Shown here: positions 1 to 45,277 of the stretch, piece after piece
How the letters are laid out: each line of letters starts with the position of its first letter
Position numbering within the stretch: position 1 is the stretch's first letter
Assembly (NCBI RefSeq): GCF_011038965.1
Contig: NZ_JAAKEB010000016.1
Coordinates: forward strand, 1 to 45,277
Reading direction: 5' to 3'
DNA length: 45,277 nucleotides
Source: Adlercreutzia sp. ZJ141
GTDB lineage: Bacteria; Actinomycetota; Coriobacteriia; Coriobacteriales; Eggerthellaceae
Notes under the pieces: model-generated
The model's database searches: none
Told to the model about the DNA's origin: nothing
The model's input: only the letters and a program-made list of their open reading frames with translations
Position numbers and translations under genes: made by a program

Positions 1-2908
1 AGGTTGCCGTCTCACCGTTAACAAAGCCAGTGATTGTGCCTTTAGCGGTTAAGGCCGTGCCGTCATAGACCTTACTCTCGCTGGGCGTGGTCACGGTAAG
101 CGTCGCAGGGTTAACCGTGATAGAGCCGTCGACGTACGTGATTTTGAGGTCCTTAGTAACATCTTCGCCCTTGGTGTTTTTAATAACAAGATGATCACAC
201 TTAGCGTCAACTGCACGTTCTGTCACATTAGTCGCCGTAGCGCTCGACGTAGCCTCGACTGTGTAGTCCTTTGGCAGGCCAGAGACGCTCACCGTTGCAC
301 CGTGAGACTTGCCATCGTAGGTGTACTCGCCGCCGGTCGTGGTAACCGTGACTTCTATTCTTTCGAATTTTGCAAAAAAGTTACCACCGGTATAAACGCC
401 AGAAGCGTTCTTTTTCGGGATTATTTTTGTATCCTCAACTGTAACACCGTAGCTCGCCTGGTTGTCTTTTGTGATTTTGACATACTTGTTGTTGTCATCT
501 TTAACATACCAGCCATCAAATAGATAACCAGTTGCAGCGGTTGCTGTCGATCCTTGAGCTGTTCCGGTGACAGGCTTCACACTTTCGGATACGGAACTAA
601 CAGAGCCACCAGTCTCGGTAGTATAGGTGTAGTCAACTTCATCATCCTCAACGAACCGAGCCTCAAAGGTTGTGTCGCAATAGAGCTCATCGCTATCTCT
701 ATTCAGCTTTTTGACAGCTGTTTCTTTTGTAAGTGTAGCTTTGTTTGAAACCTCGACATTATCCTTATACCAACCGACGAACTTGTAACCTGCCTGAGGC
801 GTAGCAGTTGAGCCAGTTATCTCTTTTGTACTTGTTACGAAATCAACATTCTGCTTAGGATCAACAGATCCATTACCCGCAGATTGGTATGTTACGGTAT
901 ATCTATTCCTATTCTCCCACTGAGCATATAGATCCTTTGAAGTATTCATTTTGATCTGTGCGCCGGGTTCGTAGGGTTTTTTTTCACCATCCTTCCAACC
1001 AGTAAATACATATCCATCCGTACGCTTTGGAATCTTTTCAGAAATGGTTGCCGTTGTATTTACCTCATACTGCTGACCTTCAGGTACACCAGAAAACTTA
1101 CCAGTAGGAGCATTTGGATGATATTTTAGGGTAACCTTAGTCCTATCAAGCAGGGAGCCATCAACGTGCCAGCCTTCGGCTTCATTCTTGATCACATACC
1201 ACACAATATACTGCTTATTGGGATCATATGTTTTACCTGCTTTCTCAAGCAACCCTTGGATTTCTTCCTCAGTAGGCAGATTCTCGGTATTCAAACGGTC
1301 ATCAACACCGGCCGAATCGGCATAAAATGAAGCGTTGCTAATTGCATTTTCCTTATAAAGACCCTCAGTGTAGTCAGACGTTGGGCATTCCTGAGGCTCA
1401 TTAGGAATGTCTCCTTTAAGACGAATGAAGAAAAGAGCACCGACATCTTGCTCTGCCCAAACCGCATACAACTTTGTGGAGTGTTCTACCTTATACGTAC
1501 CGCTCGGTGAAAAAACGGGACTTGTATAATGAGCTGATCCTCGTTCTGTTGCCTGAGCATCTTCCGACCATCCCACAAACAGCAGTTCTTTTCCGTCTTT
1601 TGTTTTTGTACCATTGTAGCCAGGCAACACAGTCTCACTATCACATGCCACTTTTCTCGGCGGAGGTACTTCTATGTTTCCACCATTGGAATCAAATGTG
1701 ATCGTTTCAAACGCTTTAACTGTAATGGAAATATTGGCTGTCTCTTCACCACTTGTTGCTGTTATCTGCACCGTACCCGGCGTATCCCCTGCCTTTACCA
1801 ATCCTTTTTCATCAACTGTGGCAATAGCTGGTATTTTAGAAGACCATGTCACATGAGCATCTGCAGGCACCGTCGTAGCGACAAGCTGAACCGTCCCAAT
1901 CTGTTTTTCTATAGTAGTCTCACCTTGCGCTATGATCGTAATACTTGGCGCTTCAACTTCTTTCCAGACAGCATAGAGCGTCACACCAGCCTCAAGATCG
2001 CTGTAGGTTTGCCCATTTTGATAAGAAACCTGGGATTCACTTTTAGATGTAGCCCAACCTTGGAATTCATACCCAGCGCGAGTAGGTTTCTGATCGGGAA
2101 TAGTGACGGAGCCATTATCGAGTTTTACGGGATCAGGGGCGCCTTCTCCACCGTTGGCGTCGAATTTGATGGCAGCACCTTGAATATCGTTATGATGATC
2201 GTTTTCGTTCTTAAGAGCTGTCTCTAGAGTCAAAGTAGTAACATCATTTTCTGTAGTACGGCTGTCCTGATCACTCTCGGTTTCAACGGTTATTTCCAGC
2301 GTGCTGTCAACGTCAGCGGCTTCGATGGTGTACTCGTTGCCCTCGCTGCGCATGGGCACCTCGTTGGTTTTGGAATTCTTCGCCTTGACCTCGGTCAGCT
2401 CGCAATCGGTATTTGCAAAGGCGCTAAACTTCAGCTCCTTTGCGCCTTCCACCGTCAGCTCGACCTCATTAAGGCCGGTAAGCTCCTGACCTTTTACCTT
2501 AACGTACGCATCTTGCAACATAAAGGTAACTTTGGCCTCACCAGGACGCACGCTCTCTTCCTGCGCATCGGCGTTGTCGCTTGCCGCAGAATCTCTCTCG
2601 TTCTGCTGTGTCGCATCCGGCTGCGTTGCGAGCTGCTGCGTAGGTGGTTCCGCTGGCACCTCCGTGACAGGTTCAGTCTCGGGCACAGTAGGCTGGTTGT
2701 TTGCAGGCGCAGGTGTAGACCCGTCGGCTCCCTGGCCGGAGCCTTCGGCAACCTGCTCGGTACCAGTTGCAGCACCCTCATTCGCTTCGTCGTTCACCTC
2801 GGCGAACGCCAGCGCATTCGTGGAGCTAAACATCAGCGACACGGAAAGCAACACCGCCAGGAACTTACCTTCGAATGTGTTCCTTACATCTATCAATCGC
2901 TCAAACAT
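1..2908 (-). CDS. Large secreted repeat surface protein (InlB B-repeats, Big_2, MBG repeats), 3' end outside window
   Basis: The frame from the ATG at 2908 is open to the left edge, giving 969 residues without a stop. The first ~35 residues are a signal peptide: basic start, hydrophobic core FLAVLLSVSLMF, cleavage near NALA-FA. An acidic, Pro/Gln/Ala-rich spacer follows (to about 115). Then come InlB B/Listeria-Bacteroides repeats, recognisable by FDANGG...GYEFQGW...LYAVW, a Big_2-like domain (about 340-425), and further B-repeats (GWKDGEKKPYEPG, KFVGWYKDN, LFDGWYVKDD). The last ~110 residues start MBG repeats (YTYDGKSHG, KVYDGTALTAKG). These are known modules of stalk-like adhesins of Gram-positive gut bacteria. 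An AGGTGG ribosome site precedes the ATG. A C-terminal anchor (LPXTG or other) would lie outside the window. Role in adhesion is inferred. Confidence 0.9.
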   Translation of the reverse strand, partial: MFERLIDVRNTFEGKFLAVLLSVSLMFSSTNALAFAEVNDEANEGAATGTEQVAEGSGQGADGSTPAPANNQPTVPETEPVTEVPAEPPTQQLATQPDATQQNERDSAASDNADAQEESVRPGEAKVTFMLQDAYVKVKGQELTGLNEVELTVEGAKELKFSAFANTDCELTEVKAKNSKTNEVPMRSEGNEYTIEAADVDSTLEITVETESDQDSRTTENDVTTLTLETALKNENDHHNDIQGAAIKFDANGGEGAPDPVKLDNGSVTIPDQKPTRAGYEFQGWATSKSESQVSYQNGQTYSDLEAGVTLYAVWKEVEAPSITIIAQGETTIEKQIGTVQLVATTVPADAHVTWSSKIPAIATVDEKGLVKAGDTPGTVQITATSGEETANISITVKAFETITFDSNGGNIEVPPPRKVACDSETVLPGYNGTKTKDGKELLFVGWSEDAQATERGSAHYTSPVFSPSGTYKVEHSTKLYAVWAEQDVGALFFIRLKGDIPNEPQECPTSDYTEGLYKENAISNASFYADSAGVDDRLNTENLPTEEEIQGLLEKAGKTYDPNKQYIVWYVIKNEAEGWHVDGSLLDRTKVTLKYHPNAPTGKFSGVPEGQQYEVNTTATISEKIPKRTDGYVFTGWKDGEKKPYEPGAQIKMNTSKDLYAQWENRNRYTVTYQSAGNGSVDPKQNVDFVTSTKEITGSTATPQAGYKFVGWYKDNVEVSNKATLTKETAVKKLNRDSDELYCDTTFEARFVEDDEVDYTYTTETGGSVSSVSESVKPVTGTAQGSTATAATGYLFDGWYVKDDNNKYVKITKDNQASYGVTVEDTKIIPKKNASGVYTGGNFFAKFERIEVTVTTTGGEYTYDGKSHGATVSVSGLPKDYTVEATSSATATNVTERAVDAKCDHLVIKNTKGEDVTKDLKITYVDGSITVNPATLTVTTPSESKVYDGTALTAKGTITGFVNGETAT

Positions 2909-2981
2909 GGCAACCACCTAACTTGACGTTTCGGTCGTCAGTTCTTTGCCCCACACGCTCGTCTGGTATCTGCAACCAGAC
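2909..2981 (-). promoter_or_regulatory. Folded 5' leader of the surface-protein gene
   Basis: Three nested or adjacent helices can be drawn on the minus strand just before the ATG. GTCTGGT (2961-2967) pairs with ACCAGAC (2975-2981). TGACG (2924-2928) pairs with CGTCA (2936-2940) around a 7-nt loop. GGCAA (2909-2913) pairs with TTGCC (2946-2950) and encloses that hairpin. The ribosome site AGGTGG lies between the inner helix and the outer strand, next to the ATG, so the outer helix could limit access. I do not recognise a known riboswitch class; it does not fit the c-di-GMP-I consensus. Confidence 0.35.
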
Positions 2982-3001
2982 TCCCTCTTCGTAATTCCCC
3001 A

Positions 3002-3049
3002 GCATTTTTCGGTGTACCCCCTATTATTTTCGGCCCACCGAAAAAATGC
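3002..3049. repeat. Long inverted repeat upstream of the surface-protein gene
   Basis: GCATTTTTCGGTG (3002-3014) is mirrored by CACCGAAAAAATGC (3036-3049), a 13-bp stem with one extra A. A smaller alternative stem TTTTCGG/CCGAAAA sits at 3027-3044. It lies about 95 bp upstream of the surface-protein ATG, so it may be an operator, an attenuator hairpin of that transcript, or a terminator for something reading from the right. No choice is possible from sequence. Confidence 0.45.
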
Positions 3050-3306
3050 ATGTGCGGAGCAAACTTTAGGTTATTCGCATTTTTACTGTTCAGCAGGCTT
3101 TTCCGCGAACCAACCTGCGGCAAAGCATACTGACACCTAGTACCAAGTATACTACAAGCAGTTGACAAATGCCTCATTTGGGTTATGGAGATTTGGCCCC
3201 TCCCCCCATAATCTATATAAGTTGGCGGGATGCCACTCATTCATCCGGCGCCCTTCCAATTGTCGTAGCGGTTAATGCCTCATGGAGGGGTTGCCAGGCC
3301 CTTGTG
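3050..3306. other. Non-coding stretch, no gene seen
   Basis: No frame here has both a plausible start with ribosome site and protein-like composition. It contains TTGACA at 3162-3167 and TATATAA at 3214-3220, but not at normal promoter spacing to each other. Promoter signals for the surface protein (minus) are not obvious either. Confidence 0.4.
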
Positions 3307-3315
3307 TGCTAGAAT
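3307..3315 (+). promoter_or_regulatory. Extended -10 promoter of the small membrane peptide
   Basis: TG-C-TAGAAT at 3307-3315 is an extended -10 element without a good -35. The transcript would start near 3322, exactly where ACCGGCAAAG begins. The same arrangement (TG-N-TAnAAT, 6 nt, ACCGGCAAAG) occurs in mirror image on the minus strand at 3580-3556. Confidence 0.5.
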
Positions 3316-3373
3316 CGCGAAACCGGCAAAGTCCGACGCGGGCGGCACTTCTTTTCGAAGGGAGTGATCGCTT

Positions 3374-3493
3374 ATGTTTGAGAAAATTCTTTCTATCGTG
3401 GCTGCAATTGCAACCGTAGCGGGGTTTATCCTCGAAATTTGGAGGGAATGGAAATCGCGAGCGGATGACGAAGGTGAAGAACATGGGCGGTAG
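3374..3493 (+). CDS. 39-residue membrane peptide, type I toxin-like
   Basis: ATG at 3374 follows GAAGGGAG by about 9 nt. The peptide has a single hydrophobic helix (residues about 5-20, KILSIVAAIATVAGFI), then a Trp/Arg-rich interface (EIWREWKSR) and an acidic tail ending EEHGR. This is the architecture of Fst/TxpA/holin-like type I toxins: one membrane helix plus a short charged cytosolic end. The stop codon lies inside a perfect hairpin. The flanking mirror promoters and nested inverted repeat support a regulated toxin. No close family member is recognised by sequence; a plain small membrane protein is the alternative. Confidence 0.55.
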   Translation: MFEKILSIVAAIATVAGFILEIWREWKSRADDEGEEHGR

Positions 3494-3508
3494 TGACCGC
3501 TACCGCCC
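3485..3508. terminator. Hairpin overlapping the stop codon of the small peptide
   Basis: GGGCGGTAG (3485-3493) and CTACCGCCC (3500-3508) form a perfect 9-bp stem with a 6-nt loop. The TAG stop is part of the 5' arm. Only TT follows, so as an intrinsic terminator it is weak. It would serve both the toxin mRNA and the convergent RNA. Confidence 0.45.
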
Positions 3509-3565
3509 TTAACAACTAACCTGCGCCGCCCGTAACACTGTTAATCGCAGACGGGCTTTGCCGGT
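3485..3565 (-). ncRNA. Candidate convergent antisense RNA to the small-peptide mRNA
   Basis: From the promoter at 3572-3580 a minus-strand RNA would start near 3565 and run into the 3' end of the small-peptide gene, ending around the hairpin at 3485-3508 if that terminates it. The length would be about 80 nt. It has no ORF with a ribosome site. Its existence is inferred from the promoter and the layout only. Confidence 0.3.
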
Positions 3566-3571
3566 GCTTGT

Positions 3572-3580
3572 ATTGTAACA
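3572..3580 (-). promoter_or_regulatory. Extended -10 promoter of the convergent RNA
   Basis: On the minus strand TG-T-TACAAT occupies 3580-3572. Six nucleotides later comes ACCGGCAAAG, as at the plus-strand promoter. No -35 is recognisable, which is tolerable for an extended -10 promoter. Confidence 0.4.
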
Positions 3581-3680
3581 GTTTCCGCGACGCTGAAAGA
3601 TGCGTTTCGGTAACATTTCACCCTACCCCTACCTACCGTTACCGTTGCGCCACCAACCAACCCTAACTCCGAAAAAGACC

Positions 3681-4373
3681 TCAGTGACCCGATCTCACCT
3701 GCCGCCCCGCTTGAATCGAACGGCGCATGGCCTTCATGGCCTTGTCGTTCTCGATGAGGCCTATCAACTCCTGACGCTTATGCACACCCATTTTCGTGTA
3801 GATGTGATGACAGTGCGACTTCGCCGTACCGGTAGTTATACACAACTCATCCTCGATACTTTGCAACGACTTGTTCTGCGCCAGCAGAAACACCACTTCC
3901 TCTTCACGGCGCGTAAGCCCATACTGGTGCGCCATATGGGCACAGGCATCCAACAATGCCTCGAAGTACGACTGACCGTGAGCACCTACGGCTGAAGTTT
4001 CATCGGCGTTCACGGGCACACTGCCCCAGGTACCACGATAATCCTTATCCGACAAGAAGATCATGAATAGCACCACCAGTACCACAACCAGGATGTCTGT
4101 AAACAGCTGGATGTTTACCGGTAACGCATCAACCATGAATACGGTTCCCACCACCAAGCCCAAAACCGATCCGAGAATCTTCATTGCCTCAGCAAAACCC
4201 AACAACCACAGCGGGTTCACGTTGTATCGATAGGCGATGCTACACAGCAGGGTAATAGCGAACAGTACAAAAAACGAGAGGCTGGCGTTTGTACAGATGG
4301 CACTTATGACGTTCAAGGCTCCGCCTCCATACTGCGACACCGAAAGACCGAAAATAGCCAACGGTAATGACAA
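3681..4373 (-). pseudogene. LuxR-type regulator with membrane domain, N-terminal half missing
   Basis: The C-terminal ~65 residues are a LuxR/GerE helix-turn-helix: LTRREEEVVFLLAQNKS...TAKSHCHHIYTKMGVHKRQELI. Before it lie about four hydrophobic segments. Full-length Coriobacteriia proteins of this type have roughly 450-500 residues with about 12 membrane helices upstream of the HTH. Here only ~230 residues exist. The frame is open upstream only to a TGA at 4392-4394 and contains no ATG; the only candidate start is a TTG at 4373, without a ribosome site, inside a hydrophobic stretch. I read it as 5'-truncated. The DNA-binding part is intact, so a shortened product is conceivable. A broken ISL3-type transposase lies next to it. 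Confidence 0.75.
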
Positions 4374-4515
4374 CAGGTACAGAACCTTGAAATCAAAGTT
4401 GGCCCTTCGCGGTTTTTAGTGGGTAGCACAGGGTGCCAGCTGTGGGAAGTGTAGTTACAAGCGGGGCCAAGCGGTATCATTTAGCATGTAAGCGGAAACA
4501 TACGGAGATGTCAAA

Positions 4516-4854
4516 ATGAACCCACAAACGAAGATGCTGGCAACGATCATTGCAAAATCATTGAACCTCGGAGATGAGTGGACTGTTGTCGACGTTGAGA
4601 TGAGGGATTGCAATCCCGATCCTGATGAACTGCATGTCTACATCGAAAGGACGCCGGGGTATGCCTTAAGATGTCCGAGATGTGGGGTGATGCACGGCGT
4701 GTGCGATACGCGCGAGCGCACGTGGCGCCATTTGGACATATGGCAATACAAGACCTACATCCACTGCAAGCTGCCGCGTCTTGATTGCGAGGGTGGCCCA
4801 ATCACAGCCGAGGTGCCCTGGGCGGCCCCCGATGCCAAGCATTTCACCGCATAA
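4516..4854 (+). pseudogene. ISL3-family transposase, N-terminal fragment
   Basis: ATG at 4516 follows GGAGA by 8 nt. The 112 residues contain the N-terminal zinc-ribbon region of ISL3-type transposases: LRCPRCG, then RERTWRHLDIWQYKTYIHCK and LDC. A complete enzyme has about 400 residues with a DDE catalytic domain; all of that is absent. The frame ends at 4854 exactly where REP-like palindromes begin, so the rest was lost at that junction. The fragment cannot transpose. Confidence 0.85.
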
Positions 4855-4898
4855 CACAGGGAACCGTCCCCTGTGTTAAGGAACCGTCCCCTGTGTTA
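4853..4898. repeat. Tandem REP-like palindromes (AACACAGGG...CCCTGTGTT)
   Basis: The unit GGAACCGTCCCCTGTGTTA occurs at 4860-4878 and again at 4880-4898. Together with the preceding AACACAGGG (4853-4861) the first copy forms a palindrome. Units of this GGGGACGGTTCC/TGTGTT type are widespread REP-like elements in bacteria. They sit exactly at the joint between the transposase fragment and the headless ATPase. Confidence 0.75.
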
Positions 4899-5729
4899 CT
4901 CACCCAGGCCGAAGCGCTGGGAATTACCCCCGCACCATTCTCACTCGATATCAACCTATGGAAGACACGCGAGAAAGCCGCGCCGCCCGCCGACGTCACC
5001 AAACTGTTCGAGCGCATGTTCCGCGGTGCGATGCCGGGCATCCTCTCCGAGAAGTACGACAACCTACCCGTGTTCTACTCAAGCTACATACAAACCTATA
5101 TCGAACGCGACGTGCGGCGATTGCTTGGAAATGTCGATGCGCTGCAGTACGCAAGCTTCATGCGCGCCACGGCAGCCCGCTGCTCACAAATGCTCAACGT
5201 GGCCTCCATTGCCGAGGACGTGGGCATTCGACTCGACAAGGCGAAACAATGGCTTTCGATTCTCGAGAAGTCGGGGATCATATTCTACCTGCACCCCTAT
5301 TCCAACAATCAGCTCAAACGCACAGTCAAGGCCCCTAAGCTCTATTTCCACGACTGTGGTCTCGTAGCGCACTTAACTCGTTGGACCAGCGCTAAAACCT
5401 TGGAAGCCGGAGCCATGAGCGGGGCGTTCATGGAGAACTTCGTCGTGTCGGAGATATACAAGAGTTATCTGAACACCGGCGTGGAACCACCGCTTTACTA
5501 CTATCGTGATCGCAATGCGAAGGAAATCGACATCGTCATCGAAACCGACGGCAAGCTTCACCCTATCGAGATAAAGAAGACAGCTACGCCCACCCGCTCA
5601 ATGACGCGCAGCTTCGGCGTGCTGGACAAGGGCTCCATACCACGGGGACGCGGCGCCATCGTGTGCGCAGTCGAGAAATTCTCCGCTCTCGATAGCGATA
5701 CCCTCGTCATCCCTGCCGGGCTCATCTAA
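4896..5729 (+). pseudogene. AAA/DUF4143 ATPase, N-terminal P-loop domain missing
   Basis: From about 4896 the frame encodes the C-terminal ~275 residues of the AAA_14-DUF4143 family. Recognisable parts are LFERMFRGAMPG, YSSYIQTYIERDVRRLL, KQWLSILEKSGIIFYLHPYSNN and PKLYFHDCGLVAHLTRW, then a nuclease-like tail AFMENFVVSEI...YYYRD...KEIDIVIE...HPIEIKK (restriction-endonuclease-fold D/E-x-K signature). The usual ~400-residue protein has an N-terminal Walker A/B domain; that part is absent and replaced by the REP element and an ISL3 transposase piece. The frame stays open back through the REP into the transposase region, but out of its frame, so no natural start remains. Judged a decayed gene. 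Confidence 0.85.
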
Positions 5730-5731
5730 GA

Positions 5732-5759
5732 GTGTGAGGGGGGCCAAAACGCCTCACAC
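5732..5759. terminator. Hairpin between convergent genes
   Basis: GTGTGAGG (5732-5739) and CCTCACAC (5752-5759) form a perfect 8-bp stem between the headless ATPase (plus) and the TPR protein (minus). No T-run follows on either side, so termination strength is uncertain. Confidence 0.5.
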
Positions 5760-5760
5760 A

Positions 5761-7752
5761 CTATCCTTCACGCAGGGATCTTCCTATTGCCGAAAGAACG
5801 TCATCTCGCTTGATGCGACCGAGCATGGTTGCCAAAGGCGCGGCGGCGAGAGGAAGGTTGGCGTCGCACAGCTCTATTAGCGCTTTCGACATGAGCTCAA
5901 CAACCTCGTCGGTCGGCGCCTGCGGAATGCCGCCCACACGCAAGGTGGCGGCTATTTCCGCCGCACCCATAGGCTCGCGATTGCCCATTTCCTCAAGCAG
6001 CTCGGCAAGCTCGCGTTTCGCCGCCGAGCCCATCTGCGCGTCTTCGGGCACCATGCCGTAGCACGCCACCGCCTCTTCCAAGCGTCCTGTCTTCCACAGC
6101 GCATATGCCAGGCGGTAGTACAGATACGACACGGCGTCATCGAACACCTGATAGCGCAGCGCGCACGTTGCCACATCAACCGCAAGGTCGTAGCGATTCT
6201 GAGACGCGTGCACGGTGATGAGGTCCTGATACGCCGATGCGCTCGTGGGCGCGCGCTTCACGCAGGTTTCCGCCTGCGCGAGCGCCCCAGCGGCGTCACC
6301 CATTTCTAAGTACAGAAGCGCCAACGCCGAGCGCGCCGCATGCCTCACGTCGGATGCGCGACAGTAGCGCTGTTCGGGCGCGGCTCCGGTAAGATCGACC
6401 AGATACCGAGCAATGGCGTTCTCGCAGTACAGAAGCGGAGCATCCGCGCGTTCGGCACCGCTTGTGCTCGCGGTGTCGCCCGCCGCGAGCAGCTCTTCCA
6501 GCTGCGCGGTTGCCAGAAGCGGTGCGTCATCGCGATCGGCCAGCGCCGACCGCAGCCGCTCTGAGAGTGCCTCGTCCTGCACGCTCATCACATCGAGGTC
6601 ACACACGCGGTCGGCATGCAGCACGTTCGCCAGCCCGTTCGGCAGCGCACGTATGTCCTGCGCCAACGGCGTGCGACGCTCAGACAAGCTCGACACCAGC
6701 GGCTCGACGGGCTGGTTATGCCCGAAGGCATCGGGCGAGATCGCCCAGCGCGCAGGATGCAGCAGCGAGAACAGGAGCGCGGGATCGAAGTCGCCTGTTT
6801 CCTGGGAAAGCGCGCCCGCCTTGATCGACGGCGCTGTGCCCATCACGAACGGCATGCGCTCGAACTCGAGCGACAGCACTACGGGATTCGAAAGCTGGCT
6901 TTCGTGCCCGTGCACGCACACGCGCGCAACCCCCACGCTTGCACCGAACGCCGCACCCGTCATTAGCATGACCAGGCGCAACGCGTATGCAGCAGCGGCG
7001 CTCGGACGCTGCGCAGCACAATCGAGCCATTGATTGCCAGCCTCGACCCACCGCGAGCGCGGCATGTGTTCGGGCGCGGGCACCGTAATGTGCATCTCAA
7101 CCGCGCCGCACGACATGTCGCAGTCGAGCCGGTAGTCAAGCCGATAAGGCAGCACCACCGACTCGCAGAACTCGGCGAGTCGCGTGAGCACGTCCCAGTT
7201 CCCGCCGCGTGCGCCGGTGACGCCGTTCAGCGTAAGACGATCGTTGCCCTTCTCGCTGCCCGAAAGGTAGCGGTCGGCATCCCAGCCGATGGTACGCATG
7301 GTGTGCCAATCGTGCCGCGCACACAGTTCCTCGGTGCATGCCGCCGCCTGCGAAAATCCCTCTTTCTTCAGCGCCTGGCCGATGAAGAGCATACGGTTGA
7401 GCGCCGATTCTACGCCCAGCACGCAGGAAACCTGCTCAGGGGTAAGGTCGCTAGCGTCGAATGCGAACCAAAGCAGCCCGGTGCTCGACAGATGGCGCAC
7501 GGAGATGGGGTGTTCGACGGCGATGCTGCGGATGTTGGCGGCACCCACTTCAGTGAGCAGGCGCGCGGTGTAGCGCTCAAAGCCCGTGACCGATGGATCG
7601 TTTGGCGCCGCCATCGACACGCGGAACAGCAGTCCATCGATGGCGTCGGGCAGAGGCGTGGCCTTGAACTCGTAGATCACATCGGCGGTGGAAAGCCCGC
7701 TTGCGGCGCCCGTGGCGCCCTTCTTCACCTTGTTGCGAAACCGGTCGAACAC
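5761..7752 (-). CDS. Cytoplasmic protein with C-terminal TPR repeats, function unknown
   Basis: The GTG at 7752 (VFDRFRNKVKKG) is chosen because AAAGGAG lies 6 nt upstream; the frame runs another 23 codons upstream without a ribosome site. The product has 663 residues. It has no signal peptide or convincing membrane helix. The first ~450 residues resemble nothing I recognise. From about residue 455 there are tetratricopeptide-like helical pairs: RSALALLYLEMGDAAGALAQ, AYQDLITVHASQNRYDLAVD, YYRLAYALWKTGRLEEAVAC. TPR tails usually bind partner proteins. It is transcribed toward the headless ATPase and shares no obvious operon. Hypothetical otherwise. Confidence 0.8.
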   Translation of the reverse strand: MFDRFRNKVKKGATGAASGLSTADVIYEFKATPLPDAIDGLLFRVSMAAPNDPSVTGFERYTARLLTEVGAANIRSIAVEHPISVRHLSSTGLLWFAFDASDLTPEQVSCVLGVESALNRMLFIGQALKKEGFSQAAACTEELCARHDWHTMRTIGWDADRYLSGSEKGNDRLTLNGVTGARGGNWDVLTRLAEFCESVVLPYRLDYRLDCDMSCGAVEMHITVPAPEHMPRSRWVEAGNQWLDCAAQRPSAAAAYALRLVMLMTGAAFGASVGVARVCVHGHESQLSNPVVLSLEFERMPFVMGTAPSIKAGALSQETGDFDPALLFSLLHPARWAISPDAFGHNQPVEPLVSSLSERRTPLAQDIRALPNGLANVLHADRVCDLDVMSVQDEALSERLRSALADRDDAPLLATAQLEELLAAGDTASTSGAERADAPLLYCENAIARYLVDLTGAAPEQRYCRASDVRHAARSALALLYLEMGDAAGALAQAETCVKRAPTSASAYQDLITVHASQNRYDLAVDVATCALRYQVFDDAVSYLYYRLAYALWKTGRLEEAVACYGMVPEDAQMGSAAKRELAELLEEMGNREPMGAAEIAATLRVGGIPQAPTDEVVELMSKALIELCDANLPLAAAPLATMLGRIKRDDVLSAIGRSLREG

Positions 7753-7881
7753 ATTCGCTCCTTTCTGCGCGATGCCCACGATTGTGACACAACGTGCCCG
7801 CCCGCGCCAGATGCGTCGCACAATTTAGGGAGCCCACTTCGTCGCACCAGGTGTCACCCCTCCCCAAGGAACAGGATGGCA

Positions 7882-7965
7882 GCACGCTTATCGCGCCGGG
7901 AGAACAACGCCTGGTGGCAGACTGGTCGCGCTAGGAGAACAGCGCCTGGTGGCGCGCTTATCGCG
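7882..7965. repeat. 35-bp tandem repeat, about 2.4 copies
   Basis: Units begin near 7882, 7917 and 7952 (period 35 bp). Each carries CGCG...GGAGAAC(A)ACGCCTGGTGGC-like sequence, with CGCTTATCGCG at both ends. The third, partial copy contains the TAA stop codon (7958-7960) of the aldo/keto reductase gene, so the repeat array starts within the coding end and runs into the intergenic space. Confidence 0.6.
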
Positions 7966-9145
7966 TCATGAAGCGTGTTCCCAGGCGAACGATGCTGGGA
8001 AGACCGGGTACCTGAAGCCGTCGCTTTACGGAGATAAGCTCTTTCGGTATGTCGATATGCTGCGGGCACTTCTTTTGACATGCCCCGCACTGCACGCAAT
8101 CGCTCGCGAAGTGCGCTTTGCCCTCCATGGCGCCCGATGCGGCAATGTACTGGTGCATGCCCTGATACCACCCGTGAGCAAACGACGTGTTGTAGGCGGC
8201 GAAGCACATGGGGATGTTCACACCTTTGGGGCAGGGCAAGCAGTATCCGCATCCCGTGCAAGGCACCTTGTATCGCTCGGCTATGAACGCACGAGCTATC
8301 TCGATCGCACGCGCCTCTTCGGCCGTAAGCGAACAGGGCAACGCGGCATTGGCAGTTTCGATGTTCTGGTCGAGCTGCTGCATCGCATTCATGCCCGAAA
8401 GCACCAGGGTAACCTCCGGATGATTCCATACCCAACGCAGGGCCAAGCGAACGGGATCGGTGCTGATATTCGCCTGCTCAAGCACGGTTTGCGCGGCAGC
8501 CGGCAGCTCACTAGCAAGCTTGCCGCCAAGCAGCGGCTCCATAATAATGACGGGAATGCCCCTTTCAGCTGCCGCCTTAAGCCCAGCTGTTCCGGCCTGG
8601 TAGTGCTCGTTCATGTAGTTGTACTGAATCTGGCAGAAATCCCAGTCGTACGAATCGAGCAACGTGGGGAAGTCCGCTTCGCACCCGTGATATGAAAAAC
8701 CGATCTGCCCGATGCGACCAGCCTCCTTTTGGCGGCGCGCCCATTCTTTAATGCCAAGCTCTTCCAAACGCTCCCACGCTCCCACACTCGTCACGTTGTG
8801 GATGAGGTAGTAGTCCACGCGATCTGTGCCGAGCCGCTCGAGCGAACGCGAAAGGTACGTATCGAAGTCATCTTGCGTCTGGCATCGGGGAATTGGCAGC
8901 TTGGTAGCAATGTTAACCTTATCGCGAAGGCCGGGGTTCCGCGCGAGAATTTCCCCCAACGCAGCTTCGTTTCCGTTGTAAGCATAGGCGGTGTCAAGAT
9001 AGTTTACGCCGCGTTGCACTGCCGAAAGGATGAGCTTTTCGGAAGCATCGACATCAATGCGTCCGCCAGATGTTGGAAAGCGCATGCACCCGAATCCCAG
9101 GGCCGATAGCTTCTTGCCATTTTTGCAGTCAGTCCTCAATTGCAC
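7958..9145 (-). CDS. Aldo/keto reductase with C-terminal 2x[4Fe-4S] domain
   Basis: A 395-residue cytoplasmic oxidoreductase. The N-terminal TIM barrel has GFGCMRFP, the tetrad region (LDTAYAYNG with Asp and Tyr, TKLP with Lys, DYYLIHN with His) and a GFSYHG strand. The C-terminus carries CTGCGYCLPCPKGVNIP and CVQCGACQKKCPQHIDIP, two Cys clusters typical of 4Fe-4S sites. Such enzymes are common in anaerobes, but substrates are mostly unknown. The GTG at 9145 is preferred (QLRTDCKNGKKLSALGFG) with GAAGGGGC upstream; an upstream TTG at 9184 lacks a ribosome site. It is divergent from larE with a ~145-bp shared promoter region. Confidence 0.9.
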   Translation of the reverse strand: MQLRTDCKNGKKLSALGFGCMRFPTSGGRIDVDASEKLILSAVQRGVNYLDTAYAYNGNEAALGEILARNPGLRDKVNIATKLPIPRCQTQDDFDTYLSRSLERLGTDRVDYYLIHNVTSVGAWERLEELGIKEWARRQKEAGRIGQIGFSYHGCEADFPTLLDSYDWDFCQIQYNYMNEHYQAGTAGLKAAAERGIPVIIMEPLLGGKLASELPAAAQTVLEQANISTDPVRLALRWVWNHPEVTLVLSGMNAMQQLDQNIETANAALPCSLTAEEARAIEIARAFIAERYKVPCTGCGYCLPCPKGVNIPMCFAAYNTSFAHGWYQGMHQYIAASGAMEGKAHFASDCVQCGACQKKCPQHIDIPKELISVKRRLQVPGLPSIVRLGTRFMTR

Positions 9146-9291
9146 GGCGATCGCCCCTTCTCTATTCTCTACAATGAATTGCAATGCACGGCTACTTGTT
9201 TACACTATACGTTTCATCTTACCGCTTGCCGAAGAGCAATGCGACAGCGGCAGAAGAACAGGATCATGTGGAAGGGAAGGACCCAAGGCGC

Positions 9292-10050
9292 GTGAACACT
9301 AGACTGAAAGCATGGTTTGCAGAGCATCCGCAGGTGGCGCTTGCCTTTTCCGGAGGTGTAGACTCTGTCTTTTTGCTGCATGCGGCGCGCGAAGCGAAGG
9401 CGCACGTGCGCGCCTACTACGTGATTTCGGCGTTCCAACCACGGTTCGAACGAGAAGACGCGCGGAAGTTGGCGGCATCATGCGGCGTGAAGCTGACGGA
9501 AATTCCGCTTGACGTGCTTGCCGATACGCGCATCGCTTCTAACCCACCGGATCGGTGCTACTGGTGCAAGCGCGCCATCTTCAACGCTATTGCGAATGCG
9601 GCGCAGCGCGATGGACTTCCCGTGGTGATCGACGGAACAAACGCAAGCGACAACGCATCCGATCGTCCTGGCATGCGCGCGTTGCAGGAATTGGGCGTGC
9701 GATCGCCGCTGCGCGAGTGCGGGCTGACGAAGCGGCAGATTCGCAAACTCTCGCACGAATTCGGCTTGCCCACGTGGAACAAGCCAAGCTATTCGTGCCT
9801 GGCAACGCGTATTTCGCACGATCAACCCCTCACGGCCGAAGCACTGGCCGCCACCGAACGCGCCGAGAGCTTTTTGCGCGAATGCGGGTTCTCTGATTTT
9901 CGCGTGCGACGATGCGGCTCCTGCGCGCGCATTCAACTTCCCCGCGATCAGTGGGATAAACTGCTGAACGAGCACGAGGCCATACGAGCAGCGCTTGCCG
10001 CCGATTACGACGAGGTGCTGCTTGATTTAAAGGAGCGAACGAGTGAATAA
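9292..10050 (+). CDS. larE: LarE, sulfur transferase for the nickel-pincer nucleotide cofactor
   Basis: LarE adenylates P2CMN and donates sulfur to form the dithiocarboxylate of the Ni-pincer cofactor of lactate racemase-like enzymes. The PP-loop LAFSGGVDSVFLL is near residue 16. CYWCK and the KPSYSCLATRI motif follow; the last holds the cysteine that in sacrificial LarE enzymes gives up its sulfur. GTG at 9292 (VNTRLKAWF) gives 252 residues, close to the family's ~270. The frame is open to an ATG at 9184, but the extra residues are unlike the family. First gene of larE-larB-larC; its end overlaps larB by 8 bp. Confidence 0.92.
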   Translation: MNTRLKAWFAEHPQVALAFSGGVDSVFLLHAAREAKAHVRAYYVISAFQPRFEREDARKLAASCGVKLTEIPLDVLADTRIASNPPDRCYWCKRAIFNAIANAAQRDGLPVVIDGTNASDNASDRPGMRALQELGVRSPLRECGLTKRQIRKLSHEFGLPTWNKPSYSCLATRISHDQPLTAEALAATERAESFLRECGFSDFRVRRCGSCARIQLPRDQWDKLLNEHEAIRAALAADYDEVLLDLKERTSE

Positions 10051-10873
10051 CGAATTGCGTAAGATGCTCGAACAGGTGCGCGCCGGCGAGCTTTCTGTGG
10101 ATGAAGCACTGGGGCGCATCAGGACTGAGCCCTATCGCGACATCGGGTACGCGAAGGTTGACTTGCATCGCAAGGTTCGCCAAGGATCTACCGAAGTGAT
10201 CTACGGCGCAGGGAAAACGCCCGAGCAGATGGCGGGCATCATTGAGGCGCTGCGAGAAAGCGGCCAGAACACGGTGCTGATAACGCGCTTATTTGCGGAA
10301 GCGGCAACAGAACTTGACGGGCGCATCGACGGCCTTACCTACCATGAACAGGCACGCGTCGGCATTGTTGGCACCGTGCCCGAACCCGACGGCTTGGGCA
10401 CGATTGTCATAGCCACCGGCGGAACAAGCGACATCCCCGTAGCCGAGGAAGCGGCGCTTACTGCCGAGGTGGAAGGAAACCGCGTGCTGCGCCTGTACGA
10501 CGTGGGCGTGGCGGGACTGCACCGCACGCTTTCGCACATGGACGACCTGATGAGCGCAACCGTAGTGGTGGCTGTTGCTGGTATGGAAGGTGCTTTGCCC
10601 AGCGTGTTGGGCGGCCTGGTCGACTGCCCCGTCATCGCGGTGCCCACCAGCGTGGGCTACGGCGCGTCGTTCGGCGGCATCGCGGCGCTGCTAAGCATGC
10701 TGAACTCGTGCGCGAGCGGGGTTTCCGTCGTGAACATCGACAACGGCTTCGGCGCGGGCTTTCTTGCCAGCCGTATCAACCACATGAAAGCGAAGGGTTT
10801 CGGGGCCTCAGAGAGTTCTGGAGGTTCCAGGGCCTCTGAAGTTCCTGAAAGCTCCGAGATTTCCAAGGAGTGA
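10043..10873 (+). CDS. larB: LarB, nicotinate-dinucleotide carboxylase/hydrolase for Ni-pincer cofactor
   Basis: LarB carboxylates the pyridinium ring of NaAD and hydrolyses the phosphoanhydride to give P2CMN, the first step of Ni-pincer synthesis. The C-terminal half has the PurE-like fold signature: VIATGGTSDIPVAEEA, DVGVAGLHR, VAVAGMEGALPSVLGGL, VPTSVGYGASFGG. GTG at 10043 has AAAGGAG 7 nt upstream and overlaps larE, so translation is probably coupled. The last ~20 residues are a Ser/Glu-rich tail unlike LarB cores, encoded by short imperfect GGAAGTTCC-type repeats; probably a lineage-specific extension. Confidence 0.93.
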   Translation: MNNELRKMLEQVRAGELSVDEALGRIRTEPYRDIGYAKVDLHRKVRQGSTEVIYGAGKTPEQMAGIIEALRESGQNTVLITRLFAEAATELDGRIDGLTYHEQARVGIVGTVPEPDGLGTIVIATGGTSDIPVAEEAALTAEVEGNRVLRLYDVGVAGLHRTLSHMDDLMSATVVVAVAGMEGALPSVLGGLVDCPVIAVPTSVGYGASFGGIAALLSMLNSCASGVSVVNIDNGFGAGFLASRINHMKAKGFGASESSGGSRASEVPESSEISKE

Positions 10874-10878
10874 ACCAC

Positions 10879-12090
10879 ATGCCCTTTCTGTATCTTGAAT
10901 GCAATGCAGGCATCGCAGGCGACATGCTCTGCAGCGCACTGCTTGATCTGCTTCCTGCCGATCAAGCCACTGAAGCGATCCAGCACATGAATGAGCTGCC
11001 GCTGCCAGGTGTGCAGGTGAAAGCCGAGCGCACAAAAACCTGTGGCATAACCGGAACGCAGGTGCATGTGTTCGTGCATGGCGAAGAAGAACCGTACCAC
11101 AACCACCCCGGCGCGCACGCGCACGAGCACCACCACGAGCATCGATCCTACCTACAGGTGACGGAAACCATCGACAGCTTCACCTCATTACCCGAAGCGG
11201 TGCGACGGAATGCGTGCGCGGTATATCGCCTGATAGCGGAAGCCGAAGCAACCGTGCACGGCACCACCATGAACGACATACATTTCCACGAAGTCGGCAC
11301 GCTCGATGCCATTGCCGACGTGACCTTCGCCTGCTTATTGATGGACATGATTTCACCCGAGCGCGTAATAGCCTCACCAGTGCGCACGGGCTATGGCAGC
11401 GTCCACTGCGCTCATGGCGTGTTACCCGTGCCCGCACCCGCCACGGCGCTTCTGCTCGAAAGCGTGCCGAACTATGCGGGCGACCTCGAAGGCGAATTCT
11501 GCACTCCCACGGGTGCCGCACTACTAAAATACTTCGCTACCACGTTCGCACAGCGCCCCATCATGAGCACGACAGCCATAGGTTACGGCATCGGCACCAA
11601 GCGCATGCCCATCGCCAACTGCGTGCGCGCATTCTTAGGCGAGACTGTCGGCGCAGCTACCTCTGACGGCGACATCGTGGAAGCTTGCTGCAACGTTGAC
11701 GACATGACTGCCGAGGATATTGCGTTTGCCTGCGAGCAGCTGATGGAAGCGGGCGCACTCGATGCATTCACCATACCCATTGGCATGAAGAAAGGCCGTC
11801 CGGGCGTGCTCGTGTGTGCGCTCTGCAAACCCGACATGCTGGCTGCCATAGAAGACGCGCTGTTTTGCCACACCACCACGCTCGGCGTGCGTCACCGCAC
11901 CTGGAAGCGCACCGCACTTTTGCGCGATATCATAGAAGTGGACACGCCGCTTGGCCCCGTGCGCCAGAAAATTGCTCGAAACACGAGCGGTGCCGTCATA
12001 CGCCGTAAATGGGAGCACGACGATCTTGCGCGCCTTGCTCTCGAGCACCACGTGAGCATCGAGGAAATCCGCCACAACATAGAGCAGTAA
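10879..12090 (+). CDS. larC: LarC, nickel insertion enzyme of the Ni-pincer cofactor
   Basis: LarC is a CTP-dependent cyclometallase that inserts nickel into the pincer ligand. The N-terminus YLECNAGIAGDMLCSALLDLL is typical. A histidine cluster HNHPGAHAHEHHHEH (residues about 75-90) is a likely Ni-binding loop. HFHEVGTLDAIADV and the C-terminal CNVDDMTAEDIAFACEQLMEAGALD match the family. In Lactiplantibacillus the gene is split by a programmed frameshift (larC1/larC2); here it is one uninterrupted 403-codon frame. ATG at 10879 has AAGGAG 8 nt upstream; an in-frame GTG at 10870 overlaps that site. No lactate racemase larA is in the window, so the client enzyme is elsewhere. Confidence 0.93.
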   Translation: MPFLYLECNAGIAGDMLCSALLDLLPADQATEAIQHMNELPLPGVQVKAERTKTCGITGTQVHVFVHGEEEPYHNHPGAHAHEHHHEHRSYLQVTETIDSFTSLPEAVRRNACAVYRLIAEAEATVHGTTMNDIHFHEVGTLDAIADVTFACLLMDMISPERVIASPVRTGYGSVHCAHGVLPVPAPATALLLESVPNYAGDLEGEFCTPTGAALLKYFATTFAQRPIMSTTAIGYGIGTKRMPIANCVRAFLGETVGAATSDGDIVEACCNVDDMTAEDIAFACEQLMEAGALDAFTIPIGMKKGRPGVLVCALCKPDMLAAIEDALFCHTTTLGVRHRTWKRTALLRDIIEVDTPLGPVRQKIARNTSGAVIRRKWEHDDLARLALEHHVSIEEIRHNIEQ

Positions 12091-12275
12091 CGCAAGGCGT
12101 GCTTCATGCCCGCAGTTGCTTAGCACCCGCAGCTACTTCACGCCCGCATTCTCGTACGGTATGCATCAGCGCAACCCACACCCCTCGCCCACAAAACCGG
12201 CAAACTGCCGAACGCTCTCAAAGGTGCGGGTTGCGCACTCTGCGCCATACGCTACGCGCTGTACGCTCTGCGCAA
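12091..12275. other. Intergenic region, convergent larC/telA
   Basis: No gene, repeat or clear terminator stem is visible in these 185 bp between two convergent genes. Confidence 0.5.
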
Positions 12276-13424
12276 TTACCTTACCTGCAAAAGCTTGTCG
12301 CGCAACTCTGCTTCCATCTTGCGCATCTCACCTTCAGCCTCAGCTCGCTTCGCGCGTCCTTCCTCTTGGATGCGCATAACTTCATCGAACGTCTGAATGA
12401 GGCTCTCGTTGGTGGCGCGCAGTGTCTCGATGTCTACGATGCCACGTTCGCTTGCGCGCGCAACTTCCACCGTGGACGTTTTGAGCTTCTCGGCGTTTTT
12501 ACGCAGTAACTCGTTGGTCATGTCGGTCACCGCTTCGTGTGCGCGCAGTGCCGCCTCGTTATTCGCAAGCCCAAGCGCAAGCACCATCTGCCCCTTCCAC
12601 AACGGAATGGCATTCACGAGCGTTGTTTGAATCTTCTCGATCATAAGCATCTCGTTGCCTTGCACCAGGCGAATCTGCGGAGCAGTTTGCATGGCGATGG
12701 TGCGCGTGAGATCAAGGTCGGAAAGCTTCTTCTCGAAGCGGTTGCACGCCGCCTCAAGCTTCTGAAGCGCTTCGGCGTCCTCGGTGCGCCCAGTCTGACG
12801 TGCTTTCGTCTCAAGCTCGGCGAGTTCGCCCGCACGCACATCCGCCAAACGTGCACGCCCCGCCAGCAGATACATGGTGAGTTCTTTGAAGTACGTGAGG
12901 TTCAGCTCGTAAAGCTTGTCGAGCGTGGCGGCGTCTTTCATGAGCGTCATCTGATGCATTTCAAGCGCGCTCACGATTTTGTCGATGTTTGCTTCGGTTT
13001 TGTCGTAGCGCGTCTTCATGGCAGCAAGTTTGTTCGTTTGGCGCTTGAACAGCCCAAAGAACCCCTTTTCTTCCTCGACATCGAACCCTTTCAGTTCGGT
13101 AACCACGCCCGTAATAAGATCTCCCACCTCGCCTAAGTCTTGCGTGCGCACCTTCTCGAGCGCCATTTCGGAGAAATCCGCCATCTTCTTCTGCGCGCCG
13201 GCTCCGTACTGGAGAATCTGCTGAGAGTTCGCCACATCAATTTGCTGAGAGAACGCTCGCACCTGAGCACGTTCGTCATCGGTGAGCGTATCGTCGAGCG
13301 CAACTGCCGAAGGCTTCGCTTCAATGACAGACGCCTGCAAAACCGGTGCGGGTTCCACCTCGCTAACAGGCTCAAGGGTGAGCGTCGGCACGGGCATGCT
13401 GTCGAGGGAGATTTCATCGGTCAT
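12276..13424 (-). CDS. telA: TelA/YaaN-family toxic anion resistance protein
   Basis: 382 residues, matching the TelA family (about 370-400). The body is almost entirely helical, with KGFFGLFKR, ANIDKIVSALEMHQMTLMKD, LYELNLTYFKELTMYLLAG, APQIRLVQGNEMLMIEKIQT and IPLWKGQMVLALGL, all family hallmarks. The first ~75 residues are an acidic Pro/Val-rich linker. Family members are linked to tellurite, colicin, bacteriocin or antibiotic tolerance, mechanism unknown. It follows the xpaC-like gene by 63 bp on the same strand, the same pairing as xpaC-yaaN of Bacillus subtilis, so the two probably form one operon and act together at the membrane. Confidence 0.9.
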   Translation of the reverse strand: MTDEISLDSMPVPTLTLEPVSEVEPAPVLQASVIEAKPSAVALDDTLTDDERAQVRAFSQQIDVANSQQILQYGAGAQKKMADFSEMALEKVRTQDLGEVGDLITGVVTELKGFDVEEEKGFFGLFKRQTNKLAAMKTRYDKTEANIDKIVSALEMHQMTLMKDAATLDKLYELNLTYFKELTMYLLAGRARLADVRAGELAELETKARQTGRTEDAEALQKLEAACNRFEKKLSDLDLTRTIAMQTAPQIRLVQGNEMLMIEKIQTTLVNAIPLWKGQMVLALGLANNEAALRAHEAVTDMTNELLRKNAEKLKTSTVEVARASERGIVDIETLRATNESLIQTFDEVMRIQEEGRAKRAEAEGEMRKMEAELRDKLLQVR

Positions 13425-13487
13425 GGGCAGTTCCTTTCTCGTGTGGGTGCCGTGAGATGCGCGCCAGCGCCAACGGCGTCGCTTCGC

Positions 13488-14849
13488 TTACTTCTTAAAA
13501 GGATCGTGCGTAAGCCCTTCCTGCGCCAGCATGGCATTCAACACACTGATGTCGGAGGACACGTCAAGCGAGAGATCCTGAAATGTTTCATCGAGAAGCT
13601 TCTCGAACGCGGTACGCAACACGTCGAGCGTCTGCTCGATCTCCTGGCGCGAGCTTGCTATGTTGGCACCTTGAACGGGTTGGTCTTCCAGGCTGTCGTA
13701 CGCTTCGAGCAACTTTACCGTCGTCGGTAGGTAATAGCTGGTGAGACGCCCGATGCCACCCACCACCGACGGCTCTTCGGCAACGCGCGCCAAAATGCGC
13801 CCAACCACCTCTTCGATGGCGACAATTTTCTCGCTCACTTCTGCGTCAGCAATGCGCGCGTCGAGTGTGCGCAGGTTCTCGACAGCGGCGTTTCCTTCTT
13901 CGATGAACGCGCGTGCATCGGGTGGCAACTCACCACGTGTGCGCGCCTCCTGCGCCCGAATGCGCTCTTCCTGTTGCGCCGAAAGTTTTTGCTGGCGCTC
14001 CTGTTCGAGTTGCTGGGTACGGGCGCGCTGCATTTGTCGATACAGCTCGTACGACTCATCGGTCAACATAAGACACGTTTCCTCGTCGTCGATATGCCCT
14101 TGGGGAAGCATGCCCAGTTTAAGCAAACGCCGCGCCATACCAAGAACCTTCGACTCACTTACGTGCAACTGCGCAGCGAGTTCGGATATGCTGCACACCT
14201 CGCGCTCGCCAAATATGCGACGAAACGCCTTTACGCGCTGCGAGCTGCGCAAACGGCGAATACCTACAGCAAGGAGCCCGGCGGAAAGTGCCGCGAACGT
14301 CGCAAACAGCGCGGGAACAGCGACGGCACCACTCATACCAACCACCGGCAAGGTAACGAGCATGACAATAAGTGCCACGGTAAACGTAACAGTCAGCGAG
14401 CCGCCGAAAACAGTCATGAGTACGCCGGTTGCTGTAAGGCCAGCCGTCGAGCGAAAGCGGTTTTTCATGCGCGCGAAACGATCAGTCCCATACGCCTTAG
14501 GATTGGCCATCGCTTGGGCCTGCCACAACTGCTGAGGCCGAGGCGGCTGCGGCGGCTGTGATACCGGGCGAGCTTGCTGGGGCTTCTGAGGTTTCAGGGG
14601 CTGCTGGGTGGTTTGCTGGCGGGCGCGCTGCCACTCGTTTGCTACGTGCCCCGCCGCCACGTTCGCCGCGTCGATGCCCGTACCAACCAACTTGACCACC
14701 TGAGAGACTGATTGCTCGATAGAACGGCACATCTTCTCGAAATCCTGGGCAGACATATCGCGCTTGGGCATACCAGTTTGCGCGCCACGCGATGCGTTAG
14801 TGCTGTTCGCCTTCGAATTCCAATCTTTATAAGAATTGTGTTGACTCAT
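13488..14849 (-). CDS. XpaC-like membrane protein (5-bromo-4-chloroindolyl phosphate hydrolysis family)
   Basis: 453 residues from the ATG at 14849 (MSQHNSYKDW), which has GAGAGGCA 4 nt upstream; the frame continues further up without a good start. Residues about 35-70 are helical, about 75-115 are Gln/Pro-rich (QQPLKPQKPQQARP), then two adjacent hydrophobic helices (TVALIVMLVTLPVVGM, VPALFATFAALSAGLLAVG). After them comes a winged-helix-like segment (CSISELAAQLHVSESKVLGMARRLLKLG), a Gln/Glu/Arg coiled coil and the XpaC-type C-terminus (LTSYYLPTTVKLLEAYDSLE). It is upstream of telA and probably co-transcribed. The family name comes from an old assay; enzymatic activity is doubtful. Confidence 0.85.
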   Translation of the reverse strand: MSQHNSYKDWNSKANSTNASRGAQTGMPKRDMSAQDFEKMCRSIEQSVSQVVKLVGTGIDAANVAAGHVANEWQRARQQTTQQPLKPQKPQQARPVSQPPQPPRPQQLWQAQAMANPKAYGTDRFARMKNRFRSTAGLTATGVLMTVFGGSLTVTFTVALIVMLVTLPVVGMSGAVAVPALFATFAALSAGLLAVGIRRLRSSQRVKAFRRIFGEREVCSISELAAQLHVSESKVLGMARRLLKLGMLPQGHIDDEETCLMLTDESYELYRQMQRARTQQLEQERQQKLSAQQEERIRAQEARTRGELPPDARAFIEEGNAAVENLRTLDARIADAEVSEKIVAIEEVVGRILARVAEEPSVVGGIGRLTSYYLPTTVKLLEAYDSLEDQPVQGANIASSRQEIEQTLDVLRTAFEKLLDETFQDLSLDVSSDISVLNAMLAQEGLTHDPFKK

Positions 14850-15011
14850 CAACTGCCTCTCATGTGGAATGTGCGGACAAAATTCTACCATGCAAGGATG
14901 ACCCTCTGAGCAAACACACAGGGAAAACGAGCTGCGCCTACCTGCGCCTTCCCTCCCCCGACATGCAACTTTGCCGCTTGATTTTACGACTCGAATAGTG
15001 TCGAAAAGTCT

Positions 15012-15054
15012 CGAAAAGCTCCCGCGGCATTGTGTTTCCGACGGGAGCTTTTCG
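15012..15054 (-). terminator. Strong intrinsic terminator after the TM2 gene
   Basis: CGAAAAGCTCCCG (15012-15024) and CGGGAGCTTTTCG (15042-15054) are perfectly complementary over 13 bp. The GC core GCTCCCG/CGGGAGC is followed by TTTT on either strand, so it could work in both directions. It ends transcription of the TM2 gene and insulates xpaC-telA. Confidence 0.75.
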
Positions 15055-15069
15055 CTCATATACGAGTGC

Positions 15070-15107
15070 GGCGCCACTGCACCATGGCAAGAATGCAGCG
15101 GCGCCGT
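15070..15107. repeat. GC-rich hairpin downstream of the TM2 gene
   Basis: CGGCGCCACTGC and GCAGCGGCGCCG pair with one mismatch around a ~14-nt loop. It lies between the TM2 stop codon and the terminator and may protect the 3' end of the mRNA. Confidence 0.5.
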
Positions 15108-15142
15108 AGCGACATAGCAATAGTGCGGTAAGCGCAACGCCG

Positions 15143-15991
15143 CTAGAACCATTGACGCTGCTGCATGAGATAGGTTCGCTCGAACTCCGACTGGCTTTTC
15201 GTGAGGTACATAACGCCCTCAATGATGCTCACCACGCACATGGCGAAAATACCAATGCCGCATATCAGCCCACCGATAACCGTGATGGCCAGCATGATGA
15301 AGCCCGCCGTGTTGTACCCCAGATAGAACTTGTGAACGCCAAGCGTGCCTAAGAACAACGCGAGTAAGCCTGCCGCAACGTGATCTTTTGTCACGCCACC
15401 AGCCGGCATGGTTCCCGGAGCAACACCAGGCTGAGGCGGCATCTGCGGTCCGCTAGCGTAAGGGTTACCATAAGGCGGCTGTACAGGCGCTTGATAGTAG
15501 CCCGGCTGGCTTGGCTGGCTTGGCTGGCTTGGCTGCCCGTACGGCGACGCCGGCTGTCCCACTTGACCCAGCTGATCCGGTTGCCCGTACAATGGCACCT
15601 GCTGCGGTTGCTGGAATGCCTGATACGGCGGCTGGTAGAACTGCTGTGGCTGCACTGCAGCATCCTCGGGCGCAGGCTGAGAGTTTGCTTCCTCTGGCGC
15701 TGGCTGAGACTCAACAACCTCCACAATTGGCTGAAATTCAGCCGGAAGATCAGATTCGATTGTCTGTTCTTGCGCTCCGGCATCCTCTGTCATCAACTGG
15801 GAGCTTTCTTCCTCGGGTGCTGGTTGAGAGTTTGCAGTCTCCGGAGCATCTGCCCGGCGTTGTTTCATTTCTTCTTCCATCTGCATACGTAGCGACTCTA
15901 CCTTCGACTGCGCTGCAGCGTATTCGGTTTCCGCCTGGGCAAGCCGCTCGGCAAGCGGACGCTGTAACGATTGATTGCCGTTTTCGGTCAT
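15143..15991 (-). CDS. TM2-domain membrane protein with Pro/Gln-rich linker
   Basis: 282 residues; ATG at 15991 has GAAGGGG 6 nt upstream. Residues about 10-50 are a coiled coil (AQAETEYAAAQSKVESLRMQ). A low-complexity acidic region repeats SQPAPEE three times, then a long Gln/Pro/Tyr stretch with SQPSQPSQPG and QPP(Y/Q) motifs. The C-terminal ~80 residues are a TM2 domain: KDHVAAGLLALFLGTLGVHKFYLG, then ITVIGGLICGIGIFAMCVVSIIEGVMYL. TM2 proteins are small two-helix membrane proteins of unknown role. A strong terminator follows, so it is probably a single transcript. Confidence 0.88.
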   Translation of the reverse strand: MTENGNQSLQRPLAERLAQAETEYAAAQSKVESLRMQMEEEMKQRRADAPETANSQPAPEEESSQLMTEDAGAQEQTIESDLPAEFQPIVEVVESQPAPEEANSQPAPEDAAVQPQQFYQPPYQAFQQPQQVPLYGQPDQLGQVGQPASPYGQPSQPSQPSQPGYYQAPVQPPYGNPYASGPQMPPQPGVAPGTMPAGGVTKDHVAAGLLALFLGTLGVHKFYLGYNTAGFIMLAITVIGGLICGIGIFAMCVVSIIEGVMYLTKSQSEFERTYLMQQRQWF

Positions 15992-16258
15992 ACGTAACCC
16001 CTTCTATTCATAATGGTTTCGGAATAACAATGTGCTGGGCAGAGTGTACTTGCAACCAGAAACTCGCTGGCACGCGCCCTTCCATCGTTTTACCAACCGT
16101 TACCAAGCGCTTACCCACACGTAGGGCATGCTCGAAACGTAACGAACTAACGCCACCAGTCCTGAGCAGCTAAGACGGGCACCTGGTAACCTGAAGCCTG
16201 TACTCGTGTACACCATTACACACAGGAAACGGCGCAACCTCGCTCAGATATGTAGGCG
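15992..16258. other. Intergenic region upstream of the TM2 gene
   Basis: 267 bp between the end of the VTT-domain gene and the TM2 start, both minus strand. It should hold the TM2 promoter and the VTT-gene terminator, but I see no clear stem or consensus hexamers. Confidence 0.4.
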
Positions 16259-17050
16259 TTACTTGTGGTGTTTCGCTTCAAAGTACTTCATGATGTGCTC
16301 ACTTGCCAGCAAGCCGGCAACGGCAATGATGGCGGCAACCAAAAACAGAAACGCGCTTTCCAGAAACTTCCCCTGCGTGAACCCATGCGCCGCGTAGGTT
16401 GACACCACCACGCCTGGAATGCGCGCGATGTTTGAAAGCAGCAAAAACTCGCGCAGACGCATGGATGTGAGCGGAACCACGTACGTGAACACATCCTTAG
16501 GTAATCCGGGGATCAAAAACAGCACGAACACGGCCACGTTGAGCTTCGAGCCTTGTTCGAAATTGCGAATCTTGTCCATATACTTCTCGGGCACCATACT
16601 GCGAACAAACGGTGCGCCCAGCTTGTGCACGAGCTGAAAGACCACGAAGCTCGACACCACACAACCGACCAAGACGATAGCCGCCCCTACCCACGGACCA
16701 TACAGCAGTCCCGCAACGATCTGCACGGCCTCGCCAGGAATAACCGCCACCACTACCTGCAAGAACTGCAAGCCCAACAGCAGCAGCATACCCAACGGAC
16801 CAGCTTCGCTCACCTGGCGCTTTACTTCTTCAAGACCGCCTTCTCCGAACAACGTTCCAAACAGCGGCCAGCACAGCACCACAATGACAACCATCAGCAC
16901 GAAGAACGCAACGAACCCGACGAACTTAAACACATCGCCTTGCTCCATGCGATGCCCACGAACACTTACCTCTTCGTGCGCTTTCTCGTGCGCCTTCTGC
17001 CTAACAGACTCACGCTTGCTCGCAGTACTTTGTTCAGCGCGCTTAGTCAT
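16259..17050 (-). CDS. TVP38/TMEM64 (VTT/SNARE-associated) family membrane protein
   Basis: 263 residues from the ATG at 17050, which overlaps the stop of the PRC-barrel gene (ATGACTAA), indicating coupled translation. A basic N-terminal tail (about 40 residues) precedes five to six membrane segments. The VTT core is clear: VVVAVIPGEAVQIVAGLLYG, GAAIVLVGCVVSSFVVFQLV, then FVLFLIPGLPKDVFTYVVPL and SNIARIPGVVVSTYAAHGF. This domain is shared with DedA and VMP1/TMEM41 proteins, several of which scramble lipids. Role in envelope lipid homeostasis is inferred from family knowledge. Confidence 0.9.
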   Translation of the reverse strand: MTKRAEQSTASKRESVRQKAHEKAHEEVSVRGHRMEQGDVFKFVGFVAFFVLMVVIVVLCWPLFGTLFGEGGLEEVKRQVSEAGPLGMLLLLGLQFLQVVVAVIPGEAVQIVAGLLYGPWVGAAIVLVGCVVSSFVVFQLVHKLGAPFVRSMVPEKYMDKIRNFEQGSKLNVAVFVLFLIPGLPKDVFTYVVPLTSMRLREFLLLSNIARIPGVVVSTYAAHGFTQGKFLESAFLFLVAAIIAVAGLLASEHIMKYFEAKHHK

Positions 17051-17987
17051 CGTGTCGCGCCTTGTTGTACTCATCCTTGAATGCGGCAAACATATTCTTT
17101 CCTTTGCCCTGCTTTTTCACGGTGGCCTTTTTCGCCGAACCTTTTGCGGCAGCCTTCTTCGCTGGGGTAGGTTTCGGACCACGCGCCTTGTCATATTCAG
17201 TCTTGAAGTCGGAGAACATGGTTTTCGACTTCGCAATCTGCTTGCCAGTGGCATACGCTCCCTTGTTCACCGCTTCACCCGTTGCCGCCACGGCAGCACT
17301 TGCGGCGGGCTTCACGCTGCTTTGAACCTTGTCAACAGCAACGGCCGTTGCCTGCCCCGCCTTCTCGGCGATGCCGCCTTCGGTTTCCGTACGCTTCACT
17401 TCGTCGGACACTAAGATAGCTCCCAAGACGGGTGCGCTTTCGCCTTCAGTGTCGCCTTCGCCAACAACGCTGTCGTCAACGAGCGCTGCTCCCATGCCTG
17501 TGCGAAAACCCTTAATCATGTCGGCAGATATGGTGCGCGTTCCCAGTACGGCGTTCGCCGTCATACCGGAATTTGTTTCGAACGACTGCACCGCGCCCGT
17601 CATGCGGTCAAAGGTCACATCGCCCACCACGCCAAAGCTCGTGCCGTCCTCGGTCATGACCGGCAAGCCCACCCAGAGCACACAATCGTTCCAATCAACA
17701 CCGAGCGCCTTGCACGCTCCCTTATTCGTCGCTTCGGGGTCTTCGCGCACCACAATGCGGCCATCAACCATGTCGTAGCCGTTAATGGACACGAACAAGT
17801 CTTTGCGATGGAACATCCACAGCAAGTCGGGACGCTTCACGATAAAACCCACGACGCGCTTCGACCGAGGATGGAACACAAACCGGCGCACCTTGCCAAT
17901 GCGCTTCGTCCCCTTCTTCCCTCCCAAAACGCGCATGCCCGTCATGCCGTTGGTAGTAATGCTCTTGGCCACGATTGTCCCCCGCAT
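17043..17987 (-). CDS. Double PRC-barrel protein with Lys/Ala-rich repeated tail
   Basis: 314 residues from the ATG at 17987 (MRGTIVAKSITTNGM). An upstream in-frame ATG at 18032 also lacks a convincing ribosome site, so the start is uncertain. Residues 1-85 form one PRC barrel (KRIGKVRRFVFHPRSKRVVGF), about 95-175 a second (GTSFGVVGDVTFDRMTGAV). The C-terminal ~80 residues are histone-H1-like: TPAKKAAAKGSAKKATVKKQGK flanked by the same motif twice, MFSDFKTEYDKAR and MFAAFKDEYNKAR. PRC barrels occur in envelope and RNA-processing proteins; the tail may bind nucleic acid or acidic polymers. The downstream VTT gene overlaps. Confidence 0.8.
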   Translation of the reverse strand: MRGTIVAKSITTNGMTGMRVLGGKKGTKRIGKVRRFVFHPRSKRVVGFIVKRPDLLWMFHRKDLFVSINGYDMVDGRIVVREDPEATNKGACKALGVDWNDCVLWVGLPVMTEDGTSFGVVGDVTFDRMTGAVQSFETNSGMTANAVLGTRTISADMIKGFRTGMGAALVDDSVVGEGDTEGESAPVLGAILVSDEVKRTETEGGIAEKAGQATAVAVDKVQSSVKPAASAAVAATGEAVNKGAYATGKQIAKSKTMFSDFKTEYDKARGPKPTPAKKAAAKGSAKKATVKKQGKGKNMFAAFKDEYNKARHDD

Positions 17988-18115
17988 GTCTCGCTTTTCA
18001 CGCGCACTGCCAGCGCTTGCGCAGTCTGGCATCGCTCATACAAACAATGGAGAAGCGGCGCCCCGCACGCCACAACCAACGCGCGAAGCAACCGCTTCAA
18101 TTGCTTCCAAATAAT

Positions 18116-18715
18116 TTAGGCGTTCGGCTCTTCAGCCTTCGCTTCGGCTACAGACGCTGCTTCATTCGCAGTTTCCGCAACGGCCTCGGCGGCCTGGGCA
18201 ACGTCATCAGCTTTTGTTTCTACAGCCACAGCAGCCTCTTCGGCGTTGCGCGCAACTTGCGCGGCAATGCGCTGACGGGCTTCTTCGATCTTGTCGCGCA
18301 GCTCGTCGTTTTTCTGCGTAAATGCCGGCTTAATATTGTCGGTTGCCTCATGCACGCGCACGGATGCCTGACCGTACACTTCCTGGCCCTTCACCTTCGC
18401 CTGAGCTGCGAATTCCTGACCCTTAGCAGCGGCCTGCTGAGCAAATGCCTTGCCCTTAGCGGCGGCCTGCTGAGCGAAATCCTGACCTTTTTCGGTGGCG
18501 GTCTTCACCGGGTCATCGGATTCGACAACGTCCTCTACAACGTCTTCAACCGCGTCGGCGGCGTCTTCGGCGGTTTGCTGGGCATCGCCCCACATAGCGT
18601 TCACCTTATCACACACCATGGCACGGGTATCTGCTCCCGCACGAGGAGCGCATAGCAGCGCAGCCGCCGCTCCAGCCAAAGCACCGCCAAGAAACACTCC
18701 GAATTTACCGCTCAT
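18116..18715 (-). CDS. YtxH-domain membrane-anchored coiled-coil protein
   Basis: 199 residues; ATG at 18715 has a perfect AAGGAGG upstream. The N-terminus is the YtxH signature: GKFGVFLGGALAGAAAALLCAPRAG, one membrane helix followed by the APRAG turn. The rest is a long Ala/Glu/Lys/Gln helix with near-repeats KGQDFAQQAAAKGKAFAQQA AAKGQEF, resembling LEA/apolipoprotein-type amphipathic repeats. Such proteins are linked to general stress. TATAAT lies at 18756-18751 on the minus strand, ~35 bp upstream. The next gene, the PRC-barrel protein, lies about 130 bp further on the same strand. Confidence 0.85.
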   Translation of the reverse strand: MSGKFGVFLGGALAGAAAALLCAPRAGADTRAMVCDKVNAMWGDAQQTAEDAADAVEDVVEDVVESDDPVKTATEKGQDFAQQAAAKGKAFAQQAAAKGQEFAAQAKVKGQEVYGQASVRVHEATDNIKPAFTQKNDELRDKIEEARQRIAAQVARNAEEAAVAVETKADDVAQAAEAVAETANEAASVAEAKAEEPNA

Positions 18716-18763
18716 GGCAAACCTCCTTATTTGAAGAATCATTGGAACGAATTATACGCCACG

Positions 18764-18781
18764 TCAGGCCGCATCGCCTGA
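18764..18781. terminator. Short hairpin between the cyanophycin-synthetase-N-like gene and YtxH gene
   Basis: TCAGGC (18764-18769) and GCCTGA (18776-18781) make a 6-bp stem with 6-nt loop, downstream of the minus-strand gene ending at 18832. No T-run; weak. Confidence 0.35.
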
Positions 18782-18831
18782 AAACACGAGCGCTTTAGAA
18801 TTAGGTTAACGAACCGTTGCCATGTGTTCAG

Positions 18832-19299
18832 TTACGATTTCAGAATTTCGTTCAACAAATCAAGCGCTTGCCTCAGCGCCTTCATGGCCTGTATGTCGTC
18901 GATGAAGGAAAACTCCACGCGCGCGGTACCCGCATCCTCGCTGATCCATTCGGTCGTACCTACAAAAAGTGGCGCGTGCTTTCTCGCCTGCGCGCTGGGA
19001 TGCGAAACGGACTGAAAGGCGGACTGCAACGCGTCTTGAACCTGAATGTCGATAATCACGTGCTCGAGCACATGTGGAATCGACGTGCCCATCATAACGT
19101 CAGCAAAGCGCGGCCCCACATCGTTTATGCACGCATGATGTCGCAAAGCGGGCCGCTTCTCTAAAACCGCACCCATGATTTCGGCGCTGGCATAGCGGGA
19201 AACCCCCTTGCGAACCTGAACGTCGCAGATCATCCTGCCCGGATGCACTGCCACGCGAATCACGCGCAACGGCAGGTGCTCGCCGCTGGCGCGCGTCAT
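18832..19299 (-). CDS. Stand-alone domain resembling the cyanophycin-synthetase N-terminus
   Basis: 155 residues. IPHVLEHVIIDIQ in the middle matches the H-V-x-E-H-(I/V)-x-(L/I)-(E/D)-(L/I)-Q signature of the N-terminal domain of CphA, and ARVEFSFIDDIQAMKALRQALDLL matches its Y-x-V-x-F-E-Y-x-D-E...A...A region. The ATP-grasp and Mur-ligase parts of CphA are missing, and a cyanophycin role is not implied. The start (ATG at 19299) overlaps the stop of the upstream membrane protein gene by 4 bp, so both are made together, downstream of serS. Family assignment from memory of motifs only. Confidence 0.6.
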   Translation of the reverse strand: MTRASGEHLPLRVIRVAVHPGRMICDVQVRKGVSRYASAEIMGAVLEKRPALRHHACINDVGPRFADVMMGTSIPHVLEHVIIDIQVQDALQSAFQSVSHPSAQARKHAPLFVGTTEWISEDAGTARVEFSFIDDIQAMKALRQALDLLNEILKS

Positions 19300-20126
19300 T
19301 GCGACGTACCTGGCCTATCGAGCACCGACACATTCTCGCCCGATGGATCGTTCAAATCGGCATCCAAATACCGATGCAGCAGTTCGTTGACCATCCACGG
19401 GAAATCGTGCCACGCATTGCCCAATAACGATCCAAACTCACCGTCTTCGATGACCAGCTGTGCGCGGTCGTGCGAGAAACGGTAGCGGCCGCCTCCCTCC
19501 ATCGTTCCCATCGTGAAATGAATGGTTTTCGCCTTCGTGTCCAACGTGTAGGAATACGCCGCATCAGCGGCGAGGTTGATGTTTTCCCCGTCGATGAGAA
19601 CGATCGCCTCCGTGCCGTGGATCTGCCACTCCCCTATGAAGTCGGTGGCGTCATCGTAGCGAAACCAGCGGTTCCACGAAAACAATCCACCCACCACAAC
19701 CAACACGATCAGCACCGTAGCCATAAAGCCCAGCGCGATCCGTACGCCAAGCGAATGCTGCTTTTTCGCCGCCGTGGGCCGCTTTCTCGTAACGTCACGA
19801 GTTTCCGTTGCGCGCTTGTCATCGGTCGTGTCATCAGCCGCACCATCGGTCGTGTCGTCAGCCGTGTTGACAGTTTCGTCGGCGGCTCGCGCAGACAAAT
19901 GCGACGAGTTGCTGCGCAGCAGGTTTTCCGCCGACGTGTCGCTACCAGCATCTACATCATCGCCGTCGAATGGCGATTCGTCATCGAACGGATCGTCCAC
20001 AACGGGAAGCGAGCTCCGTTTCGCCGTTTCGTCAGCCGTAGGCACAGGCGCAGACGCGGGATGCCCGAGCTGCCGGGCATCCGCGTTATTCTTTGTTCTC
20101 TTTGTCGGCTTGCGCTTCGTTACCAC
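19296..20126 (-). CDS. Single-pass membrane protein with acidic cytosolic tail and extracellular domain
   Basis: 276 residues; GTG at 20126 with GGAG upstream. Residues 1-125 are a charged, disordered region (K/R-rich start, then Asp/Thr-rich DDTTDGAADDTTDD). One helix at about 128-150 (IALGFMATVLIVLVVVGGLF) is followed by an ~120-residue outside domain beginning WNRWFRYDDATDFIGEWQIHG. That domain has the look of a small lipocalin-like strand protein (GEWQIHGTEAIVLIDGENIN...AYSYTLDTKAKTIHFTMG). Lies 43 bp after serS and overlaps the next gene by 4 bp. Unknown function. Confidence 0.82.
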   Translation of the reverse strand: MVTKRKPTKRTKNNADARQLGHPASAPVPTADETAKRSSLPVVDDPFDDESPFDGDDVDAGSDTSAENLLRSNSSHLSARAADETVNTADDTTDGAADDTTDDKRATETRDVTRKRPTAAKKQHSLGVRIALGFMATVLIVLVVVGGLFSWNRWFRYDDATDFIGEWQIHGTEAIVLIDGENINLAADAAYSYTLDTKAKTIHFTMGTMEGGGRYRFSHDRAQLVIEDGEFGSLLGNAWHDFPWMVNELLHRYLDADLNDPSGENVSVLDRPGTSQ

Positions 20127-20169
20127 GTCCGCTCCTCGCCTTTCCCCTCAAGAGAATGCGAGCAGGTGC

Positions 20170-21462
20170 TTACGCCTGTTCGGGCGTGATGTATTCACAG
20201 CCCATGTAGGGCACCAGCACGTCGGGCACCTTGATGGAGCCGTCGGCCTGTTGATAGTTCTCCACGATGGCCGCCATGGTTCGGCCCACCGCCAAGCCCG
20301 ACCCGTTGAGCGTGTGCAGATAACGAGAACCCTTGAAGTTGTCGGGGTCGCGGTAGCGGATGTTCGCGCGACGCGCCTGGAAGTCCCAGCAATCGGAGCA
20401 GCTGGAAATTTCCTTGTAGTCGTTGTAGCAGGGCAGCCACACTTCCAAGTCGTAGGTCTTGCACGATCCGAAGCCCAGATCGCCCGTGCACAGCGAGATA
20501 ACGCGGTACGGGAGCTCGAGCAGCTGCAGGATATTCTCGGCATCGGCCACCATGGACTCAAGGTCGGCCTGGCTTTCCTCGGGCTTGGAGAACTTCACCA
20601 TCTCAACCTTGCTGAACTGGTGCACGCGAATGATGCCGCGGGTATCGCGCCCGGCACTGCCCGCCTCTTCGCGGAAGCACGGCGTGAACGCGCAGTACTT
20701 CAGCGGCAGCTGGCTGGCGTCAAGCGTCTCATCGCGGTGGATGTTGGTAAGTTGCACTTCAGCCGTGGGAATAAGGTAGAGCCCTTCGCGCGTTTTGAAC
20801 AGGTCGTTTTCGAACTTGGGCAACTGACCGGTACCCGTCAGCGTTTCGGCATTCGCCATGGCCGGGCACCACCATTCCTTGTAGCCGCGGCTCGTGTGCG
20901 TGTCGGCCATGAAGTTGATAAGCGAACGCTCCAAACGCGCGCCAAGGCCGCCCAACAGGTAGAAGCGGCTCGCGGCCAGCTTTACGCCGCGCTCGAAGTC
21001 CATAATGCCCAGCTCGGGGCCAAGGTCCCAGTGAGCCTTCGCCTCGATACCTTCGGCGGCGAAATCGCGTGGGGTGCCCCAGCGGCGAACTTCGGGGTTG
21101 TCGTTTTCGTCCTTGCCAACCGGTGTGGTGGCGTGAGGAATATTCGGCGTGGTCATAAGAATCTCGCGAAGCGCCGCATCGGCCTCTTCTCGAGCGGCGG
21201 TGAGGGAAGTCAGCTCGTCGTTGATGGTGCGCACGCGCTCCTTTGCGGCCTCGGCTTCTTCCTTTTTACCCTGCGCCATCATAGCCCCGATGGACTTCGA
21301 CGTGGCATTGCGCTCAGCCTGCAGCGTTTCCTGTTTCGCAATGGCAGCGCGGCGCTGTTCGTCAAGCTCTAAGAAGCGAGCGCTGTCCCACGAGGCGTTT
21401 CGATTCTCCATCGCCTGAGCAACGGCTTCTAGGTTGTCGCGTACAAACTTGATATCCAGCAT
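20170..21462 (-). CDS. serS: Seryl-tRNA synthetase
   Basis: 430 residues, the usual SerRS length. It charges tRNA-Ser in the cytoplasm. The N-terminal long helical hairpin that binds the tRNA variable arm spans about residues 25-100 (QEKTLQAERNATSKSIGAMM-like region). Class II motif 2 appears as CFREEAGSAGRDTRGIIRVHQF and motif 3 as GSGLAVGRTMAAIVENYQ. ATG at 21462 has AAGGAG upstream. No T-box or other leader is visible; two unrelated downstream genes follow on the same strand and may be co-transcribed. Confidence 0.97.
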   Translation of the reverse strand: MLDIKFVRDNLEAVAQAMENRNASWDSARFLELDEQRRAAIAKQETLQAERNATSKSIGAMMAQGKKEEAEAAKERVRTINDELTSLTAAREEADAALREILMTTPNIPHATTPVGKDENDNPEVRRWGTPRDFAAEGIEAKAHWDLGPELGIMDFERGVKLAASRFYLLGGLGARLERSLINFMADTHTSRGYKEWWCPAMANAETLTGTGQLPKFENDLFKTREGLYLIPTAEVQLTNIHRDETLDASQLPLKYCAFTPCFREEAGSAGRDTRGIIRVHQFSKVEMVKFSKPEESQADLESMVADAENILQLLELPYRVISLCTGDLGFGSCKTYDLEVWLPCYNDYKEISSCSDCWDFQARRANIRYRDPDNFKGSRYLHTLNGSGLAVGRTMAAIVENYQQADGSIKVPDVLVPYMGCEYITPEQA

Positions 21463-21595
21463 TTCCGGCTCTCCTTTTCGTGCTTGTGCTCAAACGTCGC
21501 AAAGCGCACGGGGCAACCTGCACACGGCGCACGGCGCGGCTTTCCGCCGGCGGCACCACTGCGCAGGTCACATGCGCATGCAGCGTGGTTTTCCG

Positions 21596-21784
21596 TTAAT
21601 CTTCGTCCTCGTCGTCATCGTCGTCGAACAGCGACCAGTCATCTTCCCCTGCAGGGCGGTCAACGAACGTCTTTCGCGTGCGCCGCTCCATGATAACGCA
21701 GGCGATAAGGCTGATGATCAGACCCCCACCTATCAGGCATCCAAGGCCTGCATACGTGTTGAACAGAAAATCGATGATTTCCAT
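21596..21784 (-). CDS. Small single-pass membrane protein with acidic tail
   Basis: 62 residues; AAAGGACA precedes the ATG at 21784. Residues 9-33 form one hydrophobic helix (YAGLGCLIGGGLIISLIACV), then a short basic patch MERRTRK and a tail that ends in a run of Asp/Glu. Located between the kinase gene and serS on the same strand. The gene order kinase-small protein-serS may be one transcript. No family recognised. Confidence 0.7.
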   Translation of the reverse strand: MEIIDFLFNTYAGLGCLIGGGLIISLIACVIMERRTRKTFVDRPAGEDDWSLFDDDDDEDED

Positions 21785-21828
21785 GACTGTCCTTTACCTG
21801 TTGTTCAACGTTGTCCAACGAATGCTTC

Positions 21829-23880
21829 TTACGAAGCATCTGCAAAGTATACACCGCCGTGCGCATCATGCTTCGAGGGAACGAACAGGCAGCACAGGAA
21901 CATCGCCGCGATGGAGGCGAATGCCAGAGCGCAATCGGCAGGCGCGGGTACAAGCGACACACCGCCGCTTGCCATCCAGGCGCCGCCAATCAAACCGGCG
22001 ACAATTACCACCCCAGAAACAGCAACACCTGCAACGGCAAATGCCCTCGTTTGACGACGGCGGAACAGCGCCAGTAAAAATGACGCAGCCAACCAGCTTG
22101 CGGCAGTGCACCAAAACTGCGGAGAAACGAGCACGCGCACGGCCACCTCCTGCATGTTCGCGAAACCGTCAGCGCTCAAACACAGGGAAATGTCCCACCC
22201 CGACAGCGATCCGATCCCTGCCAGCGAGCCGGGCCCCAGCTCTGGACCGCACGCTGACAGCACCAGTGCAACAACCAGGGAATACACTGTGGCAGCCAGG
22301 GCGCGCATCGGCGGAAGACTAAACCCGGCAACCAAAGGCGCCACCTGCCCCAAGCCAACAGCGCCCGCAAGCACCGGAGAAAACGCGACGTTCGCACTTC
22401 CCTTCGACGCCTTACCTGCGAAATACCACCACGCCGCAGTAACCGCCGCGAACAGCACGCCTGCAGCAGGTTGCCCCTGCACCACAAGCGCTACAGCAAG
22501 CATCTCAAGGCTTGCAAGTGCACCAACGTGCGGTACCACCAACCCCAGCAGCGCGACCACAACAAGGGGTACCACCAGCCACGGGTTGGCGCCAACGAAC
22601 GCAACCGTGCTCGCAGCGCCCGCCCCAGCGCTCGCCCCAGCAGCGGACCCGCCCGCAACCAGCGGGGCAATACCCGACAGCGCAATCCACGACACAATGG
22701 CACTGCCCACACAACCAACGCCATGAGCAAGTGCGGAAAGCGCACGAGGCGATACGTGACGGGAAAGCGCTTGCGACGCTGGGATTATGTCGCGAAGGCG
22801 GTCGACAAACCGAGTGTGCGGTGACACTTCGCCTGAGCCCCACTCGTCTTCGTCATCGGGGTCTTCGAAATCGCCACAACTCACCACCGAAGCGAGTTCA
22901 GCTATCCCGCACTCGACATCGCCCAGGTATGGCAAATACTCGTCGGCGAATTCCTCCACCGTAGCAAAACGCGCGTCAGCATCAGGGTCGAGCGCGTCGA
23001 ATAGCACGTTATCGGCTTCTTCGTTAAGATCGTCCCAACATAGCGAAGGCAGCACAAGCTCGGCGTCAACAATGGCAGCCGCCGCATGCTCCAACGATCG
23101 CACCCGGAAGGGGTTTTCGCCGGAAAGCATCTCGTACGTAACCGCCGCCAGCGCCCATTCGTCGCAGCGCTCATCGAGCGGCTGCCGGTCGATCTGCTCG
23201 GGCGGCATGTACCCGATGGTTCCGCCTCCGGCATAGCCCACCCCTGTTTCATCAGCAAGCGTGGCAAGACCGAAGTCGGTCACCTTCACCTGTCCCTTTA
23301 CGTCGATGAGCACATTGTCGGGCTTGATGTCCAGGTGTAGAACACCGTTGGCGTGCGCCACGCAAAGCGCGTGCGCCACTCCTTCGAACACTGCCGCTAT
23401 CTGGTTCAGCGTGAGCTGGCTATCATACTCATGCAACAGCTTCGACAGCGACATGCCCTCAACGTATTCCATGATCAAATACGCAGTGGAATCGCGCACT
23501 TCAAAATCATGCACGGAAACAATGTTGGGATCCTCGAGCATTGCCGCCGTGCGCGCTTCGTCCAAACCGGGCAGGTTGGCAAGCTCCCGCACGAGTGGCG
23601 TCGAGTCAGGAAGGTCGGATTCATGAGTATCCGTCGAACGCAAACGCGCTGAACGAGCATCTAAAAACTCAGGGTCGGCCGGAAACGCCGACTCAGCTGG
23701 AAGCGATGGATGGTTCAGCTCATGAACACCAGCCGCATCGCGTTCGCTCAGTTGAATGGTCTTGATAGCAACGTAGCGCTGAATGCGCGTGTCCCACGCC
23801 TTCACCACCGTGCCAAAACCACCCGCACCCGCCTGTTCGACGGGCCGATAGCGATCGAGTATGAGCTTCTTGCCTTTCAT
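21829..23880 (-). CDS. Membrane-anchored Ser/Thr protein kinase (Hanks type)
   Basis: 683 residues. The kinase domain covers about 1-320. It has the Gly loop GAGGFGTVVKAW, VAIK lysine, HLDIKPDNVL catalytic loop (HLD rather than HRD), DFGLATL and the GTIGYMPPEQ activation segment. An acidic insert of about 60 residues separates the VAIK strand from the C-helix region (LNHPSLPAESAFPADPEFL...). The C-terminal ~300 residues have about ten hydrophobic segments (e.g. VAFVGANPWLVVPLVVVALL), not the single helix plus PASTA repeats of PknB. ATG at 23880 is chosen because the kinase fold starts there (MKGKKLILDRYRPVEQAGAG). TATAAT lies only 6 nt upstream, so the mRNA may be leaderless. Confidence 0.9.
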   Translation of the reverse strand: MKGKKLILDRYRPVEQAGAGGFGTVVKAWDTRIQRYVAIKTIQLSERDAAGVHELNHPSLPAESAFPADPEFLDARSARLRSTDTHESDLPDSTPLVRELANLPGLDEARTAAMLEDPNIVSVHDFEVRDSTAYLIMEYVEGMSLSKLLHEYDSQLTLNQIAAVFEGVAHALCVAHANGVLHLDIKPDNVLIDVKGQVKVTDFGLATLADETGVGYAGGGTIGYMPPEQIDRQPLDERCDEWALAAVTYEMLSGENPFRVRSLEHAAAAIVDAELVLPSLCWDDLNEEADNVLFDALDPDADARFATVEEFADEYLPYLGDVECGIAELASVVSCGDFEDPDDEDEWGSGEVSPHTRFVDRLRDIIPASQALSRHVSPRALSALAHGVGCVGSAIVSWIALSGIAPLVAGGSAAGASAGAGAASTVAFVGANPWLVVPLVVVALLGLVVPHVGALASLEMLAVALVVQGQPAAGVLFAAVTAAWWYFAGKASKGSANVAFSPVLAGAVGLGQVAPLVAGFSLPPMRALAATVYSLVVALVLSACGPELGPGSLAGIGSLSGWDISLCLSADGFANMQEVAVRVLVSPQFWCTAASWLAASFLLALFRRRQTRAFAVAGVAVSGVVIVAGLIGGAWMASGGVSLVPAPADCALAFASIAAMFLCCLFVPSKHDAHGGVYFADAS

Positions 23881-23886
23881 GCGCCC

Positions 23887-23892
23887 ATTATA
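23887..23892 (-). promoter_or_regulatory. -10 box 6 nt before the kinase ATG (leaderless start)
   Basis: TATAAT on the minus strand ends 6 nt before the ATG at 23880, with no Shine-Dalgarno sequence between. Transcription would begin at or next to the A of ATG. The -35 region is weak. Confidence 0.5.
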
Positions 23893-24008
23893 GCGGCATC
23901 TGAGAACGCGCTGGCACGGCGGGCATTGTCCCCAGGAAAACACCGAGTAAAGCCGTCTTGCTTTTTCGGAGCTTTTCTGCCCCGCTTCGCCACAACTTAC
24001 ATGCTCGC

Positions 24009-24014
24009 TATACT
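24009..24014 (+). promoter_or_regulatory. Putative -10 of the ybjQ-type gene
   Basis: TATACT at 24009-24014 with a weak TTCGCC 17 bp upstream (23986-23991). It lies 57 bp before the chosen ATG at 24071. Confidence 0.35.
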
Positions 24015-24070
24015 TGGGAAATACTGATTAAGGCCAATACGCCTTCAACCACCAAATGAAAGGGGTTCTC

Positions 24071-24382
24071 ATGATCGTTACCACTGCAGACGTCCTGCCC
24101 GGTCAGGCTGTTCAGGTTCTGGGCTTGGTTCGCGGAAACATTGTCACGTCGAGAAACGTCGGCCGCGACATGATGGCGGGGTTCAAGAGCATGGTCGGTG
24201 GCGAGATACAAACGTACACTGACATGACCAACGAGTCGCGCCAGATCGCCGAAGACCGTATGGTCGCCGCCGCCCAAACGATGGGCGCAAACGCAGTAGT
24301 CGCCGTTCGTTTCTCCAGCGAATCCGTGGCCGAAGGAACCATCGAGATGCTGTGCTACGGCACCGCCGTGAAGTTCGTGTAG
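24071..24382 (+). CDS. YbjQ/UPF0145-family protein
   Basis: 103 residues, the normal length of this family. Typical parts are LPGQAVQVLGLVRGNIVTSRNVGRDMMAG, a strand-helix segment TYTDMTNESRQIAEDRMVAAAQTMGANAVVAVRF and CYGTAVKF at the end. Members form pentameric rings; a heavy-metal role has been proposed but is unproven. ATG at 24071 has AAAGGGG 6 nt upstream, so it is preferred to an in-frame ATG at 24056 that lies inside that site. The next gene follows after 10 bp. Confidence 0.88.
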   Translation: MIVTTADVLPGQAVQVLGLVRGNIVTSRNVGRDMMAGFKSMVGGEIQTYTDMTNESRQIAEDRMVAAAQTMGANAVVAVRFSSESVAEGTIEMLCYGTAVKFV

Positions 24383-24392
24383 GCGGCACCGC

Positions 24393-24890
24393 ATGGGAAT
24401 CAAAGTAGTCAAGGACAAGGTGTGGACGCGCATCGCCGCCGATGATGCCGACAGTGCCTTCATTAAGGAAAAAGTTGGCAAGTGGGAGGTTTCGTTCTCC
24501 GATTGTGATACGGCGGCCGCCCTGTGCAAGGAAGCCGTTGAGCGGGGCATTGTCGCTGAAGCACGCTACCGCAATGCCGCAAAGGGCACTATCGCGCTAT
24601 ACGTAAACCGCGACGACGAGCCCCGGCACCGCAACGTGCTCGCATTCTTCAAGGAGCACGGCATGCTTCGCCGCACGAAGAACGGAAACTACGCCGATCT
24701 TCCATTCAAGCTCATCTTCCCCGAAAACCCCAATGGTATTGGAAATAAAGCCGAAGCGGCCGAAACGACTGCAACGAACAGCGCAAACGGCACGACTGGC
24801 GCAAACAAAACGAACGACACGAACGAAGCCGCGCCTTCGCTGCAACTTTCCACCTTCATGGATGTGGAAACCGGGGAGTTCTTGCAGTAG
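24393..24890 (+). CDS. Conserved-looking cytoplasmic protein, unknown
   Basis: 165 residues, starting 10 bp after the YbjQ gene and so probably translated with it. The first ~115 residues are a compact mixed alpha/beta domain (KEKVGKWEVSFSDCDTAAALC, RNAAKGTIALYVNRDDEPRHRNVLAFF). Then follows an Ala/Thr/Asn-rich linker of about 35 residues, where the DNA is made of near-repeats of ACGAAC/GGCACGA. It ends with STFMDVETGEFLQ. No family recognised. Confidence 0.7.
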   Translation: MGIKVVKDKVWTRIAADDADSAFIKEKVGKWEVSFSDCDTAAALCKEAVERGIVAEARYRNAAKGTIALYVNRDDEPRHRNVLAFFKEHGMLRRTKNGNYADLPFKLIFPENPNGIGNKAEAAETTATNSANGTTGANKTNDTNEAAPSLQLSTFMDVETGEFLQ

Positions 24891-25008
24891 AATCTGCGAA
24901 CACAAGCGTGCGTTTGTCACTTCGCCCCACGAAACGGGAAACGCGCGTTGTTGAATATGGAACGAGAGCCTGCACGGAGTGTGGGCGGGAAGGACAGGAG
25001 ATTAGCAC

Positions 25009-25455
25009 ATGAAAGGGCTCTTGGGCGAGTTTAAGGAATTTATCAACCGCGGCAATGTGATGGACTTGGCCATTGGCGTCATTATCGGCGGCGCGTTCAC
25101 GGGTATCGTCACATCGTTGACCGACAGCATCATCAACCCGCTGATCGCCGTCATCGCCGGTGGCGGAGCAGACTCCATTTCGGGATTGGTGGTTCCTGGC
25201 ACCAACATCGACTTCGGAGCGTTCTTAAGCGCCATCATTAACTTCCTTATTGTGGCATTGGTCGTGTTCTTCCTGGTGAAAGGCATTAACAACCTGCAGA
25301 ACATGGGCAACAAACTGGCCCATCGCGGCGGCGAAGACGAATGTGCGGAAGAGCCCGTAGCACCCACCTGCCCCTTCTGCCTGGAAGAAGTGAAGGCCGG
25401 GGCAACCCGCTGCCCCCACTGCGCCGGCGCATTCGACACGCCTGCTGGAGAGTAA
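25009..25455 (+). CDS. mscL: MscL large-conductance mechanosensitive channel with C-terminal zinc ribbon
   Basis: 148 residues; ATG at 25009 with GGAGA upstream. MscL opens under membrane tension to release solutes in hypo-osmotic shock. The family N-terminus LLGEFKEFINRGNVMDLAIGVIIGGAFTGIVTSLTDSIINPL is present, with TM2 at ALSAIINFLIVALVVFFLVKGINNL-type residues about 68-90. Instead of the usual short helical bundle alone, the C-terminus adds CPFCLEEVKAGATRCPHC, a CxxC...CxxC zinc ribbon, about residues 121-142. A terminator follows at 25495. Confidence 0.95.
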   Translation: MKGLLGEFKEFINRGNVMDLAIGVIIGGAFTGIVTSLTDSIINPLIAVIAGGGADSISGLVVPGTNIDFGAFLSAIINFLIVALVVFFLVKGINNLQNMGNKLAHRGGEDECAEEPVAPTCPFCLEEVKAGATRCPHCAGAFDTPAGE

Positions 25456-25494
25456 CGATACCACTGGCACTGCATCAGCTTTTGCTTCAACGTC

Positions 25495-25533
25495 GGAGAC
25501 CCCGCAGCTCGCTTGGCGAGTTACGGGGTCTCC
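25495..25533 (+). terminator. Terminator after mscL
   Basis: GGAGACCCCG (25495-25504) pairs perfectly with CGGGGTCTCC (25524-25533); an inner CTCGC/GCGAG stem extends it. It is followed by TGTTGCTCT. It may also serve the convergent gene ending at 25620. Confidence 0.7.
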
Positions 25534-25619
25534 TGTTGCTCTGGGAATGTCTATGGTAGCACGCTACGCATCCGAGTTAGAGAACGCGCAACGCTTGGCG
25601 TCGTTTCAGGCGGTACCTC

Positions 25620-26003
25620 TTAACGGCAGCACTGGGGGACGCCATGCTTTACGCGGTCGTGCTCTTCGGCACGCTTGCCGTCGTTGAAGCGATCGAGCGT
25701 TCCCACCAGATATCCGGTAATGCGACGGATGCGGTCGAACGGCACCGCATTGTACTCGTAGAAGATGCCCACATCCTCGCCATCGACATCGAGCGTCAAA
25801 CCCGACACGGTACTGTTGGGGTTGCGCCGATTGCCGCGCTCGATATATGCGCGAACTTCCTGCTCGGTTACGCGCACATCGGTATCGTGAGCGTAGTTCA
25901 CCTTCACGGACACATCCCTCACCATGAAAACGTCCTGCAAGGGCTTCTGATCTTGCTGAAGATTCTGCTGAACCTGGTTTCGCTCCAACACCGCCGTTGC
26001 CAT
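25620..26003 (-). CDS. Small protein resembling the C-terminal end of anaerobic ribonucleotide reductase (NrdD)
   Basis: 127 residues; ATG at 26003 with a perfect AGGAGG. The C-terminal segment RIRRITGYLVGTLDRFNDGKRAEEHDRVKHG matches the glycyl-radical region of NrdD (pattern R-(V/I)-x-G-Y-...-RFN-x-GK-x-x-E-x-x-x-R-V-K-H). The first ~45 residues are Gln-rich, then VRDVSVKVNYAHDTDVRVTEQEVRAYIERG. The ~600-residue reductase barrel is missing, and the CxxC zinc pairs are not visible; the tail ends CCR. It may be a stand-alone partner or spare part of NrdD, or an unrelated use of the motif. An ATGCTA-N9-TAGCAT element, shared with cydAB, lies upstream. Confidence 0.6.
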   Translation of the reverse strand: MATAVLERNQVQQNLQQDQKPLQDVFMVRDVSVKVNYAHDTDVRVTEQEVRAYIERGNRRNPNSTVSGLTLDVDGEDVGIFYEYNAVPFDRIRRITGYLVGTLDRFNDGKRAEEHDRVKHGVPQCCR

Positions 26004-26080
26004 GACAGCCTCCTTCGCTTCATCTCGCCGCCACAACACATTGGCTTACAGGTGCTGCGGCAACGTTGTAATCATTTTTT

Positions 26081-26106
26081 GTTCGCAGCAAATTCCCACT
26101 GCGAAC
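26081..26106. repeat. Inverted repeat GTTCGCAG...CTGCGAAC
   Basis: Perfect 8-bp arms (26081-26088 and 26099-26106) with a 10-nt centre, 78 bp upstream of the NrdD-like ATG. A run of six T precedes it on the plus strand, so it is not a terminator for either flanking gene. TTGACA is next to it on the minus strand (26113-26108). Confidence 0.45.
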
Positions 26107-26124
26107 TTGTCAAATGTCTCGGAT

Positions 26125-26145
26125 ATGCTACAAATTAAGTAGCAT
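26125..26145. promoter_or_regulatory. ATGCTA-N9-TAGCAT operator candidate, copy 1
   Basis: ATGCTA (26125-26130), nine bases, TAGCAT (26140-26145), flanked by AT and TT. The same element with the same spacing and flanks lies just upstream of the cydAB -35 at 38116-38136. A dimeric transcription factor is the simplest reading. Confidence 0.5.
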
Positions 26146-26283
26146 TTTCAAGCTCGAGGCAATCCTACCAGAAAATGTAGGGCACAGCAAGATAGACTCC
26201 CATATATTGTGGATCACACACTACCAACACGTTTAGCCAGCGTTACACGCTCCGCATCGTCAGAACCGCACGACTACCTCGCG

Positions 26284-27267
26284 CTATTCCCTTCCCTTCG
26301 CGAAGAAGGCGACTGCGATAGCACCAGGTCCCACGTGCGTGCCAATAGCACTGCCAACGGTGCGAATGGGCAAATCTTCCACATGATCAGCCCACAGATG
26401 ACGACTGTCCTGCATATACTTGCGAATAAGGTCATCGTTCAGGCCCGAGTACGCCAACGCGTACGGTTTCGAGAAGTCGACGCCGCCCACTTTCTCGATC
26501 GCTTGGATCAGCAAGTTGTTGCCCTTCTTGCTGCCGCGTGCCTTGCCAAGCAGCACAACCTCGCCATCCTCAATGGTGATCACCGGTTTGATGGAAAGCA
26601 GCGTGCCCGCCGTCGCAACCGCTGCAGAAATGCGTCCGCCGCGGCGCAGGTACTCAAGCGTGTCGAGCAAGCCAAGAACGCATATGTTGCGCTTTTCGCG
26701 GTCGAGCGCGCAAGCGATATCGGCGGCATCCATGCCCTGATCACGCAGGTGCATGCCCCGTTCAATGAGAATGCGCTCGCCGATGGTTGCGCTCTCGCTA
26801 TCCACCACGAAGACCTTACCCTCATATCCATGCGCTGCAGCACACGCGCTTTCATACGTGCCCGACAGCTTCCCAGATATAGTAACAACAACAGCTGTGT
26901 CACCTGCGGAAACTATGCGTTCGAACACCTCTTCGAACGCATAGGGAACAACTTGGCTCGTTTTCGGCAGCTCATCGCTTTCGATAAGCTTCTCGTAGAA
27001 CTCAGCATGCGACAACGTAATCCCGTCGAGATATTCTTCGCGATTACCCTGCTCATCGCAAAACGCTACCGTCAATGGCAAGAATGCATCACCGACTACT
27101 TCGTCGGCTCGGGGCGCACGTGCACCATCTCCCGCCAGCACGTCATCGGCTCGGGGCGCACGCGCACCATCTCCCGCAAGCATATCGCTTCCGAGGGTCG
27201 CTTCTTGGCACGGACACGCCAGCTCAACCATGTCCGATGCCGAGTCAATCACAAAACGAACAGTCAT
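26284..27267 (-). CDS. DegV/FakB-family fatty-acid-binding protein with tandem insert
   Basis: 327 residues; AAAGGA precedes the ATG at 27267. DegV proteins hold a fatty acid and, as FakB, present it to the kinase FakA for phosphorylation. Core motifs: MTVRFVIDSASDM, then TSQVVPYAFEEVFERIVSAGD, TISGKLSGTYESA, VDSESATIGERILI, LEYLRRGGRIS, LLSIKPVITIEDGEV and the GPGAIAVAFFA end. Between the first strand and FLPLTVAF an extra ~30 residues repeat LAGDGARAPRADDV/LAGDGARAPRADEV, a 42-bp duplication not expected in the family. A TTTGA/TCAAA palindrome lies upstream. No fakA is seen in the window. Confidence 0.92.
   Translation of the reverse strand: MTVRFVIDSASDMVELACPCQEATLGSDMLAGDGARAPRADDVLAGDGARAPRADEVVGDAFLPLTVAFCDEQGNREEYLDGITLSHAEFYEKLIESDELPKTSQVVPYAFEEVFERIVSAGDTAVVVTISGKLSGTYESACAAAHGYEGKVFVVDSESATIGERILIERGMHLRDQGMDAADIACALDREKRNICVLGLLDTLEYLRRGGRISAAVATAGTLLSIKPVITIEDGEVVLLGKARGSKKGNNLLIQAIEKVGGVDFSKPYALAYSGLNDDLIRKYMQDSRHLWADHVEDLPIRTVGSAIGTHVGPGAIAVAFFAKGRE
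27104..27187. repeat. 42-bp tandem duplication inside the DegV-type gene
   Basis: Two head-to-tail copies, about 27104-27145 and 27146-27187, differ at a few bases (e.g. CACGTGCACC against CACGCGCACC). They encode two 14-residue copies of LAGDGARAPRAD(D/E)V. The unit length keeps the frame. Confidence 0.85.
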
Positions 27268-27330
27268 GTTCGGATCCTTTCAATTTAGGCGCGCGAATCA
27301 GAAACTTGCCTCGCACGCTTGACGAATAAT

Positions 27331-27349
27331 TAGTTTGACTATCAAACTA
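27331..27349. promoter_or_regulatory. TAGTTTGA-cta-TCAAACTA palindrome (MarR/FabT-type operator candidate)
   Basis: Perfect 8-bp arms around 3 bases, 64 bp upstream of the DegV/FakB ATG. Sites of the TTTGA...TCAAA form are bound by MarR-family regulators, including FabT, which controls fatty-acid genes in lactic acid bacteria. That fits a FakB-like target, but no such regulator is encoded in the window. Confidence 0.5.
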
Positions 27350-27517
27350 TTTCGTCATCATACGCGTTCTTTCGCACTGTTGATTTAGCTTCAAAAAGAA
27401 ACGAAGAAACTGCACGCAATAGCACTCGATCTTCTGAGAACCGCCCTAAAGGCGCTAGGGAAACCTTGGTGCGACAATTTCGTCAATCAGTTGGCACCGA
27501 CAAGAACAGAACGCTGC

Positions 27518-27526
27518 TGCTACAAT
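27518..27526 (+). promoter_or_regulatory. Extended -10 of the DUF3791-DUF3990 operon
   Basis: TG-C-TACAAT at 27518-27526, 28 bp before the ATG at 27555; transcription would start near 27533. TTGGCA at 27491 is too far away for a -35. Confidence 0.45.
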
Positions 27527-27554
27527 GCATAAAAGCACATGAAAAGAGGCTGCT

Positions 27555-27770
27555 ATGTCCATCGAACAAATTGAGTTCGTCACATACTGTATAGGAAATC
27601 TCTCCAAACGTCTCGGTCTATCTCAGTCCGAAATATACAACATGCTCGCCACGAGCGGGATTCTTGACGGCTACATCATCGAAGCGTATGACGTACTTCA
27701 TACATTTGGCAAGGAATACCTCATGGATGATCTTGTTGAATACATGCACGAAAAGGGGCTGATAGCATGA
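27555..27770 (+). CDS. DUF3791 protein, probable antitoxin of the DUF3990 module
   Basis: 71 residues, starting behind GAGGC. All-helical and small: EFVTYCIGNLSKRLGLSQSEIYNMLATSGILDGYIIEAYDVLHTFGKEYLMDDLVEYM. The pattern F-x-x-Y-x-I...L-x-x-S...Y...L-x-x-S-G-I-L-x-G-Y-I is that of DUF3791. Genes of this family lie next to DUF3990 genes. The stop overlaps the DUF3990 start (ATGA), so the two are made together, the usual antitoxin-first order. Confidence 0.85.
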   Translation: MSIEQIEFVTYCIGNLSKRLGLSQSEIYNMLATSGILDGYIIEAYDVLHTFGKEYLMDDLVEYMHEKGLIA

Positions 27771-28240
27771 GGGTCTACCATGCATCCCCCTACGTAGTAG
27801 AAAGCCCCGACACAGTCCATTCGAGGAACAACCTCGATTTTGGCCGCGGATTTTACGTTACCACGATGCGCGAACAGGCAGTAAGCTACGCAAGGCGTTT
27901 CACCCTTCGAAAGAAAGCGGCATTCCTTAACGAATACAACTTCGACGAGGCGGCCGTTGAATTATTCAAAGTTCTTCGTTTCGATGCTTACGATGAAGAT
28001 TGGCTTGACTTCGTAATGAGCTGCAGAAAAGACGACGATCAAACCGACTGGGACATTGTCTTTGGAGGCATCGCAAATGACAGAGTGTTTACCACAGTCG
28101 ATTTATATTTCGCGGGCGAAATAACCAAACAAGAAGCGCTCGGACGTCTCGCGTACGAAAAACCCAATGATCAACTGTGTATTCGAAACCAGAAAGCCCT
28201 TGATATTCTGCTCAGTTTTATCGGCGCAAAGGAGCTGTGA
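27767..28240 (+). CDS. DUF3990 protein, ADP-ribosyltransferase-like, probable toxin
   Basis: 157 residues. The N-terminus VYHASPYVVESPDT...SRNNLDFGRGFYVTTMREQAVSYARR is the DUF3990 signature; it resembles the NAD-binding start of small ADP-ribosyltransferases (His in YHAS, Tyr in GFYVTT). Near the end NDQLCIRNQKAL gives the conserved Asn-Asp-Gln. The centre has DWDIVFGGIANDRVFTTVDLYF. By family knowledge this is a likely NAD-using toxin; target unknown. It sits between two DUF3791-like genes with overlapping starts and stops. Confidence 0.82.
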   Translation: MRVYHASPYVVESPDTVHSRNNLDFGRGFYVTTMREQAVSYARRFTLRKKAAFLNEYNFDEAAVELFKVLRFDAYDEDWLDFVMSCRKDDDQTDWDIVFGGIANDRVFTTVDLYFAGEITKQEALGRLAYEKPNDQLCIRNQKALDILLSFIGAKEL

Positions 28241-28464
28241 TGAGCGCAGAAGGTAAACAGACGGTGTTGCAAATGAAGTATGCGCGCATCATCGCTACGA
28301 TTGCAGAAAAAGAAAACGTCAGCGCGCAAAAAGCCCTGAGTATTTTCTACAACTCGGAAACTATGCCTCTCATTCAAGAGGGAGTCGCTGATTTGCATTG
28401 CCGAAGCGATGAGTATTTGGCCGAGGAAATCCTACGGGAGCGACCAAATGTGTCAGACACCTGA
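28240..28464 (+). CDS. Second DUF3791-like small protein
   Basis: 74 residues. ATG at 28240 shares one base with the DUF3990 stop (TGATG) and has AAGGAG 5 nt upstream; a GTG at 28237 is the alternative. The helical sequence VLQMKYARIIATIAEKENVSAQKALSIFYNSETMPLIQEGVADLHCRSDEYLAEEI has the same length class as the first DUF3791 protein and the same position next to DUF3990, but weak identity to it. It may be a second antitoxin. The gene ends just before the duplication scar at 28472. Confidence 0.75.
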   Translation: MSAEGKQTVLQMKYARIIATIAEKENVSAQKALSIFYNSETMPLIQEGVADLHCRSDEYLAEEILRERPNVSDT

Positions 28465-28471
28465 TGACATT

Positions 28472-28544
28472 CGCTTCTGTCATCCATAGATAGACACCTT
28501 ATCCCGCTCACTCCTTATAATGCATGCGTTTTGCATGTATTATA
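28472..28544 (-). pseudogene. Scar of a second MNT-HEPN / vapB-operator copy
   Basis: 28472-28509 matches 30359-30396 over about 38 bp with three differences. On the minus strand it encodes the last residues of the MNT protein (ERDKVSIYG, stop) and the first of the HEPN protein (MDD). 28531-28544 matches the right half of the vapBC operator with its TATAAT (31671-31684) base for base. The left operator half is degenerate. So vapBC and nearly all of MNT and HEPN have been deleted here, leaving the two outer edges fused. Confidence 0.75.
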
Positions 28545-28579
28545 CCCTCCATAAACGAGAGCACAAGACCTTATCCGCC

Positions 28580-29197
28580 TTATCGAGGAGGCGTACTTTG
28601 GGGTTGGTTGCAGTAAAGCGAATCGTTGATGTACCTCTCCACAACGCAGGTGGCCGACTCCCTTGGGTTTTCTCCTTTGGAAATCGCTTGCAATACCGCT
28701 CCGTCAATTTGAATGCTCAGCATGCACGCATCAATGTCAATGCCTGCTTTGCTCAAAAGCTCTTCGATCAACAGATTCAATTTGCGACGCCTCTTTTGGT
28801 AAACCACATTGAGGGGCTTTTCTTTCTCGGCAAGCAGCATCTGCTTGTAATAGCCCACCAAAACAGTGTTGTCATCAGGAAGGCACGTTCTTATGAGAAG
28901 GTCAACAATTCGTTCCCTGATCTCTTCCGCATGCATCTTCTCAACCTCAAGGACCACCTCTTCCGACTGTTTGAGCATGAGGTTCACAATGGAGTTGGCA
29001 CCTTCGTGCAAAAGCCGATCGATGGAGCTGAAGTAGTGCGGTATCTGCGATCGAGGAATTCGCGCCAACTTAGCAACGCTATCGTACGTCACATTGGCAG
29101 GCCCTTCCTTAAGCATGATGTCAGCAGCGGTCAAGATAATGGTTGTCCGCATGATCTGCTCTTTGAGGTATTCTGGAGCTGAAGATGACGTACTCAT
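28580..29197 (-). CDS. TetR-type regulator, copy A
   Basis: 205 residues; ATG at 29197 with GGGAG upstream. The N-terminal HTH reads RTTIILTAADIMLKEGPANVTYDSVAKLARIPRSQIPHYFSSIDRLLHEG, the usual TetR three-helix unit followed by the Y-F-S-S-I-D link. The rest is a helical ligand-binding domain (VGYYKQMLLAEKEKPLNVVYQKRR). About 70% of residues equal the copy at 31805-32398; the C-terminal ten residues differ. It lies downstream of a transporter remnant. It may still regulate the intact transporter unit, as the HTH is nearly the same. Confidence 0.88.
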   Translation of the reverse strand: MSTSSSAPEYLKEQIMRTTIILTAADIMLKEGPANVTYDSVAKLARIPRSQIPHYFSSIDRLLHEGANSIVNLMLKQSEEVVLEVEKMHAEEIRERIVDLLIRTCLPDDNTVLVGYYKQMLLAEKEKPLNVVYQKRRRKLNLLIEELLSKAGIDIDACMLSIQIDGAVLQAISKGENPRESATCVVERYINDSLYCNQPQSTPPR

Positions 29198-29368
29198 AGA
29201 CTCCCGCTATCCTGAAATTACGTGGCTAACAAAAGCACTGAGCTTCCTTGCGGTTAAGCCGCTGGTGCCGCTGCGGGATAGGGGTAAACTGCAGCGGCAC
29301 CAGGAGAGGAACCATAGAGCTGCCGTGGGGGCGTGAAATGGGGAAACTCGGCAGCTCCATGCGGAGGA

Positions 29369-29680
29369 TTAGCTGGAGACTTCTTCGTCAGGCAAAGGCG
29401 TCCCGTTCTTCATCAGGTACCACACACCGTAGTTCGGCCGAGGCGACGAGACTACCTTAGGCTTGCGATCCATGATGTTCTTTCGAACCATGAATGCCAG
29501 CAGCGCTGCACCGACGCACCCAATGAACAGGATCGCGAATATGCACTGCAATCCGTATGCAGTAACGTACTGAAAGAGCTCTTGGCCTGTAGCGAATCCA
29601 GAGCCTATTACCAACGCAATAATGGCACCTGCAAGAATTGCAGCCTTACGCCAACAGATTCCACCACCCGGGCTTACCAT
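29369..29680 (-). pseudogene. YkvI-type transporter with large internal deletion, copy A
   Basis: 103 codons from the ATG at 29680 (GAGAAG upstream). The first ~35 residues (GGGICWRKAAILAGAIIALVIG, then SGFATGQELFQYVTAYGLQC) and the last ~55 (VGAALLAFMVRKNIMDR...NYGVWYLMKNGTPLPDEE) match the two ends of the 401-residue transporter at 32573-33778. About 300 internal residues are missing, but the frame is kept. The product would have two membrane helices instead of about ten, so transport is excluded. Confidence 0.85.
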
Positions 29681-29797
29681 CTTCTTCTCCTTATCGGTAG
29701 CAGTCGTTAACGGGCGCTCTCGAGCTTTGGTGTTGATTTTGACGTCAGTAACCAACGAACTAAGCGGCATTCTATCAAGGCCGATCTGTATTTTCAA

Positions 29798-29809
29798 TAA
29801 TCGCGATTA
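29798..29809. promoter_or_regulatory. TAATCGCGATTA box, copy A
   Basis: A perfect 12-bp palindrome upstream of the truncated transporter gene, identical to 33895-33906. It is a candidate binding site for the linked TetR proteins. Confidence 0.45.
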
Positions 29810-29845
29810 GTTCATCAATTATTCATTTTGGTGCAACTGCAGGAT

Positions 29846-30026
29846 CTTTTATATCACTTGCACAACTATTTGAAGTCATACCGTGCCATAGTAATATTCG
29901 GGCTATTACTATGAATCGTTTAACACCACTTTTTTGAAATTCCCCTTCAAGGGGCTTAGGTAGGTGTACCCTAATAGCGGGTTAATTACTGATTTTGAGA
30001 CTCATTCGATTGTCTTGCCACAACCT
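29846..30026. other. AT-rich junction region between duplication copies
   Basis: No gene. A short palindrome CCCCTTCAAGGGG is at 29942-29954, about 70 bp beyond the HEPN stop in its direction of transcription, possibly a weak terminator. The homology of the two duplication copies ends near 29845. Confidence 0.4.
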
Positions 30027-30374
30027 TTACGAGACATAGTCTTCGCAAATGGAAACAAGACTGGGAAGATCTTCAACTATCGCAGTCCAAACAAAATAGA
30101 AATCAAAGCCGCCATACGGATGAGCGATCTTACTGCGCATTTTAGCAACTTCATCCCATGGATAAGACGGATTGATCGCTTTAAATGCATCCTTATGATT
30201 GCTCACAAGCTCACAAATACGCAAAAGCGGCATAGTAAGCAGATCCTGATGAAAAGGGGACTTCGAAAATAGATCTTCGTCGATTCGCTCGCTCTTGATC
30301 CTGCTATCAATCATGCGCGCATTGACGAGAACTTCTTGCACAAGAAACGGACTGATGTCGCTTTTGTCATCCAT
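30027..30374 (-). CDS. HEPN-domain protein (HepT-like), probable RNase toxin
   Basis: 115 residues from the ATG at 30374 (MDDKSDISPFLVQEV). The catalytic-type motif R-x4-H is MRSKIAHPYGG near residue 85, where HEPN RNases have R-x4-6-H followed by Tyr. The small all-helical protein overlaps the end of the MNT gene by 8 bp. In HepT-MntA modules HEPN is the toxin and MNT silences it by AMP transfer to a tyrosine near the active site. The Tyr in AHPYGG is in the right place for that. Activity is inferred. Confidence 0.85.
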   Translation of the reverse strand: MDDKSDISPFLVQEVLVNARMIDSRIKSERIDEDLFSKSPFHQDLLTMPLLRICELVSNHKDAFKAINPSYPWDEVAKMRSKIAHPYGGFDFYFVWTAIVEDLPSLVSICEDYVS

Positions 30375-30654
30375 AGACAGACACCTTGTCCCGCTCGAAT
30401 GCTTCGCGCACAAAGGGATACAGCCTATCGGCTCCACAAATGATATCGACATCACACCCGAGCTGTTTCTCAAGATCAAGATACAGCCCGCCGAGAGCGA
30501 ACCCGAGGGGCTTCTCAAGCTCGATTACAAGATCGACATCCGATTCGGCACAGGCATCACCCCTTGCGTAACTTCCAAAGAGATGGGCGCGTCGAACGCC
30601 GTACTTCGGAGCCACCTGAGCCACTGCAGTAGTTATGTCATCACGTGTAAGCAA
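30367..30654 (-). CDS. MNT nucleotidyltransferase (MntA-like), antitoxin of the HEPN pair
   Basis: 95 residues. The nucleotidyltransferase motif AHLFGSYARGDACAESDVDLVIE contains G-S-x10-D-x-D, the metal-binding pair; a third acid follows in CDVDIIC. This minimal NTase fold is that of MntA antitoxins. The TTG at 30654 is the likely start: GGGGAG is 6 nt upstream and no earlier ATG fits. The gene precedes HEPN and overlaps it by 8 bp. Confidence 0.87.
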   Translation of the reverse strand: MLTRDDITTAVAQVAPKYGVRRAHLFGSYARGDACAESDVDLVIELEKPLGFALGGLYLDLEKQLGCDVDIICGADRLYPFVREAFERDKVSVYG

Positions 30655-30877
30655 ACAAACTCCCCGAAGAACAGCACTTACTTTGTGCCCATTCTAGCAT
30701 AGACCCAGCAAGTAACCGTAACAGTCACGCTGGCATTCTGTTCCAACACTGTCGAAAACTCAATGCTGCCGGAGCGAAACGACGTACCCGCTCAAGTGTG
30801 TCAAAGAGCAGAGTCTCCCCCTAACACATGCACCCCACATATACGAAACAGCCCACAAGGACACCGTTGGCACTCGG
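30655..30877. other. Intergenic, MNT-HEPN to VapC
   Basis: 223 bp without a visible gene or strong stem. It should carry the MNT-HEPN promoter (minus). Confidence 0.4.
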
Positions 30878-31291
30878 CTAAAAAGCAGCATCCAACCAGA
30901 GACAATTCACGCCGTTAGCGGTGCAGAGGGATTGAAGCTTTTTGTCGACAGTGAAGAGAGTGGCACCCAAACGGCGTGCCAACACGAAGTAGAACAGATC
31001 ATAGGACGAATGACCGAGCCTGACCGACTCAGTCATAGCTTCAACCCAAAGATTGCCATCGTCGTAAAAATCATCAACAAGAGCAATAGCATCCCGCCCA
31101 CAATCAATTGCCTCTTCAGGTGTCAGATGTTTTCCGCGCATGTATTTTGTGAGCGCATGGGTAACCTCAGTAACAAGCAGTGTTGGCGCTGCGATTCTTT
31201 CGTCTTTTAAACGCAGTATCTTGAGTGCTTCCCCATATTCCGTTCCCATGACCATGGCGAGGGCGGCATTCGCATCTAGCACGATCATCAT
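30878..31291 (-). CDS. VapC-type PIN-domain RNase toxin
   Basis: 137 residues. PIN motifs: VLDANAAL (first Asp), TEVTHALTKY (Glu), SSYDLFYFVLARRLG (second Asp) and LFTVDKKL (third Asp). All four acidic metal ligands are present, so it is probably active as an Mg-dependent RNase, typically cutting initiator tRNA or rRNA in this family. ATG at 31291 overlaps the antitoxin stop (ATGA), and AGGAGA precedes it. Confidence 0.92.
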   Translation of the reverse strand: MMIVLDANAALAMVMGTEYGEALKILRLKDERIAAPTLLVTEVTHALTKYMRGKHLTPEEAIDCGRDAIALVDDFYDDGNLWVEAMTESVRLGHSSYDLFYFVLARRLGATLFTVDKKLQSLCTANGVNCLWLDAAF

Positions 31292-31644
31292 TTCTCTCCT
31301 GCTACGGCAGCAGCGAGTTCATCGAATCGCACATCGCGCTCGGCACGAGCCTTAGCAAGCATGATGGACGGTTCAGGAATACCGCTACGTAGCTTGCTTT
31401 GTCGCTCACGAGCTCGTCGAAGTATTTCTTCACGTTTGGTATTGCGAGCCTCGCGCTCTGCGAGAGACTCGACAGTAAATGGCCGTCGCTGCTCGGGGGT
31501 ACGCTGCGCCTGATCGCATTCGTGAATTACTTGTTCAACTGAAGCGACAACTTGTTGCGCGATACTTCTATGATTGCGAGCTGCGAAAACACGCAACTCC
31601 CCGTAAAGGTCTTCAGGGAATTCTCTTACTTGCAACGCCGGCAT
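31288..31644 (-). CDS. VapB/FitA-type RHH antitoxin
   Basis: 118 residues; GGGAGG precedes the ATG at 31644. The N-terminus ALQVREFPEDLYGELRVFAARNHRSIAQQVVASVEQVI is a ribbon-helix-helix of the FitA type (one strand, two helices). The C-terminal Arg/Glu-rich helix (REARNTKREEILRRARERQ) would wrap the toxin. First gene of the vapBC operon. The 11-bp palindrome just upstream is the obvious autoregulation site. Confidence 0.88.
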   Translation of the reverse strand: MPALQVREFPEDLYGELRVFAARNHRSIAQQVVASVEQVIHECDQAQRTPEQRRPFTVESLAEREARNTKREEILRRARERQSKLRSGIPEPSIMLAKARAERDVRFDELAAAVAGEK

Positions 31645-31658
31645 AATGTCCTCCCTCT

Positions 31659-31681
31659 AATACATGCAATTTGCATGTATT
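31659..31681. promoter_or_regulatory. vapBC operator over the promoter
   Basis: AATACATGCAA (31659-31669) and TTGCATGTATT (31671-31681) are perfect 11-bp arms around one base. On the minus strand TATAAT (31684-31679) overlaps the arm, and the start point falls inside the palindrome. Binding by the RHH antitoxin would block RNA polymerase. A half-preserved copy remains at 28521-28544. Confidence 0.7.
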
Positions 31682-31804
31682 ATACCTTCCATAAACTAGA
31701 ATACAAGGCTTTATCCACCTCGCCGATGAGGCGGAACTCTAGCTGCGTTACTATTCGCGGGCGAAACTTTTCATACTCAGCGCAACTGCCCCCGAGTGTT
31801 GCAG

Positions 31805-32398
31805 TTACTTTGAAAAGCTACCGTCGTTGATGTTCCTTTCCACAACACGGGCGGCCGACTCCCTTGGGTTGCTTCCTTCGGAAATCGCTTGCAATACCGC
31901 ACCATCGATCTGAATGCTCAGCACACACGCATCAACGTTCATACCCGCTTTGCTCAAAAGCCGTTCGGCCAACAGGTTCAATTTGTGCCGTCTCTTTTGG
32001 GAAACCTCGTTTAAAGCCTGCTCTTCGTCGGCGAGCAACATTTGCTTGTAATAGCCCACCAGAAGAGAATCGTTCTCGGGAAGACACGTCTTGATCAGAA
32101 GACCAACAATTTCCTCCCTGATCTCTTCCGTCTGCATTTTCTCAGCTTCGCAGACAGCCTCTTCCGATTGTTCGAGCATGAGGTTCGCAATGTAGTTAGC
32201 CGCTTCACGCAAAAGGCAATCGATGGAGCTGAAGTAATACTGTATCTGGGATCGAGGAATTCGTGCCAACCTAGCAACGCTGTCGTACGTTACTGCGGCA
32301 GACCCTTCCCTGAGCAAAATATCAGTAGCGGTTAAAACGATGGACGCCCGCATGATCTGCTCTTTGAGGTATTTTGGAGCTGAAGATGACGTGCTCAT
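31805..32398 (-). CDS. TetR-type regulator, copy B
   Basis: 197 residues. HTH: RASIVLTATDILLREGSAAVTYDSVARLARIPRSQIQYYFSSIDCLLREA. The ligand domain (VGYYKQMLLADEEQALNEVSQKRR) closely follows copy A. It lies 174 bp after the intact transporter gene on the same strand and is probably co-transcribed. The likely function is to sense the transported compound and control the unit through the TAATCGCGATTA box. Confidence 0.88.
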   Translation of the reverse strand: MSTSSSAPKYLKEQIMRASIVLTATDILLREGSAAVTYDSVARLARIPRSQIQYYFSSIDCLLREAANYIANLMLEQSEEAVCEAEKMQTEEIREEIVGLLIKTCLPENDSLLVGYYKQMLLADEEQALNEVSQKRRHKLNLLAERLLSKAGMNVDACVLSIQIDGAVLQAISEGSNPRESAARVVERNINDGSFSK

Positions 32399-32572
32399 AG
32401 ACTCTCGCTATCCTGAAATTGCTTGGTTAACAAAAGTACTGAGTCTTCTTGTGGTTATGTGAGTGGTGCCGCTGCGGGATAAGGGAAAACTGCAGCGGCA
32501 CCAGGAGAGAGGAACCATTGGGTTTCCGTGGGGGATACAGAATGGGGAACCACGGGAACCCAAGGCGAAAAG

Positions 32573-33778
32573 TTATCGAGGAACTTCTTCGGCAGGCAAA
32601 GGCGTCCCGTTCTTCATCAGATACCACACATCGTAGTTCGGCCGAGGCGACGAAACCGTCCTGCGATCCATAGTGTTCTTCCGAACCATGAAAATCAGCA
32701 GCACCGCGCCGACGTACCCGTTCAGAACGTACACGACATTCACGAGCATGCGATACGGAACGAACAGGCCAATGACAAGGCCCGAAACACCGAGCACAAC
32801 TGCAAGAATGCGAAACTTTCGAGTCCCCTCCTTCGCGAAGCGAGCAACGGGGTTATACAGCAAGGGCACTGCGGTTGCGCATATACCGACGAACACCACG
32901 ACGGCATATACAACCGAAAGGGCGGGGTTTAGGCTTTCCGCAAGAATGAGGTTGGGTATAGCTGCATTCCACACGTAATTGGTGCCATCAGTGGTGTTGA
33001 TGTTAGCAATCTGAGCTAGAACAATTATCAGGATAGCTGCGCAAATAGTCACCGTTGCAATGATAATGCCAGCCTTCAGGTTCTTAAGCTCGTTTTTCGC
33101 GCCCAGCAAAGTAGTGAAGCTCGAGAACCACAGCAAGACAAAGCCAGCATAGGATAACCCGGACATCAGCCAGTTTCCACCGGCTTTGGTAACAGTCTGG
33201 CCCGCCTCCGCTCCCTGATAGGTGCCGCTCGCGATGGTTTCAAGACCCTCAGATATATGAGGCCAGCCCACAATAAGCACAGCAATACCCACAACAACGA
33301 AGAAGCCTATCTTGATAGGTCCGATCACGCCGATAATGTTGACAAGTTTGTTTAACCCTGCCGCCACAACCAGAATAACCAATCCAGCAAGCAGGACACC
33401 GCCAACCCATTCGGGGATACCGAACCCCTGATGCAGCGTAGATGCCGCACCTCCAACCATAACAAAGAAGGACATGTAGCAGAACAAGGTCGAGTAATAA
33501 TCGAATGCGGTGCCGATAGTCTTTCCGCAGAAATACTTGAACACATCGTTGCCAACTTCGTAACGCTGCTCAGCGCCTACTTTGGCGAAATTGAAGTTGT
33601 AGTAAATGAACAGGATCGCGAACACAGCGATTGCAAATACGCACTGCAATCCATATGCAGTAAAGTACTGAAAAAGCTCTTGGCCTGTAGCGAATCCAGA
33701 ACCTATCACCAACGCAATGATGGCGCCTGCAAGAATTGCAGCTTTGCGCCAGCAGATTCCACCACCCGGGCTTGCCAT
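32573..33778 (-). CDS. YkvI-family membrane transporter (APC/NSS-like)
   Basis: 401 residues, ATG at 33778 with GGAGG upstream. About ten membrane helices, beginning GICWRKAAILAGAIIALVIG and SGFATGQELFQYF, which has the unwound-helix-1 look of LeuT-fold carriers (GSGFATGQE). Further parts: YSTLFCYMSFFVMVGGAA, YAGFVLLWFSSFTTLLGAKNE. The tail NYDVWYLMKNGTPLPAEE is conserved with copy A. COG3949-type proteins (YkvI) have no settled substrate; amino acid or small organic cation uptake is a guess from the fold. Confidence 0.88.
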   Translation of the reverse strand: MASPGGGICWRKAAILAGAIIALVIGSGFATGQELFQYFTAYGLQCVFAIAVFAILFIYYNFNFAKVGAEQRYEVGNDVFKYFCGKTIGTAFDYYSTLFCYMSFFVMVGGAASTLHQGFGIPEWVGGVLLAGLVILVVAAGLNKLVNIIGVIGPIKIGFFVVVGIAVLIVGWPHISEGLETIASGTYQGAEAGQTVTKAGGNWLMSGLSYAGFVLLWFSSFTTLLGAKNELKNLKAGIIIATVTICAAILIIVLAQIANINTTDGTNYVWNAAIPNLILAESLNPALSVVYAVVVFVGICATAVPLLYNPVARFAKEGTRKFRILAVVLGVSGLVIGLFVPYRMLVNVVYVLNGYVGAVLLIFMVRKNTMDRRTVSSPRPNYDVWYLMKNGTPLPAEEVPR

Positions 33779-33865
33779 TTTTTCCTCCTTGTCGGTAACA
33801 ATCAGTAACGGGCGCTCGCGAGTTTTGGTGTTGATTTTGACGTCAGTAACAACGAACCTAACGGC

Positions 33866-33906
33866 ATTCTATCAAGGTCGCTCTGAATTTTCTATAATCG
33901 CGATTA
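33866..33906 (-). promoter_or_regulatory. Transporter-TetR promoter and TAATCGCGATTA operator
   Basis: TGA-TAGAAT on the minus strand (-10 at 33871-33866) is an extended -10, about 90 bp upstream of the transporter ATG. The perfect palindrome TAATCGCGATTA at 33895-33906 lies over the -35 region. The same box stands before copy A at 29798-29809. Confidence 0.5.
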
Positions 33907-33935
33907 GTTCACTGATTATTCATTTTAGTGCAGAT

Positions 33936-34052
33936 GCATAAAAGTCTGCATTCTTTGTCCAAGAAAGAGGTGAAGCACCAGGTTATAGCCGATATTAGAA
34001 GAAACTGCTTGAACTAATTGGAAACACTATCGTGATAACTTTACCATGTTCA
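33936..34052. other. Intergenic between duplication copy B and the ACT gene
   Basis: No gene or clear signal; homology to copy A has ended. Confidence 0.4.
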
Positions 34053-34322
34053 TTAAATCTTGTACATGAATTGGAACACGTCTTCGCGTTGGATGATAAC
34101 CTGCATGCCCAACTTCGCGCCGGCTTCTTCGAGACGTTCCTGCACGGTATTAAAATCGGCGACGTCGGTGTTCAGCGTAGTGAGCATGGTCATGCTAAAG
34201 ATGTCATCAAGAACGGTTTGGCTGATGTCGTCGATGTTCGCATCACATTCAGCCAACACCGTAGAAATAGCCGCAACCACGCCGCTACGGTCTTTCCCCA
34301 AAACAGATATAACACACTTCAT
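34053..34322 (-). CDS. ACT-domain protein (UPF0237 type)
   Basis: 89 residues, one ACT domain: CVISVLGKDRSGVVAAISTVLAECDANIDDISQTVLDDIFSMTML. The pattern GKDRxGIVA...L-x-x-x-x-x-N-I-x-D-I-x-Q-T is typical. UPF0237 proteins usually stand beside a PFL-like UPF0210 gene; no such partner is next to it here, which makes it a solitary copy or the pair lies elsewhere. AAGGTC-type weak ribosome site. Confidence 0.9.
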   Translation of the reverse strand: MKCVISVLGKDRSGVVAAISTVLAECDANIDDISQTVLDDIFSMTMLTTLNTDVADFNTVQERLEEAGAKLGMQVIIQREDVFQFMYKI

Positions 34323-34414
34323 TGGAAGGTCCTTTCACGAGGTTTCCCGCATTGTAATACAGAAGCGGCCAGCTACACGTGCGACCCAGCCGCGACCGCA
34401 CCATCAAGCGAACA

Positions 34415-34978
34415 CTACGGACGAAAGATCAGCTGTAGCGCTTCTTGCCGCGTATTCTGACTACGCTCGAACACACCGCGCACTGCGCTGGTGGTTGTGC
34501 TGCTGCCTGGCTTTTTCACGCCACGCATGCTCATACACATGTGCTCAGCCTCGAGCACAACGATCACACCTTGGGGGTGCAGTTGCTCGATGAGCGTATC
34601 AGCAATCTGGCTGGTTAAACGTTCCTGCACCTGCGGGCGGCGCGCGTATACGTCAACCAGGCGTGCAAGCTTCGACAGCCCGCAAATGCGCCCATCAGCC
34701 GCAGGAATGTATGCTACGTGTGCTTTGCCGAAAAACGGCACCAGATGATGCTCACACATCGAGTAGAAAGGGATGTCACGAACAAGCACCATTTCCTCGT
34801 GATGCTCGTCAAACGTCGTTTCGAAATGCACGGCAGGGTCCTGCTCCATGCCGGCAAACACCTCTTCGTACATGCGCGCCACGCGGCCGGGGGTTTTAAG
34901 CAACCCTTCGCGATTCGGATCCTCTCCAATTCCTTCAAGAATCAGGCGCACGCCTTGTTCGATCTTTTCCGTATCCAC
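34415..34978 (-). CDS. folE: GTP cyclohydrolase I
   Basis: FolE converts GTP to dihydroneopterin triphosphate, the first step of folate synthesis. Motifs: [22 protein letters not shown] (Zn Cys and the His pair), [23 protein letters not shown], and [26 protein letters not shown] with the second Zn Cys. 187 residues from the GTG at 34978, which has GGGGG 8 nt upstream; a GTG at 34993 would add five residues. No other folate gene is adjacent. Confidence 0.96.
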
Positions 34979-35130
34979 GTAACAAACCCCCACTCAAACG
35001 CGCCTGTTCTTACCTGGGACATTCTATACCAAGGTTGTCAACAGCCCCACGGCGTTTCCGCTCGGCCCACCCAACCCTGGTCGGCCATTTCGAGCCACCC
35101 GGGTTTCTCGATCGTTTCACTTCCTAAGCG

Positions 35131-35301
35131 TCAGCGCACGCGACGCGACGCCACTGCGAATCCGATTGCGCCTACGGTCAGCACAAGCATCGTTGCCACG
35201 CGCCCAACACTGAGTGGCTTGTAACCTACGAGTGTAATACCCACAGCGAACATCACCAGTGCTGCACAGATGGCGGCTATCCACCCAAAGTAGGTTCTCA
35301 T
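35131..35301 (-). CDS. Small two-helix membrane protein downstream of cydB
   Basis: 56 residues; ATG at 35301 with GGGGG 7 nt upstream. Two hydrophobic helices (FGWIAAICAALVMFAVGI and VATMLVLTVGAIGFAVA) with a short YKPLS loop and a basic end SRRVR. It lies 194 bp beyond the cydB stop on the same strand, past a strong hairpin. It could be an unrecognised small subunit or accessory protein of the bd oxidase (CydX and CydS are small proteins too, but have one helix), or be unrelated. Confidence 0.65.
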   Translation of the reverse strand: MRTYFGWIAAICAALVMFAVGITLVGYKPLSVGRVATMLVLTVGAIGFAVASRRVR

Positions 35302-35338
35302 CACCAAGCCCCCTATTGTCGAACTCCACCAACGCACA

Positions 35339-35369
35339 GCGATGGCGCCGCAACGCGCGGCGCCATCGC
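35339..35369 (-). terminator. Perfect hairpin after cydAB
   Basis: GCGATGGCGCCG (35339-35350) and CGGCGCCATCGC (35358-35369), 12-bp perfect stem with 7-nt loop. No T-run on the minus side. It may terminate, or stabilise, the cydAB message ahead of the small membrane protein gene. Confidence 0.55.
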
Positions 35370-35495
35370 AATAAGCTCGTATCACGCACCCATAACCAAA
35401 GCTGCGATAGCTTTTTGAAAAGCCATCCGACACATCCGGCACCTCAGCAGCTTGAAAGCTGTGTGCTTCCGCAATCGAGCCACCTCGTGAATCAC

Positions 35496-36521
35496 CTAGT
35501 AATCCAGCTCGTCGTCGGCCACGCGCCCACGGAACGTGCGATAAATGATCACGTGGTAAATAAGCACCAGCGGCACGCCCACACAAGCAATGCCCGTCAT
35601 CCACGACAGCGCCAGCTCAGATGATGCCGCAGAGGCAATGGTAATGGAGGCGCCCACGCTATCGGCGGAAGCAACCACCAAGTTGGGGAACATGCTCGCG
35701 GCAAGCAGCGCAACTAGGCACACCGCAGCGGCAGATTGCAGCACGAACGACCCGATGTCGCAATTCTTCTTGCCTGCCATGATCGCCGCGACCACAGCAA
35801 CCACGAACAGAATAGCGAACACCCAGCGCACAACGCCCAGTTGAGCAGCCATTTCAGGCTGCACGATAACCAACGCGTACACCGAAACGGCAGCGAACAA
35901 CACCAGCGCAACAATCTGCAGCGGCATGCGCAACTTGGCGGCGCGGTCCTGCATGTCAGAGGGCTTCGGAGCTTTCAGCGCCACCCACGATGCACCGGCA
36001 GCAAGGCACATAGCCAAACCGAGCAGACCACACAACAACGTGAACGGCGTGATCAGGCCCAACAGCGGAACACCGCTGTAGTTGCCGGCGGCGTCCATGG
36101 GAATGCCTGCGTAGATGTTGCCTACCGCAACGCCCAAAAGCAGCGCCGGCAAAAGCGACCCAACCGTGAACAGAACATCCCACAAACGCGCCCATTTGGG
36201 GTCGTGCGCACGATACTCAAGAGAAACCGCACGAACAATCAAGCCAAACAGCACCAGCATAACCGCCAGGTAAAAGCCCGAGAACGTGGTGGCATACGCC
36301 GGAGCGAATGCAGCGAACAGCGCACCGCCCGCCGTAAGCAGCCACACCTCGTTGCCGTCCCACACCGGACCAATAGCCCGGCGCACCACAGCCTTGTCAC
36401 GCTCGTTTTTCCCCAGCACCGGATACAGCACGCCAGCACCAAGGTCAAAACCATCCAGCACGAAGTATCCAGCGATCAATACGAAGATGAGAATGAACCA
36501 CAGTATCTGAAGAAACGTCAT
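35496..36521 (-). CDS. cydB: Cytochrome bd ubiquinol/menaquinol oxidase subunit II
   Basis: 341 residues with about eight to nine helices. The opening LQILWFILIFVLIAGYFVLDGFDLGAGVLYPVLGKNERDKAVVRRAIGPVWDGNEVWLLTAGGALFAAFAPAYAT is strongly conserved in CydB. It pairs with CydA in the bd-type oxygen-reducing complex of the membrane. Starts 2 bp after the cydA stop, so translation is coupled. For an anaerobe the enzyme probably scavenges oxygen. Confidence 0.96.
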   Translation of the reverse strand: MTFLQILWFILIFVLIAGYFVLDGFDLGAGVLYPVLGKNERDKAVVRRAIGPVWDGNEVWLLTAGGALFAAFAPAYATTFSGFYLAVMLVLFGLIVRAVSLEYRAHDPKWARLWDVLFTVGSLLPALLLGVAVGNIYAGIPMDAAGNYSGVPLLGLITPFTLLCGLLGLAMCLAAGASWVALKAPKPSDMQDRAAKLRMPLQIVALVLFAAVSVYALVIVQPEMAAQLGVVRWVFAILFVVAVVAAIMAGKKNCDIGSFVLQSAAAVCLVALLAASMFPNLVVASADSVGASITIASAASSELALSWMTGIACVGVPLVLIYHVIIYRTFRGRVADDELDY

Positions 36522-36523
36522 GG

Positions 36524-38035
36524 TTACTCACCTTCCTTAGAAGCGTCAGCCGTCTCGACCGCAGACGCAGAAGCGGTCTCAGTTGCCGGTACAGCAGACA
36601 CAGTCGCACGCGTCGGCGTCATGTCCTGCGCCGGTGCGACCTCATCGCCCACGGGACCCTTCTGGATAAAGCCCTTCACAATACGAATCCAGCCAATCAG
36701 CAAGAATGCATAGATGGCAATGAACAGCGCCAGCGTGATAAGCAGCTCAGGAGCCGACACCGATTGAGAAATGGCATCGTTAGTAAGCAGGCTCACGCCG
36801 TCAGGACCACTCACGGACGGATACACTACCCACGGCTGACGACCAACCTCGGCGGTAATCCAACCGGTTTGAATGGCAATAAACGGGAACAAGGGGCCGA
36901 TAACGATCAAGCGCTGCAGCCACTTCATGTTCGCAATCTTCCCGCCGCGCAGCGTGAACACCAAGGCCAGAATAACCACCAGCATGATAGCGCCGTACAT
37001 AGCCACCATAAGGTGATAGCTCTGGAACACAAGGTTTACTGGCAGCTCAGACGGGTTGATGTCGCCGTACTTCTCGGTTTCAGCGAGCGAATTTAGGCCC
37101 TGGTACTCGGTATCGAAGGTGCCCGTAGCCAAAAAGCTCGTGCCGCCGGGAATGGCAAAGGGCGCGAGAACCTTCTCGCCGTTCTCGTCAACCCAGCCGA
37201 ACGCATACAGCGGCGGAATCTCGTCTTCGTACATACCTTCCATCATGGCCATTTTCGTGGGCTGCTCTTCCCACACCAACACAGCGGAAGCATGAGCAGC
37301 AAAGATCATGGCGCAGCTGGCAACAATGCCCACCACAGCACCGATCTTCATGGTCTTCAGAGCGAATTCCTTGAACTTGCCACGAAGCAGATACCATGCC
37401 GCCACAGCCATAGCAACGAACGCACCCATGATCAGCAACGCGATGACCGTATGTGCGTAGCGAGGCAGAATGGACGGGTTGAACGCAGCGGCCAAAAAGT
37501 CAGTGATAACCGCTTTGCTGCCGTCAGCCGCAAGCTGGGCTCCGGCCGGCGTTTGCATCCACGAGTTCGCAATGAGAATCCACAGGGCAGAAAGGCACGA
37601 GCCAAACCACACAAGCCAGGCAGACACCGTGTAGAACTTCAGCGACACGCGGTTGCGACCGAACAGCAACACTCCCAGGAATACCGACTCCAGGAAGAAC
37701 GCGAACAGCGCCTCGGCCGCCAGCGGCGCACCGAAAATGTCTCCCACGAAGCGCGAGTAGTTAGCCCAGTTCGTGCCGAACGAGAACTCCATCGTGATAC
37801 CTGTGGCAACACCGATGGCGAACGTGGCCGTGAAGATTTTCACCCAGAAGCGAACTGCATTGCCTTCCTGCTCGGCGGATGCGTCACCCCTCTTCACGGC
37901 GCGATAATGCTTTGTTGCGTTGATGGCCAGAATCAAGCCAAGGCCAATGGACAGCGGCACGAAGAAGAAATGGTAGGCAACTGTCAAAGCAAACTGGATT
38001 CGGGACAGCAGCGCAACATCGGTTAGCAGATCCAT
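36524..38035 (-). CDS. cydA: Cytochrome bd oxidase subunit I
   Basis: 503 residues. The N-terminus LSRIQFALTVAYHFFFVPLSIGLG includes the conserved heme-b595 histidine (AYHF). GRQPWVVY near residue 415 is the hallmark after the Q loop. A tail of about 40 residues rich in Ala, Thr and Glu (DMTPTRATVSAVPATETASAS) extends beyond the family core. No cydCD genes for heme/thiol export are adjacent. Promoter and a palindromic element precede the gene. Confidence 0.96.
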   Translation of the reverse strand: MDLLTDVALLSRIQFALTVAYHFFFVPLSIGLGLILAINATKHYRAVKRGDASAEQEGNAVRFWVKIFTATFAIGVATGITMEFSFGTNWANYSRFVGDIFGAPLAAEALFAFFLESVFLGVLLFGRNRVSLKFYTVSAWLVWFGSCLSALWILIANSWMQTPAGAQLAADGSKAVITDFLAAAFNPSILPRYAHTVIALLIMGAFVAMAVAAWYLLRGKFKEFALKTMKIGAVVGIVASCAMIFAAHASAVLVWEEQPTKMAMMEGMYEDEIPPLYAFGWVDENGEKVLAPFAIPGGTSFLATGTFDTEYQGLNSLAETEKYGDINPSELPVNLVFQSYHLMVAMYGAIMLVVILALVFTLRGGKIANMKWLQRLIVIGPLFPFIAIQTGWITAEVGRQPWVVYPSVSGPDGVSLLTNDAISQSVSAPELLITLALFIAIYAFLLIGWIRIVKGFIQKGPVGDEVAPAQDMTPTRATVSAVPATETASASAVETADASKEGE

Positions 38036-38084
38036 CGCACACCCCCTTCTATTTGTTACGAGATGGAAATACCGTTACGGTTTC

Positions 38085-38114
38085 ATTCTACCAGCGAATC
38101 GAGGGCATCCGCAA
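38085..38114 (-). promoter_or_regulatory. cydAB promoter
   Basis: On the minus strand TTGCGG (38114-38109), 18 bp, TAGAAT (38090-38085), with TG-G before the -10 (extended -10). Start point near 38078, about 43 nt before the ATG. Confidence 0.6.
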
Positions 38115-38115
38115 T

Positions 38116-38136
38116 ATGCTAGTTATTTTGTAGCAT
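38116..38136. promoter_or_regulatory. ATGCTA-N9-TAGCAT operator candidate, copy 2
   Basis: ATGCTA (38116-38121), GTTATTTTG, TAGCAT (38131-38136), directly upstream of the cydAB -35. The position fits an activator. Same element as 26125-26145, including AT and TT flanks. Confidence 0.55.
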
Positions 38137-38342
38137 TTGTTCTATCGGGCACAACACGCACACCGGAGTGTCATTATTGCCCGCCATGCAACCCTCGTTC
38201 GCTCCATTGAACCCTTCTTTTTTGCGTTGGTTTCACAACGCATACGTTGCTTCGCATCATTATTTGAGACACCTGAGATCCACACCCGAGATCCGTTGAC
38301 GCAAATTGAACGAGAAATTGGCAAAACGATGAAGCGAACTGC
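38137..38342. other. Intergenic region between xth and cydA
   Basis: No gene. A 14-bp imperfect direct repeat (GGATCTCGGGTGT/GGATCTCAGGTGT on the minus strand, about 38265-38297) lies downstream of xth. Confidence 0.4.
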
Positions 38343-39224
38343 TTATTCAGTAAACTCGTCCAGCGAAAGGCCCACGGGACAATGGTCGCTGCCGAACACC
38401 TCTGGGTAAATGCTGGCAGCCTGCACACGCTGGCGTAGCTGCTCGCTTACCAGGAAGTAATCGATGCGCCATCCAGCGTTGTTCTTGCGCGCATTAAAAC
38501 GGTAGCTCCACCACGAGTACGCACCCTCTTCCTGGCCGTGCGTCAGGCGGAACGTATCGATGAATCCCGCATCTAATAGCGCGGTGAACTTGGCACGCTC
38601 TTCGTCGGAAAACCCTGCGTTTCCCCTATTGGGGCCAGGATTTTTCAGGTCAATCTCCTGATGGGCCACGTTGAAGTCGCCGCACATGACTACCGGTTTC
38701 GGATTCGTTGCATCCCCGGGCTGTGTTGTTGGAAGCACCGCGACATCCACGTGCCCCGTCCCAAACTCCGCCGGTCCTTCGCCCGGGCGCTCTACGGGCA
38801 CACCCGCCGGCAACACTCCTGATTCAAGCCCCGTACAGAACTCGCGAAACGCATCGTCCCATTCCATACGATGATCAATGCGTGCCAGCTCGTTTTGTGC
38901 ATTTGGGGTGTACACGCATACAAACCAGAACTCGGGGAATTCAAGCGCACAAATGCGCCCTTCGGTATCGAGATGCGGGAAACCCAGCCCGTGCAGCACC
39001 TGTAAGGGCAGCCGCTTGGAAAACACCGCCGTACCCGAGTAACCTTTGCGCTCAGCATAGCTCCAAAACTCGTAGTAGTCCGGCAAATCGGGTGCAGCCT
39101 GACCTGCCTGCAGCTTCGTTTCCTGCAGCGCGAATATGTCGGCATCAAACGCGCTCACCACGTCCTCGAACCCTTTTTTCAGCACGGCGCGCAAGCCGTT
39201 CACGTTCCACGACACGAAGCGCAT
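38343..39224 (-). CDS. xth: Exodeoxyribonuclease III / AP endonuclease (ExoA/XthA family)
   Basis: 293 residues; GGGAAGG precedes the ATG at 39224. Repairs abasic sites and 3' blocks in DNA. Catalytic motifs: SWNVNGLRA (Asn), LQETKL (Glu), YTPNAQ, GDFNVAHQEIDL (Asp, Asn), RIDYFLVS and GSDHCPVGL (Asp-His). Between residues about 130 and 170 an insertion (GVLPAGVPVERPGEGPAEFG...) is not usual; it is Pro/Gly-rich and lies in a surface loop before VVMCGDFN. Otherwise a standard enzyme. Confidence 0.95.
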   Translation of the reverse strand: MRFVSWNVNGLRAVLKKGFEDVVSAFDADIFALQETKLQAGQAAPDLPDYYEFWSYAERKGYSGTAVFSKRLPLQVLHGLGFPHLDTEGRICALEFPEFWFVCVYTPNAQNELARIDHRMEWDDAFREFCTGLESGVLPAGVPVERPGEGPAEFGTGHVDVAVLPTTQPGDATNPKPVVMCGDFNVAHQEIDLKNPGPNRGNAGFSDEERAKFTALLDAGFIDTFRLTHGQEEGAYSWWSYRFNARKNNAGWRIDYFLVSEQLRQRVQAASIYPEVFGSDHCPVGLSLDEFTE

Positions 39225-39453
39225 GATAACTTTCCCTTCCCAGCCGAACTCGCTATCACTCCCACGAGCGTTTTACGGGCAATCCCCAGTGAAACGCCGC
39301 TATTGTAGCGCACGGAAACACAGCAGTTGTCAAAGACTGTAGTGTAAGCAAAATAGTACTTTACTTAATACTAGTTGCACGCGTCATGCAGATTCCACTT
39401 TAAGAGCCTGACTACGTACAGGAACTTCATACCACTTACGTCCATGCTGACAG

Positions 39454-39603
39454 TTTCTCTTTATCACTGAAAATCATCTTGGGGTTCATGACGTTGATTC
39501 AAAAATGCCCGCGAGCTTTCTATCAGGTATTTTTCAAATTCTTGCAACACAAAGGGCTTGATTTTTCTTTATCACCTCTTTATCATCTCTTTATCAACTC
39601 ACG
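39454..39603. repeat. Left direct repeat flanking the Schlafen-type gene, with three 11-bp iterons
   Basis: Starts TTTCTCTTTATCACTGAAAA and ends with CTTTATCANCT three times in tandem (TTTATCA at 39568, 39579 and 39590). It matches 41122-41256 over almost its whole length with scattered differences and one gap. The gene starts 18 bp further. Confidence 0.75.
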
Positions 39604-39620
39604 TATTCCAAGGAGTCGAA

Positions 39621-41090
39621 ATGCCCAACCAGCACTCAATGGATCTTGTTTATTCCCTCGTTGGTTATCCGGCCGAAACCGAATGGCTTGAATTCAAAGA
39701 AAACAACAAGGATCCTCAGCGGACAGGCCGTGATATCTCAGCCCTTGCCAATGCCGCTGCTTTTTGCGGACACGATTACGGCTATAAAATATGGGGCGTT
39801 CGCGACTCCGATCATGCACTGGTTGGAACCACTTTCGACTATCTTCGAGCCAAAGGAGAAGGAAATCAAGATCTGCTGGTTTGGCTCACCCGCCACCTTA
39901 CTCCTAATGCAAACTACGAGTTCAGCCAGGTTACCGACGATACCAACAGGCGCTTTGTCATCCTGAAAGTGAGAGCAGCATCGGGACAGCCTGTACGCTT
40001 CAACAACGCCGCCTACATTCGTGAGGGAAACGCAACCACATGCCTTGCTCTCGGATCAGCTAAAGAAGAAGAGTTATGGCGCAGACTTCAACGCGCAACG
40101 TTTGAATTCCAAACTGCCATCGAAAACATCCCAGCAAAAGACGTGCGCGAGCTTCTTGCCGTTGACGCGTATTTCGATTTGCTCGGACTCAAACAACCCA
40201 CCGACTTAGCATCGGCACTCATCCCCTTTGCAGAACAAGAACTTATCAAGTACCAAGATGATGGAAACTACGCGATAACTAATTTAGGTGCTCTCCTTCT
40301 TGCAAAGAAGCTGTCCGGCTTCCCAGGGTTGAGAAAACGCCCGCTTCGAGTAATCCGATTTGAGGGAAAAAGCAACCTCAACATCATCGCCGACCGCACC
40401 TTTGACGAAGGCTATGCACTGGTAATTCCTCAAGCTGAAAGCTACATTATGGCCTCATTACCCGCAAAAGAGATCTCTGAGGGAGCTTTCCGAAAAATCC
40501 AATACGCATATCCGCAAGCTGCCATTCGCGAACTGCTCATTAACGCTATCGTCCATCAAGACGCAACCGTTACCACCGCTGGCCCACTAGTAAAGATATA
40601 CGATAACCGCATCGAGTTTAGTAATCCCGGATCGTGCCTCATCCCCACTGACCGCATTCTCAATGCCCAACCAAAAACTCGAAATAACGGACTGGTGCGC
40701 ATGCTGCGTCAAATGGATCTTTGTGAAGAAGGAGGCACTGGGTGGGACAGAGCGGTTGAAGCGTGCGAGAGTCGATTTATGCCCGCTCCAAAAATTATCA
40801 GCACCGAAGACCTTGGAACCACCGTTTCTCTCTATTCGGATTCGGCTTTCGATCGCATGACAAAAACCGAGCGCATGGAAGCCCTCTACTGGCACGCCTG
40901 CCTTATGTACGCACAAGACGAATCAATGGGGAATCAGAGCCTTCGCAGCCGCTTTGGTCTGAACAATGAAAGAAAGAATACCTTGGCTATCTCACGGCTA
41001 ATCAGAGAAGCATGCGAGAAAGAGCTTATCAAAGAAGAAGATGAAAACGCTGGAACTAAGTTCAAACGATATATCCCTCATTGGGCATAA
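39621..41090 (+). CDS. Schlafen/AlbA_2-type ATP-binding protein
   Basis: 489 residues; ATG at 39621 has AAGGAG 6 nt upstream. The N-terminal ~130 residues are an AlbA_2/Schlafen domain: ETEWLEFKENNKD...ISALANAAAFCGHDYGYKIWGVRD, then VRFNNAAYIREGNATT. The middle is a GHKL-like ATPase (IRELLINAIVHQD, the N-box Asn; RIEFSNPG; NNGLVRMLRQMDLCEEGGTGWDRA). The C-terminus is a winged-helix-like region. Family members include regulators and suspected defence proteins. It is flanked by direct repeats, as in a moving cassette, and GC is lower than in neighbours. Confidence 0.87.
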   Translation: MPNQHSMDLVYSLVGYPAETEWLEFKENNKDPQRTGRDISALANAAAFCGHDYGYKIWGVRDSDHALVGTTFDYLRAKGEGNQDLLVWLTRHLTPNANYEFSQVTDDTNRRFVILKVRAASGQPVRFNNAAYIREGNATTCLALGSAKEEELWRRLQRATFEFQTAIENIPAKDVRELLAVDAYFDLLGLKQPTDLASALIPFAEQELIKYQDDGNYAITNLGALLLAKKLSGFPGLRKRPLRVIRFEGKSNLNIIADRTFDEGYALVIPQAESYIMASLPAKEISEGAFRKIQYAYPQAAIRELLINAIVHQDATVTTAGPLVKIYDNRIEFSNPGSCLIPTDRILNAQPKTRNNGLVRMLRQMDLCEEGGTGWDRAVEACESRFMPAPKIISTEDLGTTVSLYSDSAFDRMTKTERMEALYWHACLMYAQDESMGNQSLRSRFGLNNERKNTLAISRLIREACEKELIKEEDENAGTKFKRYIPHWA

Positions 41091-41121
41091 AGTAATGGAA
41101 GATAGCTTGGCGATCGGGCAA

Positions 41122-41256
41122 TTTCTCTTTATCACTGAAAATCATTTTGGGCTTCATGACATTGACTCAAAAATGCCTGCAGGCCTTCTATCAGGCGTTT
41201 TGCAAATTGTCGTGATATAATGGACGTCGTTTTTCTTTATCATCTCTTTATCAACG
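41122..41256. repeat. Right direct repeat flanking the Schlafen-type gene, with two iterons
   Basis: Begins TTTCTCTTTATCACTGAAAA at 41122 and has TTTATCA at 41236 and 41247 (11-bp period). It also contains TGA-TATAAT (about 41213-41221), an extended -10 absent from the left copy. No gene follows it. Confidence 0.75.
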
Positions 41257-41482
41257 TTACGTCGCTTGATCGTTTCAGCCAAAGGTCATCTTATTCTCTT
41301 GGTGCGTGCGTGAAACGCGTAGGTGTTCGGCGAAGACCGTGAACTGCAGGCTCTGTGCGATAAAATCCTTCGCTGGATATGTCGCCTGTGAATGTCCCGA
41401 GCGCCCCTCTCAGCCTAAGCGGCTTGCTAATTGCCTAGCTGATGCGCTTGCGCATGGGTTCAATTTGGCTACAATCTACAAT
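41257..41482. other. Non-coding stretch after the right repeat
   Basis: No ORF with ribosome site. A GATGCGC-TT-GCGCATG hairpin lies near 41439-41457. It may be what is left of a second gene once driven from the right repeat. Confidence 0.35.
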
Positions 41483-41908
41483 CTACTCGTCAGGGCAGTC
41501 GCTTGCGGAACGAGAATCGACACCGCGATCGAGCCGTTCACCTCGCTCGGACATCGTCGTCTCGTCCTGTCGTCTTCGCTCGAACTTCTCAATCGCCAAA
41601 TACTGGGCTAGCTCCTTCACCTGTGTGTCGAGCTGGGAGATGCGGATGTTCATAGTGAGACACTTTACCAACAAGACGAAGATACAGAAGAGAAAGACGA
41701 AGTTTGTCGGGTCGTACACACCCGCCACTGATGACATCCACTCGAAGATGCCCGGGAAGATGCTCACGACCAAAAGGGCAAGCGCCAGGATAAGCCAAAA
41801 CAGGGAATCCTCCAGGCGAACCTGAGAATTGCGCACCTTACGCAGAACAAGAATCAAAACCAGAAGCGCGGCAATCACCAAAACAACGCGCAATGTCAGC
41901 GTCATCAT
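41483..41908 (-). CDS. DUF2304 membrane protein, partner of the GT2 glycosyltransferase
   Basis: 141 residues with three hydrophobic helices: LRVVLVIAALLVLILVLRKV, EDSLFWLILALALLVVSIFPGI and VYDPTNFVFLFCIFVLLVKC, followed by a cytosolic helix ISQLDTQVKELAQYLAIEKFE. DUF2304 genes usually follow polyprenyl-phosphate glycosyltransferase genes, as here. Start overlaps the GT2 stop by 4 bp. Likely helps the transferase at the membrane. Confidence 0.87.
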   Translation of the reverse strand: MMTLTLRVVLVIAALLVLILVLRKVRNSQVRLEDSLFWLILALALLVVSIFPGIFEWMSSVAGVYDPTNFVFLFCIFVLLVKCLTMNIRISQLDTQVKELAQYLAIEKFERRRQDETTMSERGERLDRGVDSRSASDCPDE

Positions 41909-42645
41909 CGGGCATCACCGCCACCTCTAAGGTCCTTGCGAAAGAACTGAATGAATAGGATCGACATAATCATGCGAGCCATATAGAGAACCGAGCTCTT
42001 CAGATTGAGGTAGCTCTGCCCCGCGTAACGCTCCCTCATCTCGACAGGCACCTCGCAAACGCGCGCGCCCGCGCACTTTATCAGATAAGAGATGGTGTCT
42101 GGCTCGGGGCCGAAGTTCGGCTCCGTCGAGAACAGCGGGATCATCCGTTTGCCGAAAGCGCGCATACCCGAGGTAGGGTCTTTGATAGTGGTGCCCGTGG
42201 TAAGCTTGATGACCTTCTCAATCAATATACTGCCGAACATACGCAACGATCGTGGTCGCTCGCCCACGATGAAGCGGGATCCCACTACAATATCACTCTT
42301 TCGCGTCGCATCCACGAGAGCTGCCACGTACTCTGCGCAATGCTGGCCATCGGCGTCGAACTGCACCACGCAATCGTATTCGTAACGATACGCATAGCGC
42401 ATGCCCGCTTGGAATGCCCCTGAGAGACCCAGGTTGATGGGCAGATCGAGAAATGGGTACTTGTTGCGCCGGCAGACCTCAGCCGTCGAGTCCGACGACC
42501 CGTCGTTCACAACAAGAAAGTCGACATCGGGGTTGAGCCGACGCAAGTCGGTTACCGTGTTCTCCAGCGAGGCTTCCTCGTTGTACGCCGGTATGACGCA
42601 GAGCGCTCTCAAACCCATCTCCTTTCGCCCGCGGGTGTCAAACAT
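41905..42645 (-). CDS. GT2 glycosyltransferase (polyprenyl-phosphate sugar transferase, DPM1-like)
   Basis: 246 residues. ALCVIPAYNEEASLENTV, DFLVVNDGSSDSTAEVC, LPINLGLSGAFQAGMRYA, VVQFDADGQHCAEYV (DxD) and VVGSRF are standard GT-A motifs; SGMRAFGKRMIPLF follows. It has no C-terminal membrane helices, unlike some relatives, and leans on the DUF2304 protein. ATG at 42645 has TATAAT 7 nt upstream, giving a leaderless mRNA; an ATG at 42618 or TTG at 42612 with GGAG is the alternative. Confidence 0.9.
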   Translation of the reverse strand: MFDTRGRKEMGLRALCVIPAYNEEASLENTVTDLRRLNPDVDFLVVNDGSSDSTAEVCRRNKYPFLDLPINLGLSGAFQAGMRYAYRYEYDCVVQFDADGQHCAEYVAALVDATRKSDIVVGSRFIVGERPRSLRMFGSILIEKVIKLTTGTTIKDPTSGMRAFGKRMIPLFSTEPNFGPEPDTISYLIKCAGARVCEVPVEMRERYAGQSYLNLKSSVLYMARMIMSILFIQFFRKDLRGGGDAR

Positions 42646-42652
42646 CCTTGCA

Positions 42653-42658
42653 ATTATA
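42653..42658 (-). promoter_or_regulatory. -10 box 7 nt before the GT2 ATG (leaderless start)
   Basis: TATAAT on the minus strand with only TGCAAGG before the ATG at 42645. Same geometry as the kinase gene at 23880. The -35 is weak. Confidence 0.45.
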
Positions 42659-42700
42659 GCGCACCTCGAAGCGATAGCCCGATCAGCGCGGCAAGCCCAG

Positions 42701-43921
42701 TCAGTCTTCAGTCTCCACTAGCACGGAAACATAGTCGCTGAAGTGTTCAGTAAAATGTTCGAGCTGCTCCTCTGACTCGAAGCGAAAGAACAGCACACCC
42801 AGCGCCTTGTTTGCGTTGGAGAACGCATCGACCACATCTCCCGCCTCAACATACATGACCTCGCGATAAAAGGTCTCCTTGGCAACTCCAGAAAGCTCGT
42901 AGCCCCGATAGCGCCCCTTGTCTGTAGAATGCAGAACGAACGTCGCATTGAGCACCCGCCCGAACTCCCAGTCGATAAAACCCGGATTCTCCCCCATAGC
43001 GCATCGGATATTGGCCTTGACTAGATCGACACCACTCGCATCGGACAGCTGAACAGGAATAAGATTCCCCCCTGCGCGGCTCCCCAACTCCAAAACATAC
43101 GGCTCATTATCGGCACCGTAGATTACCTCAACATTGAGCTCCCCAAAGCGAATACCCAGCGAGGTGACAAGCTCTTGTAGAACCATTTTTGTTCGACGAT
43201 ATTGCTCGAAGGTGAGCCCTGATGGCATCCGCTCGCCCACGGGAACAAGGGGTGATCCGCAATCGCGTAAACACGACATAAGCCCCCAGAACCTCACGAT
43301 GCCGTCCACGACGAAAATGTCACCGCCGACAACGCGGGGAAACCCATAACTAATATACTCCTCGACGATAACGATGCCGTTTCGACCATAGGATCGGGCA
43401 TAATCGATCGCTTCGCTTAACTTCGAAAGATTGTGGAGTACCGTGACACCTTTCGATCCCGAAGAGTCGGTGGGCTTCACGACCACTGGCAGACGGAGAG
43501 CCTCAATGTGGCGTCTCACATGGCAGACATCCTCCTCAGCGTCGAAGCTGCAGGACTTCGGACAGGGAAACCCATTTTGCGTCAAATGCTCCCTGAACAG
43601 GCTCTTCGAACTCATTATCTCGACCGTCTCAAGAGGATTGGACGGCAAGCCGAGCTGTTCGGCAACGTAGGCCGCCGTCGGAGAGGCAGGATCGGATGAG
43701 TACGCGATCACTCCGTCTACGCGCTCCTTGCGCGCAACCCCCAGAACCGCATCCCTGTCAGTGGTGCTGACCAGATAAAACACGTCAGCGTAATGCTGAC
43801 CTGGGTTGTCGGTGAGATAGTCACAGAGAACCGTGCGATACCCGCACGACTTCGCCACCTCAATGGCAACAACCTGCTGTCGAGATCCGCCAAGCAGCAG
43901 CAGTGTCTTTCTGTCATCCAA
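42701..43921 (-). CDS. ATP-grasp ligase
   Basis: 406 residues; TTG at 43921 with AGAGG 6 nt upstream. N-terminal Rossmann part (TLLLLGGSRQQVVAIEVAKSCGYRTVLCDY, a PurK/CarB-like start), then the ATP-grasp domain: LPVVVKPTDSSGSKGVTVL (ATP Lys), IVEEYISYGFPRVVGGDIFV, FGELNVEVIYGADNEPYVLELGSRAGGNLIPVQL (Mg-binding Glu/Asn). Such enzymes join a carboxylate to an amine; they are common in capsule, LPS and peptide-antibiotic loci. Here it neighbours a GT2 gene and another ATP-grasp. Substrate unknown. Confidence 0.88.
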   Translation of the reverse strand: MDDRKTLLLLGGSRQQVVAIEVAKSCGYRTVLCDYLTDNPGQHYADVFYLVSTTDRDAVLGVARKERVDGVIAYSSDPASPTAAYVAEQLGLPSNPLETVEIMSSKSLFREHLTQNGFPCPKSCSFDAEEDVCHVRRHIEALRLPVVVKPTDSSGSKGVTVLHNLSKLSEAIDYARSYGRNGIVIVEEYISYGFPRVVGGDIFVVDGIVRFWGLMSCLRDCGSPLVPVGERMPSGLTFEQYRRTKMVLQELVTSLGIRFGELNVEVIYGADNEPYVLELGSRAGGNLIPVQLSDASGVDLVKANIRCAMGENPGFIDWEFGRVLNATFVLHSTDKGRYRGYELSGVAKETFYREVMYVEAGDVVDAFSNANKALGVLFFRFESEEQLEHFTEHFSDYVSVLVETED

Positions 43922-44119
43922 TTCAAACCTCTTCTCTCAAAGTCAGCAGCTACAAGCATGCTGCAGCATTAATTATAGGGCAGCAGACATCCCCAATGCG
44001 TTGCACCCGCCAAAACCAGCAGCCAAAGAAGCAAATCACAACTCACAACCCAACCGCATCAACTATCATGAACAAAACGCTTCGTAAGCGGAAAAGTTCC
44101 TATATCTGAAAGGTACTCC
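43922..44119. other. Divergent promoter region between the two ATP-grasp genes
   Basis: 198 bp. On the minus strand TATAAT lies at 43976-43971, about 50 bp before the TTG at 43921, a plausible -10. No operator stands out on the plus side. Confidence 0.4.
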
Positions 44120-45265
44120 ATGTACGATAAAAATACTCTTTCGGCGCTTCTCGCCGACGGCTTCACCGAGCGAATGGCTGCAGAGTTCCTCGAGATGAAA
44201 GAAGCCGAGATAGCCAGCGGGATGTTCGATCCCACATACCTCTCATGGGCGCACGAGAACGGCTTCTTTGCCGAATCCGCTTGTGCCTATGGGCTGAGCG
44301 CAGAAAACATCGGAGATTACCTTTCCGACTACGACTACTGGAAGCTCTGGCCGCTCAACGACTGGCAGCGAATTTGGATAAATGACAAGCTCACACTCAA
44401 CGCTATGCTCCTGGGCACCGATATGCAGCACTATCTTCCCGAGTACTACTACTACACTACCCCCCGAGGCTTCCTTCCCTTGCAGGACAGCAAAGGAGTA
44501 GCCGACGTTTCAGGACTCATCGCTATCCTCAAGGAGAAGGGTGAAGTAGCCGCCAAACCCTGCAACGGAACACTTGCCTGCGGATTCCACAAACTGGAGT
44601 TCGTCGATGGCGCCTTCATTTTTGACGGAAAGACCGTGTCCGAAGACGAGCTCGTGCGGTCACTCCAAGAGATGAAGAACTATGTTTTCACCGAGTTCCT
44701 ACACCCGGCAAAGCCCTTGGCGAAGATCAGCCCGCGTATCCACACCATTCGAGCCATTGTCCTTAACGAAAGCGGCGTTAACCCAGAACTCGTCGCCGCC
44801 TACATCCGCTTCGCCGTGGGGGGAGACGAAGATGGGCACAAGCCTAACTATGTGCCGCCCACCAACAGCAATATCTTCTCCTACAACGCCAAGATTAACC
44901 TGGATACAGGCCACATCTCGAACGGCACGATCGTCTACGCCAACAAGGTCATCAATGCCCCCCAACACCCCACGAGCAATGCCCTCGTCGATCTGACCAT
45001 CGACTGCTGGTCAGAGGTGGTTGATGTCATGAAACGCATGAGTATGAAGTTCGGTGCATGCGAGTATCTTGGGTTTGACATCGGAATAACCGACAAGGGT
45101 CCAAAGATCATGGAGATCAACTCAAACTCAGGCATCAAATACATCCAGGTGTTCCAGCCGCTGCTCACCGACGAGCGCACGGCGTCGTACTACAAGAGCC
45201 GCATCGCAGAAATCAACGCTCTTACCGCCGAGCAAAAAGCTCACCGAAACAACATCTGGCACTAA
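44120..45265 (+). CDS. Sugar-transfer-associated ATP-grasp protein
   Basis: 381 residues; GAAAGG 6 nt before the ATG at 44120. The ATP-grasp region: WPLNDWQRIWINDKLTLNAML, EVAAKPCNGTLACGFHKLEF (ATP Lys), YVFTEFLHPAKPLAKISPRIHTIRAIVL, YLGFDIGITDKGPKIMEINSNSGIKYIQ (metal-binding Glu and Asn). This matches the ATPgrasp_ST family of cell-surface glycopolymer loci. The first ~80 residues are a helical lead-in. Divergent from the other ATP-grasp with ~200 bp between. The cluster probably continues to the right. Confidence 0.88.
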   Translation: MYDKNTLSALLADGFTERMAAEFLEMKEAEIASGMFDPTYLSWAHENGFFAESACAYGLSAENIGDYLSDYDYWKLWPLNDWQRIWINDKLTLNAMLLGTDMQHYLPEYYYYTTPRGFLPLQDSKGVADVSGLIAILKEKGEVAAKPCNGTLACGFHKLEFVDGAFIFDGKTVSEDELVRSLQEMKNYVFTEFLHPAKPLAKISPRIHTIRAIVLNESGVNPELVAAYIRFAVGGDEDGHKPNYVPPTNSNIFSYNAKINLDTGHISNGTIVYANKVINAPQHPTSNALVDLTIDCWSEVVDVMKRMSMKFGACEYLGFDIGITDKGPKIMEINSNSGIKYIQVFQPLLTDERTASYYKSRIAEINALTAEQKAHRNNIWH

Positions 45266-45277
45266 GACACTAGCATA

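What the first reader, a model, noticed from the sequence alone, without database searches (positions are those of the whole stretch)
39454..41256. Schlafen/AlbA_2 gene bracketed by 140-bp direct repeats with 11-bp TTTATCA iterons
Left and right repeats share start, body and end; left has three, right has two CTTTATCANCT units at helical spacing of about one turn. The right copy has an extended -10 but no gene. This can be a cassette that inserts or excises by recombination between the repeats, or a duplicated control region whose second gene was lost. Iterons in front of the gene may bind its own product.
Basis: partly seen in the sequence, partly recalled or inferred. Interest (0 to 1): 0.65.

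Follow-up and report, generated by a model that had tools for sequence, protein, structure and literature searches.

The report
Schlafen-like gene cassette between iteron repeats
A single bacterial gene related to the antiviral Schlafen proteins sits between two copies of a ~140-base control sequence; relatives of this cassette occur at other places in related gut bacteria, and at two such places sister species keep exactly one copy of the repeat and no gene, so the gene comes and goes by recombination between the repeats.

Summary
The repeats are real: 39451-39585 and 41119-41253, 82% identical over 135 nt, found nowhere else in the genome; R1 has three and R2 two 3' iterons of TTTATCA at 11-bp period. 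They bracket one gene (39621-41090) for an AlbA_2 (Schlafen) - GHKL ATPase - winged-helix protein. Of 395 genomes of the order, 50 carry a relative, patchily. In 26 loci, with proteins down to ~40% identity, the gene is bracketed by such a repeat pair; iteron sequences differ between lineages, but 48 of 52 repeat copies match their own partner best. The predicted "single repeat" state exists: at one site in genus g48, nine sister species have exactly one repeat and no gene; at a second site in genus g96, three more do. A third locus has seven gene-free, repeat-free sister sites and carries an 86-bp duplication of host DNA outside the repeats. Proteobacterial relatives have the iteron element only after the stop codon. 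Best reading: a single-gene, probably defence-related cassette whose repeats are its own binding/control sites and recombine to delete the gene, leaving a solo repeat. How it enters new sites, and whether its protein acts in this, is not shown.

The parts
39451..39598 (+). R1, upstream direct repeat: 5' iteron doublet (39460, 39471), spacer, three 3' iterons TTTATCA at 39568, 39579, 39590
39558..39586 (+). promoter-like site TTGATT-17-TATCAT overlapping the first two 3' iterons (consensus match only; 3 sites found vs 2.0 expected in the region)
39610..39615 (+). ribosome-binding-like AAGGAG, 5 nt before ATG 39621
   Evidence: sequence
39621..41090 (+). gene, 489 aa: AlbA_2 nuclease-fold domain, GHKL ATPase, C-terminal winged helix
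39675..40037 (+). SLFN_AlbA_2 domain (residues 19-139); E19, E24, D62 at least 90% conserved in 36 relatives, same spacing as E205/E210/D248 of rat SLFN13
40308..40844 (+). GHKL/histidine-kinase-type ATPase domain (model residues 230-408)
40854..41087 (+). winged-helix domain (model residues 412-489), the candidate iteron reader
41119..41255 (+). R2, downstream direct repeat, starts 28 nt after the stop codon; two 3' iterons at 41236, 41247

Best explanation
The feature is a single-gene cassette, R-gene-R. R is a cis-acting element of the encoded AlbA_2-GHKL-winged-helix protein: two clusters of 11-bp-phased direct iterons about 80-110 bp apart. The protein probably binds its own iterons (inferred); the upstream copy carries extra iterons and a promoter-like site and so probably controls the gene (inferred). 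Recombination between R1 and R2 removes the gene cleanly and leaves one R with unchanged outer junctions (shown by comparison at two sites in relatives; whether RecA or the encoded protein does it is open). The two copies at a locus are kept alike (shown). Cassettes are present at several unrelated chromosomal sites; at one site insertion into a previously R-free place is shown, with an 86-bp host duplication. The protein is most likely a defence-type effector with a Schlafen/SAMD9-like nuclease domain (inference from fold, active-site conservation and neighbours).
For: R pairs: 26 loci with a clear pair; 48 of 52 R copies are closest to their own partner, the four exceptions being one pair of near-identical genomes. 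Solo R: L051 site, R-gene-R in G155 and G165, exactly one R and no gene in G170, G148, G166, G169, G156, G144, G158, G157, G168; solo R copies group with the R's of their host relatives (G170 with G155, 88/90; G144 and G156 with G165, 97/94), so R is resident and inherited there while the gene changed state at least twice; within genus g48 the only full-length R matches are at this site. Second site: G130 and G121 have left flank 96% identical up to the R1 start, one R, right flank ~80% from its first base, no gene; G131 has one R and the right flank, no gene. Insertion: the tsaE-tsaB site of L058 is free of R and gene in 7 of 7 congeners, and L058 has an 86-bp duplication of tsaE-end DNA outside R; left-right flank scores 226 (L057), 84 (L058), 30 (L080) against a maximum of 18 in 692 cross-locus pairs. 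Iteron element 3' of distant relatives: 7 of 15 non-Coriobacteriia loci score >=20 in the 160 bp after the stop, none upstream, background windows at most 18, and only at period 11. R1 has more 3' iterons than R2 in 20 of 26 loci, never fewer.
Against: Host RecA acting on 110-210 bp direct repeats could explain every solo R without any activity of the protein. Only three loci (plus L059, 49 bp, which lacks R2) have flanking host duplications; the window has none above chance. Many relatives (proteobacterial plasmids and some Coriobacteriia) have only the downstream element, so R pairs are not needed by the gene. The direction at the solo sites (loss, or gain at a resident R) is not fixed. Protein-iteron binding, nuclease activity and defence are untested. 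PADLOC gives only weak matches.
Confidence: 0.6

Rival explanations
1. Passive version: a defence or regulatory gene with a necessary binding element on both sides; ordinary RecA recombination between the 140-bp repeats deletes it now and then and gene conversion keeps the copies alike. No mobility of its own.
For: Solo R and homogenised pairs need nothing else; no recombinase-like Pfam domain in the gene; downstream-only elements in other phyla suggest a regulatory rather than a mobility role.
Against: Does not explain insertion into an R-free site with 86 bp of host DNA duplicated, nor R on both sides at many unrelated sites.
Confidence: 0.45
2. Attachment-site version: solo R is the resident target and the gene arrives as a circle carrying one R, by R x R recombination, as integron cassettes or phages do; R1/R2 are then attL/attR, with the extra iterons always on the gene side.
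For: R is vertically inherited at the g48 site while the gene is present only in two separate clades; R1 has extra gene-proximal iterons in 20 of 26 loci; the gene+R unit is the arrangement in Proteobacteria.
Against: G155 and G165 genes are 79% identical, close to their host left flanks (83%), as expected of inheritance plus loss; the L058 site had no R in its relatives; no recombinase is encoded.
Confidence: 0.25
3. Duplicated promoter region whose second gene was lost.
For: R1 and R2 share the body and a promoter-like end.
Against: Recurs at 26 loci with no gene remnant found after R2; homology ends at the iterons; does not predict solo R with unchanged outer junctions.
Confidence: 0.05

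Closest known systems
LTR retroelements and solo LTRs
   Same: Long direct repeats at both ends, alike within an element and different between elements; exact loss leaves one repeat
   Different: No reverse transcriptase or DDE integrase in the one gene; prokaryotic; host duplications of 36-232 bp or none instead of 4-6 bp (the latter from own knowledge)
IS1634/IS1549 insertion sequences
   Same: Long host duplications of variable length (8-514 bp; PMC2266710)
   Different: DDE transposase and terminal inverted repeats; neither is present here
Integron gene cassettes
   Same: One ORF with a recombinogenic element just after the stop codon; gain and loss at a resident site
   Different: No integron integrase in the cassette; R is a set of direct 11-bp iterons, not the folded attC site
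COG2865-type ATP-binding proteins / Corynebacterium diphtheriae DIP2311 (PDB 3lmm)
   Same: Same domain chain; best structural match (Foldseek E 1.5e-19; VIA Z 22.1, 389 aligned)
   Different: No repeats or mobility described for it in the papers searched
Schlafen / SAMD9 AlbA_2 nuclease domains
   Same: Fold (SAMD9 chains Z 10.1 and 9.8) and spacing of the three acidic residues of SLFN13
   Different: Fused to GHKL ATPase and winged helix; activity untested
parC-type centromeres with 11-bp iterons (own knowledge, not tested)
   Same: Two clusters of 11-bp direct repeats around a promoter
   Different: No partition genes; chromosomal, single gene

Membership tests
SLFN_AlbA_2 / HATPase_c_4 (COG2865-type) proteins | Both Pfam domains above gathering cut-offs | tested here: met
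   47.8 bits (cut-off 25.3) and 57.2 bits (cut-off 26)
Schlafen-type nuclease | Three acidic active-site residues (E205, E210, D248 in rat SLFN13) | tested here: met
   E19, E24, D62 are at least 90% conserved in 36 relatives with the same spacing; activity not testable here
Known anti-phage defence system | Match to a PADLOC model | tested here: inconclusive
   Only weak partial matches, best E 0.00035
Insertion sequence / DNA transposon | Encodes a DDE, HUH, tyrosine or serine transposase | tested here: not met
   The only gene between the repeats has AlbA_2 and HATPase_c_4 domains
Insertion sequence / DNA transposon | Terminal inverted repeats | tested here: not met
   The end repeats are direct; no inverted pair at the ends
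LTR retroelement | Reverse transcriptase and integrase between the repeats | tested here: not met
   One gene only
LTR retroelement | Exact recombination products with one repeat (solo repeats) | tested here: met
   resemblance in behaviour only
Integron gene cassette | attC site and integron integrase | not tested
   R consists of direct iterons; the genome was not searched for IntI
Rfam RNA family | R matches a known structured RNA | tested here: not met
   No match at gathering score in the window and nine related loci

The most novel reading that the evidence does not exclude
A new class of minimal mobile element in which a Schlafen-fold nuclease fused to a GHKL clamp ATPase and a winged helix is its own recombinase: it assembles on 11-bp iterons in two direct terminal repeats, cuts or joins them, leaves solo repeats on exit and makes long host duplications on entry.
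Probability: 0.2. Interest if true: 0.92.

Novelty: new variant of a known kind. Interest (0 to 1): 0.68.

Why it matters
Bacterial Schlafen-like proteins of this three-domain type are widespread and mostly annotated only as 'ATP-binding protein'. This work ties them to a conserved DNA element with lineage-specific iterons, found after the stop codon in several phyla and on both sides in Coriobacteriia, and shows natural R-gene-R and solo-R states at the same sites. That gives a direct, testable handle on what the protein recognises and how such genes turn over in gut bacteria; if the protein itself drives the recombination, it would be a new kind of recombinase.

Tried and rejected
Rfam search of the window and nine loci: nothing. 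RNA folding of individual R copies: GC-rich hairpins in many, no shared structure by eye. R elsewhere in the own genome: none. Empty site for L082 in its genus: flanks are not neighbours there, uninformative. g61 site in G303 and G306: no R, no gene, but the intergenic regions differ too much to define the junction. Flanking host duplication at the window: none above chance. Literature: no paper found that links AlbA_2/Schlafen-like bacterial genes to direct repeats or mobility (open-access PMC only). TAACTGA heptamer repeats (PMC4679880): considered; the paper describes heptamer repeats before many unrelated genes, not around an AlbA_2 gene. Defence-system models: weak only.

Full report
Observation. 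The two direct repeats are present as described: 39451-39585 and 41119-41253, 135 nt, 82% identical, the only two copies in the 2.29-Mb genome (E 3.6e-33 for the second). R1 ends in three and R2 in two TTTATCA units at 11-bp period; the doublet pattern occurs three times against 0.01 expected. Each repeat also has one TTTATCA near its 5' end. Between them is one gene, ATG 39621 to stop 41090, with SLFN_AlbA_2 and HATPase_c_4 domains. A promoter-like TTGATT-17-TATCAT overlaps the first two 3' iterons of R1 (consensus only, not above the shuffled expectation).

The protein. AlphaFold2 on 36 relatives gives pLDDT 89. The best solved match over the whole chain is DIP2311 of Corynebacterium diphtheriae, 3lmm (Foldseek E 1.5e-19; VIA Z 22.1, 389 residues aligned, rmsd 19.8, which suggests that the domains match but are arranged differently). 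Residues 1-160 match the SAMD9 AlbA_2 domain (7ksp, 9o0d; Z 10.1 and 9.8), 230-408 histidine-kinase-type ATPase domains, 412-489 winged helices. E19, E24 and D62 are at least 90% conserved and have the spacing of E205, E210 and D248, which are needed for RNA cleavage in rat SLFN13 (PMC5862951). Nuclease activity is inferred, not shown.

The repeats are a family trait. A profile search of 395 genomes of the order found 50 with the gene, in 28 of 123 genera; the gene tree needs 6 changes of family label against 14.8 in shuffles, so mostly family-wise descent with some transfer. In 26 loci, including the window, a clear direct repeat pair of about 110-210 bp lies just before the gene and just after its stop. 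The pairs share a plan: short iteron cluster, about 80-110 bp, longer iteron cluster, 11-bp period. The iteron letters differ by lineage (TTTATCA, TAGTTATC/TAGTTGCC, ACTTATCA, AATTATCA, ATTTGCT and others). 48 of 52 copies are most similar to the partner at their own locus; the exceptions are two near-identical genomes. At one g61 site shared by three species, left flanks are 83-93% identical, yet R's are 64-81% identical between species and 84-98% within. So the two copies are homogenised within a genome. R1 has more 3' iterons than R2 in 20 of 26 loci and never fewer.

Single-repeat sites. The flanks of L051 (genus g48) were joined and searched in 31 genomes of the genus. G155 and G165 have R-gene-R. 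Nine others have the same flanks with exactly one R and no gene (one search finds R at this place and no other full-length copies). Some further congeners have no R there. On the flank tree G155 is sister to solo-R G170 (99/97), and G165 lies in another clade with solo-R G156, G144 and G168; on the R tree the solo copies of G170, G156 and G144 group with the R's of the same clades. So R is old and inherited at this site and the gene changed state at least twice. A second site, in genus g96 (L064 in G122), gives the same: G130 and G121 have a left flank 96% identical up to the first base of R, one R, then the right flank, and no gene; G131 likewise has one R and the right flank. Whether these are losses from R-gene-R or gains at a resident R is not settled; similar divergence of gene (79%) and left flank (83%) in G155/G165 favours inheritance and loss.

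Insertion. L058 lies between tsaE and tsaB (named from the translated flanks, own reading). All seven congeners have that intergenic region without R or gene. In L058, 86 bp from the end of tsaE are present on both sides, outside the repeats (order D-R-gene-R-D). L057 has a 232-bp duplication outside its iteron ends and L080 a 36-bp one further out; left-right flank scores (226, 84, 30) exceed all 692 cross-locus comparisons (maximum 18), and no other R-paired locus does, the window included. L059, which lacks R2, has 49 bp. So host duplications are real but are seen in a minority. Long variable duplications are known for IS1549 and IS1634 (8-514 bp; PMC2266710), which however have DDE transposases.

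Outside Coriobacteriia. Relatives at 35-41% identity lie on proteobacterial plasmids, in a Burkholderia phage, in Streptococcus satellite phages and in an E. coli chromosome beside a retron and an integrase. They have no matching upstream repeat, but many carry the iteron element right after the stop codon, e.g. Providencia plasmid L220 (TTTGCTTGATCGTTGCTTGACT, then AATTTGCTTGATCGTTGCTTGATT about 78 bp on), Aliarcobacter L221 between a DNA methyltransferase gene and hsdS, and a Citrobacter plasmid before hsdR. In a fixed test, 7 of 15 such loci score 20 or more in the 160 bp after the stop, none upstream; background windows reach at most 18; no other period from 8 to 14 gives a hit. The threshold was chosen after seeing examples, so this supports the pattern and is not a blind test; several loci with looser pairs, visible by eye, are not counted. 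Several Coriobacteriia without an R pair also have the downstream element only (L083, L088, L090, L093).

Interpretation. The downstream element is the conserved part; in Coriobacteriia it is also present upstream, where it can act as the gene's control region. The pair makes the gene excisable by recombination. The simplest enzyme is host RecA, and nothing here shows that the protein takes part. Insertion at a new site is shown by L058; its mechanism is unknown. Nearby restriction-modification genes, a retron, the SAMD9-like domain and gain and loss at shared sites suggest a defence gene; PADLOC has no good model for it.

Confidence. Shown: repeats, their recurrence, within-locus homogenisation, solo-R states at two sites, one insertion with an 86-bp duplication, the 3' iteron element in other phyla. 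Inferred: binding by the winged helix, autoregulation, nuclease activity, defence role. Open: who recombines the repeats, how the cassette enters new sites, direction at the solo sites, and the history of the window's own copy, for which no relative with the same site was examined (its genus has one genome in the set).

Noticed in passing
L147 (G164), the L051-homologous site: Instead of R this species has a different iteron array there, four units of about GACGGTTATGCGCA at roughly 20-22 bp spacing; another iteron system at the same place.
   Followed up: no
L152 (G160), same site: About 1 kb is inserted at this site and holds a different ORF that reads like a KilA/ORF6N-type protein; the site looks like a hot spot.
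   Followed up: no
L070 (G149), 186-900 nt after the stop: A third R about 500 bp beyond R2, and similar DNA with GTTGTTAC/GTAACAAC hairpins follows both R2 and the third R.
   Followed up: partly
g48 genomes, e.g. L195, L204, L205: The short motif CCTGCGGTTCTTCTCG found inside R recurs at other intergenic places in these genomes; possibly a host regulatory motif.
   Followed up: partly
L228, L231 (E. coli): The E. coli relative (4 of 5426 genomes) lies next to a retron St85 in an integrase-bearing element beside setC.
   Followed up: no
L229 (Citrobacter plasmid pCFR-0b27): A shorter, very distant AlbA_2-type gene (22% identity) in a type I restriction operon with trlF is followed by the same kind of iteron element before hsdR.
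   Followed up: partly
window 42701-43921 (-) and 44120-45265 (+): Two ATP-grasp proteins, one of the sugar-transfer-associated type, near a DUF2304 protein and a glycosyltransferase: probably a cell-surface polysaccharide locus.
   Followed up: no
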